NCBI GenBank assembly: GCA_003222895.1
Contig: QHXI01000048.1
Coordinates: forward strand, 62,001-126,000
Direction of reading: 5' to 3'
Origin: Acidobacteriota bacterium
GTDB lineage: Bacteria; Acidobacteriota; Blastocatellia; Pyrinomonadales; Pyrinomonadaceae
Length of the DNA stretch: 64,000 bases
Shown here in pieces: positions 1 through 64,000 of this stretch. The number at the start of each line of letters is the position of its first letter. Position 1 is the first letter of the stretch. Made by a program: the position numbers and the translations under genes. Below the pieces are notes generated by a model. It worked only from the letters and a program-made list of their open reading frames with translations, was not told where the DNA came from and made no database searches.

Positions 1-427
1 CGGCCTGGTATGTTCGTTTCGCCTCGCCGCGCGCAAGATCCTCGATGAATTGTGGCAGGGTTGTCTCAGCTTCGCCAAGAAAGACATGATCCGCTTCCGG
101 TAACTCTTCGATCGTAGTGGTGACGTAAGGTCCGCCCAGCACGACGCGTTTACCGCGGGCTTTGCATCGCCGCACCACGTCGCGCAACGATTCTTTCTGC
201 ACCAGCATCGCGGTCGCGAAAACCATGTCGGCCCACTCGATGTCCGTGGACTTCAGCGATTCCACATTCAAGTCGATCAGCCTTCGCTCCCAGGATTCTG
301 GCAGCAGCGCCGACACCGTCAACAATCCCAATGGAGGAAACGCGCAACGCTTGCCCTCGAACGGCAGTGCGTGCCGAAAACTCCAATATGTATCGGGAAA
401 TTCAGGGTTGATTAATAAAACTTTCAT
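1..427 (-). CDS. B12-binding radical SAM protein, N-terminal part (truncated by window start)
   Basis: Read on the minus strand from ATG at 427, an uninterrupted frame runs off the window edge (142 codons). The N-terminus reads [17 protein letters not shown], then a [14 protein letters not shown] segment, LIDLNVE, and later VVLGGPYVT and HVFLGEAE. This is the layout of the cobalamin-binding Rossmann domain at the N-terminus of B12-dependent radical SAM proteins (the family that includes hopanoid C-2 methylase-like and DUF4070 proteins). The iron-sulphur CxxxCxxC motif would lie beyond the window and cannot be seen, so the substrate is unknown. Family membership is quite sure; function is not. 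Confidence 0.85.
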
Positions 428-527
428 GGATATTTTCCGTCTGTCGGTTTTCAGCAAACACGTCGGGTGGACTAATTCTCGCAGTGATCGAGGTAAGATC
501 GCAACTTACCGCCGAAGCGTTTCCAGC

Positions 528-752
528 TCACCCGCGCGGCTTAGTCGGCTTGTCGCGCCCCATCTTAAGCACGTCGCCCGGCTTACACTTCAGGGTTCGG
601 CAGATCAACTCGAGGGTATTAAACGTAATGCCCTGGGCCCTGTCTTTCTTAAGTCGCCACAACGTCGTATGGCTCATGCCGGTTTCCTTAGCGAGCCAAT
701 AAAAAGATCGCCCGCGAGCTTTTAGTAAGTGATCGATTTGAACTCTGATCAT
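528..752 (-). CDS. Small XRE (Cro/CI)-family DNA-binding regulator
   Basis: A 74-residue protein that is almost entirely one helix-turn-helix domain. It begins MIRVQIDHLLKARGRSFYWL and contains a recognition segment GMSHTTLWRLKKDR, followed by FNTLELICRTLKCKPGDVL, the typical end of YozG/Cro-type small regulators. An upstream in-frame GTG or ATG would add about 15 residues, but the ATG at 752 is preceded by an AAGGTG-like ribosome site and matches the family start. It is transcribed away from the STAS gene. A 12-bp perfect palindrome about 70 bp upstream could be its operator. Its target is unknown. Confidence 0.75.
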   Translation of the reverse strand: MIRVQIDHLLKARGRSFYWLAKETGMSHTTLWRLKKDRAQGITFNTLELICRTLKCKPGDVLKMGRDKPTKPRG

Positions 753-813
753 TGCACCTTTTCTATCGAGCGCTTGCAGCATACACGCCCGGGACACTTC
801 TGTCTAATGTTAA

Positions 814-842
814 TTGACGAAATATATTTCATGTTTGACATA
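814..842. promoter_or_regulatory. Candidate promoter and palindromic operator in the divergent gap
   Basis: The AT-rich divergent gap between the XRE gene and the STAS gene holds a TTGACG hexamer, a perfect 12-bp palindrome (GAAATATATTTC, 819-830) and a TTGACATATAGT stretch just after it. The palindrome sits where an autoregulatory repressor could bind. Seen by eye only. Confidence 0.3.
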
Positions 843-971
843 TAGTAGGTATCCCTGTAGTGTTGTTGTAGATTGGGTTAAGCTAGCTCCGTCCTCAGTT
901 CTTCTGGAATTCGCCAGATCATCTGAAGCCAACAGCTAATCATTCCAACGCGCATTTCCGATGGAATTTGC

Positions 972-1421
972 GTGCGCGATCGTGACAACTTGAACGAGCT
1001 TGGCTTCAAAGAACGACGCAGCGGAGCGGTCACCATCCTTGATACTGATGAATTGTTGAGAATCAAGCTGCGATTCGGTGGAAGCAGCGTAACGCTCACC
1101 AACGCGGCTTCATCGCTTCTAGCCGACGGTCAAAAACATATCCTTTTGAATCTGGAACAAGTGAAGTCAATCAGCGCCAGAGGGTTGGGCGAACTGGTTT
1201 CAACTCTGGTGATAGTCAGAGACAACGGCGGCGAGTTGAAGCTATTCAATTTGTCGCGGACCGTGCGGCAACTGATGGGGGCGACTAATTTATTCACGGT
1301 GTTCGGCCTTTACGATAGCGAAGCCCATGCGGTCCACAGCTTTCTCGCCAGCACGACGCCGACTCGCGAAAAAAGGTCAGCCGAATTAGCCAGGGGTAAA
1401 GTGACAAATGATCGTATGTGA
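972..1421 (+). CDS. STAS-domain protein (anti-sigma factor antagonist-like)
   Basis: A 149-residue protein. Residues about 25-125 fit a STAS fold: an early strand (SVTLTNAASSLL), a strand HILLNLEQVKSISARGLGEL, where the anti-sigma antagonist family places its phosphorylatable Ser or Thr (here Ser and Ala near SISARG), then ELKLFNLSRTVRQLM and a C-terminal helix. Such proteins bind Ser/Thr switch kinases. The start is GTG. The 3' end overlaps the next gene by 14 nt, suggesting co-expression. No cognate anti-sigma kinase lies nearby. STAS assignment is likely; a role in sigma regulation is inference. Confidence 0.75.
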   Translation: MRDRDNLNELGFKERRSGAVTILDTDELLRIKLRFGGSSVTLTNAASSLLADGQKHILLNLEQVKSISARGLGELVSTLVIVRDNGGELKLFNLSRTVRQLMGATNLFTVFGLYDSEAHAVHSFLASTTPTREKRSAELARGKVTNDRM

Positions 1422-1659
1422 ATTCTGTTTGCATTACACGCAGGGCGGCGAATGCAAACTCGGTCTGAATATTCCCAAGGGAATGTCCTGTCGAGAGTTC
1501 GCACCCGGCATCGAGAAGTTCTGTGCCGATCGAGCGGACTTCGTAAATGAAAATCAGATCGTTCAAATGGCGACCTTCTTTGGTTTCCAGAGGACGGAAC
1601 TGAAAAAGATTAAGATCATGGCGGCCAGCGAAGCGAAACTGTCGCTAGCGGCATCGTGA
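1408..1659 (+). CDS. Small cysteine-rich hypothetical protein
   Basis: An 83-residue protein starting inside the 3' end of the STAS gene. Residues 4-38 carry cysteines in the pattern CEFC, a GGEC segment, SCREF and KFC, which suggests a small metal-binding or disulphide module. The C-terminal half is helical and charged (FFGFQRTELKKIKIMAA). No family is recognised. Overlap with the STAS frame supports translational coupling. Confidence 0.55.
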   Translation: MIVCEFCLHYTQGGECKLGLNIPKGMSCREFAPGIEKFCADRADFVNENQIVQMATFFGFQRTELKKIKIMAASEAKLSLAAS

Positions 1660-1677
1660 AACTGCATTAATTGGAAG

Positions 1678-1899
1678 ATGAAAACATTTACAGATATCGA
1701 GGCAAAGCCTAAAACGAAGGGTCTGAATTGGGGCACCGCGGTTTTCTTGATCGTGGCCCACTTGGGCATTCGGGTGCTGCAACTGCTCGGTCTCGCGCGC
1801 GGAATTAAGCGTGCCCGTTTTGATTCAACCAAAGCCGCGTGGCGCCTGGTCAGTGGCAAGCGCAAACGGAAACGGCTGCTTGGCGGCGCTCAAGCCTAA
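1678..1899 (+). CDS. Short membrane-segment hypothetical, possibly a desaturase-like remnant
   Basis: A 73-residue frame with one hydrophobic segment (about residues 17-38, GLNWGTAVFLIVAHLGI) and a very basic tail. The start KPKTKGLNWGTAVFLIVAHLG is reminiscent of the N-terminus of acyl-CoA desaturases (INW.TA.FL..FH.GA). The rest does not continue into the His-box region in any frame I followed, so it is either an unrelated small membrane protein or a truncated remnant. 1900-2069 contains no supported gene. Confidence 0.35.
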   Translation: MKTFTDIEAKPKTKGLNWGTAVFLIVAHLGIRVLQLLGLARGIKRARFDSTKAAWRLVSGKRKRKRLLGGAQA

Positions 1900-2069
1900 T
1901 CGCGTTCATCAATGCCAAAGGTCATCTGGTCATGCTCGCACTGTGGAACCGTCTTGCCACTATGGCGGGTCCGATGCACTAACTGCCGCCGGCTCGCCGT
2001 TAGCTGGCTGCATTTGATTGTTGGCGCCGGCATCACGCTTTCCGCCGGGTTCGTTGTGCTAAAGCTATT

Positions 2070-2318
2070 GTGAAGATGAACGGCTTGCGAGTTTATGTAA
2101 ACAGCGCGACTGCCGAAATTCAGGACGGTCGCCCGGTGTTCTATAGCAGGCGCGAAGATGGGCCTTACTATCGTTGGCATTTTGACGCTGATGTGCGACA
2201 GTGGCACGTCGGGCGAGTTTTGACGTCCGGAGTATCGCCGAAGATGTTGGCATCAAAGCCGTGGAGAGACGTACCCGTCGGCTTGCAGAAAAGCATCGTC
2301 GAACATTATCAGGATTAA
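2070..2318 (+). CDS. Small hypothetical protein
   Basis: An 82-residue soluble protein beginning at GTG 2070 or the ATG at 2076. It is rich in aromatic residues (VFYSRREDGPYYRWHFDADVRQWHVG) and ends in a helix (KPWRDVPVGLQKSIVEHYQ). No family is recognised. It lies 24 nt before infA on the same strand, so the two may be co-transcribed. Confidence 0.5.
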   Translation: MKMNGLRVYVNSATAEIQDGRPVFYSRREDGPYYRWHFDADVRQWHVGRVLTSGVSPKMLASKPWRDVPVGLQKSIVEHYQD

Positions 2319-2342
2319 ACAGGATCAGAAGGAGAGACACTA

Positions 2343-2564
2343 TTGGCAAAAGATGATTTGGTTCCCGCCGAAGGCACGATTATCGATAAACAACCCAACG
2401 CATTTTTCAAAGTTAAGCTCGACAACAGCAGTCATGTAGTATTGGCCGCCATCTCTGGCAAGATGCGTAAGCATCGAATCCGCATTCTCGTCGGCGACCG
2501 CGTCAGCGTAGAGATGTCACCCTACGATCTGACCCGCGGTCGAATCACCTATCGCTACAAGTGA
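2343..2564 (+). CDS. infA: Translation initiation factor IF-1
   Basis: A 73-residue OB-fold (S1-type) protein with the diagnostic IF-1 layout: [19 protein letters not shown], then [18 protein letters not shown], then [24 protein letters not shown]-1 binds the 30S A site together with IF-2 and IF-3. The start is TTG at 2343, preceded by an AGGAG site about 10 nt upstream; the length matches the usual 72 residues. It stands alone here rather than in a ribosomal-protein operon, and several core positions differ from housekeeping IF-1, so it may be a second infA copy. Confidence 0.9.
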
Positions 2565-2588
2565 GCCGCGCGCAACAACCTCGAACCG

Positions 2589-2795
2589 TCAGTTATTTCC
2601 GGGAAGCTGCTGGTAATGCCTGCCTTCATATTCACCTTGATGTTTGCAGTGCGGACACGTGACGAGGTACCGCGCATCCAATGAACTCTTCCCGCCGGTC
2701 AGATCGCGAAACAATCGGATCGTGAAGTTGCAGTTTTGGCAGGTAACGACAACATACCAACTCCCGACTTCGGGCGAATGGGGCATAGAGGACAA
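2589..2795 (-). CDS. Small zinc-ribbon hypothetical protein
   Basis: A 68-residue protein with two CxxC-type knuckles (TCQNC near residue 20 and TCPHC near residue 48) separated by RLFRDLTGGKSSLDARYLV. This is the spacing of a small zinc ribbon. Start at 2795 or the internal ATG at 2786. It runs convergent with infA. Function unknown. Confidence 0.55.
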   Translation of the reverse strand: MSSMPHSPEVGSWYVVVTCQNCNFTIRLFRDLTGGKSSLDARYLVTCPHCKHQGEYEGRHYQQLPGNN

Positions 2796-2948
2796 CTTTC
2801 TGTCGGGGGCGGATGAATTGGTGCAGGCGAAAGCGCGGGTGATCGGCTCAGTTTTTCACGCTTAAGATCGAACGCCCTGAGTTCTCGCCTGCAATTGAAG
2901 TATATCGATGCGGTCTGTACGCTCCCGCACGGAATTCAATCGGCGCGC

Positions 2949-3296
2949 TTATCCCCCGTCACCCGATTCGAGCAGGTCGTCCAGCGCTTGGAAATCCGAC
3001 AGCACGTTAACGCTTTTGTTTTTTAGCTTGGGGTCGTTGATATCAATGATCGCCACGATCATGTTCTTCAACGTGCCATGATGCCCCACCAGCTCCATTA
3101 GCTTATCAAAAGTTGGCAGGTCAGGATCGGTCAGGATCATTGCCGGCCGATTCTGCTCCGCCATTTCAATAGCCTGTTGCGCAGTCGCGGCACGCACCAC
3201 TCGATGGCCACGCCGGTTTAGTGCCGCGCTCATACTCACGCTGATCTCGTCCACGTCCTCAACAACTAAGATGGTTTGCTGTTGTTTATCGGCCAC
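2949..3296 (-). CDS. Single-domain response regulator with degenerate C-terminal half
   Basis: A 115-residue CheY-like receiver. The acidic pocket (VVEDVDE) and a phospho-acceptor Asp within ILTDPDLP are present. The switch Thr/Ser region reads MIVAIIDIN and the conserved Lys-Pro near the C-terminus is absent (VNVLSDFQ). It has no output domain. Phosphorylation could occur, but the canonical switch and Lys are missing, so it may act as a constitutive or protein-binding receiver. No kinase is adjacent; the two Crp-like regulators lie just upstream on the same strand. Confidence 0.75.
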   Translation of the reverse strand: MADKQQQTILVVEDVDEISVSMSAALNRRGHRVVRAATAQQAIEMAEQNRPAMILTDPDLPTFDKLMELVGHHGTLKNMIVAIIDINDPKLKNKSVNVLSDFQALDDLLESGDGG

Positions 3297-3458
3297 GTTG
3301 CTCTCAATTCTCCGCCCTGAGTTTGTCTAACCCGAGAAGCTTCGCTCATTCCTGAATTTATTTCAGTACGCTAGCGAAACCTGAGCAGTCCGCCGCACAA
3401 TCCCGGATGTGATAAGGAGCATTAAGGCCGGTGTGGAAGTAGAGGAATCTCGGGTTAT

Positions 3459-4187
3459 TTAGAATCGCGCGTTATATTCCTGCTTGACGATTTCATAACA
3501 CTCGCACGATACACTTTCGAGCCCCGGACGATCGAGGATCTGAATGTTACCGCGGTGATAGTCGATCAGACCGCTTTGTCGCAGACTATTGGCCGCGACG
3601 CTAACGCCTGCTCGGCGCACACCCAGCATGCGCGACAAGAATTCCTGCGTCAAAGTAAACTCGTCTCCCTTGAGCCGGTCGTGCGTCACCAACAACCACC
3701 GCGCCAGCCTTTGGTCCAATGTGTGCAATCGATTACAGGCCGCCGTTTGCGCCACCTGTGTGAAAAGCGAGTGCACGAAGCGCAGGATCAAGCGGTTCAA
3801 TTCACCGTTCCTGCGAAACTCGACGATCAAATCCCGGCTGGAAATTTTCGATGCGAACAGTTCACTCTGCGCCAATCCCAGGTTGGGCGTTGATCGCGCG
3901 CCCAAAAGCACCGGGACGCCAGCCACTCCTTCCGGTCCAATCACGCCGGCCTCGACGGTATTGCCGTCTTCCAGCGTGGCCAGCCATGAAACGATTCCGC
4001 GATTGACAAAGTAGACAAAATCAATCGTCTCTTCAGGGCGGTAGACGATGTCACCGATCTTAAGTTGGACTTCGCGAAGATTAGGACGGAGTCGCTCGAA
4101 TTCGTCTTGAGGCAGAGCGCTAAGTATTTGGTTCGCCGGTCTCGGCTCTGTTTTCAAAGGAGGTGGTCGCTGTAATTGCGTCAACAT
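3459..4187 (-). CDS. Crp/Fnr-family transcriptional regulator (copy 1)
   Basis: A 242-residue regulator with an N-terminal cyclic-nucleotide-binding-type beta roll (about 25-145) and a C-terminal winged helix-turn-helix (about 165-235; FTLTQEFLSRMLGVRRAGVSVAA is the HTH). The family consensus for cAMP binding (GE and RS in the phosphate-binding cassette) is not clear, so the ligand is unknown. The ATG at 4187 follows an AGGTG ribosome site. It is homologous across its whole length to the next gene upstream, 45 bp away, and is a tandem duplicate with divergent specificity residues. Confidence 0.85.
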   Translation of the reverse strand: MLTQLQRPPPLKTEPRPANQILSALPQDEFERLRPNLREVQLKIGDIVYRPEETIDFVYFVNRGIVSWLATLEDGNTVEAGVIGPEGVAGVPVLLGARSTPNLGLAQSELFASKISSRDLIVEFRRNGELNRLILRFVHSLFTQVAQTAACNRLHTLDQRLARWLLVTHDRLKGDEFTLTQEFLSRMLGVRRAGVSVAANSLRQSGLIDYHRGNIQILDRPGLESVSCECYEIVKQEYNARF

Positions 4188-4232
4188 AACTGCACCTAAC
4201 TTTCTTTGTCTGTACGCAAACGTTAATAGCCA

Positions 4233-4937
4233 TTATGAGAGACGAGAAACGCGACGCGATTTCACTTGTTCGGGCCATCCATCGTTGCGCGACTTCATCA
4301 GCCGATAACAAGGACACGCTCTCTGTTCGAGCGTTATCCGATTTATGATCTTCACACTGCCGCGGCTGTATTTGATCGAACCTGTTCGCTGCAGCACCAG
4401 CGCAGCCCGCCCGATCGCTTGATTGCGCAAGCCGAGCATCCAGGAAAGAAATTCCTGCTTCAGCGGCAACGTGTCGTCCTCAACGCGATCGCGCATCGTT
4501 AATAACCATCGCGAAAGACGCTGTTCGGCCTCATGATGACGGTTGCAACTGGTTACCCGCGATACTTGCAGGAACAGTTCGTGAGCAAAGAGAAGGACTG
4601 CATTCTGAAACGAACCGCCGCGCGCAAATTCGGCCAACGCGGCTTTGGCCGTGATTCGTTGCGCGGTTCCCTCACCCTGCACGATCACCTCGTTCGCCGA
4701 ACGCGGGACCCCAAGAAAAAGCGGCAGCCCGGCAAATCCCTCCGATCCGACTAGTCCAACTTCGATAGGCTTGTCCGAACCGGTAAGCCCGACAATCGAC
4801 AGCACTCCATTCTCTGGAAAATAGACGTAATCGATTTCAGCTTTTGAATGGTAAATCGTTTGGCCGAACTTGAGCAGGACTCGTTCTAAATGGGGATCGA
4901 GGCGTTTGTATTCGGCCGCCGAAAGGCAACTGAGCAC
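4233..4937 (-). CDS. Crp/Fnr-family transcriptional regulator (copy 2)
   Basis: A 234-residue paralogue of the following gene: beta-roll domain (about 5-125; FGQTIYHSKAEIDYVYFPENGVLSIV) and C-terminal HTH (LPLKQEFLSWMLGLRNQAIGRAA). The only ordinary start codon is GTG 4937, giving MLSCLSAAEYKRLDPHLE, which aligns with ILSALPQDEFERLRPNL of copy 1. A perfect AAGGAGG lies 44 nt further up (4984-4990) and points at an in-frame ATC codon (4977-4979), so the true N-terminus may be 14 residues longer. A basic C-terminal tail (KSRRVSRLS) is unusual. DNA target unknown. Confidence 0.82.
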   Translation of the reverse strand: MLSCLSAAEYKRLDPHLERVLLKFGQTIYHSKAEIDYVYFPENGVLSIVGLTGSDKPIEVGLVGSEGFAGLPLFLGVPRSANEVIVQGEGTAQRITAKAALAEFARGGSFQNAVLLFAHELFLQVSRVTSCNRHHEAEQRLSRWLLTMRDRVEDDTLPLKQEFLSWMLGLRNQAIGRAALVLQRTGSIKYSRGSVKIINRITLEQRACPCYRLMKSRNDGWPEQVKSRRVSRLS

Positions 4938-5319
4938 AGCGTTCCGTGATGTGCGCTTAGAGGTTGTCTGTTTGGGGATTTCGCCTCCTTGTTTCCGGTC
5001 ACGCTGACAAACGCAGCTGACGGCACAAGGAGGGGACTCTTAAGGAAAAAGAGTACGGACCCGATGTCGAGAGTTGAGTTTTAAGAGATCAAGTACTACC
5101 CGACTAGACGATACGCTCACAATGGATGTTTGTAAATGCGTTGTGTAAATGCCTTGATTGATGACTTGAGTGAGAACGACTATTTCGAACTTGAGCCTTT
5201 GATGATGGAAAGCGGAATAATTCATCCTTCCTTCACGAGTATCGACGCGCGGATGTTACTTGAGAGCTATGCTATCGAGGCGTAAGGTGCAACAGGCTGT
5301 TAGGCTTGTACCCCCGGGA
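4938..5319. other. Intergenic region between Crp-like gene and HAF-repeat gene
   Basis: No convincing gene. It holds the AAGGAGG motif of the Crp-like gene (4984-4990) and, at 5184-5305, a sequence that could be a degenerate attC-like site. Short open frames here show no family resemblance. Confidence 0.5.
5184..5305 (-). repeat. Possible degenerate attC-like recombination site D
   Basis: On the minus strand GCCTAAC (5305-5299) starts 14 nt after the HAF-gene stop, in the R'' position expected of an attC site, and is followed about 110 nt later by GTTCGAA. The far side on the plus strand (TTCGAACTTGAGCC, then TTGATGATGG) is similar to the far side of site C (CTAACGGTTGAGTTGATGCGG). The R' box is imperfect, so this is weak on its own. 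Confidence 0.25.
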
Positions 5320-6423
5320 TCAAGGTTTCACCGTCGGGTCCGGCGCGGGATTTAGCCGAAACGCGCGGTACTTACCATTATGGACGCCCCCGCCAGTGAT
5401 CTGACCTTTGTCATTGATATCGTATGCTCTGTTCAGAACCCAACCGCTACCGCGAGGAAGCAAGTTATTGAGATTAATGATGCCCCCGCCTCTTGTCCAA
5501 CGAAAGGGCTGTTCGGTGCCGTCCATTAGCTTGCTGTATCCCACGACCACACCGTTATTGTTAATGGCAGTGGCGATGCTATAGCCCCCACCTAGATGGC
5601 CCAAATCAATCATCCCCACACCTTCGGTCCAGAGGAACGCATGGGTGCCCAGGAAAGAAGTCGTGAGGTCGCGAAAAATGAATTTGGTGGTGTTATCGAA
5701 GCCAGTGCTACTCTCCCCGACGACCTGGCCGCTGTCATTGATCCCATAAGCGGAACTATACTTCCCACCAAGAGTACCAAGGTCAACCATGCCAACGCCT
5801 TGAGTATAGCGGAAAGCGTGAGTGGCGCTGTCATTGCGGATCTTGCTCTCGCCGGCTATTTGGCCATTCTCATTGATGGACCGTCCGGCGCTTTGAGTCC
5901 CGCCCAAGGTGCCAATATCGTTCAGGCCATCGGTTCGCGTCCAGAGGAAGGCATGGGTGTTTGTCGATGCGGGTGCGTCCGCCTCACCTGTGACTTGCCC
6001 TCTGTCATTGATGTCCCATGCGTAACTATACATATCGACGGTGCCGATGTCGGTTAGATCCAAGGTGGAGTTGGCTATGAAGGCGTTGGGAATAGAGTCC
6101 GTCCTGAAGACAAAGCTTCCTCCGACTACGAAGTTGTTATTATTGACTCCATTCCCCTCGGAAATATCTCCAGTGGGCAGGGCGCCAACGTCGATCATGC
6201 CCAAGCCGTCGACGTAGAGGAAGGCATGTACGCCGGAGTGCCCAGCCGTGCCCTTATATGAATTACCGGTAACGTTACCAAACTTATTTATTCCGAGACC
6301 AGTACTGAAATCTCCACCGAGGGTCCCGAGGTCATCGATAACTCCAGTAGGTTGACAACTGGAAATGTTGATCGCGCTCACGCTCAACAGGACTACAGAT
6401 ATCATTGACAGTCTCTTAATCAT
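5320..6423 (-). CDS. Secreted HAF-repeat (extracellular repeat) protein
   Basis: A 367-residue protein. The N-terminal signal peptide (MIKRLSMISVVLLSVSA) ends near a Cys (ISSC) that may be a lipobox. The rest is built of about seven repeats of roughly 45-50 residues with the pattern DLGTLGG...SxAxGIN..GQVVG.S......HAFLWT.G.GM, the HAF/extracellular repeat family thought to form a beta-propeller-like structure. The start has an AGGAGG-type site (GGAGGTAAAA ATG). It lies 32 nt after a GTTAGGC core of a putative attC site, as expected for a promoterless cassette gene. Function unknown. Confidence 0.85.
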   Translation of the reverse strand: MIKRLSMISVVLLSVSAINISSCQPTGVIDDLGTLGGDFSTGLGINKFGNVTGNSYKGTAGHSGVHAFLYVDGLGMIDVGALPTGDISEGNGVNNNNFVVGGSFVFRTDSIPNAFIANSTLDLTDIGTVDMYSYAWDINDRGQVTGEADAPASTNTHAFLWTRTDGLNDIGTLGGTQSAGRSINENGQIAGESKIRNDSATHAFRYTQGVGMVDLGTLGGKYSSAYGINDSGQVVGESSTGFDNTTKFIFRDLTTSFLGTHAFLWTEGVGMIDLGHLGGGYSIATAINNNGVVVGYSKLMDGTEQPFRWTRGGGIINLNNLLPRGSGWVLNRAYDINDKGQITGGGVHNGKYRAFRLNPAPDPTVKP

Positions 6424-6454
6424 TTTTACCTCCGAATTCTCAATTCGACATAAA

Positions 6455-6560
6455 GCCTAACGGTTGAGTTGATGCGGCGGCGCGAATTCAATTAAGCATC
6501 GCCGGACGATTCAAGATGAGAAACACGCTCCCGCCGCTCGCGTCCAACGATTTGTTCGGC
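6455..6560 (-). repeat. attC-like recombination site C
   Basis: Read on the minus strand, GCCGAAC (6560-6554) lies right after the DUF5615 stop codon and GTTAGGC (6461-6455), a perfect GTTRRRY core, lies 106 nt on. The two ends are imperfect inverted complements: GCC.AAC pairs with GTTAGGC, a TTG block pairs inside it, then GCGGCGG pairs with the CCGCCGC near 6475. Extra unpaired bases sit on one side. This is the R''-L''/L'-R' architecture of integron attC sites. Its 31-nt outer part (6534-6564) recurs exactly at 7266-7296. Confidence 0.55.
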
Positions 6561-6566
6561 GGCGCT

Positions 6567-6899
6567 CTACGACAAAGTAAGAAACGACGCATAGTCGTCA
6601 TCGGCAAACGCTTCAATCGCCGTAAAGTGTTTTCGCAGCAGTTGGGCAACGTCTGACGTGGAACAATTGCCCAATCGTACCCACACAACTTTCGGAGGAT
6701 ATCCCAACAGAAAGCTGCGTTGATGCATGTCTGAATCCTTTGAGCAAATGATTAGAGAGTTATCCTCGGCGTATTTCCAAACCACAGGGTCATCGGCCGC
6801 TTTCAGGCCAACATCGCGAACATGAACCGAATCCGGAAAGAGATCATTGAGAAGCCGCACAAGCTGCGCAGAGAGGTTCTCGTCGAATAGAAGCTTCAT
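6567..6899 (-). CDS. DUF5615 PIN-like toxin
   Basis: A 110-residue protein starting MKLLFDENLSAQLVRLL, with VRDVGLKAADDPVVWKYA and LIICSKDSDMHQRSF. Conserved Asp at position 6, Glu at 7, and the later KDSD motif form the acidic cluster of the Mut7-C/DUF5615 PIN-like nuclease family, predicted RNases of toxin-antitoxin systems. The start overlaps the stop of the DUF433 gene by 4 nt (ATGA), the normal antitoxin-toxin arrangement. Catalytic residues look intact. It sits inside a putative integron cassette, a common location for such pairs. Confidence 0.85.
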   Translation of the reverse strand: MKLLFDENLSAQLVRLLNDLFPDSVHVRDVGLKAADDPVVWKYAEDNSLIICSKDSDMHQRSFLLGYPPKVVWVRLGNCSTSDVAQLLRKHFTAIEAFADDDYASFLTLS

Positions 6900-7123
6900 G
6901 CCGCCGGTACTGTAATCAACCGACGCTCACGATCAGCGGCAAATGCGATGCATGCCTTTAGGTCGTCGCGTGTAAGGTCGGGAAAGTCTTCAAGGATTTG
7001 GTCTTCCGTCATATCGGAAGCGAGATACTCCAACACCTCATAGACGGTAATGCGCAAACCGCGAACGCAAGGTTTTCCGCCGCGTTTGTTCGGGTCGATC
7101 GTGATGTAGTCCCGATAGTCCAT
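6896..7123 (-). CDS. DUF433 antitoxin
   Basis: A 75-residue protein with the DUF433 signature: YITIDPNKRGGKPCVRGLRITVYEVL, then LASDMTEDQILEDFPDLTRDDLKACIAFAADRE. This is a helix-turn-helix-like antitoxin of the VapB-type DUF433 family, predicted to neutralise the adjacent DUF5615 protein and repress the operon. It is the first gene of the pair and overlaps its partner by 4 nt. Confidence 0.88.
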   Translation of the reverse strand: MDYRDYITIDPNKRGGKPCVRGLRITVYEVLEYLASDMTEDQILEDFPDLTRDDLKACIAFAADRERRLITVPAA

Positions 7124-7174
7124 ACCCAGAGATTATTATTGAATGATCGGCAAGGTCAAGAATTGTAAGACAAA

Positions 7175-7292
7175 GCTGAAACGCAAGGATGAAGGCGGAA
7201 GGGTAAAAGATGTATGCCCATCTAAATTCATCCCTCATCCCTCATCCTTCATCCTTGCTTTTTGCCCGCTCGCGTCCAACGATTTGTTCGGC
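7175..7292 (-). repeat. attC-like recombination site B (imperfect)
   Basis: The minus strand again has GCCGAAC (7292-7286) directly after the stop codon of the 152-residue gene, within the 31-nt block identical to site C. The other end (GTTTCAGC, 7182-7175) deviates from GTTRRRY but shares the flanking AAAGC with site C. Between them lies a hairpin made of GCAAGGATGAAGG and CCTTCATCCTTGC with a GATGAGG tandem repeat. Probably a decayed site. Confidence 0.35.
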
Positions 7293-7302
7293 GGCGTTGT
7301 AA

Positions 7303-7761
7303 CTAATCGTCCAGGTCAAGCTTCAGTTTTTTAGTCACGGTATTGATGTCTTCGTATCCGTTATTCTCACAGTAGTCAACCACCGCAGGAAACTTCGAGA
7401 TGCGCCAGAAGTACCAACCAAAACCTTCAACCTCCTTGCGCGAGAGCGTCTTTACTTGATCGTAGGCGTAACACAGCCGCCAGAGGAAGTTGAATAACTT
7501 GTCGCACTTCTGTTTGTACTCTGTGCGTTTCTGCGAATCGAAGTCGCCATCTTCGTCAAAGATCATAGAAAGCGTGACAACGGGATGACGATCCTCAAGT
7601 ATTATTACGACCTCAAGCAAGTCTTTGTCGTTATCAAAATACTCCGCCTGCGCAGCCATGAATTCTGTACGTTTCCACGCAAGTTCCCGCCGACGCGTCA
7701 ATACATAAGCGATAACCGAAAAGATGACTGTCGCCGAAGCGATAAGAACATTCCAATTCAT
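7303..7761 (-). CDS. Membrane-anchored hypothetical protein
   Basis: A 152-residue protein with one N-terminal transmembrane segment (about residues 4-22, VLIASATVIFSVIAYVL) followed by RRR and a soluble, charged domain rich in aromatic residues (FNFLWRLCYAYDQVKTLS, FGWYFWRISKFPAVVDYC). This layout is common for DUF4760-like and other small cassette-encoded proteins, but I do not assign a family. It starts 28 nt after a GTTGGGC core on the same strand, consistent with cassette position. Function unknown. Confidence 0.7.
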   Translation of the reverse strand: MNWNVLIASATVIFSVIAYVLTRRRELAWKRTEFMAAQAEYFDNDKDLLEVVIILEDRHPVVTLSMIFDEDGDFDSQKRTEYKQKCDKLFNFLWRLCYAYDQVKTLSRKEVEGFGWYFWRISKFPAVVDYCENNGYEDINTVTKKLKLDLDD

Positions 7762-7788
7762 TTCACTTCACAATTTCACAACAAAGCC

Positions 7789-7895
7789 GCCCAACAACTA
7801 ATTATTTATTATGCTTCATAATACCGACGGGCCGGTACTTATGAGCTGGCAAATAATAGCCGCAATTGCGGGATAATACATCAGTCTCGCGTTCC
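7789..7895 (-). repeat. Possible attC-like or attI-like end A
   Basis: GTTGGGC (minus strand, 7795-7789) is a perfect GTTRRRY core placed just before the 152-residue gene. About 100 nt upstream GCGGAAC (7895-7889) could be a weak R'' box. The intervening DNA contains a perfect TATTATG/CATAATA hairpin (7808-7824). Pairing between the outer boxes is poor. Confidence 0.2.
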
Positions 7896-7987
7896 GCCGG
7901 CTCAACAAAGTGCGCTACAAAGAAAACGCCGAATCCAATCGATGGATCCGGCGTTCCAGCTCAATCGGGGTGTTCTTCACACAACGC

Positions 7988-8308
7988 TTAGTACAGCCGC
8001 TCGCGGCTAATCAGGACTGTTTGCGTCATGCCATTGGGCAGGTATCTGACCTGATAAGTTTCGCGGAACAAGCGTCCTCCGCGATACACGTCGCGAGTAA
8101 ACGTACGGCCGTAGCCGACTCGCTCGCCATTCGCCCAATCACGATTCCGCCAGCGGTCCTGATCGCGCCAACGTCGTCTGCGTTGTCCAATTTCGATTCG
8201 GACTTGCGGTTTTCCAAATGCGTTCGCGGTTGTGGCATTGGCTTGCTGTAACGAACCGAAGAATCCGAACGATGCCAGCATTAAAATCAGTATTCCTAAT
8301 CTCTTCAT
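7988..8308 (-). CDS. Secreted small basic hypothetical protein
   Basis: A 106-residue protein with a clear signal peptide (MKRLGILILMLASFGFFGSLQQANA), then a basic Arg/Trp-rich stretch (RRRRWRDQDRWRNRDW) and a C-terminal segment YGRTFTRDVYRGGRLFRETYQVRYLPNGMTQTVLI. Start supported by signal-peptide position and a purine-rich GGGGAAT site. No known family; probably exported. Confidence 0.65.
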   Translation of the reverse strand: MKRLGILILMLASFGFFGSLQQANATTANAFGKPQVRIEIGQRRRRWRDQDRWRNRDWANGERVGYGRTFTRDVYRGGRLFRETYQVRYLPNGMTQTVLISRERLY

Positions 8309-8452
8309 GATATTCCCCCTTGGTTCCGAAATTCACCGTCATTCCTGCAACTGCAACGCCGCGGAATACACTTGAATGGGGTGGCTTGTGTTTTGTCTAT
8401 CAATTGAATTCTAGTCGTAACAATCTTTCGCGCGGTCAAACTTTTTAAGTCT

Positions 8453-8641
8453 TTAGGAACGTTTATTTTTCTTCCATGCGCAAGAAACGGGATCGAGAAT
8501 TGCCGCACGACAGATTAGATAAAGCCCATCGACGAGACTGTCGTCACACCGAACAGTGATCGCGCCGCATCTCGGGCAACGCGCATTCGAACTGGCATGA
8601 TGATCTTCGAGTGAATTGATTTTCGCTGATGTGGAAACCAT
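8453..8641 (-). CDS. Possible small zinc-ribbon protein
   Basis: A 62-residue frame containing ARCPRCGAITVRCDDSLVDGLYLICRAAIL. The CPRC knuckle and LVDGLYLIC resemble zinc-ribbon proteins that normally carry a second CxxC, which is missing here (ICRAA). It may be a decayed gene or a chance frame. Confidence 0.3.
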   Translation of the reverse strand: MVSTSAKINSLEDHHASSNARCPRCGAITVRCDDSLVDGLYLICRAAILDPVSCAWKKNKRS

Positions 8642-8756
8642 CCCCCTTATCTGTTATTAAATCGCTTTCGGTCGCATATCCAGCGGCGTTTATCTGATCG
8701 CGATTTTTGCTTTGATCATCAATTGTGGAACTCGAAATGCCTCTGATCCGATTGCC

Positions 8757-8954
8757 GTGCAGAAGACCAAGCAGAACGCGCCATGGTGGCTCGAAGCAGG
8801 CACGGAAATCTGTCCGGCATGCAGTCACGCGTATGTAATTCAGACGGAATATCGATGTGCGGCGTGCGACGGTCCGTTGTGCGGCTTGTGCGTAGAACAC
8901 ATGTTCGAGATTGAAATTTTCTGCCGCGATTGTGTACGAGCGGCAAGCGATTGA
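8757..8954 (+). CDS. Small zinc-finger protein coupled to ku
   Basis: A 65-residue protein (GTG 8757; TTG 8712 would add 15 residues) beginning MQKTKQNAPWWLEAGTEICPAC. It has four paired-Cys knuckles: CPAC, CAAC, CGLC and CRDC, with His residues between, a spacing like a cross-braced B-box/RING-type zinc module. The stop lies one base before the ATG of the first Ku gene, so the two are almost certainly co-transcribed and perhaps translationally coupled. A link to end-joining is inference from context only. The start codon is uncertain because no strong ribosome site is visible. Confidence 0.6.
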   Translation: MQKTKQNAPWWLEAGTEICPACSHAYVIQTEYRCAACDGPLCGLCVEHMFEIEIFCRDCVRAASD

Positions 8955-8955
8955 T

Positions 8956-9741
8956 ATGGCAGCACGAGCGATCTGGAAAGGCGATTTGAAACTCGATTCA
9001 ACGAACGTGCCGGTGAAGCTCTATTCGGCGGTCCAGGATCAGACCGTGCGTTTTCATATCCTCGACGAGAAGTCGAAGACGCGCGTGAAGCAGCACATGG
9101 TCAATGCCGAAACCGGGAAAGAAGTTTCGCGCGAAGAGATTCAAAAAGGATTCGAAGTTGAGCCGGGAACGTTTGTGATCCTCGACGAGAAAGAGCTGGA
9201 AGCGTTGGAGCCCGAAGCATCACGCGAAATTGAAATCAACCAGTTTGTTCCGCCAGAAAAAATTCCGCCGGAGTATTACGACCGGCCTTACTATCTCGGG
9301 CCGGACGGCGACCAGGCGGCGTATTTCGCGTTTGCGAAAGCTTTGCAAAGCAAAGAAAAAGAAGGTGTCGTGCACTGGGTGATGCGCAAGCAGCCCTATG
9401 TCGGCGCGTTAAAGGCTGAGGACGGGCACCTTGTGCTTTTCACTTTGCGAAACGCAGAGGAAGTTTTGTCCGCGAAAGATTTGCCGAAGCCGGCCGGACG
9501 TGCGCCGGACAAAAAAGAACTCAACATGGCGAAGCAGTTAGTAGAACTGCTGAAAGGCGAATTCGATCCAAAGGATTTCAAAGACGAATATCGCGAGCGC
9601 GTGATGGAGTTCGTCGAAAAGAAAGCCAAGGGCCACAAACCGAAATTGCATTTGGTCAAGAGCAAGAAGAAGACGACATCGCTCGACAAGGTTTTGACGA
9701 AGAGCATCGAGTCGCTGAAGAAACAGAAGAAGGCCGCATGA
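8956..9741 (+). CDS. ku: Non-homologous end-joining protein Ku (copy 1)
   Basis: A 261-residue protein beginning MAARAIWKGDLKLDSTNVPVKLYSA, the canonical start of bacterial Ku. Core Ku motifs follow: VRFHILDEKSKTRVKQHMV, EIQKGFEVEPGTFVILDEKELEAL, EIEINQFVPPEKIPPEYYDRPYYLGPD and FAKALQSKEKEGVVHWVMR. The C-terminus is Lys-rich. Bacterial Ku is a ring that threads DNA ends and recruits LigD. A longer frame upstream is possible, but this ATG matches the family. It is followed 230 bp later by a second, divergent Ku; no ligD is in the window. Confidence 0.93.
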   Translation: MAARAIWKGDLKLDSTNVPVKLYSAVQDQTVRFHILDEKSKTRVKQHMVNAETGKEVSREEIQKGFEVEPGTFVILDEKELEALEPEASREIEINQFVPPEKIPPEYYDRPYYLGPDGDQAAYFAFAKALQSKEKEGVVHWVMRKQPYVGALKAEDGHLVLFTLRNAEEVLSAKDLPKPAGRAPDKKELNMAKQLVELLKGEFDPKDFKDEYRERVMEFVEKKAKGHKPKLHLVKSKKKTTSLDKVLTKSIESLKKQKKAA

Positions 9742-9970
9742 GGAAAGCGGCAGGAAGTAAGTAGTTAGGCAAGAGGTAAGAAAGATAAGGCAAGAGGAGA
9801 TTATCCGAAAATCCCGTGGAGATGAAATATTTATAGAAGCAGCTCAAGTCTATTGATCCCAGCGCCCATTTATGGGCGAAAGAAAATTGATTGCGCTCCT
9901 AAAGGAGCTTCTGGATCTCATTTGGTTTGTTTTCTATAAACATTGCGCCGCTACGCGGCGTCCGGAAACG

Positions 9971-10816
9971 ATGGTACGAAAGAAAGCGAAAAAGAGAGTG
10001 CGTTCCGATAACGACACCGATAACGCTCGGGCGGCGCGTCCCTTCTGGTCCGGCACGCTTACGTTTGGCCTGGTCAGCGTTCCGGTCGATCTCTATCCGG
10101 GCAACCGCACGAATCGCGCGCCGCTACGGATGCTCGGCCCTGAAGGAGAAGCGCTGTCACGACGTTACTATTCAGAGAAAACCGGACGAGACCTCGACGA
10201 TGACGAGATGATTCGCGGATACGAAATCGAGAAGGATCGTTTTGTCGTTGTCTCTGATGAAGAACTCGAACGTCTCGCTCCGGAACAGAGCCGCGACATT
10301 GATCTGCGCCGCTTCGTTCCGCTCGAAGACATTCCACCGCTTTATTTCGATCGTTCGTACTTTCTTGCGCCCGGCGCGGGAGCCGAGAAGGCTTACAAAC
10401 TTTTGGCGCAGACCATGGAAAAAGAACAGCTGGCCGGCGTAGCCACCTTTGTGATGCGCGGCAAGCAATACGTCGTCGCGATCTTTCCCGAGAATGAAAT
10501 CTTGCGCGCCGAGACGATGCGCTTTGCCGATGAAATTCGATCGCCGAAAGAAATTGGTCTGCCCGAAGAAAAGAAGGTTCCGGCCGCGGCTGTGAAGAAA
10601 TTCGAGAAGCTGATCGAGAAACACTCTGACAATAAGCTCGATCTGAAAGAGTTGAAGGACGAGCAGACGGAAAAGCTTTTGAAGCTGGTCGAAAAGAAGC
10701 GAAAGTACCACAAGGACGTTGTCGAACTCGAAGTGCCCGCGGAAGAAAAAGGCAAGGTGATCGATTTGATGGCCGCGCTGAAGAAGAGTCTCGCCGGCAA
10801 ACGCAAAGCTGCTTAA
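9971..10816 (+). CDS. ku: Non-homologous end-joining protein Ku (copy 2)
   Basis: A 281-residue Ku paralogue. Start at ATG 9971 (MVRKKAKKRVRSDND) gives a basic N-terminal extension of about 20 residues before the conserved core RPFWSGTLTFGLVSVPVDLYPG. It continues with LSRRYYSEKTGRDL, DDDEMIRGYEIEKDRFVVVSDEELERL, DIDLRRFVPLEDIPPLYFDRSYFLAPG and VATFVMRGKQYVVAIFPEN. The C-terminus is rich in Lys and Glu. The substantial divergence from copy 1 suggests distinct roles or a heteromeric ring, as reported for paired Ku proteins in some bacteria. Confidence 0.92.
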   Translation: MVRKKAKKRVRSDNDTDNARAARPFWSGTLTFGLVSVPVDLYPGNRTNRAPLRMLGPEGEALSRRYYSEKTGRDLDDDEMIRGYEIEKDRFVVVSDEELERLAPEQSRDIDLRRFVPLEDIPPLYFDRSYFLAPGAGAEKAYKLLAQTMEKEQLAGVATFVMRGKQYVVAIFPENEILRAETMRFADEIRSPKEIGLPEEKKVPAAAVKKFEKLIEKHSDNKLDLKELKDEQTEKLLKLVEKKRKYHKDVVELEVPAEEKGKVIDLMAALKKSLAGKRKAA

Positions 10817-10952
10817 TTAAGATCCACCACGACTTTCCCTCACGTCTTGAATTCAATAAGAGAATAATTCTTGACATCTCCGTAGGGCGTCGTTAGATTG
10901 CGCGCGGCTTCAAGTATCTCGCCAAGCGAATTTCGCTGGAAAGGATCCAAAG

Positions 10953-11465
10953 ATGCGCCGACGCTACTCGATCATTTTCATGATTGCGGTTACTTCTGTG
11001 ATTGTTTTGACTGCCTGTGCGGGCCCGCAAGGGCCGCCGGGGCCAGCCGGTCCGCCGGGTTCAGGCGGTGGCCCACCTTACGTTTGGGTTTGTACTCCGG
11101 CCCACCGCCCAAGCGCCGGCGGCAGTCCGCGCGACGATGTGTATGTCTTCAATGGCAGCGCGAGCATTGCGCACATCGCCGTCAATATTCTCGATGCAAA
11201 TGGAAACAATCTCGCAGGTCATACGATCCCTGGATCGAGTCCGGCAACGACTTACCCCGGTGAGAATGGCGCCGCGACGGTGACGCTTGACCCAGCGCAC
11301 ACGCGCGACGTTAAGTGGGTCATGCCGAACACGACGGCTAATCCGGCAACAGACACCGACGTAGCTTTCGCTGTTAAAATAACTTCGGACCAACCAATCG
11401 TCGTCGGTGCGAATTTCGAGTTTAATGGCGATATACCGAGCCAGTGCAATTTGTTGCCTAAGTAA
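10953..11465 (+). CDS. Collagen-like lipoprotein
   Basis: A 170-residue protein. Signal peptide of a lipoprotein (MRRRYSIIFMIAVTSVIVLTAC, lipobox LTAC with Cys at residue 22), immediately followed by a short collagen-like stretch (GPQGPPGPAGPPGSGG) and a beta-rich domain (DDVYVFNGSASIAHIAVNILDANGNNL... NFEFNGDIPSQC). The Cys after the lipobox would be lipidated and the protein anchored in an envelope membrane. Similar collagen-tag lipoproteins are common in environmental bacteria; function unknown. Confidence 0.8.
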   Translation: MRRRYSIIFMIAVTSVIVLTACAGPQGPPGPAGPPGSGGGPPYVWVCTPAHRPSAGGSPRDDVYVFNGSASIAHIAVNILDANGNNLAGHTIPGSSPATTYPGENGAATVTLDPAHTRDVKWVMPNTTANPATDTDVAFAVKITSDQPIVVGANFEFNGDIPSQCNLLPK

Positions 11466-11487
11466 AGCGTTGGACTCGCGCTCAAAA

Positions 11488-11518
11488 TGAAAGGCTCTTC
11501 GTCGCCTGGGGCCTTTCA
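11488..11518. terminator. Hairpin between convergent genes
   Basis: TGAAAGGC and GCCTTTCA form a perfect 8-bp stem around a 15-nt loop, between two convergent genes. There is no strong T-run, so terminator function is only plausible. Confidence 0.35.
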
Positions 11519-11538
11519 CTTCCATTCATCGCATCAGT

Positions 11539-11919
11539 CTACGGCTGGCGCTGTCCCATCATGTAGCAGAGTCCGTCGGGCGCAACCTCGAAGAACACTC
11601 GCAGCGATGTTTCACCATGCATATCGATCCGGAAGTCTGAATCGGCCGGCGGCTTGCCTTTGATCTCCGCAAACGCTGCTTCAATATTATCCACTTCAAA
11701 GAAGCATCCTTCCTGCGTCGGATCGCCGCCGTTTTCGGCCAGTCCAATTTGAATTTCATCGCGCGCGAGCACGACTGATTTGTGCGGCTCATCTTTTCGC
11801 GACATCACCCGAAAGCCAAAGGTCTTTTCATAATAAGGAATCGCGGCATCAACGTCCGCGACCGGCAGATTCATCGCATCGTCAGCGTAAGGCACGGCAC
11901 GTTTGAAGATTGCTTTCAT
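11539..11919 (-). CDS. VOC-family (glyoxalase/bleomycin-resistance-like) protein 1
   Basis: A 126-residue protein of vicinal-oxygen-chelate fold: MNLPVADVDAAIPYYEKTFGFRVMSRKDE, then VVLARDEIQIGLAENG, GCFFEVDNIEAAFAEI, and a C-terminal FFEVAPDGLCYMM. This is the beta-alpha-beta-beta-beta repeat of VOC proteins. Metal ligand positions are only partly clear. Start taken at MKAIFKRAV (11919), which has an AGAAAG-type site. It is the last of three same-strand genes with another VOC protein first. Confidence 0.8.
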   Translation of the reverse strand: MKAIFKRAVPYADDAMNLPVADVDAAIPYYEKTFGFRVMSRKDEPHKSVVLARDEIQIGLAENGGDPTQEGCFFEVDNIEAAFAEIKGKPPADSDFRIDMHGETSLRVFFEVAPDGLCYMMGQRQP

Positions 11920-11933
11920 AATCTTTCTCCGGC

Positions 11934-12878
11934 TTATATCTCCATTAAATCTTTGCCGACGACTATCCGGCCGGCGAAATGTTTTCGCACACTTTCTATC
12001 CACTGCTCATCCGTGATCGTGGGATCGTCGCCAGGCACAAAGTGCGTCAGCACGAGCGTTTTGACGCCAGCCTGAGCTGCGACTCTTCCGACGTCTTCGG
12101 TCGAGGTGTGAGCCGCGAGAAGATGTTCGCGCAAACGCGTGGCGCCCAGATTCTGCTGGATCAATTTTTCGATGGCAGGCAGATACATCGCTTCATGAAC
12201 CAGCACGTCCGCGCCTCTCGCGAACTCCGCCAACTCGGGCGCGTAAGCCGTATCACCCGAAATCACAATCGATCGATCTTTGGCGTCAAATCGATACGCA
12301 TACGATTGCGTGATTGGCGGGTGACGGACACGGCAGCTCGTCACTTTCACATCATCGTTTTGCATTACGATGCCGGCCCTCTCGAATTCATGAACAGAGA
12401 TAGTCTTCCGCGGATCCTCGCCGCCTTCGTCCGCGAGTCTCGTTTCTATATCGAATCTTTCATATTCAAAAAAATCATTTGTCAGCTTTTGCAGACCGGG
12501 CGGGCCGTAGGCATCGATCTTCATCGACTTCGACGCCTGCCAGACGTTGTAAACGAGTGGCCCATATTCGAGATTGTGATCGGAATGATGATGCGTGATG
12601 AAGATGTAGCGCAATCGATCCAGGAATATCCCAGCTTTGATTAACTGGCGCGAGACGCCGTAGCCACAATCGACCAGATACGGAACGTCATTAATTACAA
12701 TCAACGTTGCGGGATTAACGCGATTCGTTCTGGTGGCGAGAGACGGTCCGCCTTTTGTACCGAGCAGAATAATTCGCGTTCGTGCCGCGTCACGCGCCTT
12801 AGCGCGCCTCGCCAGAAATAATGATGATCCGGCAAATGCGCCAACACGGCCCACAAACTGCCTGCGACTGCATTTCAT
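11934..12878 (-). CDS. Exported metallo-beta-lactamase-fold hydrolase
   Basis: A 314-residue MBL-fold enzyme with a Tat-type signal (CSRRQFVGRVGAFAGSSLFLARRAKA). The active-site motif THHHSDHN (near residues 95-101) is followed by later His/Asp ligands in ISGDTAYAPEL and the C-terminal HFVPG. This is the RNase Z/arylsulfatase-like subgroup, which hydrolyses varied phosphodiesters or sulfates. Tat export suggests folding with Zn in the cytoplasm and action in the periplasm. The start overlaps the stop of the upstream VOC gene by 4 nt, so it is an operon member. Substrate unknown. Confidence 0.85.
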   Translation of the reverse strand: MKCSRRQFVGRVGAFAGSSLFLARRAKARDAARTRIILLGTKGGPSLATRTNRVNPATLIVINDVPYLVDCGYGVSRQLIKAGIFLDRLRYIFITHHHSDHNLEYGPLVYNVWQASKSMKIDAYGPPGLQKLTNDFFEYERFDIETRLADEGGEDPRKTISVHEFERAGIVMQNDDVKVTSCRVRHPPITQSYAYRFDAKDRSIVISGDTAYAPELAEFARGADVLVHEAMYLPAIEKLIQQNLGATRLREHLLAAHTSTEDVGRVAAQAGVKTLVLTHFVPGDDPTITDEQWIESVRKHFAGRIVVGKDLMEI

Positions 12879-13279
12879 TCCTCTTCCAAACCTGCACTTA
12901 CACGAAACGTGTGGCCGTCGGGATGGCGCAAATGGAACTCGCGCACGTTCCAGGGCTCGTCGGTCGGCGGCATCGTTACGGTCATGCCTTGTTGCGTCGT
13001 GAGTTCATACGCCTCGTTAACTGCGGCCGGTGATTCCAGCCACCAACTCATCCAAACGCCGCCTGTTTCGTCGTCGCCGACGAATTGCGGCATTGGGCCG
13101 CCGCGCGAGCCTTGTCCACCCTGGCAAAGAAAGATCTCGAACTTTCCATTGCACACGGCGCCGAAAGTTGGCGGCTCACCCCAGTCCCAACCTTTTTGCC
13201 AGCCAAGTTTCTCAAACCACTCGAAACTCTCGACGATGTTTGAGACGTTAAGTATCGGGGTCAGACCTTCGAGTTTCAT
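12875..13279 (-). CDS. VOC-family protein 2
   Basis: A 134-residue VOC protein: LTPILNVSNIVESFEWFEKLGWQKG, then FEIFLCQGGQGSRGG, GVWMSWWLESPAAVNEAY and NVREFHLRHPDGHTFRVS. These are the two paired beta-alpha-beta modules of the glyoxalase/bleomycin-resistance fold. First gene of a three-gene unit (VOC, MBL, VOC), overlapping the MBL gene by 4 nt (ATGA). Probably binds or modifies a small molecule; nature unknown. Confidence 0.85.
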   Translation of the reverse strand: MKLEGLTPILNVSNIVESFEWFEKLGWQKGWDWGEPPTFGAVCNGKFEIFLCQGGQGSRGGPMPQFVGDDETGGVWMSWWLESPAAVNEAYELTTQQGMTVTMPPTDEPWNVREFHLRHPDGHTFRVSAGLEEE

Positions 13280-13302
13280 TTGTCATCCTCTGTTGTGATC
13301 TT

Positions 13303-13337
13303 TTTTCATCTGTGCAATCGGCGTAATCTGCGGATTC
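13303..13337. repeat. Fragment of dispersed palindromic repeat
   Basis: TTTCATCTGTGCAATC followed by TAATCTGCGGAT is a one-sided version of the repeat at 21487-21569. It lies between the VOC gene and the serine hydrolase stop. Confidence 0.45.
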
Positions 13338-15171
13338 AGTTCTTCCGCTTCGAAACATACTCGCCCGACGGATCGATCTGCTTCATCGCCGTGATTTGGC
13401 CCTGCTCTTCAACGAATTCGACGAGCACGTCGGCGAATTCCGGAATGCGAAACCTGAGACCCTTGTACGCAATCAGGATTTGATCTGGCGCGCCGACGCG
13501 CACAATAAACAATCCGCGACCCGGCCGATATGCAACCTGGAACTTACCGCCACTCACCGTTTCATAGTTGCCGGCAATTCGTTGCGCGGTCACTTCATCA
13601 AGTTTCGCCGCGCGCCGCACAAACGTAACTTCGCCTTCGTCGAGCGACACCGTCGCTTTGTCAATGTCACCTTGCGGATTGGTCGAGAAGTTGATCGACC
13701 ACTTCCCTTCCTCTTCGTCATCCAGCGAATCGAAACGATCGTAATGAAAGTGCGCGAGCGGCAAACCGATTTTGTGAAAGTCGAATCTGAGCGCCTTGTC
13801 CTTCAGCGAAATTTTCAACGTGCCGTACGCCGGGTGATCGTACTCGCCGGCGTAATCGGTGAGGTCATGAGAAGGCTTCGTGTTCGGCACCCGGCCGAAT
13901 CCTGCTTTGCCGCGCGCGTCCACTCCGGCTTTCTTATTCTTCAGCCGAATGTCCAGCAGTCGATCGGTCCACGGCGTCAAATCCATTCCCAGCAAACGCT
14001 CGTAGACGCTGTAGCTGATCGGATTGTAAAGCGGCGCCGTGTGATTGCCGATGACAAAAACGATTACGCCAATGTGCTCGTTCGGCATATAAGAAATCTG
14101 CGAGTGAAAACCGGGCAAGTCGCCGCCGTGAAAAGCGATTAGTCGTCCGCGATATGAAGCAGTCCAACGCCCCATGCCATACGCCTGATTCAGGATTTCC
14201 CACCAGCCGCGAGTCTGCGCGGCTGCGTTAGGCAAGGCGATCGCGGGTTCAAGCGTGCTTTGAATAACTTTCGGCGGCAGCACCTGCTTGCCGTTGTACT
14301 GACCGTTATTCATGAGAGCGATCAGCCAGTGCGACAGGTCTTCAATGTTGGAAATGATCGCGCCGGCCGGCGCCACACCCTGCTGATCTTCGTAGTAAGG
14401 AATCTTATAAAGCTCGAATGAATCGCGCCGTTCCGTATAGGGCACGCCCACGTCGGGCTGTTTCAACATGTCCGCGATCGTAAAGACGGTGCTATTCATG
14501 TTGAGCGGCTGCAGGATTCGCTCGCGCACGAAATCGGCCCACGGTTTGCCGGACTGCAACTGGATCGTATAGCCGACGCCGGCGTACATCATGTTGTTGT
14601 AGAGAAAGATCTGGCGCGGCGATTCTTTAGGCTCGAGATATTTCAGCCGTTCGAATAAATCTTTGGTCGAGTAATCCGCTTTGTACCAGATCGAATCATG
14701 ACGTGTGATGCCAGTCCGATGCGACAACATGTCGCGCAAAGTAATCATGTTGTTCAGAGAGCTGTTATAGAACTCGATCGTCGGCACTGATTCTTTGATC
14801 GGGCGGTCCCAGGTTAGCTTTCCTTCTTCGACCAGCATCCCTGCCGAAATCGCCGTGAACAACTTTGTGTTCGACGCAATCGTGAACATCGTCTCGGAGG
14901 TTACTGGTAGCTTCTTGCCGTAATCGCGATAGCCATAGCCCTTCGCGAACACCAGCTTGTCGCCGACGACAATGCCGACACCGATGCCCGGCGCGTTCCA
15001 ATCCTTCAAAGTCTTTTCCATGAAGGCGTCAAAGCCGGCGAGTTTTTGATTGACGTCGATTTGTGGCGCGGCTGGGCCTTGAGCTTTGATCGATGACGTG
15101 AAACTTAAAACGAGCAGCGCGATCGTGATTTTGGTGGCTGTCAGAATTCTGCGGCGATAAGGGGAACGCAT
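13336..15171 (-). CDS. Secreted serine hydrolase (class C beta-lactamase/DD-peptidase-like) with C-terminal DUF3471-type domain
   Basis: A 611-residue protein with a signal peptide (to about residue 30). The beta-lactamase/transpeptidase-like domain has SNTK (Ser100, Lys103; SxxK), a YNN motif in FLYNNMMYAGVGY (YxN) and HGG in IAFHGGDLPGFH (KTG equivalent), all intact. Residues about 480-600 form a separate domain of the DUF3471 type (YAGEYDHPAYGTLKI). Likely a periplasmic D-amino-acid peptidase or esterase of the S12 group. The substrate cannot be read from the sequence. Confidence 0.85.
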   Translation of the reverse strand: MRSPYRRRILTATKITIALLVLSFTSSIKAQGPAAPQIDVNQKLAGFDAFMEKTLKDWNAPGIGVGIVVGDKLVFAKGYGYRDYGKKLPVTSETMFTIASNTKLFTAISAGMLVEEGKLTWDRPIKESVPTIEFYNSSLNNMITLRDMLSHRTGITRHDSIWYKADYSTKDLFERLKYLEPKESPRQIFLYNNMMYAGVGYTIQLQSGKPWADFVRERILQPLNMNSTVFTIADMLKQPDVGVPYTERRDSFELYKIPYYEDQQGVAPAGAIISNIEDLSHWLIALMNNGQYNGKQVLPPKVIQSTLEPAIALPNAAAQTRGWWEILNQAYGMGRWTASYRGRLIAFHGGDLPGFHSQISYMPNEHIGVIVFVIGNHTAPLYNPISYSVYERLLGMDLTPWTDRLLDIRLKNKKAGVDARGKAGFGRVPNTKPSHDLTDYAGEYDHPAYGTLKISLKDKALRFDFHKIGLPLAHFHYDRFDSLDDEEEGKWSINFSTNPQGDIDKATVSLDEGEVTFVRRAAKLDEVTAQRIAGNYETVSGGKFQVAYRPGRGLFIVRVGAPDQILIAYKGLRFRIPEFADVLVEFVEEQGQITAMKQIDPSGEYVSKRKN

Positions 15172-15268
15172 GTTATTCCTCCGTTCAGGATTCGAGTGCG
15201 GAGATTAGATAGTGCGTCTGAGGAATAGAGTCAAGGCGACTGAGCGGACGGGCAGGTGACGGTGTTAG

Positions 15269-15329
15269 AGTACCAACTTCAGTTGGGCATTCGCCGAATG
15301 CGAAAAACAACCCGACTAAAGTCGGTACT
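15269..15329. repeat. REP-like palindromic element
   Basis: AGTACCAACTTCAGTTGGG (15269-15287) faces CCCGACTAAAGTCGGTACT (15311-15329), an imperfect 19-bp inverted repeat with a short spacer. Each arm is itself a small hairpin. It lies between the serine hydrolase start and the WD40 gene stop. Confidence 0.6.
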
Positions 15330-15357
15330 GTGAACGCCTCTTTTCCAAACTAAGACG

Positions 15358-16443
15358 CTACTTAGCGGACAGATTAATTGTCCGTGCAAGTTGTCCTGTC
15401 TTCATATCCCAAAATTTGATGTTGGTGTCGACGCTGCCTGTCAGGAGAAAACGATCGTCGCGGGTGAAGACCAAGCCGTCGATGTCGAACTTGTGACCTT
15501 CGAGTGTAAATAATTTCGCTCCCGTCTTAACGTTCCACACCAGCGCCTGGACATACATATACCTGGTCTGCTTGGAGTCGAGCCCAATGTCGCCGGCCGC
15601 GATCAGCTTTCCGTCATGACTGAAAGCGATTGAACTCGCGCGTGCGATCACATCCGAAGTTCGCACCGTCGACAAGCTCCGAACTTCACGCCAGGTGGAA
15701 GTATCCCAGAGTTTCACCACCGAATCGGCGTACGAAGCTAGCAACCGGTAATCAGGACTGAATGCCAATTTCAAGACAAAGCTATTGTGCGCTTTCCACA
15801 CTTTGGTTTCCTTACCTGACTGAACGTCCCATTCGCTAATTGTGCCGTCCCCGTTGCCCGCATAAATTTTCTTTCCGTCGCGACTGAACACGAACGAATA
15901 GATCGACATATCGACGTCAGCCGAATTTATGTGAACCAGCGACTTCAGTTCCTTGCCCGTTTTGACGTCCCAAAGCTTCAACATGCCGTCGTTGCCTGAA
16001 GCGCCGAGCAGTCTTCCGCCGGGACTAAAGGCAACCGCTTTGACTGAGCAGCGAAAGCCACCCAGTTTGTGAAGCTGCTTGCGGTTCGCAACATTCCAGA
16101 TTCTGGCAGTGCGATCACGACTTGAAGAGCCGATCAGTTTCTCGTCCGGACTAAAGACAGCGCGGTAGATCATGTTGTCGTGTCCGGTCAGAGTTTGTCG
16201 CACGTCACCGGTCGCCATATCGACAAATCTAATCCTGGCGTCGCCTCCGGCAACAACCAGCGTCTTGCCGTCGCGACTAAGACTCAAACCACCGACACCG
16301 GGCTTGACGTTTGGCGGCATTGGCGGCGTCGGGCGACAATTAGAAAGTGTCTGCGCATGATGCGAAGCCGAATTGAAGGCCAAGAAAAGGAGAAGGCAAA
16401 CTACAACACATAGTCGAGGAAAGAGTTTTTCGGTCGTCGGCAT
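15358..16443 (-). CDS. Secreted WD40-repeat protein
   Basis: A 361-residue protein. The start at 16443 (MPTTEKLFPRLCVVVCLLLFLAF) gives a good signal peptide. About seven WD40-type repeats follow with the recurring pattern LAFSPDGRLLAS...D..IKLWDV.TG (VKLWDTSTW, LKLWDVKTG, IKFWDMKTG; several HDGK/PDEK turns). These make a beta-propeller scaffold, here probably periplasmic. No catalytic domain is attached. Confidence 0.85.
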   Translation of the reverse strand: MPTTEKLFPRLCVVVCLLLFLAFNSASHHAQTLSNCRPTPPMPPNVKPGVGGLSLSRDGKTLVVAGGDARIRFVDMATGDVRQTLTGHDNMIYRAVFSPDEKLIGSSSRDRTARIWNVANRKQLHKLGGFRCSVKAVAFSPGGRLLGASGNDGMLKLWDVKTGKELKSLVHINSADVDMSIYSFVFSRDGKKIYAGNGDGTISEWDVQSGKETKVWKAHNSFVLKLAFSPDYRLLASYADSVVKLWDTSTWREVRSLSTVRTSDVIARASSIAFSHDGKLIAAGDIGLDSKQTRYMYVQALVWNVKTGAKLFTLEGHKFDIDGLVFTRDDRFLLTGSVDTNIKFWDMKTGQLARTINLSAK

Positions 16444-16509
16444 GAAAAGTGAGATGTTCAGCCTTGCAAATGAGATGTTCACTGAACTGCGGTCAATCAA
16501 TAAGATCGA

Positions 16510-17448
16510 CTAGCCGAGTTCTTCGGCCGTCCTGGGCCAGTCCTCGCGCAGCAGACGCGACAGCGCGCGATCGGCCAGCAACTTCCCGCCGGTCTGACAC
16601 GCGGGACAATAATTCGTTTCGTTCGTCGCATAGCGAATGCGCTGAACTTTTGATCCGCAACGCGGACAGGGGTCTTTGTAGCGGCCGTGCACAGCCATGT
16701 CTTTACGGAATGCGGTGACCTTTTCCGGAAACTCGGCGCCTGCATCTTCGCTTAAGCGCTCAATCCATTCGATCAGAGTGTCGCGCGTTGCCGCGTGCAA
16801 CCGATGGATTTCTTCAGCGGTGAGCTTCTGCGTCAGCTTCACCGGTGAAAGTTGCGCGCGCCAAAGAATCTCGTCCGAGTAAGCGTTGCCGATGCCGCTG
16901 AACAAACGCGGATCGGTGAGCGCGCGCTTCAACGTATGGTTTTCGGATTGAAGGATGCGCGTGAAGATTGCGAGATCAATGAAATCTTGGGCTGTCGGTC
17001 GAATCAATCGCTGAAATAACTCGACACCGCCGCGATCGAGCGCGCGCAGTCTCTCTTCACCTTCAACTAAGTAGAGCGATGCGCGCCGTTGCGTGCCGGC
17101 TTCAGTTAGCGTGAGCAAGCCATTGTCGAATTGAAATGCAGCAAGGTGGTTCTTGGACTTGCTTACCTTAAGTTGAGACTTCCCTGGCGGTCCCGGTTCT
17201 GCCTTCCAATGCAGCCGGCCTGCAATCATCAGGTGTAACACCAGCCACAAATTATTTTCTACGCCGACACAGATTCGCTTTCCCAGTCTTCGCAGCGTAA
17301 CGACTTTTTTTCCTTCCACGGCCGATAACGGCGGACTCGCGGTACGCAAGAGAAATGGCGAATTGATCAAAACGCGCTCGAGTGTGCGACTCAGAATTCG
17401 CTTCTCAAGCGCTTCGAGGTAGACGGTGATATCAGGAAGTTCCGGCAC
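16510..17448 (-). CDS. Fpg/Nei-family DNA glycosylase
   Basis: A 312-residue base-excision enzyme. The true start is GTG 17448, which places PELPD at the N-terminus. The N-terminal Pro (nucleophile) and Glu3 are the catalytic pair, and a longer frame upstream would hide them. A helix-two-turn-helix region (LTDPRLFSGIGNAYSDEILWRA) and a C-terminal zinc finger (CPRC...CPAC, with QRIRYATNETNY between) are complete. It removes oxidised purines or pyrimidines by glycosylase and beta/delta-lyase steps. The HLMIAGRLHW segment is the catalytic-loop equivalent. Subfamily (MutM or Nei-like) is not resolved. Confidence 0.92.
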   Translation of the reverse strand: MPELPDITVYLEALEKRILSRTLERVLINSPFLLRTASPPLSAVEGKKVVTLRRLGKRICVGVENNLWLVLHLMIAGRLHWKAEPGPPGKSQLKVSKSKNHLAAFQFDNGLLTLTEAGTQRRASLYLVEGEERLRALDRGGVELFQRLIRPTAQDFIDLAIFTRILQSENHTLKRALTDPRLFSGIGNAYSDEILWRAQLSPVKLTQKLTAEEIHRLHAATRDTLIEWIERLSEDAGAEFPEKVTAFRKDMAVHGRYKDPCPRCGSKVQRIRYATNETNYCPACQTGGKLLADRALSRLLREDWPRTAEELG

Positions 17449-17488
17449 GAGAGCCAAGAGCAAAGCGACGAAAAATACGGAATCCAAA

Positions 17489-18769
17489 CTAGCGATTCTT
17501 ACCCAGGAGCCACGCCTTCAAAATTCCCGGATGCGAATCGTCAATCGAAAAATAATCCTCCACGAGCTGGCTATAAAGTTTCGCGCGCTCACGTTTTGAA
17601 AGTTCCATGCCGTAAGGCATCTTGCCGCCTTTGACGAAGGAGCTGATGACTTTCGAATCCATCGGCCAGTTCAGCGGTCCAAGTCCGTTCGCATGATGGC
17701 ACGAAACACACGCAGCGTTCGCCGTCGTGGTTGCGTTGAGGTTCGAAGGCGATCTGCCATGCGCTTGCTTTGCCGACGCGACGATGGGCTCAGGCATTCT
17801 CACGGATCCGATTCCAGGACCGAACTTGCTCAAGTCAAGATACCTTTCGAATCGCAGTGGTCCATACGATAAAAATCGGTCGTTGACGGTTTCCACGAAC
17901 GGCAACTCATCTCGAATAACGCTGCCGTCGACGGGAAAGATCGGCAGCACGCCGCTCTTGTGACACTTCAAGCAGTTGTCGTCGCCGTATCCCAATTCCC
18001 AACGGCCTTTGATCTCAATCGAGCCATTGCGTCGATACGTCCGAAAATAATCTTTGAAGTAAGTGTTCGTCGTGTTGTCAGAACCGGGAACGACGGCGAC
18101 TACCGAAACATTTCGCGTGCGCACGCGCAAGCCCGGATCAGTGAGTCCAAACTGCACCCACTTTTCGGGTATGTGTTGAGCCGGATTTCCCGGGACAACA
18201 ATCAGCAAACGCCGAAAGCTGTTGTTGTTGTCAGGCGTTCCCAGATGCCGCGATTCATAACTGAAGAAGATGAGCTGCTCGTCAGCTGATCGGCTCTTAT
18301 TCATCTCGCGCAGCAAGGCCTTCGCCTGCGACAGCGTTTCGAAACGGGTAACTGTTTTCAGAAATCGCGGCGTTGAGAGAAAGTCAGGAATCGTGACGTA
18401 CTTTTGCGTCTCGGCAAAATAAACCTCGTCAGAGACGTTGAACCCAAGTTCGTGATCGTCCAAACGCGCCAGCGAGAGAGCATTAACATAGCCTACGAAT
18501 TCCGGATAACGAATCGCGAACGTGCTACCGTCAACCAAACTGCATCGTTTCATCGTGCGCACGATTTCATCAAGCAACCGGTCGTAGGTGTTCTGCGCGT
18601 TTTCATTTTCATACAACGCGCGGGCTGAGCGGATCAGTGCATCGACCTTAATTCCAAGCCACGCGTCCTGCTGCGACGAGGTGCGCGGGCACGGCAGCGC
18701 AGAGATGGACGCCGATGCCCACAAGACGAAGACGACAAGAAAGACCGATTGGAAAATTCGCAAACGCAT
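17489..18769 (-). CDS. Secreted dihaem cytochrome c-like protein
   Basis: A 426-residue exported protein (signal peptide to about residue 24). Two haem-attachment motifs are present: CLKCH near residue 267 and CVSCH near residue 353, in the C-terminal half. The N-terminal 230 residues have no known motif. A Met-rich stretch after the second motif (MPYGMELSKRE) may give axial ligands. Probably periplasmic; electron partner unknown. The gap to the downstream glycosylase gene is 40 bp. Confidence 0.78.
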   Translation of the reverse strand: MRLRIFQSVFLVVFVLWASASISALPCPRTSSQQDAWLGIKVDALIRSARALYENENAQNTYDRLLDEIVRTMKRCSLVDGSTFAIRYPEFVGYVNALSLARLDDHELGFNVSDEVYFAETQKYVTIPDFLSTPRFLKTVTRFETLSQAKALLREMNKSRSADEQLIFFSYESRHLGTPDNNNSFRRLLIVVPGNPAQHIPEKWVQFGLTDPGLRVRTRNVSVVAVVPGSDNTTNTYFKDYFRTYRRNGSIEIKGRWELGYGDDNCLKCHKSGVLPIFPVDGSVIRDELPFVETVNDRFLSYGPLRFERYLDLSKFGPGIGSVRMPEPIVASAKQAHGRSPSNLNATTTANAACVSCHHANGLGPLNWPMDSKVISSFVKGGKMPYGMELSKRERAKLYSQLVEDYFSIDDSHPGILKAWLLGKNR

Positions 18770-18773
18770 TCAG

Positions 18774-19202
18774 TTATTGCCGAACAACCAGGGCGAGTCC
18801 GACGATGCAAAAGATCAGGCCAATAACATTTCGCAGCGAGAGATGATCTTTGAAAACAAAAAGTCCGATTGGAATCAACACGACGGCGGCAGCCGCGTTC
18901 GTGGCGACGGCGGCGATGCTGATTCGCCAGCCGCTGCGATACGCCAACAGGAAACCCAATTCGATGAGTGCCGCCGCAACGCCTAAAGTAAACACGGCCC
19001 AGTTCGATGCTTTGAAGGTTTCAATCAGGCTCTTCTTGCCGGGATACGTAAACGCCAACGCAACGCACAGCACGATGCCGACGACATAAGCTATCGCGAT
19101 CACGAAGAATGGATTTGTTTCCCTCGGCACGGCTTTCTGCGAAAGGTGATACAGCAGCATGCCGATAACCGTCAGACCGAATGCGAAGTAAAAGCCGCTC
19201 AT
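18774..19202 (-). CDS. Four-helix EamA/SMR-type membrane transporter subunit
   Basis: A 142-residue protein with four hydrophobic helices (about 3-20, 31-50, 67-90, 96-141). The pattern GFLLAYRSGWRISIAAVATNAAAAVVLIPIG and DHLSLRNVIGLIFCIVGLALV is that of a half-length EamA or drug/metabolite transporter domain. Such units work as dimers. It lies 4 bp upstream of the cytochrome-like gene on the same strand. Substrate unknown. Confidence 0.75.
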   Translation of the reverse strand: MSGFYFAFGLTVIGMLLYHLSQKAVPRETNPFFVIAIAYVVGIVLCVALAFTYPGKKSLIETFKASNWAVFTLGVAAALIELGFLLAYRSGWRISIAAVATNAAAAVVLIPIGLFVFKDHLSLRNVIGLIFCIVGLALVVRQ

Positions 19203-19299
19203 GTTTATCTTCGTTTCTGTAGTCGTAAGGCGACCTGATGATACGATACGTCCGCGCGAAGGTCACTAGTGCGCAGAACTCGCGAAGCATCGTTCACAA

Positions 19300-19785
19300 A
19301 TGGTAATCGTCGGCATCGTCGCAATCGATCGGAATTTGGCCATCGGCAAGGGCGGCACGCTGCCGTGGCACTATTCGGCCGACATGAGATTTTTCAAGCA
19401 GACCACAATCGGAAATGCCGTCGTCATGGGACGCCGCACCTGGATCACGCTCAACAAGCCGCTGAAGGATCGAATGAACATTGTGTTGAGCAGCCAGCCC
19501 GCAACCACGAATTCAATAGTCACCCTTCCTGACGTGAAGTCGGTATTGACGCTCGCCGGTTCGCTGACCCGCGACCTTTATGTGATCGGCGGCGCCAAGG
19601 TTTATCAGGCTTTTCTCCCGCACATCGAAAGATGGATCGTGACGAAAGTTCCTTTGTCGGTCGAGGGCGCAGACACTTTCATGCCGGCAAACTTTCTCGA
19701 AGGATTTGAGTTATCCGAAGTGAGACAGTTGGATGAAGAATTGCGCGTGAAGTTTTATGAGCGAGTGTCAGAAGCCCGACCGTAA
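19300..19785 (+). CDS. folA: Dihydrofolate reductase
   Basis: A 161-residue enzyme: VGIVAIDRNLAIGKGGTLPWHYSADMRFFKQTT, with the active-site Asp in SADM, VVMGRRTWITL (NADPH motif) and LYVIGGAKVYQAFLP. All regions of DHFR are intact, so it makes tetrahydrofolate for thymidylate and purine synthesis. The normal family end (KFYERV) is followed by SEARP and a stop. GTG TCA GAA GCC CGA CCG TAA lies inside a palindromic element, so the last six codons come from a repeat. Confidence 0.95.
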   Translation: MVIVGIVAIDRNLAIGKGGTLPWHYSADMRFFKQTTIGNAVVMGRRTWITLNKPLKDRMNIVLSSQPATTNSIVTLPDVKSVLTLAGSLTRDLYVIGGAKVYQAFLPHIERWIVTKVPLSVEGADTFMPANFLEGFELSEVRQLDEELRVKFYERVSEARP

Positions 19786-19872
19786 GGGAGGGCCACTCAC
19801 CAAAGTTCCGCGGATTCAATTCAAGAGGTCAATTGCGCGAGCGGCCCTTGCTAACGCGCGGGCTTCTGACAC
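19765..19872. repeat. Palindromic repeat element, copy 1
   Basis: 108-bp element whose ends are an imperfect 34-bp inverted repeat: GTGTCAGAAGCCCGACCGTA on the left faces the complement of CGCGCGGGCTTCTGACAC on the right. It begins inside the folA frame. Copy 2 follows after 19 bp. Confidence 0.75.
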
Positions 19873-19891
19873 TATTGATTCCCTGCCGGCT

Positions 19892-19987
19892 CCCGACCGT
19901 AAGGGAGGGCCACTCACCAAAGTTCCGGATTCAATTCAAGAGGTCAATTGCGCGAGCGGCCCTTGCTAACGCGCGGGCTTCTGACAC
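19892..19987. repeat. Palindromic repeat element, copy 2
   Basis: Near-identical direct copy of the preceding unit lacking the first GTGTCAGAAG bases. It ends at 19987, directly against the stop codon of the minus-strand CBS gene. Together the copies fill the gap between convergent folA and cystathionine beta-synthase genes and could form a bidirectional terminator. Confidence 0.75.
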
Positions 19988-21358
19988 TTACTCACCGTCG
20001 CCGCTTATTTCCAGCACATCGTGTCTCGTGATGATTCCGGTGATCCGGCCGTATTCCTCAATTAACACCGCCTGATTAGTTCGCAGCTTTCGCGTCACGG
20101 CATTGATATCGTCATCGACATCGACCGTTGGGAAGCTTTTGTCCATCACGTCGCGGACCGGAGATTCCAAAAGATCGCGGTCAATGAAAACCTTCGACAG
20201 CAAATGATTTTCGCGTAGCGAGCCTACCGACTTTCCATCTTCGAGCACGGGAATCTGCGTCAACCCCATCTCGTTCATCTTCGCCAAAGCTTCGGACACC
20301 GGATCGGTCGGTGTCACCGCGACCACATCTCGCGGCGCGCTCTTACTCTTGGTTTCGCTGAGCAAGCGGGCAGTAACTTTGTGCGGTTCGAGCAGGCGCT
20401 TTTCTTTCATCCATTCGTCGGAATGAAACTTAGACAGATAGTGTTCGCCGGTATCGCAAACGATAAAGACGATGATCGCGTCATCGTCGGCTTCGCGGGC
20501 GACCTGCAACGCCGCAGCGCAATTCGTGCCCGTCGATCCGCCGCAAAAGATTCCCTCGAGCCGGCTAAGTTGTCGCGCCGTCTCAAACGAATCGCGATCG
20601 CTGATGTTCCTCACTTCGTCGACATATTGCAGATGCGCGTTGGCCGGCAGCACCTCCTGGCCGATTCCCTCAACCAGGTATGGAGTAGTCTCGGGAACCT
20701 CTCCGGTCTCTTTAACGGTCTTATAGATCGATCCGAATGGATCGGCGCCAACTACTTTGATATTTGAATTCTTCTCTTTCAGGAATTTTCCGGTGCCGGA
20801 GATTGTTCCGCCCGTGCCGATGCCGGAAACAAAGTGCGTGATCCTGCCTTCGGTCTGCTCCCAGAGTTCCGGGCCGGTCGTGCGATAGTGTGATTCCGGG
20901 TTTGCAGGGTGCGAGTACTGATCCGGATAAAACGAGTTCGGCGTCTCAGCCGCGATGCGGCGTGCGGTCGAGACGTAGTGATCGGGTGTCCCCGGCTTTG
21001 CCGAAACCGGAGTGATGACGACGTCGGCGCCGAGCGCTTTCAGATAACGCGACTTTTCTACCGAGGCTTTGTCAGTCATTACAAAAATGCATTTGTAACC
21101 TTTGACCGACGCTGCGAGCGCCAAACCGATGCCGGTGTTGCCGGAAGTCGCTTCGACGATCGTGCCGCCGGGCTTGATCTTGCCTTCGCGCTCGGCAGCT
21201 TCGATCATCGAGATGCCGATGCGATCTTTCACTGAAAACCCGGGATTCAGATTCTCCATCTTCGCGAGAACCAGAGGCTTCAGTCCTTTATTAAGACGAT
21301 TGAGTTTTACCAGCGGCGTGTGGCCGATCAACCCCAGCACATTGTCGTAATATTTCAT
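19988..21358 (-). CDS. Cystathionine beta-synthase (PLP enzyme with CBS pair)
   Basis: A 456-residue enzyme. The PLP domain (1-320) has NPGFSVKDR (Lys that binds PLP), [12 protein letters not shown] and [14 protein letters not shown] phosphate-binding loop. C-terminal residues 340-455 contain two CBS motifs ([25 protein letters not shown] and a second near ITRHDVLE) that sense nucleotides such as AdoMet or AMP in the family. It condenses homocysteine or O-acetylserine with a thiol. Cysteine synthase with CBS domains is a close alternative. Transcribed toward folA. Confidence 0.92.
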
Positions 21359-21486
21359 GTACGTTCGTCGCGTGATGCGAATTATCGATTAGCGATCAAG
21401 ATTGAACATTCTCTGCGAAATCATCCTGTTTGCCAAATCGCCTTTGAGGTTTCGACCGCGCAGACAAGGCAACTCAGAATTTTCTG

Positions 21487-21569
21487 AACCACAGATGAAC
21501 ACGGATAGATACAAATAAGAATGCGAACCGCTCTTTTTTTATCCGTGTCATCTGCGTGAATCCGCGGTT
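21487..21569. repeat. Dispersed palindromic repeat
   Basis: AACCACAGATGAACACGGAT faces ATCCGTGTCATCTGCG at 21541 and continues to CCGCGGTT. The arms form a near-perfect inverted repeat with a 34-bp spacer. This kind of repeat is widespread in intergenic DNA of Acidobacteria and Bacteroidetes; a fragment is also at 13303. Confidence 0.6.
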
Positions 21570-21628
21570 AATGCTTGCAGGCTCGCTTGACTACCTCAAT
21601 TCACACCGTATAATTTTCTTTCCGTTGT

Positions 21629-21704
<76 letters not shown>

Positions 21705-21717
21705 TTTCGAAAACAAT

Positions 21718-21748
21718 AACGGGCGACCAACATCGCCCGTTTCGTTTT
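21718..21748 (+). terminator. Intrinsic terminator after tRNA-Lys
   Basis: AACGGGCGA and TCGCCCGTT form a 9-bp stem with a short loop, followed by TTTCGTTTTT. It can serve the tRNA and also sits near the 3' end of the convergent kinase gene. Confidence 0.8.
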
Positions 21749-21780
21749 TGCTTATCTCTCTCCGTGGTGGAGAGCTTGTC

Positions 21781-22974
21781 TTATCTGCGACGCGGTAGGC
21801 GCTCGTCAGAATTCTCCGCACCGGGTTTGCGATTCTTCCAACCAGCTTTATTGATTGATCCGCTTGTTTCTTCCATAACCGAGGTTGCGACTGTCGCCGG
21901 CATTGTCTCCTGCGTCGTCGGAAGTTTCCAGGGATAATAACGACAGAACACGCCAAAGGCGACGAGCAGGATCACGAACGCCGCAATCGCATGCGCGCCA
22001 CGCCGTGAAGTCTTGCTTACTCGTGGCGCCGCCAAAACCGTAATATCTTCAAAATCCGTTGACTCAAAAGCGGCAAAGGCCGCGGCCAACTCAGACACCG
22101 GTTCGGTAACTCTGCCAATGCGGCGCAACGCTTCGCGAAACTCCCTCGCACTTCCGTAACGCGCGTTCGGATTTTGTTGCATGGCGCGGCTGAGAATTTC
22201 CGAAAGCTCTACACCGACGGCGCTGTTGATTTCGTGAGCCGGCTTCAGCGGATTGGGCTGCGAAGTGATGAATGCCGTCGCGCGGGTCAGAGCATCAGGA
22301 GGCTTAACTCCGGTGAGCAGATGATAGAGCGTCGCACCCAGGGCATAGATGTCGCTCTGCGGCGTCGTGCCGAGATCCTGAATCTGTTCAAGCGGCGCGT
22401 AACGCGGCGAGTAACCAAAGACGCTTCTATCGGACTCGTTTTCTTCATGATTCGCTCCTTTTGATTTGGCTAAACCGAAATCGAGCAACAGAATCCGTCC
22501 GCCATTAGTAACTCTCAGATTGTGCGGCTTGATATCGCGGTGAATGATTTGTCGATCGTGCGAGTGCAAGTAGATCAAGGCATCGAGGACTTGATCCGCC
22601 CAGGCAACGACTGCGTTGCGGGGTAAAGGCCCCGGCTGCTGCGCGATGATCTCAGACAGATCCGATCCATCGACGAATTGCATCACGAAGAACGCACGAT
22701 TGTCTTCAGTGAAGTAATCGCTGACGCGCGGCAACACCGGATGGTCCAGCGCCGCCATCATGCGCGCTTCATGCTCAAACTGTTTCCAAAGCTTTTCGTC
22801 ACAAGTGAGCGCTTGCTTCAAAGCGACCGTATGACCCAAACGCAAATCGATCGCTTCGTAAACCGCGCCCATGCCACCTCTGCCGAGATGGCTAACGATT
22901 CGATAGCGGCTTTGCAGGATTGTGTTTGGCGCTAAGAGCGTCACGCCAATGTTGGAAGGATTGTTGTTCGTCAT
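21781..22974 (-). CDS. Serine/threonine protein kinase (Hanks type), membrane anchored
   Basis: A 397-residue kinase: glycine loop GRGGMGAVYEA, catalytic Lys in HTVALKQ, HRDIKPHN catalytic loop and DFGLAK (about residues 25-285), all intact. A single transmembrane segment near residues 330-350 (HAIAAFVILLVAFGVFC) is followed by a short basic tail. No PASTA or other sensor is attached. It faces the NtrC-type operon and ends near tRNA-Lys. Confidence 0.92.
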   Translation of the reverse strand: MTNNNPSNIGVTLLAPNTILQSRYRIVSHLGRGGMGAVYEAIDLRLGHTVALKQALTCDEKLWKQFEHEARMMAALDHPVLPRVSDYFTEDNRAFFVMQFVDGSDLSEIIAQQPGPLPRNAVVAWADQVLDALIYLHSHDRQIIHRDIKPHNLRVTNGGRILLLDFGLAKSKGANHEENESDRSVFGYSPRYAPLEQIQDLGTTPQSDIYALGATLYHLLTGVKPPDALTRATAFITSQPNPLKPAHEINSAVGVELSEILSRAMQQNPNARYGSAREFREALRRIGRVTEPVSELAAAFAAFESTDFEDITVLAAPRVSKTSRRGAHAIAAFVILLVAFGVFCRYYPWKLPTTQETMPATVATSVMEETSGSINKAGWKNRKPGAENSDERLPRRR

Positions 22975-23337
22975 CGAATCTCGATCAATTCAAACGTGAA
23001 GTAAGGGATAAAAAGTTCAAGTGGGAGCTTGAGTACACTACCCCAGAATCTTCACCAGACTTGTTCTATTGAACTAATCGAGATCGAGCTTGCCAGCCGC
23101 TATAAAACAATTTGAGAAGTGCGACTGGTCTGGGGCAACCAGGCGGGCGGCGTTTGAAAACCGAGTGACGCCGCCACCCTTATCTCTATGAGTAGCCGCG
23201 AACAGCGCGCGGCCCGGTCACTTCCAGAAGAGCAAGCAGCGTGCCTTCTTCAGAATTGCGAATTCATTGAACCGTGTGAGAGGTAAAGGACTTCGAAGGG
23301 GGGCCGATGCGGCATTTCACCGTGGTGAAACAGAACT
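22975..23337. other. Intergenic region with hairpins
   Basis: 363 bp with no supported gene. It holds the upstream region of the Ser/Thr kinase, a GC-rich hairpin (GGCGGCGT.../...ACGCCGCC, 23150-23176) and a perfect 16-bp palindrome TTTCACCGTGGTGAAA (23315-23330) placed right after the stop of the six-gene signalling operon. Confidence 0.4.
23315..23330 (-). terminator. Palindrome at the end of the signalling operon
   Basis: Perfect 16-bp inverted sequence TTTCACCGTGGTGAAA 8 bp after the stop of the NtrC-type gene. Could be the hairpin ending the operon transcript; it lacks a clear T-run. Confidence 0.35.
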
Positions 23338-24771
23338 TCATGCGGTGGGCTTTGAATGGTTGCCGGAACCGGACTTGCCGCGTCTATCGAACTCAATCTC
23401 ATGTCGCTTGATCATGCGGTCGAGAGTTTTGCGATCAACCTCCAGCAGGCGCGCCGCCGCTTGTTTGTTGCCCGCAGTGTGAGCCAGCACGCGGGCGACA
23501 TAGCGACCTTCAATGTCTGAAAGCGGCGGCCACTCTGCTTTCGCTGCCTCCGCTGGTTGATCGATCTTGCGGCCGTTGTCTGATTGTGCAGGTCGGTTTC
23601 GCACGCGCTCGGGCAAATCCTTTGTGCGAATGACGCCGTCGCACATCGCCGCCGCATGCACAACCGCGTTCTCTAACTCGCGAATGTTTCCCGGCCAGTC
23701 ATATCTCTGCAGCAGGTCCAAAGCTTCCGCCGCGAATTGCACTTTCGGACTAAGCGAAAAGACCCGCCCGGCGAAACTCTGTGCCAACGGCGGAATATCT
23801 TCGCGGCGTTCGCGCAGTGGCGGCAGCTTTATGGAAACCGCATTCAATCGATAGAAAAGATCGTTACGGAATCGGCCGGCTTCGACTTCCTGCTCGACGT
23901 CGCGATTGCTCGCGGCGATGACGCGCGCACTAACTTTCATCGTTTGATTCGATCCCACGCGACGAATTTCACCCTGCTGAAGCACGCGCAACAGCTTCAC
24001 CTGAAAGGCGGGCGTCGTCTCGGTAATTTCATCGAGAAACACCGTCCCGCCGTCGGCTTCTTCCCACAAGCCGCGGCGATCGCGATCGGCGCCGGTGAAC
24101 GCGCCTCTCACGTGCCCAAACAATTCAGATTCGATCAGCTCTGCCGGAATGGCGCCGCAGTTCACTGCCACGAATGTCTTGTCCGCGCGTCCGCTGCGTC
24201 GATGCAAAGTCGACGCGACCAGTTCCTTACCTGTGCCCGACTCACCGGTGAGCAGCACGGGCAAGCTCGTGCTCGCGACGCGTCCAACTTGCTTCATTAC
24301 TTCTATGAAAGCATGACTGCGCCCAACCAGATCGATGTCCGATTCATAGCTGCCTCCGCGTTGGCCTGCGGACAAGCGCGGCGGCTTACTGGTAATTTGC
24401 TCGCGCAGCGCAGCCGAGAGCGATTGCAGGTCTTCCGCTCCGAACGGTTTCAGCAAATAATCGTAGGCGCCAAACGCTGTCGCATCCAACGCTCCGGCTG
24501 CGTTGCCGTGTCCGGTCATCAGAACAACTTTCGCGTCCGGCTGCTCTTCTTTGAATTTGCGTAGCACCGCGTAACCGTCAGCATCGCCTAGCATCACGTC
24601 GGAAAAAACAATCGCCCATTTCTCGTGGTCGAGCATTTCGAATGCTTCTTCTGCCGAGGCCGCGGGCCGAACCGCCCACCCGTCAGCCGCGAGCACGGTA
24701 CAAACAAAATCACGCACCGACTGCTCATCATCGATCACCAATGCCGGCAATATTCTTTCCATAACCTTCAC
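23338..24771 (-). CDS. NtrC-family sigma-54-dependent response regulator
   Basis: A 477-residue activator: receiver domain (about 10-125; VFSDVMLG with phospho-acceptor Asp), AAA+ sigma-54 interaction domain (about 155-385; GESGTGKE Walker A, GAFTGA loop intact, SNRD and the arginine finger region), and a Fis-type HTH at the C-terminus ([22 protein letters not shown]). A Gly/Ser-rich tail ([15 protein letters not shown]) follows. GTG 24771 has a GGGAG site and starts 2 bp after the upstream stop. It is the last gene of a tightly packed six-gene operon and its likely transcriptional output. Confidence 0.95.
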
Positions 24772-24773
24772 AG

Positions 24774-26585
24774 CTACTCCCGAATTTTTCGCTTAACAAC
24801 CTTGATACCTGGTCGTTCGCTCCGCCTCGGGTTGGCCAACACGTGCAGTTTGCGTCTCGGATCAGCGGCCAGGGTCGAACGGAATGTCGCCGCGGGCACC
24901 GGCCTTCCAAACAAATAACCCTGGCCTTCGTCGCACCTGAGCAATCGCAGAAACGCGAGCTGTTCGTCAGTCTCGACGCCTTCCGCGACCACGTTCAATC
25001 TCAAATTATGCGAGAGCGTCACAATTGTCATTACCAGCGTGGCATCATCGGGATCTGTCGTCGCGCCCTTTACAAACGATTGATCCAGCTTCAAATTGTC
25101 GATCGGCAAACTCTTCAAATAGCTCAAAGACGAATAGCCCGTGCCAAAGTCGTCGATCGATACCCGCACACCCAGCCGGCGAATGTCGGATAGCACCGCA
25201 GTTGCTTTTTGGGCGTTATCCATGATCGACGTCTCAGTCAATTCCAAATCCAGACAAGCTGGATCCAAACGCGTCTCAAGCAAGACCTCCATGATCCGGT
25301 CGACGAAACCGACCTGCTGAAAATGACGCGCGGAAATATTGACTGCGATTCTGAGGCGGCCCAACCCGTCGTCTTGCCATTCGCGCGTTTGCCGGCAAGC
25401 CGCGCGCAGTACGAAATCACCAATGTCTACGATTAGTCCCGTATCCTCGGCCAGGTCAATAAATTTCGCGGGCGGCAAAATTCCAAATTCAGGATGCTCC
25501 CAGCGCACCAGCGCCTCACTGCCGAGCACGTCGCCACTTGTGAGATTCACGACCGGCTGATAGTAGGTAATGAATTCCTGATTTTCGACGGCGCGTCGCA
25601 AGCTGCTTTCCAGCGCCAGGCGTTTCACCGCCTGAGCGTTCATATCCGCGGCGTAAAACTGATAGTTGTTTCCACCCTGCTTCTTCGCGCGATACAAAGC
25701 CGCGCCTGCGTTTCGCAAAATGACAGAAGTGTCGTCGCCGTTCGTGGGAAACGTCGCGATTCCTATGCTCACAGTCATGTAAACGTCCTGATTGCCGAGA
25801 TTGATCGGCTGTTTCATCGCTTCGTTCACCATCAGGCAAACGTCGGTGAGTTCGTCCGTGTCGTCGACTTGCGTCAAGAGCAGCACAAATTCATCGCCTT
25901 CAAGATGCGCCGCGGTGTCGCCTTCGCGAATGCTACTCCTCAACCTGTTGGCGACTTCGCTGAGAACTACGTCACCGGCTTCATGGCTCAGGCTCTCAGC
26001 AATTTTCTTAAAACGATCGAGCGACACGAGCACAACGCCGACTTGATGCTGATCCCGCTGTGCGATGCCCAGCGCCTGTGTACATCGATCGACGAAGAGA
26101 TTTCGATTCGGAAGATCGGTCAAGCGATCGTAATAGGCGAGGTGCTCGATCTCGGCGGTGCGTTCCCGTACTAACTCTTCAAGATGATTCTCGTAGCGAC
26201 GCTTATCCGCCAACAGCCGATGATGGCCCAGAGCGCGATCGACGGCGGCTTGTACGTGGAGAATATCGATGGGTTTGCTGATGTAATCAAAGGCGCCGGC
26301 GCGCAACGCCTCGATGGCGGATTCGATTCCCGGCTCTCCACTTATCATCACCACGACGGTGTCGGGCGAACGCTCCAGGATCTGCGGCACGAGATCGAGA
26401 CCGCTCATTCCCGGCATGTTGATATCGCTGAGGACGAGATCGAACACGCGCGTCTGCAACACCGACCAAGCGTCTTCGGCAGACGCGGCGAACACACATT
26501 CATGATCAGTCAACAACTCGCCGAGCAAACGACGAATCTGTTCGACGTCGTCAATAATCAGAATGCTGGCCGCGCTGCTACTCAT
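24774..26585 (-). CDS. Receiver-GGDEF-EAL protein (c-di-GMP turnover)
   Basis: A 603-residue protein: receiver (about 5-125; VLSDINMPG phospho site), coiled linker, GGDEF domain (about 170-330) and EAL domain (about 345-590). The cyclase motif reads EGDEF (within [11 protein letters not shown]) with the first Gly replaced by Glu, so cyclase activity is doubtful. The phosphodiesterase motif EALVRWEHP and [23 protein letters not shown] are intact, so it is likely a phosphorylation-controlled c-di-GMP phosphodiesterase. It lies between a hybrid kinase and the NtrC regulator in the same operon. Confidence 0.93.
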
Positions 26586-26589
26586 TAGT

Positions 26590-29391
26590 TCACCTTCCTG
26601 ACATTGCTTCGTCTAAATCCAAAACCTGGCGAACCTTGGTCGTCAAAGCCGCTGGGGTGAAAGGCTTTTGGATGAACTGCACATTCGAATCCAAGACGCC
26701 GTGATGCACGATGGCTTCATCGGTGTAGCCGGACATGAATAGAACTTTGAGCGATGGACTCAATTCGCAGACGCGATCCGCGACTTCTTTGCCGCTCATT
26801 TCAGGCATCACCACGTCAGTGAGCAGCAAATCAATCGAGCCGTCCTCAGCGGCGAAGCGCTTGATCGCTTCCTCACCCCGCGACACTTCGACAACTTTGT
26901 ATCCGGCGCCTTCCAAAATCTGCCGCGCCAGGTTGCGTACCGTATCTTCGTCTTCGAGCAGCAGGATTGTCTCTGAGCCAGGCATAATTTCTGTTTCAAC
27001 TTGCAGCGATTCGACCGTCTCAGCAGTTTCAAGCTGGGGCAGGTACACCTTGAAAGTTGTCCCGCGGCCTTCCTCGCTGTAGACCCAGATGTTGCCGCCG
27101 CTTTGCTTTACGATGCCGTAAACCGTCGACAAACCGAGGCCGGTGCCCTTCCCTTTTTCCTTCGTCGTAAAGAACGGATCGAAGATGCGCGCTTTGGTTT
27201 CTTCGTTCATTCCGGTGCCGGTATCGCTCACCGCCAGCATCACGTAGCGGCCAGGCACGACGCCCAGGCGTTTGCCGGTGTATTCGGAATCAAGTTCGAC
27301 GGTCATTGTTTCGATGGTGAGATGCCCGCCAGAAGGCATCGCATCGCGCGCGTTGACCACCAGGTTAACCAGCACTTGCTCGATTTGTCCGGGATCGGCT
27401 TTGATCGCTTTCAACTTCGGATTAAGTGACGCTGTGAGATCGATGTCTTCGCCGATTAATCGCCGCAACATCTTGTTCATGTCGCTGACGATGTCGTTCA
27501 GATTCAGCGGCACGGGTTGCAGGATCTGTTTACGTCCGAACGCGAGCAATTGACGCGTCAGGTTTGCGGCCCGATCGCCGGCCTTCTTAATTTCTTCGAG
27601 GTAACTCTTAATCGGATTCTCTGGGTTGATTCGCTGCAGCGCGAGACTGCTGTACCCATTGATCGCGGTCAGCAAGTTGTTGAAGTCGTGGGCGACGCCG
27701 CCGGCAAGTTGTCCAATAGCTTCCATCTTTTGCGATTGGCGCAGTTGATCTTCGAGCTGCTTTCTTTCGGTGACGTCGCGCGCTATGCCCTGGACGCCGG
27801 CTGCCACGCCGTTCTGATAAACATACTTCGTGTTGACCTCGACGGGAACGCGGCGTCCGTCTTTAGCGATAATTTCGATGTCATAAGCGGTTACCCTTTC
27901 TCCGGCCAATTTGCGTTTCATCATCTGCTGGACCTTGGGCAGGCACTCCGGCGCTACCGTGTCGCTCATTTTGAGCTTGAGAGCTTCTTCGAGCGTGTAG
28001 CCTGTAATTTCTTCACCGGCTTTATTCATCGATGTGTAATTACCTTCCAGGTCATGTGAATAAATAATGTCGTGCGCGTTCTCGACGAGGTCGCGATAGC
28101 GTTCCTCGCTTTCGCGCAGTGCGGCTTCGGCTCGCTTACGTTCTGTAACGTCTTGCACAGTGCCTTCGCGAAATAGTTCGACGCCGCTCTCGTCTCGCAT
28201 CGTGCGCCGATTTAACGACAGCCAAATCTTCTCGCCATCCTTGCGTCGAGCTTCGAACACAAAATCCTGCAGCACGCCATTGCACACTTCGATCTCTTGC
28301 GACTTGAGCCGATCTTCCGGGTTCACATAGAGTTGACGCGAAACATCGGTAACCGTTTGGATCAGCTCCTCGGGCAAGTCATACGCCAGAATGCGGGCCA
28401 TCGCCGGATTGACCGTGATGAATCGGCCTTCAGGCGTCGATTGGAAAATCCCTTCAACCGCATTGTCGAAAATTGATCGATACTTCTCTTCGGCCTTCAG
28501 TACTTGTGCGTAGAGCGATGCGCTTTCAAGCGCCGCCGCGGCGGTGCTGGATAGGATCGTTAGCGCCTTCATCTGACCAAGCGTGAAGGGACGCCGTCGA
28601 TCTAGCGCGTTGATGTTTATTGTGCCGACGAGTTTGTTCGCGACCTGCATTGGAACCGAAATCGACGAGCGGATTTCGGGATGCGGCCAAAGTGGGCGAA
28701 ATCGATCGTCACTAACTTCACCGGACAGAATCAGAGGCTCGCGTTGCCGCGCTACCCAGCCCGAAATGCTTTCTTCCAGCGGTATGCGCTCGCCCAAAAG
28801 GCGCTGCCGGCTTTCGCCGCGCACGGCCGCGACATACAACTCTTCGCCGCTGCTTGTCGGCAACAAAATCGATACCTCGTCGGCGCGAGTTTGCTGCAAC
28901 GCTGCGTCGGCCAGCTTGCTGATGATCGTTTGCTGATCCAACGTGAAAGCGATCGTCTGACAAAGTTCGTATATCGCAACCGTCTCGCGTAGTTGTAGAT
29001 TCTCGAGCCGCAGCCTCCGCGTGTTCATCGCGCGCGTGAGTAGAGGAAGAATAGTCGTCATCCGAAAAGGTTTCAGCACGTAGTCGAACGCGCCTACCTT
29101 CATCGCGTCAACGGCGGTTTGGATCGTTCCATGTCCGGTCATCACAATACAGATGACGTGAGGATCGATTTCCAGACTCGAGCGCAATAACGAGATGCCA
29201 TCCAGCTGAGGCATCATCAAGTCGGTGAGAATTATGTCGAACGCTGTTTCGCCCAGCGCTTCCAGCGCCTCCTGGCCAGAGGCGTAGCCGATCACGTCGT
29301 AGCCCTGCGTCGTGAGTGATTCGACCAGGATATTTTTTAGTTCGACTTCGTCATCGACGACGAGAATCTTCCCGAGGTTTCCGTCATTCAT
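26590..29391 (-). CDS. Hybrid sensor kinase: REC-GAF-PAS-PAS-HisKA-HATPase-REC
   Basis: A 933-residue protein. Order: N-terminal receiver (about 7-125; LTDLMMP), GAF (about 140-290), two PAS/PAC modules (about 305-430 and 440-555), HisKA with phospho-His in GGVAHDFNN, HATPase ([27 protein letters not shown]) and a C-terminal receiver (LTDVVMP, QKPFTP). It can both receive phosphate at its N-terminus and pass it through a phosphorelay. Start chosen at 29391 ([15 protein letters not shown]), giving an 8-nt overlap with the upstream gene; the longer frame reads into that gene. Confidence 0.93.
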
Positions 29392-30919
29392 AATCGTGAG
29401 TTGAATTTCCGTTTGCCGCGGCGGGAATTGATACGCGAACGGTTGTGCCGTGGCCAACCTCACTTTCAATTTCAATCATGCCGCCGTGTTCTTCGACAAT
29501 ACGACGGCAGATTGCCAAACCTAATCCTGTTCCTTTTCCTTCGGCCTTCGTAGTAAAAAACGAGTCCCAAATTCGATCGAGATTCTCTGGAAGGATACCG
29601 ATTCCAGAATCGATGAATTCGATCAGCGCACCCTTTGCCTCGCCTACTTTCGTTTCCGCGGTGCGAGTAGTGAGCGTGCCTCCGTCAGGCATTGCGTCGG
29701 CCGCGTTCGTCAATAGATTCAGGAATAACTGTCTCAGTTGTTGACGATCTGCCTGAATCGGAGGGACATCCGCGCCATAATCCGATTGGACCAAAACATT
29801 TCGATTGCGCAAGTAGTAAGCGATGAAATTCACTGAGTTGGAGATTTCCTCCGCCGCATCGATCGTCGAAATTTGTCGATGGCTGCGCCGGCTGAATTGC
29901 AGCAAGTTATCGACGAGGCTCGCCATTCGCTCTACTTCATTGAGGATTATCTGCGCCGAATCGCGCTGGCCGGCGTTTCCAGAGAGTTGATCGGCCAATA
30001 GTTCGGTACGCAGCGCAATCGTAGCGAGCGGATTATTCAATTCATGCGCCACGCTGGCGGCGAGTTCTCCCATCGTGGCCAGCTTCGACGCCTGCCAAAG
30101 TTGCTGGGTCATCGCTGACAACTCTTCGCTCTTCGTCTGCAAATCAGAGAGCGCCTGCGCCAGTTGCGTAATGTCCTGTTTGATTCCTATGAAGTGAGTG
30201 ATCGCACCGGCGTCATCGCTGATAGGCGTGATGGTCAGGTCTTCGCGGTTGAGCGTGCCGTCCTTGCGTCGGTTGATTACTGTGTTGTGCCAGACCTCGC
30301 CGGCAAGAATTGTCTCCCACATGTTCTGATAAAAAGCGCGATCCTGTTTTCCGGATTTCAGCAGGCGCGGGTTCTTGCCCAGAACTTCGTTGAAAGAGTA
30401 TCCGGTGGTTTGTGAAAACGCGGGATTGACCCAGAGGATCTTTCCGTCGCGATTCGTAATGACTATCGCGTTGGCCGCTGCTTGCACGGCCGCGCTTTGT
30501 AGACGCAACTGCTCTTCCGCCTGCCGCCGCGCGCGCCGGTTTTCGGCTTCGTTTCTTTCGCGCTCGATAGCCGGCGCGAGTCTGGCGAGACTGTCTTTCA
30601 TCAAGTAATCATGGGCTCCCGCGCGCATCGCTTCGACGGCTGCGGTTTCGCCAATCGTCCCCGAGATGATGATGAAGGGAATATCTCGTTTGATTTCTTT
30701 CATGAGCGCGAGCGCCTGCAACGCGTTGAAGTGCGGCATCGAGTAATCACAAAGAATGACGTCCCACTCACCTGTTTCCAGCGCCGTCCTCATCGTCGCC
30801 GGCGTATCTACCCGATCCGAAACGATTTCATAGCCGGCGCGTGACAGGTGTCGCGTGATCAAGACCACGTCCCGCTCCTGATCTTCGATGTGCAAAACTC
30901 TCAACGTCGACGGCCTCAT
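29384..30919 (-). CDS. Sensor kinase: REC-PAS-HisKA-HATPase
   Basis: A 511-residue protein: receiver (about 5-120; VILCDYSMP), PAS (about 150-270; ANAIVITNRDGKILWVNPAF), HisKA (AASVAHELNNPLA) and HATPase ([24 protein letters not shown]). No transmembrane segment, so cytosolic. The start at 30919 (MRPSTLRVLHIED) overlaps the stop of the preceding receiver gene by 4 nt (ATGA); an upstream GTG would add 12 residues. A kinase with an N-terminal receiver can be controlled by the adjacent single-domain regulator or by an upstream kinase. Confidence 0.92.
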   Translation of the reverse strand: MRPSTLRVLHIEDQERDVVLITRHLSRAGYEIVSDRVDTPATMRTALETGEWDVILCDYSMPHFNALQALALMKEIKRDIPFIIISGTIGETAAVEAMRAGAHDYLMKDSLARLAPAIERERNEAENRRARRQAEEQLRLQSAAVQAAANAIVITNRDGKILWVNPAFSQTTGYSFNEVLGKNPRLLKSGKQDRAFYQNMWETILAGEVWHNTVINRRKDGTLNREDLTITPISDDAGAITHFIGIKQDITQLAQALSDLQTKSEELSAMTQQLWQASKLATMGELAASVAHELNNPLATIALRTELLADQLSGNAGQRDSAQIILNEVERMASLVDNLLQFSRRSHRQISTIDAAEEISNSVNFIAYYLRNRNVLVQSDYGADVPPIQADRQQLRQLFLNLLTNAADAMPDGGTLTTRTAETKVGEAKGALIEFIDSGIGILPENLDRIWDSFFTTKAEGKGTGLGLAICRRIVEEHGGMIEIESEVGHGTTVRVSIPAAANGNSTHDYE

Positions 30920-31359
30920 ATCGCGATCGGTGGCGCCTCGTTGAGTATCAACCAATACAATCCTAGCTGTTTGGTCGCCTCCAAAAATTGTTCGAATTCC
31001 ACGGGCTTGCGGACGTAGCTGTTGGCCCCCAGGCTGTAGCTGCTAAGCATGTCTTCTTCTTCGCTGGAAGAAGTGAAGACGACGACTGGAAGACGCTTTG
31101 TGCGACCGTCCGCCCGCATCCTTCGCAACACCTCAAGGCCGTCGACCTTCGGCAGCTTCAAATCGAGCAAAACAACCTGCGGCATGAGCGTCATTTCCCG
31201 GCCGTCATACGCGCCGGTGCCGAATAAATAATCGAGCGCCTCGACGCCATCGCGGGCAACGACAACGTCGTTAACGATGTTGCTTTTTTTGAGGGCGCGC
31301 AGCGTCAAGGCTTCGTCTCTCGGATTGTCTTCAACCAGTAGAATCACTTTGTCCTTCAT
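30916..31359 (-). CDS. Rcp1-type single-domain response regulator
   Basis: A 147-residue receiver with VILLVEDNPRDEALTLRALKK, phospho-acceptor in VVLLDLKLPKVDGLEV, the switch Thr in VVVFTSS and Lys in SYVRKPVEF, all intact. The long loop (FGTGAYDGREMTLMP) and C-terminal extension are typical of receivers that partner phytochrome-type kinases. It overlaps the start of such a kinase gene by 29 nt upstream and the REC-PAS kinase by 4 nt downstream, so it probably shuttles phosphate between them. Confidence 0.93.
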   Translation of the reverse strand: MKDKVILLVEDNPRDEALTLRALKKSNIVNDVVVARDGVEALDYLFGTGAYDGREMTLMPQVVLLDLKLPKVDGLEVLRRMRADGRTKRLPVVVFTSSSEEEDMLSSYSLGANSYVRKPVEFEQFLEATKQLGLYWLILNEAPPIAI

Positions 31360-34300
31360 CTCCTGTCTCCCTGGAGTTTGGGAGTGTGAAATAGAAGGCC
31401 GCGCCTTCGTTCACCACCCCGTCGGCCCAGACACGTCCGCCGTGCCGATTGATAATTCGCTGCACGGTCGCCAGGCCGATGCCGGTCCCTTCGAACTCCC
31501 CGGCTGTATGAAGGCGTTGGAACGCGCCGAACAATTTGTTGGCGTACGTCATGTCGAATCCCGCGCCGTTATCACGGACAAAATAAAAGCTCTCACCATT
31601 CTGCTGTTTGTGGCCGAAACTGATCTCTGCCTGTTCTCGATGTGAAGTAAACTTCCAGGCATTGCCCAGCAGGTTGTTGAGCATGACTCGCAACAGGCGC
31701 TTGTCGCCCAGTGTCTTAAGCCCCTCTTTTATTTCGATCGTCACATTCCGTTTCCCATTTGTCTTTTTTAGTTCTTCTATCACTGCGCGAGCCAGTTCGC
31801 TTAAGTTCACTTCTTCGCGCCGCATCTCGCCCCGCGTGACACGCGCCAGCTGCAGCAGGTCGTCGATCAGCTTGGCCATTTCCTGACTGGCGCTGCGCAC
31901 TTCCTTTAAGTGCCCCTTGCCGTCCTCGTCCAAACGGTCCGCATAGTCCTCCAGCAAGGCCTGACTAAAACCGTTGATGTGGCGCAGGGGTGCGCGCAGA
32001 TCGTGCGAGACTGAATAAGAAAACGCTTCCAGCTCTTTGTTAGCGGCCTCAAGCTGGGCCGTGCGATCCGCGACGCGCTGCTCGAGTTCTTGATTGAGCC
32101 GTCGAACCTCGCGTTCCGCCTGCTTGCGCTCAGTTACGTCATTGTTTACTTCCAGAATAGCCTTTGGCTTTCCCTGTTCGTCGCGATGTAGCACCCAGTG
32201 GCTGGCAATCACCAGTTGCCGGCCATCTTTAGTGTTGTGGATCAGTTCGCCTTCCCAATGCCCGCGTGACAAAAGCCTGGCCTTTATTTCTTCCTCCGGC
32301 CGGGGAAACTCCGTCCTAAAAAGATGGTGAGTTACCTGTTTCAAAGCTTCTGCTGTCGTCCAGCCATACATCTGCTCGGCGCCGGTGTTCCAGAAAAGAA
32401 TGCGGCCGTTTAGATCGCGAATCAGGACGGGAGCAAGGTCGAGAATTCGCGCTTGCTCTTTCAATGCCTCATCGGCGCGCTTGCGCTCACTGATGTCGCG
32501 TAGGATTACCGTGTAGAGCTTTTTTCCTTCCGACTCAATCTGTGAAATCGAAGCTTCGATCGGGAACTCTTCCCCATCGGCGCGCAGCCCATACAGCGCG
32601 CCCAGCGCGCCCATCGAACGCCTGGTGACATGAGTCTTGCCAAAACCCTCGACATGCTGATTGTGCATCGCGCGAAATCGTTCGGGGATGAATCGATCCA
32701 GCGGTTGTCCGATGGCATCTTCGGTCGGATAAAGAAACATTCGTTCGGCTGCGGAATTAAAGAGAATAATTCGCTGAGCTTCATCAATCATAATGATCGC
32801 ATCCATCGCCGAACCGATTACGCCTGCAAGTTGCTCCTGGCTGCGTCGCAGTTTCTCTTCCGCCTGCTTGCGCTCAGTGATATCGACGATCGTGCCCAGG
32901 ACCATCGTTCCCTGTTCGGTGTCCAAAGGATTCAAGCCGATTTCGACAGGAAACTCGCTGCCATCTTTCCGTAAACCATAGAGATCACGACCAGCCCCCA
33001 TCGGTCGCGCGGTCGGATTGGAAATGAAGTCGTCGCGATAACTTAGATGGTGAGCATGGAAGCGCTGCGGCACCAGCATTTCGATTGGTTGGCCCAGTAA
33101 TTCGTCTCGGGCATAGCCGAACGACTTTTCGATCTGGACGTTTACTAATGCGATCCTGCCTTTCTGATCGACCATCACCATTCCGTTAGGCGCCCTCTCA
33201 ATCACTTGGCGAAATCGATCTTCCGAACGCTTGCGTTCGGTGATGTCAATGATGCTGGCTAACACAAACGCACCTTCGGCCGTGCGAATTGGATTGAGTC
33301 CAATCTCTATCGGGACCTCGCTGCCGTCCTTGCATAACCCAAAGAGATCTCGGCCTGCGCCCATCGAGCGGGTCGATGGATGTTGAAAGAAACCAGTGCG
33401 AAGATCCGGATGAGATGCGCGGTACCGTTCGGGCACGAGCATCTCCATCCGTTGGCCCAGCAGTTCGGTTCGCTGATAACCAAAGAGTCGTTCAGTCTGT
33501 GTATTCACGAGACTGATCAGGCCTTGATCATTAACCATGATCATCGCGCTGGGAGCAGCTTCGACTACCAGCCGGAAGCGTTCATCGGCTCGCCTGCGCT
33601 CACTGATGTCGATGATACTGGCGAGAACGAACGCGCCACTTTCGGTTTGGATGGGATTCAGTCCAATCTCGATTGGAACTTCACTCCCGTCTTTTCGCAG
33701 ACCGTAGAGATCGCGACCTGCGCCCATCGCTCGCGTCATCGGATGACCTGAAAAAATCTTTCGGTGATCTGGATGAGCGCCACGGTAGCGCTCAGGCACC
33801 AGCATTTCGATTGGCTGATCGAGCAACTCGCTACGTTCATAACCGAATAATTGCTCGGCCTGAGCGTTTACCAACGTCACCTTCCCTTCCTGATTGACCA
33901 TCAACATGGCGCAGGGCGCGGCCTCGAGTTGCAGCGTTCGCTCCTGCACCTTACGCTCAAGCTCGCGCTGCGCCTCGCGCGTCTTGCTAACCATCGCGTT
34001 GAAAGACGCGGCGAGCACACCTAATTCGTCCCGCCGAGTCGCAGGAACCTGGTGCGAATAGTCACCGCTGCTGACTGCACCGGCCGCTTGTGTAAGAGAT
34101 TGAAGTGGCTGAGTAATGTTACGGCTCAACAGAATTGCGGCGGCCATGCCGGCCCCCAAAACGATCAAACCCATGAGCAGCATTCGCCGCAGAAATTGAT
34201 TGGCCTCCGCGAGCAACGGCTTGGTCGGCACTTCGACCACGACGAACCACGGCGTGCCTTTGATCGCGCGACCGAGCGCCATAACCTGGAACCCTTCGCG

Positions 34301-35089
34301 CAGGTACTCAGCAACCTGCATCGTTGAATTCAATCCCGAAGGAGGTTGCGACACCGGTCTTACCAGGTCAGAGAACACATCGCCCTGAGTATTTGCGAAG
34401 TACAGACTTGCCTGGCCGCCTAGCAGATCGGTTAATTGCTTGCGAAGATCGGGGCTTGACGCGAGCCGCCGCCAGCGCACCAGATAGCCCAAAGGCTTTC
34501 CTGAATCGTCTCTTACTTGAGCTACCGCCGGATAGACTATGGTCTCGTTGATGAACCGGATAGCGCCAACGGCCCGGAATGGCTCGACGTTGCATTGATT
34601 AAATAATTCATCGATCTTCTCCTGCTCTGGCTTTGCGGAATCGGGTAGCGTCAAAGCAAGCGTCCGATCAACTTTCCATAATTCAGTCTGAACTCCTCCG
34701 ACATCTTGAGGACTCGTGAATTGCTTAAGCGTGTTGAGCGCTTCGGATCGGTTCATGGCAGAGGGGTCCTGCAGGAACCTGCGCACTGGCGACTCGTTAG
34801 CGACCGCGTAGGTGCGGGCCATCAAAATCACAGATGATTGCTGAAACAAACTGGCGAGTTGTTGAGTCAGACCCTCCAGCCGTTGCCGACTAACGTTAAA
34901 TGCAGAATCTTTAATCTCTCGATAGGAATACCAGGTGAATGTGCTGACGGTTAAGAGCAGCAACGTGCCGAAGAAGAGAGGTAATCGCCGCTTAATCGGC
35001 AAGTCAAGAATCGAAAAGCGCGGCGCAGCCGCCTCAGCTCTTTCACTGTCGCTTTTTTTTTGTGGTCTCAAACTATTGTTGACGATCAC
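31331..35089 (-). CDS. Membrane sensor kinase: Cache-HAMP-PAS(x5)-HisKA-HATPase
   Basis: A 1252-residue kinase. TM1 near 38-56, periplasmic dCache-like sensor (about 60-300), TM2 near 305-325, HAMP (about 325-380), then five PAS/PAC modules (about 390-995). Four of these end in very similar blocks (MGAGRDLYGLRKDGSEVPIEIGLNP). HisKA (SVSHDLRAPLRHINGFS) and HATPase (DNGAGFD; EGTGIGLATVQRI) follow. Phosphotransfer motif resembles phytochrome-type kinases, matching the adjacent Rcp1-like receiver. The three near-identical PAS copies look like recent internal duplication. Confidence 0.93.
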   Translation of the reverse strand: MIVNNSLRPQKKSDSERAEAAAPRFSILDLPIKRRLPLFFGTLLLLTVSTFTWYSYREIKDSAFNVSRQRLEGLTQQLASLFQQSSVILMARTYAVANESPVRRFLQDPSAMNRSEALNTLKQFTSPQDVGGVQTELWKVDRTLALTLPDSAKPEQEKIDELFNQCNVEPFRAVGAIRFINETIVYPAVAQVRDDSGKPLGYLVRWRRLASSPDLRKQLTDLLGGQASLYFANTQGDVFSDLVRPVSQPPSGLNSTMQVAEYLREGFQVMALGRAIKGTPWFVVVEVPTKPLLAEANQFLRRMLLMGLIVLGAGMAAAILLSRNITQPLQSLTQAAGAVSSGDYSHQVPATRRDELGVLAASFNAMVSKTREAQRELERKVQERTLQLEAAPCAMLMVNQEGKVTLVNAQAEQLFGYERSELLDQPIEMLVPERYRGAHPDHRKIFSGHPMTRAMGAGRDLYGLRKDGSEVPIEIGLNPIQTESGAFVLASIIDISERRRADERFRLVVEAAPSAMIMVNDQGLISLVNTQTERLFGYQRTELLGQRMEMLVPERYRASHPDLRTGFFQHPSTRSMGAGRDLFGLCKDGSEVPIEIGLNPIRTAEGAFVLASIIDITERKRSEDRFRQVIERAPNGMVMVDQKGRIALVNVQIEKSFGYARDELLGQPIEMLVPQRFHAHHLSYRDDFISNPTARPMGAGRDLYGLRKDGSEFPVEIGLNPLDTEQGTMVLGTIVDITERKQAEEKLRRSQEQLAGVIGSAMDAIIMIDEAQRIILFNSAAERMFLYPTEDAIGQPLDRFIPERFRAMHNQHVEGFGKTHVTRRSMGALGALYGLRADGEEFPIEASISQIESEGKKLYTVILRDISERKRADEALKEQARILDLAPVLIRDLNGRILFWNTGAEQMYGWTTAEALKQVTHHLFRTEFPRPEEEIKARLLSRGHWEGELIHNTKDGRQLVIASHWVLHRDEQGKPKAILEVNNDVTERKQAEREVRRLNQELEQRVADRTAQLEAANKELEAFSYSVSHDLRAPLRHINGFSQALLEDYADRLDEDGKGHLKEVRSASQEMAKLIDDLLQLARVTRGEMRREEVNLSELARAVIEELKKTNGKRNVTIEIKEGLKTLGDKRLLRVMLNNLLGNAWKFTSHREQAEISFGHKQQNGESFYFVRDNGAGFDMTYANKLFGAFQRLHTAGEFEGTGIGLATVQRIINRHGGRVWADGVVNEGAAFYFTLPNSRETGDEGQSDSTG

Positions 35090-35706
35090 TGGGCTAATCC
35101 ACGTTCCTTAGGCAGGGCGAAATGTTCACGCCACCGGCCGGTCGGATCTACATTCCCAACAGAGATGGAAGAAGGACGCCGTGCTCGCCCCCGATACGGC
35201 GTCCCCCTTCGCGCGCGGCTCCACCCACGAGGCGAACCGCGATACTGAAGCCCTAATGTTTTTTCTAATTAACTAAGGTACTTAAATCTGGCTGGACCGA
35301 GTTTGTTTGCCGCACCTCTTGGTCTCGATCAGGGGCTCTGGCGAAATCTTTAGAGCAAATTCTCTCAAGTTATCAATTCATCAAACTAATCATGGGGGAG
35401 ATTCGTGATGGAGTTTTTGATTTCTTCAGCACAGAACATTCAAGCTGGCCTCACACGATGCAATCTAAGGCATTTGTGAGAATTCCCGCAATCGGGAAAA
35501 GCCTGAGAAATTGCTTCGCTGATTAGGGTAAACCCCGACTAGTCCGCGTGCCGTCTCAAGATATGTTTCAATAAATGTCGATTCGACGACCTTTGATGAG
35601 TGACGGCTGCCTGAAACGGACGAAACAAGATGCGATGCAATGTGATCGTGATCACAAGTCGATCAGAGCATTGCGAGGCCGATCAACGCGGGCGGCGGCC
35701 GGCAGG
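35090..35706. other. Intergenic region upstream of the signalling operon
   Basis: 617 bp between the operon's first gene and the NarL-type gene. No supported gene or known RNA. AT-rich near 35260-35410; it presumably holds the promoter of the 11.7-kb operon. A small hairpin TTCCCGCAATCGGGAA lies at about 35485-35500. Confidence 0.4.
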
Positions 35707-36354
35707 TTATTCGACCTTTATTAGTCCCATCCTGATCGCGAAGCGGACCAGGCCGGCGATGTCGTGAATGTCCAGACGTTCGGTGAGTTGCGCCCGATGC
35801 GATTCGACGGTTTTCACACTTATGTTTAGCGCGCGTCCGATCTGTTTCATGCTCTTGCCTTCAGCAATGAGAATCAGAATTTCACGTTGACGCGGCGTCA
35901 GCTTATCAAGCAGCTCGTGATAGTGCGCTGCCGCTTCGGTAGCCGAAACATCCTCCTGCGCAATTTCGTGCGAGACATAGGTCTTGCCGCGCATCACTGT
36001 TTCGATGGCTTGCATTAACTCAGTGGCGGCTGCGCGCTTTGGTATGAACCCAGCAGCGCCACCATGCAGTGCCTGAACGGCATACTCGCGTGCTTCATGC
36101 ATCGTCAGCATGATCACACGTACCTTTGGGAACCGAACTCTGATTTCGCTCAGCGCGGTCAACCCGCTCATGCCGGGCATGGTAATGTCCAATAGGACGA
36201 GGTCGGGCTGGAGTGTTTCGACCAGAGACAAAGCCTCATCGCCGCTGCCGGCTTCACCGACAACTTCGACGCCATCAATCATGCTGATCAAGGCTCGAAT
36301 ACCCGCACGTACGAGAGCGTGATCATCGACTAGCAAAACGCGAGTCGGATTCAC
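35707..36354 (-). CDS. NarL/FixJ-type response regulator
   Basis: A 215-residue regulator: receiver (about 5-120; VLLDITMPGMSG with phospho-acceptor) and a C-terminal LuxR-type HTH (about 150-210; LTPRQREILILIAEGKSMKQIGRALNISVKTVESHRAQL). It is followed upstream by a DesK/NarX-type kinase gene (36602-38560) on the same strand with a 247-bp gap, so the two are the likely pair. DNA target unknown. Confidence 0.94.
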   Translation of the reverse strand: MNPTRVLLVDDHALVRAGIRALISMIDGVEVVGEAGSGDEALSLVETLQPDLVLLDITMPGMSGLTALSEIRVRFPKVRVIMLTMHEAREYAVQALHGGAAGFIPKRAAATELMQAIETVMRGKTYVSHEIAQEDVSATEAAAHYHELLDKLTPRQREILILIAEGKSMKQIGRALNISVKTVESHRAQLTERLDIHDIAGLVRFAIRMGLIKVE

Positions 36355-36601
36355 CTTCTGCTCCTGGATAGCCCGCGTCCAAGGGGACCATCATGAAGTC
36401 GCACGGCGGAAAAACGTCAACCGATTATCTCAACGCGCACCGCTCAACTGCGAGCAAAACAAATTTCGGACAAATCGCAATCTATCCCAGATTTTCCTGA
36501 TCATCAATCGGGAAAACCCTTAGATTTGCGTGGTCAGATATTGCATGACCCAGTACCAACCAGCGAATATGTTTCTAATGGATATACGTTACAGTGGGAG
36601 G

Positions 36602-38560
36602 TCAGATCTTCTTCAAGGGCACGACCACCATAACCTCCGTGCCTTTTCCGATTTGGGAGTTGATTTCAATCCGGCCGCTAACCGCAAGCGCTCGTTCTTG
36701 CATTCCGCGTAAGCCAAGTGCTGATGTAGCCATTCCATCCAGGAACAATTGTGAGTCGAAACCTGCGCCGTTGTCTTGAATACTTAGATACAATTCTCCG
36801 TTGCTGCCTTCGACGCACACGTCTGCCTTCGTAGCGTTCGAATGCCGCGCTGAGTTGGTCAACGCTTCCTGTGCGATGCGGAAGCAAGCAGTGCCGACTT
36901 CATGGGGAATTCCTTTGATTTCAGAAGTGCAGGTCACGGCTGCGGCGATGCCGCTGCGCGAGGTGTATCGCGCGGCGTACCAGCGAAGCGCCGCGACCAG
37001 TCCGAGTTCATCCAGCAGTGACGGCCGGAGTTCCAGCGACAATTCGCGAACCTGCGCCAACGCTTCATCGATAATGTTGACACTCTCGTCGATTCGCGGC
37101 AGAGGAGCGTTGGTCTGGCAAGACTTTTGGATTGCTTGCAAATTCAATCTAACCGCCGTCAAAACCTGGCCGATTTCGTCATGTAGCTCGCGCGCAATTT
37201 TCTGTCGCTCGACTTCCTGAGCCTCCAATAGGCGGCGCGAATAAGTCTGCAAAATCTCCTGGGCTCGCTTGCGCTCGCTGATGTCGCGAGCGGTCCCCTG
37301 AATGCCGATTGCCAACTCGTCTTTGTAAATCATCCGACTGCTGACTTCGACCGGCTTGCGCGTTCCGTTCTTACAAACGATCTCGGCCTCATAAATCGTT
37401 TCGATCGGCACATCGAATTTTAGACAAAAGTTTTGACGTGCATCTTTCAGGTGCCGCGGAGAAATAAAGTTCGAATAATGTTTGCCTAGAATCTCTTCTC
37501 GCGTGAATCCCGAAAGTTCTTCCGCGGCCTTATTTACCGAGACGTATCGTCCGTTCAGATCGTGGACATAAATCGCGTCCCGTGAGTTCTCAAACAATTC
37601 GCGATAACGCTCTTCGCTTTCACGCAAGGCTTCTTCGGCGCGAATCCGATTGATTGCTTCACCGCAATGCTCCGCCAGCGCCACGAAGTCTGTGAGTGCC
37701 GTTTGATCATAAGCACTTATAGCGTAGCTCTGGATTGATAATAATCCGACAACCTCGGTGCCATGCTTGATCGGCACAGACAAGAGTGACGCAGAAGGCC
37801 TGCCAGTATCGCCAAACGGCACTGACTCAGCGTCGAATGCAATTGGCTCTTCGCGCAGGATTAGCTCTGGGCCGTTCTCGAGGATTCGACGTTCGCGGGC
37901 AGTCGGAGGGCGGGCCGAAATTAGTGGCGTTACATCGACTTGTTCCTTGCCAATGGTGTCGATGTTAACCAGCGGATGGGTGAAATCGTGGTCAGCATCG
38001 TAAAGATCGATATTGCAGGCGTCCCATCCAAAGAGAACGCGGGCTGTTTCGGCGATGATACGTCCAGCGTCTAGGTTTGTGCGCGCACCGCTCAGCTTTC
38101 GCGCGAGAGTCGCAAAGCCGGCGCTAGTCAACTCGGCGCGCTTCCGTTCGGTTATTTCGCGCGAAGTACCTTCATAGTAAAGGATCGCTCCGCTATCGTC
38201 GCGCACAGCGCGAACGTTTTCCGAAATCCAAATCGTCTTACCATCTTTTCGGAATGCTTCGTGCTCAAAGTCACGTGCCAAATCTTGTTCTGTCAGTATG
38301 CGCTTGAACTCATTGCGATCCCGCGGGTTGACATAATGCTCGTGCGCTATATCGGTGCGCATGTTTGTCAACTCCTCGGGCGAGTCAAAGCCGAGCATAC
38401 GGGCCAACGCCGGATTCGCTGTTATGAATCGACCGTCCGGGGTTGTCTGGAAAATTCCTTCGCCGACATTTTCGAAAATCTCGCGATATCTTCTATCGGC
38501 CTCGCTCAACGCCTGTTCGGCGCGCTTACTTTCACTAACTGTCTTTTGATTCTTGGCCAT
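36602..38560 (-). CDS. Sensor kinase: PAS-GAF-PAS-HisKA_3-HATPase (NarX/DesK type)
   Basis: A 652-residue cytosolic kinase: PAS (about 25-145; YREIFENVGEGIF), GAF (about 150-315), second PAS (about 320-435), HisKA_3 dimerisation domain with RELHDEIGQVLTAVRLNL (phospho-His in ELHDE) and HATPase (DNGAGFD, MATSALGLRGMQERA). Start at ATG 38560 (MAKNQKTVSES); an in-frame TTG 15 nt up lacks support. The GAF-sensing ligand is unknown. Partner is the downstream NarL-type regulator. Confidence 0.92.
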   Translation of the reverse strand: MAKNQKTVSESKRAEQALSEADRRYREIFENVGEGIFQTTPDGRFITANPALARMLGFDSPEELTNMRTDIAHEHYVNPRDRNEFKRILTEQDLARDFEHEAFRKDGKTIWISENVRAVRDDSGAILYYEGTSREITERKRAELTSAGFATLARKLSGARTNLDAGRIIAETARVLFGWDACNIDLYDADHDFTHPLVNIDTIGKEQVDVTPLISARPPTARERRILENGPELILREEPIAFDAESVPFGDTGRPSASLLSVPIKHGTEVVGLLSIQSYAISAYDQTALTDFVALAEHCGEAINRIRAEEALRESEERYRELFENSRDAIYVHDLNGRYVSVNKAAEELSGFTREEILGKHYSNFISPRHLKDARQNFCLKFDVPIETIYEAEIVCKNGTRKPVEVSSRMIYKDELAIGIQGTARDISERKRAQEILQTYSRRLLEAQEVERQKIARELHDEIGQVLTAVRLNLQAIQKSCQTNAPLPRIDESVNIIDEALAQVRELSLELRPSLLDELGLVAALRWYAARYTSRSGIAAAVTCTSEIKGIPHEVGTACFRIAQEALTNSARHSNATKADVCVEGSNGELYLSIQDNGAGFDSQLFLDGMATSALGLRGMQERALAVSGRIEINSQIGKGTEVMVVVPLKKI

Positions 38561-38780
38561 ACTCAACACTAACAATGATTATACGTTTAGTCTCAAAGCC
38601 ATCGTGAGGGCTGCACTACCGATTCGGCGAAATTGCAGGATCGATTTGGCAACCGGCTTGATGCCGTCAACAGAGAGTTAAGTGCCGCGATGGCTCCTCG
38701 CAAACGCGAGATCACTTGACCGCCGGATTGTAGTGCGACAAGACACGCCTTGCAACACATTGTGCAATGCGCTAGCCAGT

Positions 38781-41700
38781 TCAGCGATCCAGCAACTCTC
38801 GAGCTTTGGTAGCCAGTGTCTGAGGTGAAAACGGCTTCTGAATAAAAGCGAACTCTTCATTCAGTAATCCGTAACGCACGATCGCATCATCGGTAAAGCC
38901 TGACATATAAAGTACCCGAGTATCAGGACGTAACAGGGCTACCTGCTCAGCGAGCTCGCGGCCACTCACGCGGGGCATGACTACATCGGTGATCATCAAG
39001 TCAATGCGTCCTTCGAATTCTTTGCACACGCGCAGGCCTTCTTCTCCGTCTATCGCGCACACAACAGTATAGCCATATTGCTTGAGCACCTCCTGCGCCA
39101 GATCGCGAACAATCTGTTCGTCCTCGACCAGCAAAACGGTTTCGTGACCGCACGCGACAGGTTCGCGTTCAGCAGCCGTTTCATCCAATTCCTGCACGTG
39201 ATCGACTCTGGGCAGATATATTTTGAAAGTTGTGCCTTTATCTGGTTCGCTGTAAACCCAGATGTAGCCGTCGCTTTGCTTGACGATACCGTAGACGGTC
39301 GCCAATCCCAGCCCGGTTCCTTTGCCGACATCCTTGGTGGTAAAAAATGGTTCGAAGATCTTCTGCTGCGTTTGCGTATCCATGCCATGACCCTCGTCGC
39401 TTACTGCCAACACCACGTAATGACCAGGCTGGAGGATTTCCTGAGGCTTGATGTAGGTCTGATCAATATGGGCATTTCGCGTTTCGATTGTCAGCTTTCC
39501 GCCTGTGGGCATCGCGTCGCGCGCATTCACCACAAGGTTCATCAAGATTTGTTCGATCTGGCCAGGATCGGCCTTTATTTGCCCGAGCGCCGGGGTGAGC
39601 AGCGTTTCCAACATCATATCTTCGCCAATCAGGCGACGAAGCATCTTGTCCATCTCAGAAATGATCCTATTCAAATCTAGAACGCGCGGCTGAAGCATTT
39701 GTTTGCGGCTGAATGCGAGCAACTGGCGCGTTAAGCCCGCGGCGCGTTCTCCGGCTCTCTTGATTTCTTCAATCTTAAAGCGGACCGCGTCGTCTTTTCC
39801 GATCGACCTGAGCGCCAGCTCGCTGTAACCGGTCACAGCGGTCATGAGATTGTTAAAGTCATGTGCGATTCCGCCTGCAAGGCTGCCGATACTCTCCATC
39901 TTTTGAGATTGTCGCAGCCGATCTTCGGCCTCGCGAAGACTTGTCTCAGCGCGCTTGCGCTCGATTGCGAGGGCGATTTGGTTGCCGACCGAAGTCAGAA
40001 ATTCCAGATCGCGCTGGTCGTAAGCGTTCTCTTCTTCATAGTGTTGCACCACGAGCACGCCGATCGAGCGCTCAGAAGTTCTCAGCGGCACGCCCATCCA
40101 AGACGCAGACGTACTTCCGCTTTTTTCGACTTCGCCCCGTTGATACATGAGTTCAGTGAGTTCCGGATCAACTAACATCGGCTTGCCGGTGCGCAGCACA
40201 TAACTGCTAAAACCGATACCCAATGGCCGCGGCTCAGGTTGAGGATCAAGCTTATCAACCCAAAATGGGAAGTGCATCAGCTTGGTGTGATCATCATAAA
40301 GTGCCACAAAACAGTTTTCTGCGTATAAGTACTTGCCAACCGACGTGTGGATCAACGTCAGCAATTCATTCAGATCCGAAGTATTAATGACGCCCTGAAT
40401 AATTTCTGAGATCAGCTGGCGCTCATCTTCCATCCTCTTTCGCTCTGTTATGTCGTGGACAAATCCTTCGAAGTATTCGGTACGCCCGTCGCCTCCTTTG
40501 ATCGCGTGGGCGGTCAGCTCGACCCAAATGACCGATCCGTCTTTTTTCTTCCATCGAATCTCGAGATCGCGCGCATAGCCGCGTGTCTCATATTCTTCGA
40601 TTAATTTTTGGCGCTCCTGTTCGCCGACATAAACGTCGCAGTCCAACCGAACCTGCAAGAGCTCGTCGGCGGATTCGTAGCCGAGCATTTCTGCTAAAGC
40701 ATTATTGGCGGCGGTGATTGTTCCGTCGCACAACGACTGATAAATGCCTACCGGGGCGAAAGTGAAGATGTCGCGGTATCCGCGTTCTGACGCACGCAAC
40801 GCCGTTTCAGCGTGCTTCCGCTCGGTGATGTCGGTTGTCACTCCACGCACACCGATCGGCTTTCCGGCTTCGTCATTTACGAGAATGATATGATTCTCGC
40901 CCCAAACCACATCGCCGCTCTTCTTAATCCAACGCAACTCGTTCCTGATCTGACCGTTCTTGAAAAGCACCATGTGTGAGTCATCAGAGATCTTTCGGTC
41001 GTCAGGATGTAAAGTTGTGTACCAGAAGTTCGGTTGCTGCCATTCCTCGACAGTGTAGCCAAGCATGTCGTTGACATAACTGCTAACAAACCTGCCGAAG
41101 CCATTTCTGTCGGCGGGATCGAGCGGCGCCTCCCAGACCACACACGGAATATTCGACAAGATGCTATTCAAACGTTGACGCTGTGCTTCAATTTTTTCGG
41201 TTAGGCGGGCTCGCTCCTCGTCGGCGCGCTTTCGGGAAGTTAGATCCATGTAAATCGCAAAGACGCCTACCGGTTTCTGATCAATTACAATAGGTACGCC
41301 AAAAATTTCAACTGGAACCAGGGTCCCGTCTTTGCGCTCTCTTAAACCCTCAGCCTTAACTGTTTCGCCGACCAGCGTGTTGGCAGACAGCGCTTTAGCT
41401 TCGTCAAGATTTCCTTGCGGCACGATCGTATCGTTGATCGTGCAACCTTTGATCTCGCTCAACGAATACTGAAACATCGATTGGAATTCTTTGTTCGCGT
41501 CAACTATCCGATCGTCGTGATTCACTTGAAGTATGCCCAGGGGAGAGTTCTCGAAAAGTTGCTGAGATCGGCTTTGCTGAAAATGAGCCTCCGCCTCTGC
41601 GCGGCGCCGTTCGGTTATGTTCTGCGAGAGGACGAGTTTCGCTGGCCGGCCGTCAAACTCCAAAGTGTGCCAGGTAATCTCAACGTCAAGGATGGTGCCA

Positions 41701-42428
41701 TCTTTCCGCCGGTGCCGCCACCTGCATGAATCATCATAACCACCAAACCCGTCGATCGGATGTGCCTTATGATGGAAGAGCGCGGGTACGTCTTCGGCCG
41801 GGCGAATATCCTTGATACTCATGCCGAGGAATTCGTCTCGCGTGTATCCGTACTGGATCACAGCCGCATCGTTTACGGCGAGAAACCGCAGCGTCTGGTT
41901 GTCGAAGACCCACATCGGCTGGGGATTACTTTCAAACAGCAGTCGATAGCGCCGTTCGGACTCCAGCAGTTGTTGCTCGATCTGTTTGCGCTGCGTGATA
42001 TCGCGGCCGACTGCTTGCAGTTCGACGACCTCGCCGTTCTGGATCACCAGCTGAACATTTTGACCAATCCAAATTTGCTCGTTCTCATGGGATCTCAACG
42101 GCAGTTCGAAATAAGTAAGTGGGATCTTTTCTTTTATTTGGTCCCGGTAAAACTCAAGCGCCTGTTCTCTAAAATCTTCCTTGATTAACGACAGGAAATG
42201 CATGCCAAAGCACTCTTCGACCAACCGGCGGACGGCCCTGGCAGCGGCTGCATTTACGAAAGTGAAGTGGCCTTCGGGAGTCAGCGAATAGATCAAGTCT
42301 TCGGCGCCTTCAACCATTTGGCGATACCGATCGTCAGGACCGTTCAAGTCTCGCTTAACCGATCTGCGGATCGCTGCTTCCTGTCTCGACTGCTCGTTTG
42401 CCTGTGGCAATTCTGAAATGCACTGCAT
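38781..42428 (-). CDS. Hybrid sensor kinase: PAS(x5)-GAF-HisKA-HATPase-REC
   Basis: A 1215-residue cytosolic hybrid kinase. Five PAS/PAC modules (about 35-150, 160-280, 290-410, 425-545, 550-670), a GAF domain (about 690-840), HisKA (GGIAHDFNN), HATPase ([27 protein letters not shown]) and a C-terminal receiver ([12 protein letters not shown]). Its kinase core closely resembles the 933-residue hybrid kinase, so the two are recent paralogues, but this one lacks the N-terminal receiver. Its output partner is not obvious. It stands alone between a NarX-type kinase and a divergent penicillin-binding gene. Confidence 0.92.
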
Positions 42429-42837
42429 AGCTCTGTCAGCTCCCCAACCATTTGCGTAGATTTTTCTCTTCTTTATTTGCTTAACCCGCAGGAATCGAAC
42501 CGGGGTTGGCGGAGTGCGGCCAAGTGGACGCCATGCTGCGCAATGCCTGTCCAGCTTGCCCTAAAGCGATTAGAAATCTTGTCGTTCTAACGCCGAACAA
42601 GAGCTCTGCACTTGGGGTGCCATCAATTTAATCGTTCCCGGCCGGGCGAAGACTGGTTGTGATGATTCGGGCGTTGGCACGGCATGTGCGCTAGTAGTGG
42701 CTGGCGCTGAAAACGTGCCGGAATCGCAACCTCAAACGGCGAAACGCCTCGGTCTTCGTCAACATCCAGTTCACTTCTGCCACAGATTTTGTTTCGCGCA
42801 ATTCGAATCGCCTCGCGGAAAAGGAAAGGCCCCAAAG
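42429..42837. other. Intergenic region upstream of penicillin-binding gene
   Basis: 409 bp between divergent genes. No supported gene; contains the sigma-54-like site at 42675-42690 and GC-rich DNA. A frame running from 42697 lacks a signal peptide and reads into the true start at 42838. Confidence 0.5.
42675..42690 (+). promoter_or_regulatory. Candidate sigma-54 promoter element
   Basis: TGGCACGGCATGTGCG matches TGGCAC-N5-TTGC with one change (GTGC for TTGC) and has the right GG-to-GC spacing. It lies about 150 bp before the penicillin-binding gene. Two sigma-54 activators are in the window; single-site match only. Confidence 0.3.
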
Positions 42838-44268
42838 ATGAAGTTTATCCACGGATTAATGCGAGCTGTCTCAGTTCTGTGTGTCTTACCCGCAATTTTG
42901 ATTTCGCAAGCTGTTGCTGGCGCCGTACGGCATCCGCGGAAAACTGAACCGCGGCATCAAACTGCTAACCGAAAAACAATCGCGAAAACGGGACGCGCCG
43001 AACGTCGTCGCGCCGAAGCTCGCCGCCGCGCGGAAGCTGCTCGTCTCGCGGCGCTGGCTCGTCAACGCGCCGCCGAGGAAGCATTGCGCGCGCGAGTTCA
43101 ATCAATGATTGCGAAAGACGACACCTCAGGTGAAGACCCTGAGATTCGTCGTATCGCCGTGAAAGCGCTAGGTAATCACGCGGGCACGGTCGTCGTCATG
43201 AATCCAAAGACGGGCCGCGTCTATGCGATCGTGAATCAACAATGGGCTTTGCGTGAAGGATTCAAACCTTGCTCGACGATTAAGTTGGTGACGGGGCTCG
43301 CCGGCTTGAATGAAAAAGTGATCGATCCTTCGAACACGGTCGCGATTTCTGATTCCAACAAAGTTGATCTCACGCACGCGCTGGCCTATTCGAAGAACGA
43401 GTATTTTCAAACGGTCGGCGGGCAGGTTGGTTTCTCGAAAATGATCTCCTACGCGCACTCGTTGGGTCTCGGCGAAAAAACCGGCATCAATGTTCGCAAC
43501 GAGGCGGCGGGCCGCGTGCCCCAGTCGAAGATTGGCTTCGCCGTGAATCACATGTCGTCGCACGGCGATGATTTTAAAGTCACCGCGTTGCAACTGGCGA
43601 CGCTGGTTTCGGCAATTGGGAATGGCGGCAAGTTGCTCACTCCTTTTGTCGTGCATACGGCGAAAGACGAAAACCTTTCGAATCCGAAGGTTCGCCGCCT
43701 CGTCAATATCGAATCCGAATCGTTTCAGCGAATGATTCCCGGAATGATTGGCTCGGTTAAGTACGGATCGGGCCGGTTGGCGTTCGATCCGCAAGCGACG
43801 GTCGCTGGTAAGACGGGCACCTGCATCGAGAATGGAACCTGGGTTGGCTTGTTCACGTCTTATGCGCCGCTTAACGATCCACAACTCGCGATCGCCGTCA
43901 TTGCTCGTGGCAGCGATGGCCGCAATCACTTCCCGGCCGCGGTTGCCGGCCGCATCTATCGCGAACTCAATGGTCGCATGGCCGCCTCAGGAGCTATTGA
44001 TATCGCTTTGAAACAGACGCCGACGATCTCAACCTCGGATGCTGGCGTCGACACGGGCGATGATGAAGAGGCCGATGACTCTGCTGAAGCAAACGCCCAA
44101 ACAAATCCGAAAACGGCTGAACGGGTACAAACGGTTTGGGGCGATCAGCAAAAGCTCGTCGAAAGCAAAATCAAGCCGACAATGTTGGCGATTCCCGCTC
44201 GCAAGACACCGCCATTCAGCAACGCACCGAACGAGCGACCCCGCCGCATCGGCGAAAAACGACAATAG
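42838..44268 (+). CDS. Secreted penicillin-binding transpeptidase
   Basis: A 476-residue protein. Start at ATG 42838 gives a signal peptide (MKFIHGLMRAVSVLCVLPAILISQAVA), then a basic Arg/Ala-rich stretch (about residues 30-95), and a transpeptidase domain (about 115-385). All three active-site motifs are present: STIK (Ser146), SKN (Ser185) and KTG (Lys325, AGKTGTC). The tail after residue 390 is unstructured and Thr/Pro/Asp-rich. It is a class B-type or OXA-like domain, without a dimerisation domain. The neighbouring downstream gene is secreted too and may be co-transcribed. Confidence 0.88.
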   Translation: MKFIHGLMRAVSVLCVLPAILISQAVAGAVRHPRKTEPRHQTANRKTIAKTGRAERRRAEARRRAEAARLAALARQRAAEEALRARVQSMIAKDDTSGEDPEIRRIAVKALGNHAGTVVVMNPKTGRVYAIVNQQWALREGFKPCSTIKLVTGLAGLNEKVIDPSNTVAISDSNKVDLTHALAYSKNEYFQTVGGQVGFSKMISYAHSLGLGEKTGINVRNEAAGRVPQSKIGFAVNHMSSHGDDFKVTALQLATLVSAIGNGGKLLTPFVVHTAKDENLSNPKVRRLVNIESESFQRMIPGMIGSVKYGSGRLAFDPQATVAGKTGTCIENGTWVGLFTSYAPLNDPQLAIAVIARGSDGRNHFPAAVAGRIYRELNGRMAASGAIDIALKQTPTISTSDAGVDTGDDEEADDSAEANAQTNPKTAERVQTVWGDQQKLVESKIKPTMLAIPARKTPPFSNAPNERPRRIGEKRQ

Positions 44269-44326
44269 TTTTACGCTCCAGCAATCCGTCGGCGCCCTCG
44301 CGCGTCCCCAACTGACAGGACAATCT

Positions 44327-45229
44327 ATGACTTTTCGCAATCCGCTTGCTCAACTCCTCTGTGCTTCACTGCTGCTCGCCTTCGCCAATTGTTGCTTCGG
44401 CAAGGCAGCGATTAATGAAAGACCCTCGAGTGTCGCGGGCGTTTTGATTGGCCCATGCGGTTCCGCCGCCGCTCAGGGACCGAACGGAAACGACGACGAT
44501 TACAGTAATGCGAGCATCGACGGCAACATGCCGAACACCGGCGAAGGACTCACAACGACTCCCGCAACTGCGGTGTTCAAGAACACGGTCGAGAATGCGG
44601 GTAGCGGCAACGATGCTTTCATGATCACCGCGCCTACCCTGGCGCCGGGATTCACGATTGAGATCAGCGACGACTTAGGCGCGCACTACGCGACGCTCGA
44701 TCGCTGGACCTCGAGCATTACGCTGCCGGTTTCATATCGCGCATCCCTAACTTTTCTCGTTCGCATCACCGTGCCCTCAAGTTTGAAAGCCTTGACCGCG
44801 TACGACACGGTGATTCGCGCGACATCGTCAATCGATCCTGCAGTCGCAAATGAAACTATCGATCGTATCTATGCCGGTTTCATTCGGCTGCAATCGACAG
44901 CACGAGTTGTGAATGCGAGCGGATCAGACGACATCGCTAAGGCAATCCCTGGCAGCGAACTCGAATTCGCAATCGCCTACACAAACATTTCAAGCCACGA
45001 AGGCACTGGCAACGCGCTGCTGACCGCGACAAATCTGGTCATAAATGAAACCGGCATCGCCGCGCCGAGTAACTGGGCGACGACGACTAATCACATAGTC
45101 GGCGCTTCCGATACCTTGGGCGGATACATCGTGGGAGACAAAGAAGGCTCAACGTCATTAACTGACATTGTGATGAGAATCGGCGCAGGTCAGTCAGGTG
45201 TTTTCAAATTCAAACGGAGAGTCAAATGA
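44327..45229 (+). CDS. Secreted DUF11-like protein
   Basis: A 300-residue protein starting MTFRNPLAQLLCASLLLAFANCCFG (44327; an upstream longer frame reads through the previous gene out of frame). The signal peptide is followed by beta-rich modules: FTIEISDDLGAHYATLDRWTSSITLPVSYRASLTFLVRITVPS and SELEFAIAYTNISS, which resemble DUF11-type conserved repeats of surface proteins. Its stop overlaps the start of a receiver gene by 4 nt. Surface or periplasmic role likely; no enzyme motif seen. Confidence 0.65.
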   Translation: MTFRNPLAQLLCASLLLAFANCCFGKAAINERPSSVAGVLIGPCGSAAAQGPNGNDDDYSNASIDGNMPNTGEGLTTTPATAVFKNTVENAGSGNDAFMITAPTLAPGFTIEISDDLGAHYATLDRWTSSITLPVSYRASLTFLVRITVPSSLKALTAYDTVIRATSSIDPAVANETIDRIYAGFIRLQSTARVVNASGSDDIAKAIPGSELEFAIAYTNISSHEGTGNALLTATNLVINETGIAAPSNWATTTNHIVGASDTLGGYIVGDKEGSTSLTDIVMRIGAGQSGVFKFKRRVK

Positions 45230-45726
45230 TGCCTCGCCTTAACAGACCGAAAGTTGATCTCGATAGAAAGATCGCAGAGTCAGTCGTAAATACCGCGGCG
45301 GCCGCAGTGGTCGCGGCGTTCGGTTGTCCGCGAGTTTTGATCGCTGACGACGATCCGGCCACGGCTGAGATGCTAGCTTCGATTGGCGATGGAACTACTT
45401 ACCGAATTGTTTCCGTCAAAGATGGCCGAGAGGCTTATCGGGTGCTGATGGCCGATGCCAATTTTGCAGTAGCGGTATTTAATTTGGCGATGCCGCACCT
45501 CCATGGCGCTGACCTGGTCCGGCACATGAAAACGGAAAAAAGGCTAATGCGCATTCCGGTGATTATCGTGAGCGGTGATCACGGAATCGGCACAGTGGCT
45601 GAAAGTTTTGCCGCGGGCGCAATCGCCTTTCTCGCGAAACCATTTGCAAGGGAACACCTCCAGCGCACACTGATGCTCGCACTTAGCAACAAAGATTCCC
45701 GAGAGCAGATCGCGCAGGCTGCGTAA
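45226..45726 (+). CDS. Pseudo-receiver with Asn in place of the phospho-acceptor
   Basis: A 166-residue single-domain receiver after a 35-residue N-terminal extension. The acidic pocket is intact (VLIADDDPATAE), as are the switch Ser (VIIVSGD) and Lys (FLAKPF). At the phospho-acceptor position the sequence is AVAVFNLAMPHLHG, where FN replaces the usual LD (codon AAT). It cannot be phosphorylated at the normal site and may act by constitutive binding. It overlaps the upstream secreted-protein gene by 4 nt. Confidence 0.82.
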   Translation: MMPRLNRPKVDLDRKIAESVVNTAAAAVVAAFGCPRVLIADDDPATAEMLASIGDGTTYRIVSVKDGREAYRVLMADANFAVAVFNLAMPHLHGADLVRHMKTEKRLMRIPVIIVSGDHGIGTVAESFAAGAIAFLAKPFAREHLQRTLMLALSNKDSREQIAQAA

Positions 45727-45733
45727 TCACGCT

Positions 45734-45754
45734 GCGCTTCGATCGCTGAAGCGC
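45734..45754 (+). terminator. Hairpin after the pseudo-receiver gene
   Basis: GCGCTTC-GATCGCT-GAAGCGC is a perfect 7-bp stem 8 bp after the stop, followed by ACCGAGCTTTTGG. T-run is short. Confidence 0.4.
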
Positions 45755-45799
45755 ACCGAGCTTTTGGATTGCCGCTGCGCCAACCAGGCGTTTTCGCCT

Positions 45800-46234
45800 T
45801 TATCTCAACGAGATAGCGTTACAGAAATTTTCGTCCAGGCACCGCGGCGTTCTCGCATGTGCCCACGTGCCCGAAGTTGCGGGCACTGCTATGCCTTCGA
45901 TTTCGATCGGGCGGCCTCGGCGCGATACCACGTGCACGCTCACCTCGAGTTGCAGCCGCCGGCCATCCCTCGCGGTGAGCTCGATCTCGTAAACAGTCCC
46001 AATCGCTCTGCCAGCGTTCGACGCGACCTGCTCCAGAATTTGCGACGCCACATCAGCGCGCATCACATCCGCGACGTTCATCCGCCGCGCTTCCTCACAA
46101 CTGTACCCAAGTATTTGTTCGCCCGCGTGATTTAGGAACGTAAAGTTACCGAACAGATCGTGTGCGTACACGACTTTCGGACCAGGGGACAATAACGACG
46201 AATCGAACTCAGAAGTTTTTGTAAGTCTTCTCAT
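45800..46234 (-). CDS. Stand-alone PAS-domain protein
   Basis: A 144-residue protein that is essentially one PAS/PAC module: VVYAHDLFGNFTFLNHAGEQILGYSCEEARRMNVADVM, then VYEIELTARDGRRLQLEVSVHVVSRRGRPIEIEGIAV. The PAC DIT motif at the end is altered. No kinase or output domain is fused. It could be a small-ligand sensor acting in trans or a remnant of a bigger kinase. It is transcribed toward the pseudo-receiver gene. Confidence 0.65.
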   Translation of the reverse strand: MRRLTKTSEFDSSLLSPGPKVVYAHDLFGNFTFLNHAGEQILGYSCEEARRMNVADVMRADVASQILEQVASNAGRAIGTVYEIELTARDGRRLQLEVSVHVVSRRGRPIEIEGIAVPATSGTWAHARTPRCLDENFCNAISLR

Positions 46235-46624
46235 GATCTCTTGGTGGGCCAGAGGGCGAAATGGGACAAGTCACCCGATCTGCTATGGAGCTTTGCCTCG
46301 CATCGGGGCGATCAGAGGCGCCGGCATTAATTGCCGGTAACTCTCTCAGCACCATTCATGCCACGAATCTCGCGATGAAGTCTCAACCCCGGCCGCCGTG
46401 ACCTTGACGGCACGACGGTTGCTCAACGCTCAGGTGAGTCGAGCGCTGCGCGCACCCTTTTATCCGCAGCATCTTTGGTTCGATTGCGGTTCAAGGATTG
46501 GCCCCAATCCAGATTGACTGAAACCGCAGAGCAAGAATAAAGGCGCTGAACACCTCAACCGATCGGGCTAACCAGTTCCGAGTCGCCTGTTCATACCGCG
46601 CCGAATTTACACGGAGAAATTTAC
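46235..46624. other. Intergenic region
   Basis: 390 bp between divergent genes with no supported feature. Short frames show no family resemblance. It presumably holds promoters for the PAS gene and the following secreted protein. Confidence 0.4.
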
Positions 46625-47947
46625 ATGCTGCGTCCCCTTGCACTTGTCCCTTTCGCATTTCGCATCTGTACGGTGATCGCGCTGGTAGTGAAACTGACCA
46701 CTGCGACGGCGACGATCTCAACCACTGCGATTGACAATGTGAAGCCTGACTATCCGGCGGTCGCAAAGTCTGCGACAGCTCCTGATGTGCTCGCCTATCA
46801 ATGGAATCTCGCAGAGAAAGAAATGCCGCTGCTTGGTTTGCAAGATGAGCGATTGAAAGTTGGATTCGATCAGGCGCTGACCTATCGCTTTGATCAGCTC
46901 AGGTTTCCGATTTTTCAAGCGTTGACTTACGACGAAGAGCACGGACGTTTCGTTCTGCCCGCATTCACCCCTGACGGCGCGAGTCACGTCGTCGAATTTC
47001 AACCGACTGAAGGTAAAAATTATTCAGCTATCGAAGCTGCCGACGTCAGCCTGGTTGATAACGACAGCACCAAGACGATTCGTACGAGCGACGGCACCAG
47101 ATACCTCTTTGTCCGCTACCCTGACGGCGAGTTTCGCTGTGCAATGATCAAAGAAGGTTCGGGAGCTACGCTGAACTTTCTCTACACGGCGAATGGCTTA
47201 ATGTTGCATGGCGTCGTCGATACCACCGGACGAAGCGTGACCTTTAACTATGGCCGCGACGGCATCAAGTCAGTGACGCAAACCTGGATGGCAAATCTCG
47301 AAGGCTTTACGAAGACGTGGCCTGTCGGCGATGCGCCGGCTCCGAGCGATTCCGAAATCAAGTTCGCTCACACTCTCAATCTAAAGACTCTGCCTTCGAA
47401 TGCGATCGTGCGTGAATACACCGCTGAGATGGCCGCGTCGGACAAACTGTTGGCGAGCATCTTTGGCGGGCCGAACGCTGTTGCCGGTGGAAATGGATTT
47501 GAGCCGGCGGGGCTGGCCGCGAATTATCCGCTCTATCGCGGCGACATTTACGGCGATGACGGCATTCAAAGGCGCGGCCATCTTTCGTTCGCGATGCATT
47601 TGTACGGCAGTCCTGACGGCACCGGTGATTCGCCGCTTTATGTGCCGTCGGGTTTCATTACCCATAGCCCCCAGCCTTCGCCGACTGATGCGGCAGTGAC
47701 CTTCTATTATCCGAAGCTGGGAAACCTCAATGATGTGACGCTAGCAGTTTTTCACGTGAACGATTTTCAAATCAGCGAGGAAGGCGTTCGAGTTCGCATC
47801 GGGAACCTGGGCGGGCCGGGAGGATCTTCTCAGCTTTACAAGCATTCGCACATCGAATTTTATCGCGGCAATACAGGTTTGCCGCCGCTGGCCGCGCGCG
47901 CAGCTCTACGCATCGATCCTGCTAAAGTTTTCTCGCCCGCGAAGTAA
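46625..47947 (+). CDS. Secreted protein with RHS-like segment and M23-like C-terminus
   Basis: A 440-residue protein with an N-terminal signal-like segment (MLRPLALVPFAFRICTVIALVV). Residues about 170-220 (TLNFLYTANGLMLHGVVDTTGRSVTFNYGRDG) resemble RHS/YD-type repeats. Near the C-terminus YKHSHIEFYRGNTG recalls the HxH end of M23 (LytM-like) peptidases, and GVRVRIGNLGGPGG before it recalls their VxxGxxIGxxG turn. The other zinc ligands are not obvious, so it may be a non-catalytic fold. Family uncertain. Confidence 0.6.
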   Translation: MLRPLALVPFAFRICTVIALVVKLTTATATISTTAIDNVKPDYPAVAKSATAPDVLAYQWNLAEKEMPLLGLQDERLKVGFDQALTYRFDQLRFPIFQALTYDEEHGRFVLPAFTPDGASHVVEFQPTEGKNYSAIEAADVSLVDNDSTKTIRTSDGTRYLFVRYPDGEFRCAMIKEGSGATLNFLYTANGLMLHGVVDTTGRSVTFNYGRDGIKSVTQTWMANLEGFTKTWPVGDAPAPSDSEIKFAHTLNLKTLPSNAIVREYTAEMAASDKLLASIFGGPNAVAGGNGFEPAGLAANYPLYRGDIYGDDGIQRRGHLSFAMHLYGSPDGTGDSPLYVPSGFITHSPQPSPTDAAVTFYYPKLGNLNDVTLAVFHVNDFQISEEGVRVRIGNLGGPGGSSQLYKHSHIEFYRGNTGLPPLAARAALRIDPAKVFSPAK

Positions 47948-47978
47948 GACAACTGCTGAATCCCCACGTCAATCACGA

Positions 47979-49337
47979 ATGAACCCGAATTCAGAAAATC
48001 TCCGAGCCCCGTCGGGGTCAACGTATGCGATGTCGTCGATCAGCGAGTCGTCGATTGATCCTGAATACGCTGAAGAGCACGATCGCCGGATTTTGATCGT
48101 CGACGACGACGAATTCGTGCTCAAGCTGTTCGCGTCGTATCTGAACGAAACATACACATGCGAAATGGCTAGAAACGCTCAAGAGGCGCTGGAGATTCTC
48201 GCCCGCGAGCCATTCGCGCTCGTGCTTTCCGACATTCAGATGCCGGGCCTCGGCGGGATCGAACTCCTGCGCAAGATCGTCGAGCGGTATTCCGAGACTG
48301 CCGTGATCATGATCTCGGGCGTCGATCGCACGCAGCGCGTAGTCGACGCTATTCGCATGGGCGCGTCTGATTATCTTCTGAAGCCTTGCGAACTTGACGT
48401 GCTTTCAGCCTCGGTGCATCGCGCGCTTGAGCGGCGTCTGCTGCTGCGTAATGCGCGGCGCTATAAACGCGATCTCGAAATTCGCAATGCCGATTTAGCG
48501 CGACAACAAGCAGAGCTGCAACGTTTGCAGGCGCAGATCGTGCAGTCAGAAAAGATGGCTTCGCTCGGGTTAATGGCCGCGGGCGTGGCTCACGAAATCA
48601 ATAATCCCGCCGGCTTCATTTACAGCAATATCGACTTGCTGCGAAAACACATCGTCGACCTGGAGCGTTTCCTACGGATATACGATCAATTGGCTTTGCC
48701 TGCGGACATTGCTTCTCAGATCAACGAGATCAAGAAGGAGATTGATTACGACAATCTCGTGAACGATCTCGATTCAATTCTCGCTGATTGTTCCTTGGGC
48801 GCTGAGCGCATTCGCGATGTGATCAAAAACCTGCGGCTGTTTTCGCGCCTGGATGAAGCAGAGATCAAACGCGTCGATCTTAACGAAGGAATCGAGGCGA
48901 CGCTGCGCTTGCTTTCGATCTATTACAAGGCTGGAAACATCACACTCGTGCGTGACTATGGCGAGTTGCCGCCGATTAACTGTTACGCGGCGCAACTGAA
49001 TCAGGTCTGGATGAATTTGCTGGTCAACGCCGCGCAGGCGATTGGAAAGAATCACGGCGAAGTGAAGATCAAGACTCGCTGCGATGGCGCGACGGTGACG
49101 ATCGCAGTTTCCGACACCGGCGAAGGAATTTTGCCAGAGCATGTGAAACGTATCTTCGATCCATTCTTTACGACGAAACCGATCGGCGAAGGCACGGGGT
49201 TAGGCCTTTCGATCTCGCACAGCATCGTCGAACAACATAGCGGCACGATTCGCGTTGAAAGCAAGTCGGGATCGGGCACGACTTTCACCATCACCTTGCC
49301 GGTAGACGCCGAAGAAGCCGCCGGACTCGAAAACTAA
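47979..49337 (+). CDS. REC-HisKA-HATPase sensor kinase
   Basis: A 452-residue kinase with an N-terminal receiver (about 32-150; ALVLSDIQMPGLGG), coiled-coil linker (RNADLARQQAELQRLQAQIVQ), HisKA (AAGVAHEINNPAGFIYSN) and HATPase (NLLVNAAQAIGK; GEGTGLGLSISHSIV). No transmembrane segment, so cytosolic. Next gene, 23 bp on, is a single receiver and is likely its partner. Intact catalytic residues. Confidence 0.93.
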   Translation: MNPNSENLRAPSGSTYAMSSISESSIDPEYAEEHDRRILIVDDDEFVLKLFASYLNETYTCEMARNAQEALEILAREPFALVLSDIQMPGLGGIELLRKIVERYSETAVIMISGVDRTQRVVDAIRMGASDYLLKPCELDVLSASVHRALERRLLLRNARRYKRDLEIRNADLARQQAELQRLQAQIVQSEKMASLGLMAAGVAHEINNPAGFIYSNIDLLRKHIVDLERFLRIYDQLALPADIASQINEIKKEIDYDNLVNDLDSILADCSLGAERIRDVIKNLRLFSRLDEAEIKRVDLNEGIEATLRLLSIYYKAGNITLVRDYGELPPINCYAAQLNQVWMNLLVNAAQAIGKNHGEVKIKTRCDGATVTIAVSDTGEGILPEHVKRIFDPFFTTKPIGEGTGLGLSISHSIVEQHSGTIRVESKSGSGTTFTITLPVDAEEAAGLEN

Positions 49338-49360
49338 CTTTCACAGAGAGGGATGAACTA

Positions 49361-49897
49361 ATGACTTACAAAATTATGATCGTCGATGACGAGCCGGCGA
49401 ATTTGCGCACTCTGGTCCGACTGTTCCGGCAGGACTACGAGGTTGTGACTGCAGAATCAGGGCCGGAGGCGTTAGCGCTCTTAAAGCAACATAACGTCGC
49501 GCTTTTGATTTCCGATCAGCGGATGCCAGACATGTGCGGCATCGAACTTATGAAGAAAACTGTCGACTTGCGACCGCAAATGGTCAAGATTCTGCTGACC
49601 GGCTATACGGATGTCGAGGCGCTAATTGAATCGATTAACTGCGGGCTCGTATATCGCTACATAACGAAGCCGTGGAATAACGACGACCTGCGGCTGACGG
49701 TGAGTCGCGCGCTCGAGCACTACGAAGTGATCAAATCGAAATATTTGCTCGGCCTGGAAAACCAGCGGCTGCGTTCGCGTATGAGTGAGATTAGCGAACT
49801 GGCACTCAATGGCATCGGGAGCTTCAACCCGAACGTGCGCGACAGTGGCACGAATTTCGTTTCTCCCGGGACGACTGCCGGCATCCTGCCCAGCTAA
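49361..49897 (+). CDS. RpfG-like response regulator receiver with short C-terminal tail
   Basis: A 178-residue protein: receiver (about 4-120; LLISDQRMPDMCG phospho site, ILLTGY switch, ITKPWNNDDL) then a helical linker to a short tail with no HD-GYP or other output. The receiver resembles those of RpfG/HD-GYP regulators (ITKPWNNDDLRLTVSRALEHYE). It is downstream of a REC-kinase gene on the same strand. Probably a single-domain receiver acting through protein contacts. Confidence 0.88.
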   Translation: MTYKIMIVDDEPANLRTLVRLFRQDYEVVTAESGPEALALLKQHNVALLISDQRMPDMCGIELMKKTVDLRPQMVKILLTGYTDVEALIESINCGLVYRYITKPWNNDDLRLTVSRALEHYEVIKSKYLLGLENQRLRSRMSEISELALNGIGSFNPNVRDSGTNFVSPGTTAGILPS

Positions 49898-49923
49898 ACT
49901 CATCGCTACACTTCAAATCAAGA

Positions 49924-49960
49924 GCAGCCTGGCGGCTGAAACTGCTGGGCTGCGTTTTCT
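49924..49960 (+). terminator. Candidate terminator
   Basis: GCAGCC and GGCTGC pair around an 18-nt loop, followed by GTTTTCT. It lies between convergent genes. Confidence 0.4.
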
Positions 49961-49980
49961 GATCAGGAATCGTCTGAAAA

Positions 49981-50871
49981 CTAAGGCTGCGCGTCTGGAC
50001 TCAAGACATCGAATGCGACTTTCCATTTGCCGCTGTGCTTTTTCCAAACTCTGACGTAACTACCACGCTGCAACGTGACGCCCCGAGTATTGAGTTCAAA
50101 AGTTCCGTACGTGTAACCGAGATCGCCCGACTTTGATATGTCAGCCGCGCTCGGCTGCCACGTTAATGCGCGGCCATTTTCCGGCATGAGCGCAGCCGAC
50201 GCCGACTTGCCAATCGCCGGCGCTGCGTTTTCTCTCAGCACCCGCGCGTCGTCTGCAAGATACAAATTGAATGCGGTCCTCGCGCCGTTAACCGCTGATG
50301 TCTGTGAGAATTTTCCGTCTTGCGCAAACAACGTCGCGCGACCCTTCGCGACATCGACTTGCGAACTACTTGAGCTTTCGTCATTCGATGGAAACTGCAG
50401 CGTATTCGCCGCGAACGGTTTGTCAGTGGAAACGCCACGATCCAGCACGGCTTTCCACACACCATCACTTTGCTTTTTCCAAATCGTAAAGTATTGCCCA
50501 AATGCGATTGGCTTATCGTCGGGCCCGTTCGGACGAAACTCCCACGGACCAGTTGTGTAACCGAGATCTCCCGCGCGCGCGACGTCCGCGAACGCAGGTT
50601 CCCAACTCAACAAGCCTTTGCGCGGCTGACGCGCGGTCCAATATTTCTTTCCGTTGACCGGCGCCGGCTGAAAAATAATCCCATCCTCCGCAAGAAACTC
50701 GAGAAACGCGTCGCGCGTCCCTTTGGTGGCCGCGGCCTTTGCGAATGCGTGCTCCATCTCAACCAAAGCGCGACGATTTTTTGTGCGCGCGCTTTCTTTC
50801 TGCGCAAACGAATCGATCGAAAAAGGGGCCAGCGCAAAGGCGAAAAACAAAATTAGCAAAGTTCGCGACAT
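49981..50871 (-). CDS. Secreted protein with two NTF2-like (DUF4440-type) domains
   Basis: A 296-residue protein starting MSRTLLILFFAFALAPFSIDSFAQ (50871); a longer frame upstream lacks a signal peptide. The two halves are alike: FLEFLAEDGIIFQPAPVNGKKYWTARQ...DLGYTTGPWEFRPNG and FNLYLADDARVLRENAAPAIGK...DLGYTYGTFELNT. This is a duplicated SnoaL/DUF4440-type cone. Exported; function unknown. Confidence 0.8.
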   Translation of the reverse strand: MSRTLLILFFAFALAPFSIDSFAQKESARTKNRRALVEMEHAFAKAAATKGTRDAFLEFLAEDGIIFQPAPVNGKKYWTARQPRKGLLSWEPAFADVARAGDLGYTTGPWEFRPNGPDDKPIAFGQYFTIWKKQSDGVWKAVLDRGVSTDKPFAANTLQFPSNDESSSSSQVDVAKGRATLFAQDGKFSQTSAVNGARTAFNLYLADDARVLRENAAPAIGKSASAALMPENGRALTWQPSAADISKSGDLGYTYGTFELNTRGVTLQRGSYVRVWKKHSGKWKVAFDVLSPDAQP

Positions 50872-50976
50872 CGGGTTCTTCCTTTCGATGACTCTCAATA
50901 CCATCGCGTCGAGAGTTTTACAATGCGAGGTTGAATGACTCGGTTTCACCATCCAGTTTTATGGTACGCTTTCCAC

Positions 50977-52617
50977 ATGGCGAATGATCGCCCTCACGCA
51001 TCGTCGCAATCAACACTCGGCCGGCGCCTTTGGTGGCTGGTCGCAGGCAGGGCGGCCGCTGTCATCGCTCTCTTTCTGATTGGCACGGCGTGGAAATCAA
51101 TCGCGCCCGGCGTCGCCTTCGTCAAACCCGGCAGCTCAACTGTCCCAGTGGTTCTCACGGTCATTGGCTTGACCGCTCTCTATAGCATCGCTCGACTCAC
51201 ATGGAACAATTTTCTTGCTCAAGCACGCCTGCACTTCTTCCTGGACGTGCTGTTGGTGAGTTGGCTGGTCTGGATAACCGGGATTGCCGCCTCGCCTTAC
51301 GCTGCGCTTTACATCGTCATCATTGCGGTCGCCGGATTTTTTCTTGGGTCGCGCGACACAATGATCACGTCAATTGGCAGCGCTGTGGCGTTCACGGCGT
51401 GTGCGTCGTTGGCGAGCACACGCGGCGTCTCGAGCGAAGTGACGGCCAATGCCATTCAGACGGTGGGCCTGTCAGACGTGTCGTTTCTGGTCGTTGGGTT
51501 ATTGGCGGCAAAGCTCGCGCACCGGCAGAGAGTTTCAGATGTGCAACTTGCCGCTGCCACTCGTTCGCTGGCCGACCTTCGCGCTCTGCATGAGCGCATC
51601 GTCGAGTCGATTCGGTCCGGAGTAGTCACTACCGATCTGCACGGCCGCATTTACACGTTCAATGCCGCTGCGGAAGAAATCACCGGCTACCGCGCCGCGG
51701 AAGTACGCGGCCACGACGCCTCGATGTTCTTCGGTGACATGTCGCGGCAGATCAACGACTCGATGAATGCAGCCGCGACGGGAAAAGTCAGCCCGCGTTT
51801 TCAGGCCGATTGTCTTACGCCGAACGGCTTGGCGTTGCGGCTCGGCTTTACCATCGCGCCGCTGTTTGATGAATCAGGCGAGACGAGCGGGATGGTGATC
51901 ACGTTTCAGGATCTCACCGACGTGCGCGCGTTGGAAGAAACATCGCGTCGCCAGGATCGCCTGGCCGCGGTCGGTCGCATGGCCGCATCGATTGCGCACG
52001 AGATCAGAAATCCGCTCGCCGCGATGCGCGGATCGATTCAGATGTTGCACGCAGAAATGGACGGCGATACTGAGCAAGCGCAATTGATGGAAATCATCCT
52101 GCGCGAATCCGATCGCCTGAATAAAATCGTGGCTGATTATCTGAATTACGCGCGGCCGCGGCCGGCTGAATTAAAAAATGTCGATATCAAAGCGCTAATC
52201 TCCGACACCTTTAAGCTCCTGCGCAACAGCAGCGAAATAATCGATGGGCATCTGCTCGAAGAGGATTTGCCAAAGCGTCCGGCGATCGTCTCTGGCGATC
52301 CGGAGCAACTCAAGCAAGTCTGTTGGAACATTGCGCGGAATGCTCTAAAAGCGATGCCCAGCGGCGGAACGTTCCGCGTTTCATTGCAGCAAGCAGACGA
52401 CAATCGCCTTCGCGTCTCGTTCATCGACAACGGCTGCGGCATGGCGCCCGAACAGGTTGAGCATTTATTCGAGCCGTTCACTTCGACGACCGGCGGGACC
52501 GGTCTGGGGCTTTCGATTGTCTATCAAATTATTCGCGACCATAGTGGTACAATCAACGTTCGCAGCCGAGAAGGCGCGGGAACCACGATTACGATCGAGC
52601 TGCCCGTGACTAGCTAA
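50977..52617 (+). CDS. PilS-like sensor kinase (6 TM, PAS, HisKA, HATPase)
   Basis: A 546-residue kinase (start ATG 50977; upstream ATG would add 14 residues). About six transmembrane helices lie in residues 20-185 (LWWLVAGRAAAVIALFLIG and others). A PAS domain follows (about 205-310; SIRSGVVTTDLHGRIYTFNAAAEEITGY), then HisKA (AASIAHEIRNPLAAMRGSIQML) and HATPase (NIARNALKAMPSGG; TGGTGLGLSIVYQII). The layout matches PilS, the kinase of the type IV pilus PilSR pair. An NtrC-family regulator follows, separated by a four-helix-bundle gene. Confidence 0.88.
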   Translation: MANDRPHASSQSTLGRRLWWLVAGRAAAVIALFLIGTAWKSIAPGVAFVKPGSSTVPVVLTVIGLTALYSIARLTWNNFLAQARLHFFLDVLLVSWLVWITGIAASPYAALYIVIIAVAGFFLGSRDTMITSIGSAVAFTACASLASTRGVSSEVTANAIQTVGLSDVSFLVVGLLAAKLAHRQRVSDVQLAAATRSLADLRALHERIVESIRSGVVTTDLHGRIYTFNAAAEEITGYRAAEVRGHDASMFFGDMSRQINDSMNAAATGKVSPRFQADCLTPNGLALRLGFTIAPLFDESGETSGMVITFQDLTDVRALEETSRRQDRLAAVGRMAASIAHEIRNPLAAMRGSIQMLHAEMDGDTEQAQLMEIILRESDRLNKIVADYLNYARPRPAELKNVDIKALISDTFKLLRNSSEIIDGHLLEEDLPKRPAIVSGDPEQLKQVCWNIARNALKAMPSGGTFRVSLQQADDNRLRVSFIDNGCGMAPEQVEHLFEPFTSTTGGTGLGLSIVYQIIRDHSGTINVRSREGAGTTITIELPVTS

Positions 52618-52620
52618 AAG

Positions 52621-53128
52621 AATTATTTGACATTTGCCATTGGAGATTTGTCATCTGTTATTAAAGATCTCTGAAGTTCTGAAGGAACCGCAAGATGCGC
52701 GAAGGAACAGCAACGGGAAAAGATCCTCTATCACAGGCTGATTTACTGGAAGAGCGGCTTGTTGATTTCGTGGTTCGAATCGTGAAACTCTCGGCTAGCT
52801 TGCCGAAGAACGCGGCGGGCCGACATATCGCCGGTCAGATACTCCGCTCTGGAACATCACCAGCTCCGAATTACGGTGAAGCGCGAGGTGCTGAAAGTCC
52901 ATCGGATTTCATTCACAAGTTGCGAATCGTTCTTAAGGAACTAAACGAGACATCGATTTGGTTGCGAATCATTGAGCGCAGCGAACTCATAAGGAGCCAA
53001 TTGCTCTCAGATATTACTAACGAAAACACAGAACTGTGTCGCATCTTTGCTTCATCGCGCTAAAGACGGCGAATGCCAGAAAAGAAAGTAACAAATGACA
53101 AATGTCCAATGACAAATGTCAAATAATT
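52621..53128. mobile_element. Inverted-repeat-bounded unit carrying a four-helix-bundle gene
   Basis: AATTATTTGACATTTGCCAT (52621-52640) and the following bases to 52662 are an approximate inverted match of 53088-53128 (GTAACAAATGACAAATGTCC, then AATGACAAATGTCAAATAATT). About 41 bp per arm, with a few mismatches. The 508-bp unit inside the kinase/regulator pair carries one gene. Direct target duplications are not clear. Confidence 0.6.
52695..53063 (+). CDS. Four-helix-bundle protein (23S rRNA intervening-sequence / bAvd-like family)
   Basis: A 122-residue, mostly helical protein: RLVDFVVRIVKLSASLPKN, AAGRHIAGQILRSGTSPAPNYGEARGAESPSDFIHKLRIVLKELNETSIWLRIIERSELI. This is the signature of the IVP/four-helix-bundle family, which is found in 23S rRNA intervening sequences, widely dispersed elsewhere, and related to the Avd protein of diversity-generating retroelements. 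Start ATG 52695 with an upstream GAAGGAA. The gene sits between a PilS-like kinase and its likely regulator, inside inverted repeats. Confidence 0.85.
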   Translation: MREGTATGKDPLSQADLLEERLVDFVVRIVKLSASLPKNAAGRHIAGQILRSGTSPAPNYGEARGAESPSDFIHKLRIVLKELNETSIWLRIIERSELIRSQLLSDITNENTELCRIFASSR

Positions 53129-53136
53129 CTTAACCC

Positions 53137-54660
53137 ATGGCAAGACTACTGATTGTTGATGACGAGTTGAGCATGCGCCAATTTTTGACGCATCTGTTTC
53201 AGCGTGACGGACATGCGATCCGCGTCGCTGAGAATGGTCGCCAGGCGATGGCCATGCTCCGCGAACAACCTGCCGACGTAATTATTTCCGATGTGAAGAT
53301 GCCGGACATGGGCGGTATCGACTTGCTGCGCGCCGCGCGCGAGCTGCAGCCGGAAATCGAAGTCATCATGATGACCGCGTTTGCCAACGAGCAGACGGCG
53401 CATGAAGCGTTTCTTCTCGGAGCGTTCGATTTTGTACATAAGCCGTTCGACAACAATCTGCTGAAAGAAAAAGTTGCGCGCGCGCTGCAAAAAATTTCGA
53501 TCGTCAAAGAGAAGCAGGCACTACAAGTTGAAAACGAAGCGCTGATCAAGGGTCAGCGTGCCCGTGGTCAACTTCGTAACATCGTGGGTCGATCCGATCG
53601 CATGCAGTCCGTCTATCAAATGATCGAGACGGTCGCGCAGGTTCAATCCACTGTGCTCATCACCGGCGAATCCGGCACCGGGAAAGAATTGGTGGCCCGC
53701 GCGATTCATGATCTTAGTCCGCGCGCGCAGAAACCTTTCGTTTCGGTCAACTGCGGAGCCTTCACCGAAACGCTGTTGGAATCGGAACTGTTCGGTTATA
53801 TGAAAGGCTCGTTCACCGGCGCGACCGCAAACCGAAAGGGTCTGTTCGAAGCGGCCGAGCAAGGCACGATCTTTCTCGATGAAATCGGTGAAATGTCTGC
53901 GGCTATGCAAGTAAAACTTTTGCGCGTGTTGCAGGAGCGGAAGGTGCGCCCCGTCGGCGCGCACGAAGAAACTGAAGTGAACACGCGCGTAATCGCGGCG
54001 ACGAATCGAGACCTCTCGGCGCTCGTCAAGCAAGGAACCTTCCGCGAAGACTTGTTCTATCGCGTCTCGGTTATTCCGATGGAACTGCCGCCGTTGCGTG
54101 ATCGTGGCGAAGACATCGCCGAACTGGCCGAGCACTTCATAAAGAAATATTGCGAGCAAACCGGCCGCGCGATCTCGATCAGCGGACCGGCGATGCGTCT
54201 GCTCGAAGGTTATTCGTGGCCGGGCAATGTGCGCGAGCTCGAACATACGATCGAACGCGCGGTCGCCCTCGAACGAACGGAGATGGTTCAGCCGGAACGT
54301 TTGCCGGAACAGGTTACGAATTACAGCCAGACTCGAATTAGTTCCGACCTGGAGTTGCCGCCGCAAGGGATCAATCTTACGGCGCACCTGGATCAACTTG
54401 AAAAGACTTACGTGCTCGAAGCGCTGCGGCGCACTGACGGCAATCAGACCAACGCTGCCGATCTGCTGAAAATGTCCGTGCGGTCGCTGCGTCATTTGCT
54501 GGACAAACACGGCATTCGTGGCCTGACTGCGCAGATGCGCGATGAGCGCCGTCACGAAACTATTCCCCGTCGTCGCTCCGCCGACCCTTATCCTCGTCGC
54601 CGCACCGAAGACTTTGACGAACAAACGGAGCAGGCTGCGAGTGCCAGCGAAAGCTCCTGA
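53137..54660 (+). CDS. PilR/NtrC-like sigma-54 response regulator
   Basis: A 507-residue activator: receiver (about 3-115; VIISDVKMPDMGG), AAA+ domain (about 145-375; GESGTGKE; loop reads GSFTGA, Ser for the usual Ala; LDEIGEMS Walker B) and a Fis-type HTH (GNQTNAADLLKMSVRSLRHLLDKHG). An Arg-rich tail (PRRRSADPYPRRRTEDF) follows. The likely partner is the PilS-like kinase, separated by 519 bp with an inserted unit. Ser in the loop is tolerated in some family members. Confidence 0.92.
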   Translation: MARLLIVDDELSMRQFLTHLFQRDGHAIRVAENGRQAMAMLREQPADVIISDVKMPDMGGIDLLRAARELQPEIEVIMMTAFANEQTAHEAFLLGAFDFVHKPFDNNLLKEKVARALQKISIVKEKQALQVENEALIKGQRARGQLRNIVGRSDRMQSVYQMIETVAQVQSTVLITGESGTGKELVARAIHDLSPRAQKPFVSVNCGAFTETLLESELFGYMKGSFTGATANRKGLFEAAEQGTIFLDEIGEMSAAMQVKLLRVLQERKVRPVGAHEETEVNTRVIAATNRDLSALVKQGTFREDLFYRVSVIPMELPPLRDRGEDIAELAEHFIKKYCEQTGRAISISGPAMRLLEGYSWPGNVRELEHTIERAVALERTEMVQPERLPEQVTNYSQTRISSDLELPPQGINLTAHLDQLEKTYVLEALRRTDGNQTNAADLLKMSVRSLRHLLDKHGIRGLTAQMRDERRHETIPRRRSADPYPRRRTEDFDEQTEQAASASESS

Positions 54661-54682
54661 GACTCCTCTAATAACAAAACTC

Positions 54683-54714
54683 TTGACGCGATTTTCTCGG
54701 GGGTGCTAGGTTGC
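54683..54714 (+). promoter_or_regulatory. Candidate promoter upstream of acidic-tail receiver gene
   Basis: TTGACG (54683-54688) with an 18-nt spacer to TAGGTT (54707-54712) fits a housekeeping promoter. Overlapping it, GG (54701-54702) and TTGCA (54711-54715) have sigma-54 spacing. Either may act on the gene at 54728. Confidence 0.35.
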
Positions 54715-54727
54715 AAATAGGGCGTAG

Positions 54728-56029
54728 GTGACAATAGACGTGCTCAAGGGGAAAACATTATTGCTGGCGGACGATTCGGCCGCGATCCAAAAAGTGATCG
54801 ATCTCACTTTTTCCGATGAAGGCATGAAAGTCACCGCCGTCGGCGATGGCCGCGCCGCGTTGAATGAACTCGAACAATTTCCGGTGCCGGATCTTGTCCT
54901 CGCCGATGCATCGATGCCCGAGATGGGCGGGTTTGAACTTTGTCAGATCATCAAACGAGATGATCGATTCTCGACGATACCCGTCATTCTGTTAATCAGC
55001 TCCTTCGAACCTTTCGATGAAGCGCAGGCCAAAGCCGCCGGCGCCGATGACGTCGTGAGCAAACCTTTCCAATCAATTCGCGACCTGGTAAGCCGAGTCG
55101 GTTCGTTGCTTGGCAGCGGCTCGCCAACGCATGACAAATCTCCGGGCGATCATTCGATGTTAGGCCTATCTCATTCGCCGCCGACGGTGAATGTCGTCGA
55201 GCCTTCTTCAGACGCGAACGCGGATGCATCCGAAGAGCCGAAGGTCACGGTCCTGGTCGAAGCGCCGGTGATGGATCATCCTGAGTCGAGCGAACCTGCG
55301 GGAGCGACCTGCGTTGCCGATATGGAACTTCAAACCGCGGACACGAAGAAACTCGAGCGCATCACCGACGAACCTGACGAAGCACCGCAAGAGGATTCGC
55401 AGTTTCAGGATACGGTCGAGGTCGAGCCAGCTTACCCAGCACCTCCTCAAACATTCGAGGATCCGGAGTTTCAGAATACGATCGAAGTGGAGCCGGCAGA
55501 TCCCCCTGCTGAAGCTGCGACGTCTCACGCAATCGAAAATGAAGAACCGCAGTATTCGCAGTTCGCCGACACGACCGAGGTCTTCACGCAACGGCCTGTC
55601 GAAACCGCCAGGAGTTCGGACGATGCACTGCTCGATCTCGATGCATTCGACGAGACGATTAGCGAGGAGGTCTCGCTCGATTTGGATTTTGGCGCGTCTC
55701 TACCATCGGAAGTTCGCGAAAGATCTGCGTCCGCGCCGCAAGTTAATCCCGCGTTGATCGCTACTGAAACCGCGACTGCAACCAAGTCTTTTGCAATTTT
55801 GTCGGAGTCGCCGGCACTGGAATCAGATGCAACTGCAATCGCGCCGGAATCGCCCGCCGCACATCATGAGGTGACTTCGGCTGGAACTCTGTCCGACGAA
55901 GCAATCGAGGCCATAGCGCGCCGCGTCGTCGAACAAATATCCGATAAGGTTGTCCGCGAAATCGCCTGGGAAGTCGTCCCGGAATTATCAGAATTGCTCA
56001 TTAAGAAGAAGCTCGAAGAACAGAAGTAA
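54728..56029 (+). CDS. Response regulator receiver with long acidic tail
   Basis: A 433-residue protein. Start GTG 54728. The receiver (about 8-125; LVLADASMPEMGG, SSFEPFD and VVSKPFQS) is intact. A long Glu/Pro/Asp-rich disordered region (about 135-385) contains three near repeats of the type SQFQDTVEVEP. The C-terminal helix (EAIARRVVEQISDKVVREIAWEVVPELSELLIKKKLEEQ) is amphipathic and is probably a protein-interaction module found in other acidobacterial and deltaproteobacterial receivers. No output domain is known. Confidence 0.85.
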   Translation: MTIDVLKGKTLLLADDSAAIQKVIDLTFSDEGMKVTAVGDGRAALNELEQFPVPDLVLADASMPEMGGFELCQIIKRDDRFSTIPVILLISSFEPFDEAQAKAAGADDVVSKPFQSIRDLVSRVGSLLGSGSPTHDKSPGDHSMLGLSHSPPTVNVVEPSSDANADASEEPKVTVLVEAPVMDHPESSEPAGATCVADMELQTADTKKLERITDEPDEAPQEDSQFQDTVEVEPAYPAPPQTFEDPEFQNTIEVEPADPPAEAATSHAIENEEPQYSQFADTTEVFTQRPVETARSSDDALLDLDAFDETISEEVSLDLDFGASLPSEVRERSASAPQVNPALIATETATATKSFAILSESPALESDATAIAPESPAAHHEVTSAGTLSDEAIEAIARRVVEQISDKVVREIAWEVVPELSELLIKKKLEEQK

Positions 56030-56052
56030 TCCGAAACGAACAGGATCGTTTA

Positions 56053-56080
56053 GAGGCGGGCCAACGCCCGCCTTTTTGTT
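56053..56080 (+). terminator. Intrinsic terminator
   Basis: AGGCGGGC-CAAC-GCCCGCCT stem followed by TTTTTG, a classic terminator, 25 bp after the stop. Confidence 0.88.
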
Positions 56081-56190
56081 TGTGAATATGAAAAGCGGCG
56101 CCCGTTGAATTACAATCGAACGGTAAATCGAATCACGAACGAGGTCGTCCAAGCTTTGGCCCACCTCAGAACGATCAGTTTGAATAGTCG

Positions 56191-58896
56191 ATGATCGATA
56201 TTCCTAAAACCTACGATCCGAAGGAAGCGGAAGCCTCTCACTATGAGCGCTGGGAAAAGCGCGGTTACTTCACGCCCGAAATCAATCACGATCCAAATGC
56301 CCCTGTCTATACGATCGTTATTCCGCCGCCGAACGTGACCGGTTCATTGCACATGGGCCACGCCTTGCAGCACACGATGATGGACGTGCTCACGCGTTGG
56401 AAACGCATGGCTGGATGGCGCGCGCTTTGGTTGCCGGGAATGGACCACGCCGGCATCTCGACGCAGTTGATGGTGACGCGGCAACTGAAAAAAGAAGGAT
56501 TGACGCGCCACGATCTCGGCCGCGAGAAGTTTGTTGAGCGCGTATGGGTATGGAAAGAGGAATACGGCGGACAGATTCTGAATCAGCTTCGCCGTGAAGG
56601 CGCATCAGTTGATTGGTCGCGTTTTCGTTTCACAATGGACGAGAGCATGTCGCGCGCGGTGCGCGACGCGTTCGTGCGTTTGTATGGCGAAGGGATGATT
56701 TATCGCGGCAACCGCATCGTCAATTGGTGCCCGAACGATCAGACTGTGCTGTCCGATTTGGAAGTGCTGCGCGAACCGCAGAAAGGCAGGCTTTACTATC
56801 TTCGTTATCCATTCAAACACGGCGGCGGCTCGATTACTGTGGCCACGACGCGGCCCGAGACGATGTTGGGCGACACCGCGGTGATGGTTCACCCGGACGA
56901 TGAACGTTATCGACGTGTGGTGGGTAAGACTCTGATTTTACCGCTGGTGAATCGCGAGATTCCGGTCGTCGCCGATGATTTTGTCGAATCCGAATTCGGC
57001 ACCGGCGCCGTCAAAGTCACGCCGGCGCACGATCCGAACGACTACGAGGCGGGATTGCGGCACAACCTCGAACAAATCTCGGTGATCGATAAGTTCGGTC
57101 GCATGACCGAAGCTGCCGGCGCAGACTTCGTTGGACTCGAACGGTACAAAGCGCGCGATCTGGTGGTCGAGAAATTCGAAGCGCTCGGCCTGCTTGAGAA
57201 AGTTGACGATTACGAAAACGCAATTTCGAAATGCGAACGCTGCAAGACCGTGCTCGAGCCATTGATCTCGATGCAGTGGTTCTGTCGCATGGACCAATTG
57301 CGCGATGCGGCGCTGGCAAAGCTGCGCACGGATCACAAGCCGAAGTTTGTTCCCGAAGTTCCGTACGAAAAAGTCTATTCGGACTGGCTTGAGAATCTGC
57401 GTGATTGGACCATCTCGCGACAGCTTTGGTGGGGCCATCAGATTCCCGCGTGGTACACGAACGACGGCCAAGTCATCGTTGCGCGTTCGCGTGCAGAAGC
57501 CGAAAAAAAAGCCGGCACGAATGAACTGACGCAGGACGAAGACGTGCTCGACACCTGGTTCTCTTCCGCGCTTTGGCCTTTTTCGACGCTCGGCTGGCCT
57601 GATGAGACGGATGACTTGGAAACCTTCTATCCGTCGTCCGTGCTGATCACGGCTCGCGACATTATTTTTCTCTGGGTATCGCGCATGGTGATGACGGGTC
57701 TTAAGTTCAGAGGCCGTGAACCGTTCGCCGACGTGTACGTGACCGGCACCGTGCTCGACAAGCACGGCCAGCGCATGTCAAAGACGAAAGGCAACGGTGT
57801 CGATCCGCTCGACGTTTTCGACAAGTACGGCGTCGACGCGACGCGGCTGACGCTGGCTTCAGTCGGCTCGACTGATACCCGCTGGAGCGAGAAACAGGTC
57901 GAGTCTTATCGCAACTTCGCAAACAAAATTTGGAACGCCGCGCGGTTTTGTTTGTTGAATGCAGAAGGCGTGTCAGAAGCGGGAGCGATAGCGACCGGAT
58001 TAAGCAACGCTTTCGACGATAAGAACAACCTCCCGCTGCACGATCGCTGGATTCGCTCGCGCTTGAACAAGACTGCGCGCGAGGTGAACGCGCAGCTTGA
58101 GCAATACGAATTTCACGGCGTCGTGCAGACTCTCTATCACTTCTTTTGGGACGATTTTTGTGATTGGTACATTGAACTTTCGAAATCGATGGTGACCGCG
58201 GAAGCTGATTCAGATGAAAGAAGGATCGCGCGCGCGCTCTTGATTACGATTCTCGAGCAATCGTTGCGACTGCTTCACCCGTTTATGCCGTATTTGACTG
58301 AGGAACTTTGGCAGCGTCTTCCGGTAAACCACTCGGATCTTTTACACCCGTCGTATGCCGGTGCAGAGCCATCCATCATGCTGGCCGCTTATCCTCAGGG
58401 CGATGCGTCCTTGATCGATGAAGCCGCCGAAACAGAAATGCAGGCGGTGATCGATTTGATTTCGAGAGTGCGAAATATTCGCTCTGAGATGAACATAAAA
58501 CCGGGCGATCGCATTCAAGTGATGATTGCCGCGAAATCCGCTTTGCAAACAGTCTTCGCGGCGAGCGTCGATCAGATTGCCCGTTTGACGCGCGCCGAAG
58601 TTTCGATCGACGGGAATGCGCAAATGCCGAAAGCGGCGGCGCGCGCCGTGCTGAGCGGCGGTGCTGAAGTTGCGGTACCGTTGGAAGGCTTGATCGATTT
58701 TGCCCAGGAGCGCGCGCGCTTGGCGCGTGAGAAAGAGAAGCTTCAGAAAGAAGCCGAGAAGCTGCAAGCTCAGCTCGGCAATGCCGATTTCGTTTCGCGC
58801 GCGCCGGTGGAAAAGGTTTCCGAACTCAGAGCGCGAGTTGAAGATATTGCGCAGCGCGCGTCGGCGCTCGATGACATGCTGGAGGCGCTATCGTGA
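56191..58896 (+). CDS. valS: Valyl-tRNA synthetase
   Basis: A 901-residue class Ia synthetase. The HIGH motif reads HMGH (PPPNVTGSLHMGHALQ, near residue 50), the KMSKS motif reads RMSKT in GQRMSKTKGNGVDPLDVF (near residue 535), with an editing domain (about 200-380) and an anticodon-binding region, then a C-terminal coiled coil (FAQERARLAREKEKLQKEAEKLQAQL). The start MIDIPKTYDPKEAEASHYERW is typical. It charges tRNA-Val with valine. The 3' end overlaps nadC by 4 nt (GTGA). Confidence 0.97.
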   Translation: MIDIPKTYDPKEAEASHYERWEKRGYFTPEINHDPNAPVYTIVIPPPNVTGSLHMGHALQHTMMDVLTRWKRMAGWRALWLPGMDHAGISTQLMVTRQLKKEGLTRHDLGREKFVERVWVWKEEYGGQILNQLRREGASVDWSRFRFTMDESMSRAVRDAFVRLYGEGMIYRGNRIVNWCPNDQTVLSDLEVLREPQKGRLYYLRYPFKHGGGSITVATTRPETMLGDTAVMVHPDDERYRRVVGKTLILPLVNREIPVVADDFVESEFGTGAVKVTPAHDPNDYEAGLRHNLEQISVIDKFGRMTEAAGADFVGLERYKARDLVVEKFEALGLLEKVDDYENAISKCERCKTVLEPLISMQWFCRMDQLRDAALAKLRTDHKPKFVPEVPYEKVYSDWLENLRDWTISRQLWWGHQIPAWYTNDGQVIVARSRAEAEKKAGTNELTQDEDVLDTWFSSALWPFSTLGWPDETDDLETFYPSSVLITARDIIFLWVSRMVMTGLKFRGREPFADVYVTGTVLDKHGQRMSKTKGNGVDPLDVFDKYGVDATRLTLASVGSTDTRWSEKQVESYRNFANKIWNAARFCLLNAEGVSEAGAIATGLSNAFDDKNNLPLHDRWIRSRLNKTAREVNAQLEQYEFHGVVQTLYHFFWDDFCDWYIELSKSMVTAEADSDERRIARALLITILEQSLRLLHPFMPYLTEELWQRLPVNHSDLLHPSYAGAEPSIMLAAYPQGDASLIDEAAETEMQAVIDLISRVRNIRSEMNIKPGDRIQVMIAAKSALQTVFAASVDQIARLTRAEVSIDGNAQMPKAAARAVLSGGAEVAVPLEGLIDFAQERARLAREKEKLQKEAEKLQAQLGNADFVSRAPVEKVSELRARVEDIAQRASALDDMLEALS

Positions 58897-59747
58897 ACTG
58901 GCTTGACGAAGGCGCGCTCTATTCGAGCATCGGATTATTTCTGCGCGAAGATCTCGGCCGCGGCGACATCACTACGCAATCCGTGCTGATGCGTAACGCG
59001 CGCGCGAAAGGGCGGTTCGTGGCTGCCGAAAAGATGGTTGTGGCGGGACTTGAAGCCGCGGAAGAGGTTTTCGCGACGCTCGATCCGCAACTGCAACTCG
59101 AAGCATTCACCGCGGACGGCGAGGAAGTTGAGCCCGGCAAAGTGATCGCGCGCACGAACGGGTTCGCTGATGTGCTGCTCGCCGGCGAGCGGGTAGCTCT
59201 GAATCTACTTCAACATCTGTCTGGCGTGGCGACGATAACTCGACAGTTTGTTCGTGCGGTCGAAGGTACGAAGGCGCAGATCGCCGACACGCGAAAGACG
59301 ACGCCGGGATTGCGCATGCTCGAGAAGTACGCGGTGCTGCTGGGCGGCGGTGTCAATCACCGTTATGGTTTGGACGATGGAGTCTGCATCAAGTCCAACC
59401 ATGCGGCGATCGCCGGAGGCATTGCCGCGGCCGTAAAAAGCGCGCGAGACAAAGTCGGCCACATGCATCGCGTCGCGGTTGAGGCGGCGAGCGAGCGCGA
59501 GATTAAGGAAACGATCGATAGCGGCGCCAGCATCCTGGTGCTTCGCGATTTGGATGAGACGCTCGGGAAAGAGCAAATCGTCAAGGCGCGCGGGCTTTCT
59601 AATGCGATTACGATTGAAGTGGCGGGCAACATTACGCTGGAAAATGTTCGCGCGTTTGCTGAGGCAGGTGCGGATTTGATTCGCGTGGACGCGCTGACGC
59701 AGTCGGTGCGCGCGATGGCAATCAGCTTTCAGATTCAAGCGGGCTAG
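58893..59747 (+). CDS. nadC: Nicotinate-nucleotide pyrophosphorylase (carboxylating)
   Basis: A 284-residue enzyme making nicotinate mononucleotide from quinolinate and PRPP. Motifs: REDLGRGDITTQSV, AEKMVVAGLEAAEEV, RVALNLLQHLSGVAT, DTRKTTPGLRMLEKYAV, GGGVNHRYGLDDGVCIKSNH and EVAGNITLENVRAFAEAGADLI. All active-site regions are present. Start GTG 58893 overlaps the valS stop. The operon pairing valS-nadC is a simple housekeeping arrangement. Confidence 0.95.
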   Translation: MNWLDEGALYSSIGLFLREDLGRGDITTQSVLMRNARAKGRFVAAEKMVVAGLEAAEEVFATLDPQLQLEAFTADGEEVEPGKVIARTNGFADVLLAGERVALNLLQHLSGVATITRQFVRAVEGTKAQIADTRKTTPGLRMLEKYAVLLGGGVNHRYGLDDGVCIKSNHAAIAGGIAAAVKSARDKVGHMHRVAVEAASEREIKETIDSGASILVLRDLDETLGKEQIVKARGLSNAITIEVAGNITLENVRAFAEAGADLIRVDALTQSVRAMAISFQIQAG

Positions 59748-59810
59748 TGTCAGAGTTAAGCATCCCCTGCGATTGCGACTGCATCCCTCAATTTGCTGAG
59801 GAGGTTTGTG

Positions 59811-60566
59811 ATGTCGAAACATCCAATTCGAAAACTTTTGGTCGCGGTGCTGGCGGTTTTTCTTCTGCTTGGATTTCTGATTGCCGATTCGAGCGCACAA
59901 AAGAGAAAGCGAAGACGCCGCTCTTCCGCTCCGCGCATCACCAACCCTGACATCTATCAGCCGGCGACAAACGAAAACGCGAACTCGAACGCGGAGAGCA
60001 ATAACGCCGGCGAAAATACGAACGCGAACAAAAACGCCCAACCGCCAGAGGATCCTGAATCGATGAAACGAACGATTCGGTCGCTTTCGAATCAGGTTGA
60101 TAAGCTGAACGACAAGCTGAGCTCGATGGAACAATCACAGCAGTCGCTGGTTGATCTGGAAAGGTTATCGCGGGCGGAACAGCGTTCGGCCCAGCTCCGC
60201 TCCGAGCTGCGCGACGTGCAGGCGAAGAAAGCCGATCTTGAAGCGCACCTCGAAGATGTCGATTACGCATTGAAGCCGGAGAACATCGAACGCGCGACGC
60301 AGGGATATGGAACAACGCGGCCCGAGGAGGTGCGCGAGCAGCGGCGGAAGCAGTTGGAAGCTGAGAAGCAACGCGGCCAGGCCCAGTTGGATCAATTACG
60401 CGCGAGCGAAGATCGTTTGCAACAGGCGATCGCGACCTCAGACACGGAAATCGATCGCTTGCAGAAGAAGATGGACGCTGCGGATCGCGCCGCTATCGAA
60501 AACGCAAAGACAAAGGTGCAGGAGAATCAGCCGCTGCCGAGCCCGACGCCGACACCGAGTCCGTAA
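59811..60566 (+). CDS. Secreted coiled-coil hypothetical protein
   Basis: A 251-residue protein (start ATG 59811 with GAGGAGG 9 nt upstream; an in-frame TTG 18 nt earlier is unlikely). Signal peptide MSKHPIRKLLVAVLAVFLLLGFLIADSSAQ. A basic patch (KRKRRRRSS), an Asn-rich low-complexity linker (ATNENANSNAESNNAGENTNANKNA), and a long coiled coil (about 85-240; SLSNQVDKLNDKLSSMEQSQQSL...) end in a PSPTPTPSP tail. Periplasmic structural or scaffold role is possible; no known family. Confidence 0.75.
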   Translation: MSKHPIRKLLVAVLAVFLLLGFLIADSSAQKRKRRRRSSAPRITNPDIYQPATNENANSNAESNNAGENTNANKNAQPPEDPESMKRTIRSLSNQVDKLNDKLSSMEQSQQSLVDLERLSRAEQRSAQLRSELRDVQAKKADLEAHLEDVDYALKPENIERATQGYGTTRPEEVREQRRKQLEAEKQRGQAQLDQLRASEDRLQQAIATSDTEIDRLQKKMDAADRAAIENAKTKVQENQPLPSPTPTPSP

Positions 60567-60674
60567 GGAGCGCACGCATCTTGCGTGCGGTTCACCGGCA
60601 TCCTTGCCGGTCAAGAGCGGGCAAGATGCCCGCGAACCGCCGACAAGGATGTCGGCGCTCCATGCGTGCGCTCC
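60567..60674. repeat. Composite palindromic element
   Basis: GGAGCGCACGCAT (60567-60579) faces the exact complement ATGCGTGCGCTCC (60662-60674): a 13-bp perfect inverted repeat around a 108-bp unit. Inside are further hairpins (GCACGCATCTTGCGTGC, ACCGGCATCCTTGCCGGT, GCGGGCAAGATGCCCGC). Lies between a coiled-coil gene and an XdhC gene. Confidence 0.7.
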
Positions 60675-60686
60675 AAAACTCTAATT

Positions 60687-61037
60687 ATGGGAACTATCGC
60701 TCAACATGATTTGTACCGTCTGATCGACGACGCGAACCAACGCGGCGAGCGCGTCGTCATCGCCACGGTCGCGCGCACGCGCGGCTCGACGCCCCAACGT
60801 CGCGGAGCGAAAATGCTCTTCTTTGAAAATGGCGAAACCGCCGGGACCGTCGGCGGCGGCTGCGTCGAAGCGGAAGTTTGGGCTGAAGCGCGCGAGGCGA
60901 TGCGCAACGGCAAATCTGCTTTGCATCACTTTTCGCTCACTGCTGACGAAGCCAGCGAAGAAGGTATGGTGTGCGGCGGCACGATGGATATCTTCATCGA
61001 TGTTTGGGATTTAGATAAGGACAGTAATGTGGAATGA
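60687..61037 (+). CDS. XdhC/CoxI N-terminal-domain protein
   Basis: A 116-residue protein (ATG 60687; frame extends up into the palindromic element, but no start motif there). It has VVIATVARTRGSTPQRRGAKMLFFENGETAGTVGGGCVEAEVWAEAREAM and MVCGGTMDIF, the XdhC_CoxI N-terminal domain, with the conserved Cys and CGG motifs. This domain is needed for molybdenum-cofactor sulfuration or insertion into xanthine-dehydrogenase-like enzymes. The Rossmann half is missing here and appears in a separate gene 1.4 kb downstream. Confidence 0.8.
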   Translation: MGTIAQHDLYRLIDDANQRGERVVIATVARTRGSTPQRRGAKMLFFENGETAGTVGGGCVEAEVWAEAREAMRNGKSALHHFSLTADEASEEGMVCGGTMDIFIDVWDLDKDSNVE

Positions 61038-61369
61038 TTGATAATGACGAATTACTGGCGAAAATCAGAAGTCTTCTCGCGGAGAGGAATTACCGCATTC
61101 GCATTCACGCTGTCCGCCACATGGTTGAGGAGGGATTCAGCGAGCAAAACATTATCGCAGTTATCGGAGGGAAGAGTAGAATCCTCGAGAACTATCCCGA
61201 AGAAAGCCGGTGTCTAATCGTCGGCTATTTCCGACTGAGTGATAAAGTGCGCTGTCCACTTCATATTGTGTGTGATTACTCAGATGCTAACGTGCTCGAC
61301 ATCGTCACGGCCTATATTCCTGAGAAGCCTTGGTGGAGCACGCCTATGAAGCGGAGACAAATTGAATGA
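61034..61369 (+). CDS. DUF4258 MqsR-like toxin
   Basis: A 111-residue protein: LLAERNYRIRIHAVRHMVEEGFSEQNIIAVIGG, ILENYPEESRCLIVGYFRLSDKVRCPLHIVCDY and IVTAYIPEKPWW. This is the DUF4258 family, RelE/MqsR-like ribosome-dependent or free mRNA interferases. The start overlaps the XdhC-N stop by 4 nt and the stop overlaps the next gene by 4 nt. A zinc-finger antitoxin follows at once, giving a toxin-first MqsRA-like pair. Confidence 0.8.
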   Translation: MIDNDELLAKIRSLLAERNYRIRIHAVRHMVEEGFSEQNIIAVIGGKSRILENYPEESRCLIVGYFRLSDKVRCPLHIVCDYSDANVLDIVTAYIPEKPWWSTPMKRRQIE

Positions 61370-61620
61370 ACAAACTAATGAAAGCAGCATGTTCGGAGTG
61401 TAAAGGGAAGCTACGTCGAAGGACAATCACGCAAGACTTCGAAAGAGAGGGAGTCAAAGTGCGAATCTCCGGCATCAAGGCTTGGGTTTGTTCGCGATGT
61501 GGTGAGATTTACTTCGAACCCGGTGGCGCGGATAAGGTAGCTCAGGCTGTCAATTGTCTCTTCGCATTGGCTGTTGCTGAGAGACAACACAAAGGCAGCT
61601 TGCGTGCGCGTGTATCCTAA
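61366..61620 (+). CDS. YgiT-type zinc-finger antitoxin (MqsA-like)
   Basis: An 84-residue protein with C-x2-C (CSECKGK) and a second CSRCGE pair, separated by RRRTITQDFEREGVKVRISGIKAWV: the MqsA/YgiT N-terminal zinc domain. The C-terminal HTH of full MqsA is absent. It overlaps the DUF4258 gene (ATGA), so the two form a toxin-antitoxin pair. The C-terminus is short and basic. Confidence 0.8.
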   Translation: MNKLMKAACSECKGKLRRRTITQDFEREGVKVRISGIKAWVCSRCGEIYFEPGGADKVAQAVNCLFALAVAERQHKGSLRARVS

Positions 61621-61631
61621 TTCTCAAGGTT

Positions 61632-62138
61632 GTGAACGGACCAAATCTATTCGCGATGGCACTCTTCGGTCTCACTGTCATCTCAGGTTGTAATCGAGTC
61701 GACGAACAGCGCACTGGCACACAAGCTCACGCTATTAAACTCGGCGATGAAACAGTCGTCGTGGTTTCCCATAAGTGCGTGGCAGAGACTGGTTGTGAGT
61801 ACGAAGTCTATTTTATGGCCGATTCTGAAGCGGCAGTTAGAGAACGGAGAGAAGTTAAGAAGAGTTGGGTGAAAGAATCTGAACTCGGTTCCGTTGTTCC
61901 AGTCTTTGAAATTGGTCAGCGAGTTTATTTCACTGGCGAACCTCAGTCCACAGGTTACATAACACATTCTGCTTGTAATTCAGGCCGATGCCGATACGCG
62001 GTAAATTACGTTGGAACGGAATACACTATGAGGCCTTTGCCGAAGAGTTTGAACTTTCAACTTGCAGAGCGCTCGCGTCGCCTGAACCAAACCGAAAGTG
62101 TCTCTAGAAAAAGCAGCTCGATCGACACTACATCATGA
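61632..62138 (+). CDS. Putative lipoprotein of unknown function
   Basis: A 168-residue protein starting at GTG 61632 (an internal ATG at 61656 is also possible). Signal MNGPNLFAMALFGLTVISGC ends in a lipobox ISGC. Beyond it, beta-rich sequence (VVVVSHKCVAETGCEYEVYFMADSE..., GQRVYFTGEPQSTGYITHSACNSGRCRYAVNYVG) with two pairs of Cys that could form disulphides. No known family. It overlaps the next gene by 4 nt. Confidence 0.65.
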   Translation: MNGPNLFAMALFGLTVISGCNRVDEQRTGTQAHAIKLGDETVVVVSHKCVAETGCEYEVYFMADSEAAVRERREVKKSWVKESELGSVVPVFEIGQRVYFTGEPQSTGYITHSACNSGRCRYAVNYVGTEYTMRPLPKSLNFQLAERSRRLNQTESVSRKSSSIDTTS

Positions 62139-62431
62139 CCGATTCTCTCGTCGACAATTACAAATCGCAGCATCAGCACCCGCTGAATAAGCTCTGTCAC
62201 ATGATCGGCATTCCGATGATCACGATCGCCTGGCCGCTCTTTTTCTTTCGCTGGCGCTGGACGCTGGTACTGTTCGTCGGCGGATGGATTTTGCAGTTTG
62301 TTGGCCATGCGATTGAGGGCAATCGTCCGGCGTTCTTGCGGAATCCCGTTTATTTCTTCATCGGTCCCTGGTGGCTCGTACGGCGGCTCGCCACCACGTT
62401 TGGTCTTCTCAAGTCTTCCGCGTCAGAATAG
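62135..62431 (+). CDS. Mpo1-like (DUF962) membrane protein
   Basis: A 98-residue protein: DNYKSQHQHPLNKLCHMIGIPMI, two hydrophobic segments (about 28-55), ILQFVGHAIEGNRPAFLRNPVYFFIGPWWLV. His-x-x-x-x-N/H positions (HPLNK, GHAIEGNRPA) are those of the Mpo1 family, fatty-acid alpha-dioxygenases that bind Fe via conserved His. Here the bacterial branch is short and of unknown substrate. Confidence 0.85.
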   Translation: MTDSLVDNYKSQHQHPLNKLCHMIGIPMITIAWPLFFFRWRWTLVLFVGGWILQFVGHAIEGNRPAFLRNPVYFFIGPWWLVRRLATTFGLLKSSASE

Positions 62432-62449
62432 CGCCCGCAACGCGGAATC

Positions 62450-63274
62450 ATGCAAATCGAAAACTCGCAGTCGGACTCGATTACCGATCACATTCGCGAA
62501 CTGCTCAGGCGCGGATCGAGAGCCGTGCTTGCAACCATAGTCGAATCACAGCAATTGATCGTCGGCGCAAAGTTGTTGGTTACTGAGGAAGGTGGACACG
62601 CCGGCGACTTCGGAAATTCGGAATTGAATCAGGCGGTTATCGAGCAAGCGGGAGCGTTCTTGTCGTCACCCGAAGAAACAAAAACGAGCAGGGTCGTAGA
62701 GCTTGCTCCTCAACTACGGGATCTTGCGGATTCAATAATCCTGTTCGAACACATCAAAGCTGAACCGCGTCTGGTGATCGCAGGCGCGGGACATGTCGGA
62801 GCTTCCCTCGCGCGGCTGGCGGCGCTGGTCGGATACCGCGTGACGCTGATCGACGATCGCGCCAAATTTGTTGCGCGTGAATTATTTTCTTCACCGGCTG
62901 AACAAAGCATTGAATTGGTTGCGGCGCAGAATTGGATCGACGCGATGCATGACGCAATTGGCAACGGCCGAGGCGTGTCAGTCGCGATCGTCACCCGCGG
63001 GCACAAGCAGGATGAAGACTGTCTGCGCGCTGCCGCTGAAACAAATCCGAATTACATCGGCATGATTGGCAGTAAGCGGCGCACGAATATTGTGCTCAAT
63101 AAGCTGTATGAAGAGGGAGTCGCTGACGATCAATTGCGGCGAGTGCATGCGCCGATCGGCTTGGACATCGGCGCGGTATCGCCGGAAGAAGTCGCACTGG
63201 CGATCCTCGCCGAGATTGTCAACAAACGCCACGGCGGGTCGGGCGAATCGATGTCGGCGTGGCGACGAGACTAA
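62450..63274 (+). CDS. XdhC-family Rossmann-domain protein (C-terminal half)
   Basis: A 274-residue protein. Residues 1-95 resemble a decayed XdhC_CoxI domain (RAVLATIVESQQLIVGAKLLVTEEGG, lacking the VCGG motif). Residues 100-255 form the XdhC_C Rossmann domain: RLVIAGAGHVGASLARLA (dinucleotide loop), VAIVTRGHKQDEDCLRAA and YIGMIGSKRRT, GLDIGAVSPEEVALAILAEI. Together with the N-domain gene at 60687 it would make a complete XdhC. The start is at 62450; SD is weak. Confidence 0.85.
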   Translation: MQIENSQSDSITDHIRELLRRGSRAVLATIVESQQLIVGAKLLVTEEGGHAGDFGNSELNQAVIEQAGAFLSSPEETKTSRVVELAPQLRDLADSIILFEHIKAEPRLVIAGAGHVGASLARLAALVGYRVTLIDDRAKFVARELFSSPAEQSIELVAAQNWIDAMHDAIGNGRGVSVAIVTRGHKQDEDCLRAAAETNPNYIGMIGSKRRTNIVLNKLYEEGVADDQLRRVHAPIGLDIGAVSPEEVALAILAEIVNKRHGGSGESMSAWRRD

Positions 63275-63341
63275 TCTTGCAAAAATCTTTACATTGTTGG
63301 AGTTGTTGCCAAGGAATATAATCAACGCCAGGGGACGGCTT

Positions 63342-63749
63342 ATGAAGGTTTTTATTAGTCATTCAAGTAAAGACGAAGTGCTTGCTTCGAAGATCGCTTC
63401 TTATCTGGAAGATGCCGGACTAGAGGTCTGGTATGACAAACGTGAAATCATGCCTGGAGACAATTGGGCCGATAAGATCGCCCAGGGATTGAGAGAGTCG
63501 GACGCGATGGTTGTCCTCCTTTCTGAAGGCGCACTGAGCTCCGAATTCATGCGTCGAGACATCGATTATGCGTTAAGCCAAAAACCATTTAGGAGACGGG
63601 TCGTACCAGTCTTTGTTGGATACCCGAGGGAGCGCCAAGACGACGTGCCATGGATCTTTGATCGTCTGCAGTCAATTAACCTCAAAGAAAACGGCGGAAA
63701 TGAACACGAGCTAGAGCAACTCGCACAGGTGCTAAAGGACGCCGCCTGA
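63342..63749 (+). CDS. TIR-domain protein with Asp at the catalytic-Glu position
   Basis: A 135-residue protein that is a single TIR domain: MKVFISHSSKDE start, EVWYDKREIMPGDNW loop, VVLLSEGALSSEF. The start at ATG 63342 has a GGGGA ribosome site; the longer frame upstream reads through the XdhC gene. At the usual catalytic Glu position (WVxRE in homologues) the sequence is FMRRDIDYAL (Asp73), so NADase activity may be altered or lost. It ends in an acidic helix. It lies just 13 bp before a second TIR gene. Confidence 0.85.
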   Translation: MKVFISHSSKDEVLASKIASYLEDAGLEVWYDKREIMPGDNWADKIAQGLRESDAMVVLLSEGALSSEFMRRDIDYALSQKPFRRRVVPVFVGYPRERQDDVPWIFDRLQSINLKENGGNEHELEQLAQVLKDAA

Positions 63750-63762
63750 ATCTTCCACAAAA

Positions 63763-64000
63763 ATGGTGCTTGCTCTCCCGCACGAAGTTTTTCTATCGCA
63801 CTCAAGTCAAGACTTGGACTTTGTTGATGTGTTAGCCGCCCGAATACGACGACACGGCGTGCCCGTTTGGTATAGTCGAGCCAACATCATGGGCGCTCAG
63901 CAGTGGCACGATGAGATTGGCGCCGCATTACAACGATGTGATTGGTTCGCGGTTGTACTGTCATCACAGTCTGTCGAATCGATGTGGGTAAAACGGGAAC
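63763..64000 (+). CDS. Second TIR-domain protein (truncated by window end)
   Basis: At least 79 residues, ATG 63763. It begins MVLALPHEVFLSHSSQD, then VPVWYSRANIMGAQQWHDEIGAALQRCDWFAVVLSS and SMWVKRE (Glu79, the expected catalytic Glu of TIR NADases, present here). The frame is open to the window end. The gene starts 13 bp after the first TIR gene, so the two are in one operon. A C-terminal effector or sensor domain may lie outside the window. Confidence 0.82.
   Translation, partial: MVLALPHEVFLSHSSQDLDFVDVLAARIRRHGVPVWYSRANIMGAQQWHDEIGAALQRCDWFAVVLSSQSVESMWVKRE

Follow-up and report, generated by a model that had tools for sequence, protein, structure and literature searches.

The window, by which we mean the whole stretch of 64,000 nucleotides analysed here (G000:C88:62001-126000, in an assembly of 4.77 Mb), carries a compact unit in which a single IVP gene lies between inverted arms, placed between a PilS-like kinase gene and a PilR-like regulator gene. 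The features discussed are listed below, in window positions.

50935 to 52617, plus strand: PilS-like sensor histidine kinase, 560 aa, the upstream host gene (open reading frame with HATPase_c, HisKA, PAS and 6TM_PilS)
52618 to 52660, plus strand: left arm, a degenerate heptamer array of the TTTGTCA type (inverted repeat I1; heptad pattern)
52682 to 52687, plus strand: AAGGAA, putative ribosome-binding site of the IVP gene (sequence inspection)
52695 to 53063, plus strand: IVP/four-helix-bundle gene, 122 aa (PF05635, TIGR02436; homology to 2rld; dN/dS about 0.07 against the G003 ortholog)
53089 to 53131, minus strand: right arm, a heptamer array inverted relative to the left arm (inverted repeat)
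53137 to 54660, plus strand: NtrC/PilR-class sigma-54 response regulator, 507 aa, the downstream host gene (open reading frame with Response_reg, Sigma54_activat and HTH_8)
7179 to 7262, no strand assigned: gene-less heptad hairpin of another family (AAGGATGA/TGAGGGA type), with arms matching IVP unit L019 of the same genome

The arms are 43 nt each, 93% complementary and 428 nt apart, and their alignment scores 71 against a shuffle maximum of 22. The inverted repeat that the first-pass annotation described around a four-helix-bundle gene is therefore real, although its arms (noted as about 41 bp) were slightly off in position and length and their edges misplaced: the left arm opens at the base directly after the kinase stop (TAA, 52615-52617) rather than 3 bp after it, and the right arm closes 5 bp, not 8 bp, ahead of the regulator ATG at 53137. 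Also overlooked was the heptamer nature of the arms, found at nearly all IVP loci examined; here they are degenerate 7-bp tandem arrays running TTTGACA TTTGCCA TTGGAGA TTTGTCA TCTGTTA. Folded as RNA, the arms pair and leave the IVP gene in the loop (z = -6.5 against shuffles). An Rfam search of window positions 50000-56000 gave no match.

The only open reading frame inside the arms matches PF05635 (E 1.4e-15) as its sole domain, and TIGR02436, "four helix bundle protein" (E 1.3e-23); it is homologous to the solved structure 2rld (E 4.5e-18) and has no Y1/HUH transposase domain. The IVP family takes its name from rRNA intervening sequences (IVS), and no nuclease or recombinase motif is known in its proteins. 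Domain matches on both sides agree with the earlier description of a unit that fills the space separating PilS-like and PilR-like genes: the kinase has a weak 6TM_PilS domain (E 2.4e-7) together with PAS, HisKA and HATPase domains, and the regulator is a sigma-54 activator of the NtrC class.

Comparison of this gap among genomes of the genus supports the insertion-like character proposed for the unit. It is also present in G003, with proteins 80% identical and a paired arm change between the two genomes (AATTATTT/AAATAATT to AACTATTT/AAATAGTT). The closest relative of the window genome, G005, its sister with full support in the tree, has a clean gap of 5 bp, which supplies the empty site that had been called for, and the gap is 7 bp in G006 and 24 bp in G001. 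G004 has a gene-less hairpin with a different heptamer (GAGCTTA) in the same place, and in none of the genomes examined did an IVP gene without arms turn up between pilS and pilR. Because G003 shares it, the copy is an old one and not a recent arrival. Most simply, the unit was inserted long ago and cleanly lost in G005; two independent insertions are possible.

Similar turnover was found at other loci. In about 20 occupied/empty comparisons with relatives, other units lie where the relative has a gap of 2-10 bp, and one and the same gap can hold, in another genome, a different heptad, a GxxExxY-type repeat or a REP. No target-site duplication was recognisable in these comparisons, which involve genomes 17-25% diverged. 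At least three hairpin systems coexist in the genus genomes and replace one another in the same gaps.

Heptamer arms are a general property of IVP loci. Homologous IVP genes do carry arms, and arms and gene recur together as a unit in other genomes. The flanks of the 17 PF05635 places in the window genome give a lag profile with peaks at 7, 14 and 21 bp, whereas control flanks have no peaks. Across the seven genus genomes, inverted arms scored above every shuffle at 56 of 65 IVP loci; identity within arms is 0.71 at lag 7 vs 0.19-0.30 at other lags, and most units are 420-550 bp long. The heptamer differs by IVP lineage (GATTGCC, AAGTCTG, TGAGGGA, GAGTCGC, GTAAATC, AGCTATC and others). In a wider sample of 80 loci from a scan with one genome per species, plus 21 from viral contigs, heptad-type inverted arms were present at 74 of the 93 testable loci, with a lag-7 identity of 0.66. 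Armed loci occur in Acidobacteriota, Planctomycetota, Bacteroidota, several proteobacterial classes, Cyanobacteria, Clostridia, Nitrospirota, Patescibacteria and others, a spread of about ten phyla with a heptamer of its own in each lineage; Bacteroidaceae and Patescibacteria tend to 8-bp units. In Xanthomonadaceae and a further five genomes, 37 of 41 IVP loci likewise had arms, of the heptad kind in 34. The phage records searched gave no classical IVP match.

Several further observations concern the arms themselves. Read from the outside inward, they have G > C in 90 units and G < C in 14, in the genus and elsewhere alike. The longest arms seen, of about 185 bp with some 26 GGACGGT heptads, belong to a planctomycete locus (L192). 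The idea that heptads supply stop codons in all frames, 7 not being a multiple of 3, was rejected, with left arms at 0.28 vs 0.26 expected and no enrichment; right arms gave 0.28 vs 0.18. An apparent case of recent plasmid-to-plasmid transposition in Calothrix was also ruled out, the shared region being a larger homologous plasmid block and not the unit.

Arms are inherited together with the protein. When non-orthologous units, whose flanks are dissimilar, are compared in pairs, those with IVPs at least 70% identical have the heptamer in common in 89% of cases (n = 19); between 55 and 70% identity the share is 18%, between 45 and 55% it is 4%, and below 35% it is 1%. One unit in G002 (L081) resembles the window unit in both arms and protein (74% identity) and has unrelated flanks; L054 and L055, with IVPs 86% identical, are a second such pair. 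Since similar IVPs share a heptamer despite unrelated flanks, the arms are part of the unit and are not derived from the target. At one further pair, L036 in G001 and L034 in G002 (IVPs 81% identical), the flanks match with left and right swapped, as though the unit had been turned round across its inverted arms.

The arms also occur without the gene. Six matches to the window arms elsewhere in the genome were fetched: four clearly have both arms, about 100-190 bp apart with no gene between them, and the other two are single heptad matches in inverted orientation. A count of inverted units with a 7-bp period in 864 kb sampled from the window genome gave 34, where other periods gave 2-17 and shuffled sequence 1. 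Their lengths cluster at 47-127 bp, for units without a gene, and at 434-514 bp, for units with IVP; four are intermediate. Thirty of the units have no assigned IVP gene; the arms of 27 match IVP arms of the genus, and those of 17 match a resident IVP unit. The first-pass annotation had called the window unit non-autonomous, which is probably the wrong way round: the unit with IVP appears to be the more complete form, and the hairpins that lack the gene its derivatives. The intermediate units (246-386 bp) are not decayed IVP genes, as tblastn found no IVP remnant in them; judged by sequence, one seems to contain nested REPs and another a ribosomal protein gene between separate heptad arrays. 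At L266:6958-7282, the loop of a heptad hairpin seems to have received REP-like hairpins, a nested turnover of two systems, and at L261:11735-11980 a long, almost perfect run of GTTAGAG is paired with a degenerate inverted array; the heptamer matches that of IVP unit L011.

A family with a published heptad repeat allowed a prediction to be made. GGGAATC heptads of Xanthomonas are unexplained and intergenic, with 70 inverted pairs in one genome (Rehm et al., PMC4692102) and about 70-75 in each of two genomes (PMC4692102). Other published heptads are GGGGA(T/C)T in Nostoc (PMC4692102) and TAACTGA in Beggiatoaceae (PMC4679880); the papers report no gene partner for such heptads and suggest G-quadruplex or regulatory roles (PMC4692102, PMC4679880). 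As the solved IVP structure 2GSC (XCC0516) comes from Xanthomonas, where the orphan GGGAATC heptads are found, such IVP genes were predicted to carry GGGAATC arms. The prediction held. Xanthomonadaceae IVP units have GGGAATC/GGGATTC arms, at least two adjacent GGGAWT heptads lie in the flanks of 14 of 28 usable units, and those IVPs that were tested proved to be close relatives of XCC0516/2GSC. One Luteimonas genome (L222) has GGGAATC arms and a single IVP. Heptad abundance depends on the IVP gene in this one family: among 99 Xanthomonadaceae genomes, at least 40 sites of three GGGAWT heptads were found in 26 of 44 genomes with IVP and in 0 of 55 without (Fisher p 2e-12, a value that ignores kinship among the genomes). 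Seventeen IVP-bearing genomes have few GGGAWT heptads, and several of their units have other heptamers. The link to IVP is a possible explanation for this published orphan repeat.

Known enzymes of mobility were sought in the same genomes. Reverse transcriptases were above the family cut-off in none of the seven genus genomes (79-100% complete); six, including the window genome with its 17 IVP matches, had no RVT_1 match at all, and the seventh had one weak, broken match. A reverse-transcriptase partner, as the analogy with bAvd of diversity-generating retroelements would suggest, was rejected on this family search of the genus. The description of the gene as bAvd-like holds for the resemblance of the family, PF05635 being similar to Avd and the four-helix-bundle fold homologous (PMC10053308), but not for a reverse transcriptase, which does not accompany IVP units in the window genome; nor did a template/variable repeat come to light beside them. 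Genes with Y1_Tnp occur in all seven genomes (4-25 matches each) and were rejected as mobilisers of the heptads, being flanked by REP arms of their own and not by heptads; at L289-L292 and L323-L340 these flanks are classical REP hairpins. Autonomous relatives sharing the arms had been envisaged, and no transposase was found between heptad arms around the Y1 genes of these genomes. A further set of genes, GxxExxY (TIGR04256, L293-L322), lies inside inverted arms in 23 of 26 cases tested, in units mostly of 450-560 bp. Their arms consist of 9-10 bp repeats, such as CCGCAGATTACGCAGATT or CACAGAGGACACAGAGG, and have no heptads; these genes and arms are a parallel gene-plus-arm system.

Placement of the units is not random with respect to neighbouring genes. 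In 52 of 53 genus units the IVP gene has the same orientation as the gene upstream of it, and outside the genus the ratio is 41:6; in genus units the median distance from the upstream stop codon to the start of the arm is about 2 bp. At orthologous sites dN/dS of IVP is about 0.05-0.13, with synonymous sites near saturation, values that indicate strong purifying selection on the gene. A promoterless gene surviving only where read-through expresses it would give the sense-orientation pattern; strand-specific insertion is an alternative. Sense orientation and purifying selection together would fit a host function equally well. Arm mismatches in genus units, read on the sense strand, are 54 of G-U type vs 57 of A-C type. 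This lack of a G-U bias speaks against selection on the stem as RNA only, and favours copying at the DNA level over it.

Among known systems, RAYT/REPIN is the closest in organisation. Like IVP units, it consists of one gene beside an inverted pair of palindromic repeats, with a repeat type for each protein lineage, many gene-less intergenic doublets per genome and a protein under selection (PMC3116915). In IVP units, too, a repeat pair flanks the gene, doublets are dispersed, and protein lineage and repeat co-vary. The IVP unit differs in encoding a four-helix bundle instead of an HUH/Y1 transposase and in having degenerate heptamer arrays instead of REP palindromes, and true RAYT/REP units with different arms exist in the same genomes. 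The window unit works like RAYT/REPIN and is not a member, since its protein is not a Y1 transposase. The 23S rRNA IVS of Coxiella burnetii is alike in its S23/IVP protein family, its length of 0.4-0.5 kb, its terminal stem and the open reading frame in its loop (PMC4990558); that stem, of 28 bp, is cut by RNase III, and tandem GACAGAT heptamers lie at the 5' side (PMC4990558). Unlike the IVS, the window unit lies between two protein-coding genes and not inside a 23S rRNA helix, and in the IVS literature the niche is rRNA helices, with no description of protein-specific heptamers or of dispersed copies lacking the gene. Xanthomonas GGGAATC heptads are similar in being intergenic and in forming inverted pairs, and IVP units of the same family carry GGGAATC/GGGATTC arms. 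Classical IS and MITE elements differ in that the IVP units, in about 20 comparisons, have no recognisable target-site duplication at their ends. We found no paper in the open-access literature that links IVP genes to heptads outside rRNA, and an earlier description elsewhere is possible.

Taken as a whole, the unit is probably one copy of a two-part mobile system resembling REPIN/RAYT, made up of an IVP-family protein and matching heptad hairpins. The 7-bp motif is particular to each IVP lineage; degenerate copies of it, in two tandem arrays inverted to each other, form the ends of an IVP unit (about 420-550 bp), and such a pair also occurs alone as a hairpin of about 50-130 bp. We infer that IVP binds the arms and has a causal part in their spread; the role in spread that the first-pass annotation suggested for the protein is borne out as far as correlation goes. 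The protein, whose solved relative 2GSC is a pentamer, would most likely recognise heptad arms that have folded in single-stranded DNA or RNA and help them to be copied to further sites, acting in cis on its own unit and in trans on hairpins without a gene, as RAYT does with REPINs. Short intercistronic gaps may tolerate new copies, and IVP-bearing copies may persist mainly where the upstream gene supplies read-through transcription.

Other readings fit parts of these data. An RNA-level selfish element, comparable to the 23S rRNA IVS, would be rendered harmless in transcripts by an RNase III-cleavable stem and would spread as RNA with strand-specific insertion. The near-uniform sense orientation about 2 bp past the stop codon, the strong pairing of the arms as RNA and the RNase III-cut Coxiella stem with its GACAGAT heptamers (PMC4990558) all agree with this, as does the origin of the family name. 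Given that reverse transcriptases are missing as described, that mismatches have no sense-strand G-U bias and that selection for the IVP reading frame can account for the orientation, we regard it as unlikely. A domesticated regulatory module, in which the host keeps the IVP gene and hairpin for operon control and mobility is only past, accords with purifying selection and with the conservation of the unit between G000 and G003, whose arms differ by paired changes (AATTATTT..AAATAATT vs AACTATTT..AAATAGTT). It seems improbable when the gap is empty or otherwise filled in 4 of 6 genomes, including the sister G005, when different IVP units interrupt unrelated operons, and when gene-less hairpins are numerous and turning over.

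The two remaining readings give IVP no active part. Heptameric simple repeats are over-represented in bacteria generally, and polymerase slippage has been suggested as their source (PMC4679880, PMC4692102), so the arms might be satellites grown around any intergenic gene. This reading is already contradicted: the arms are inverted, lie around IVP genes specifically and match the protein lineage; in the same genomes the arms of GxxExxY genes are of the 9-10 bp kind and those of Y1 genes are REPs; and heptad abundance depends on the presence of IVP. We consider slippage very improbable. Still harder to credit is a MITE-like element of the classical sort that a standard transposase such as Y1/RAYT mobilises in trans, with IVP as passenger: Y1_Tnp genes are indeed at hand in every genus genome, but these have their own REP hairpins, target-site duplications were not seen and the arms co-diverge with IVP.

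Beyond the locus, and more tentatively than the reading of the unit as a two-part mobile system, IVPs could constitute a separate, phylum-spanning class of mobile element with no recognised transposase or reverse transcriptase, whose protein recognises lineage-specific hairpins of 7-bp (sometimes 8-bp) repeats and spreads them in cis and in trans through intercistronic gaps. If so, this class would account for a large part of the excess of heptameric repeats in bacteria and for how 23S rRNA intervening sequences arose, and GxxExxY genes with their 9-10 bp arms would represent a parallel system. A mobile system with a four-helix bundle as its only gene, and with no reverse transcriptase found, would need a chemistry of movement that has not been described. 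Three old puzzles meet here, namely the role of the IVP/S23 protein, the inverted ends of 23S rRNA intervening sequences and the abundance of intergenic heptamers. Were every heptamer family the arm of some IVP unit, all of them would have a testable partner gene, and the cognate pair of protein and hairpin would be predictable from sequence. IVP units may lie behind many of the 7-base repeats whose presence in the genomes of bacteria has been puzzling.
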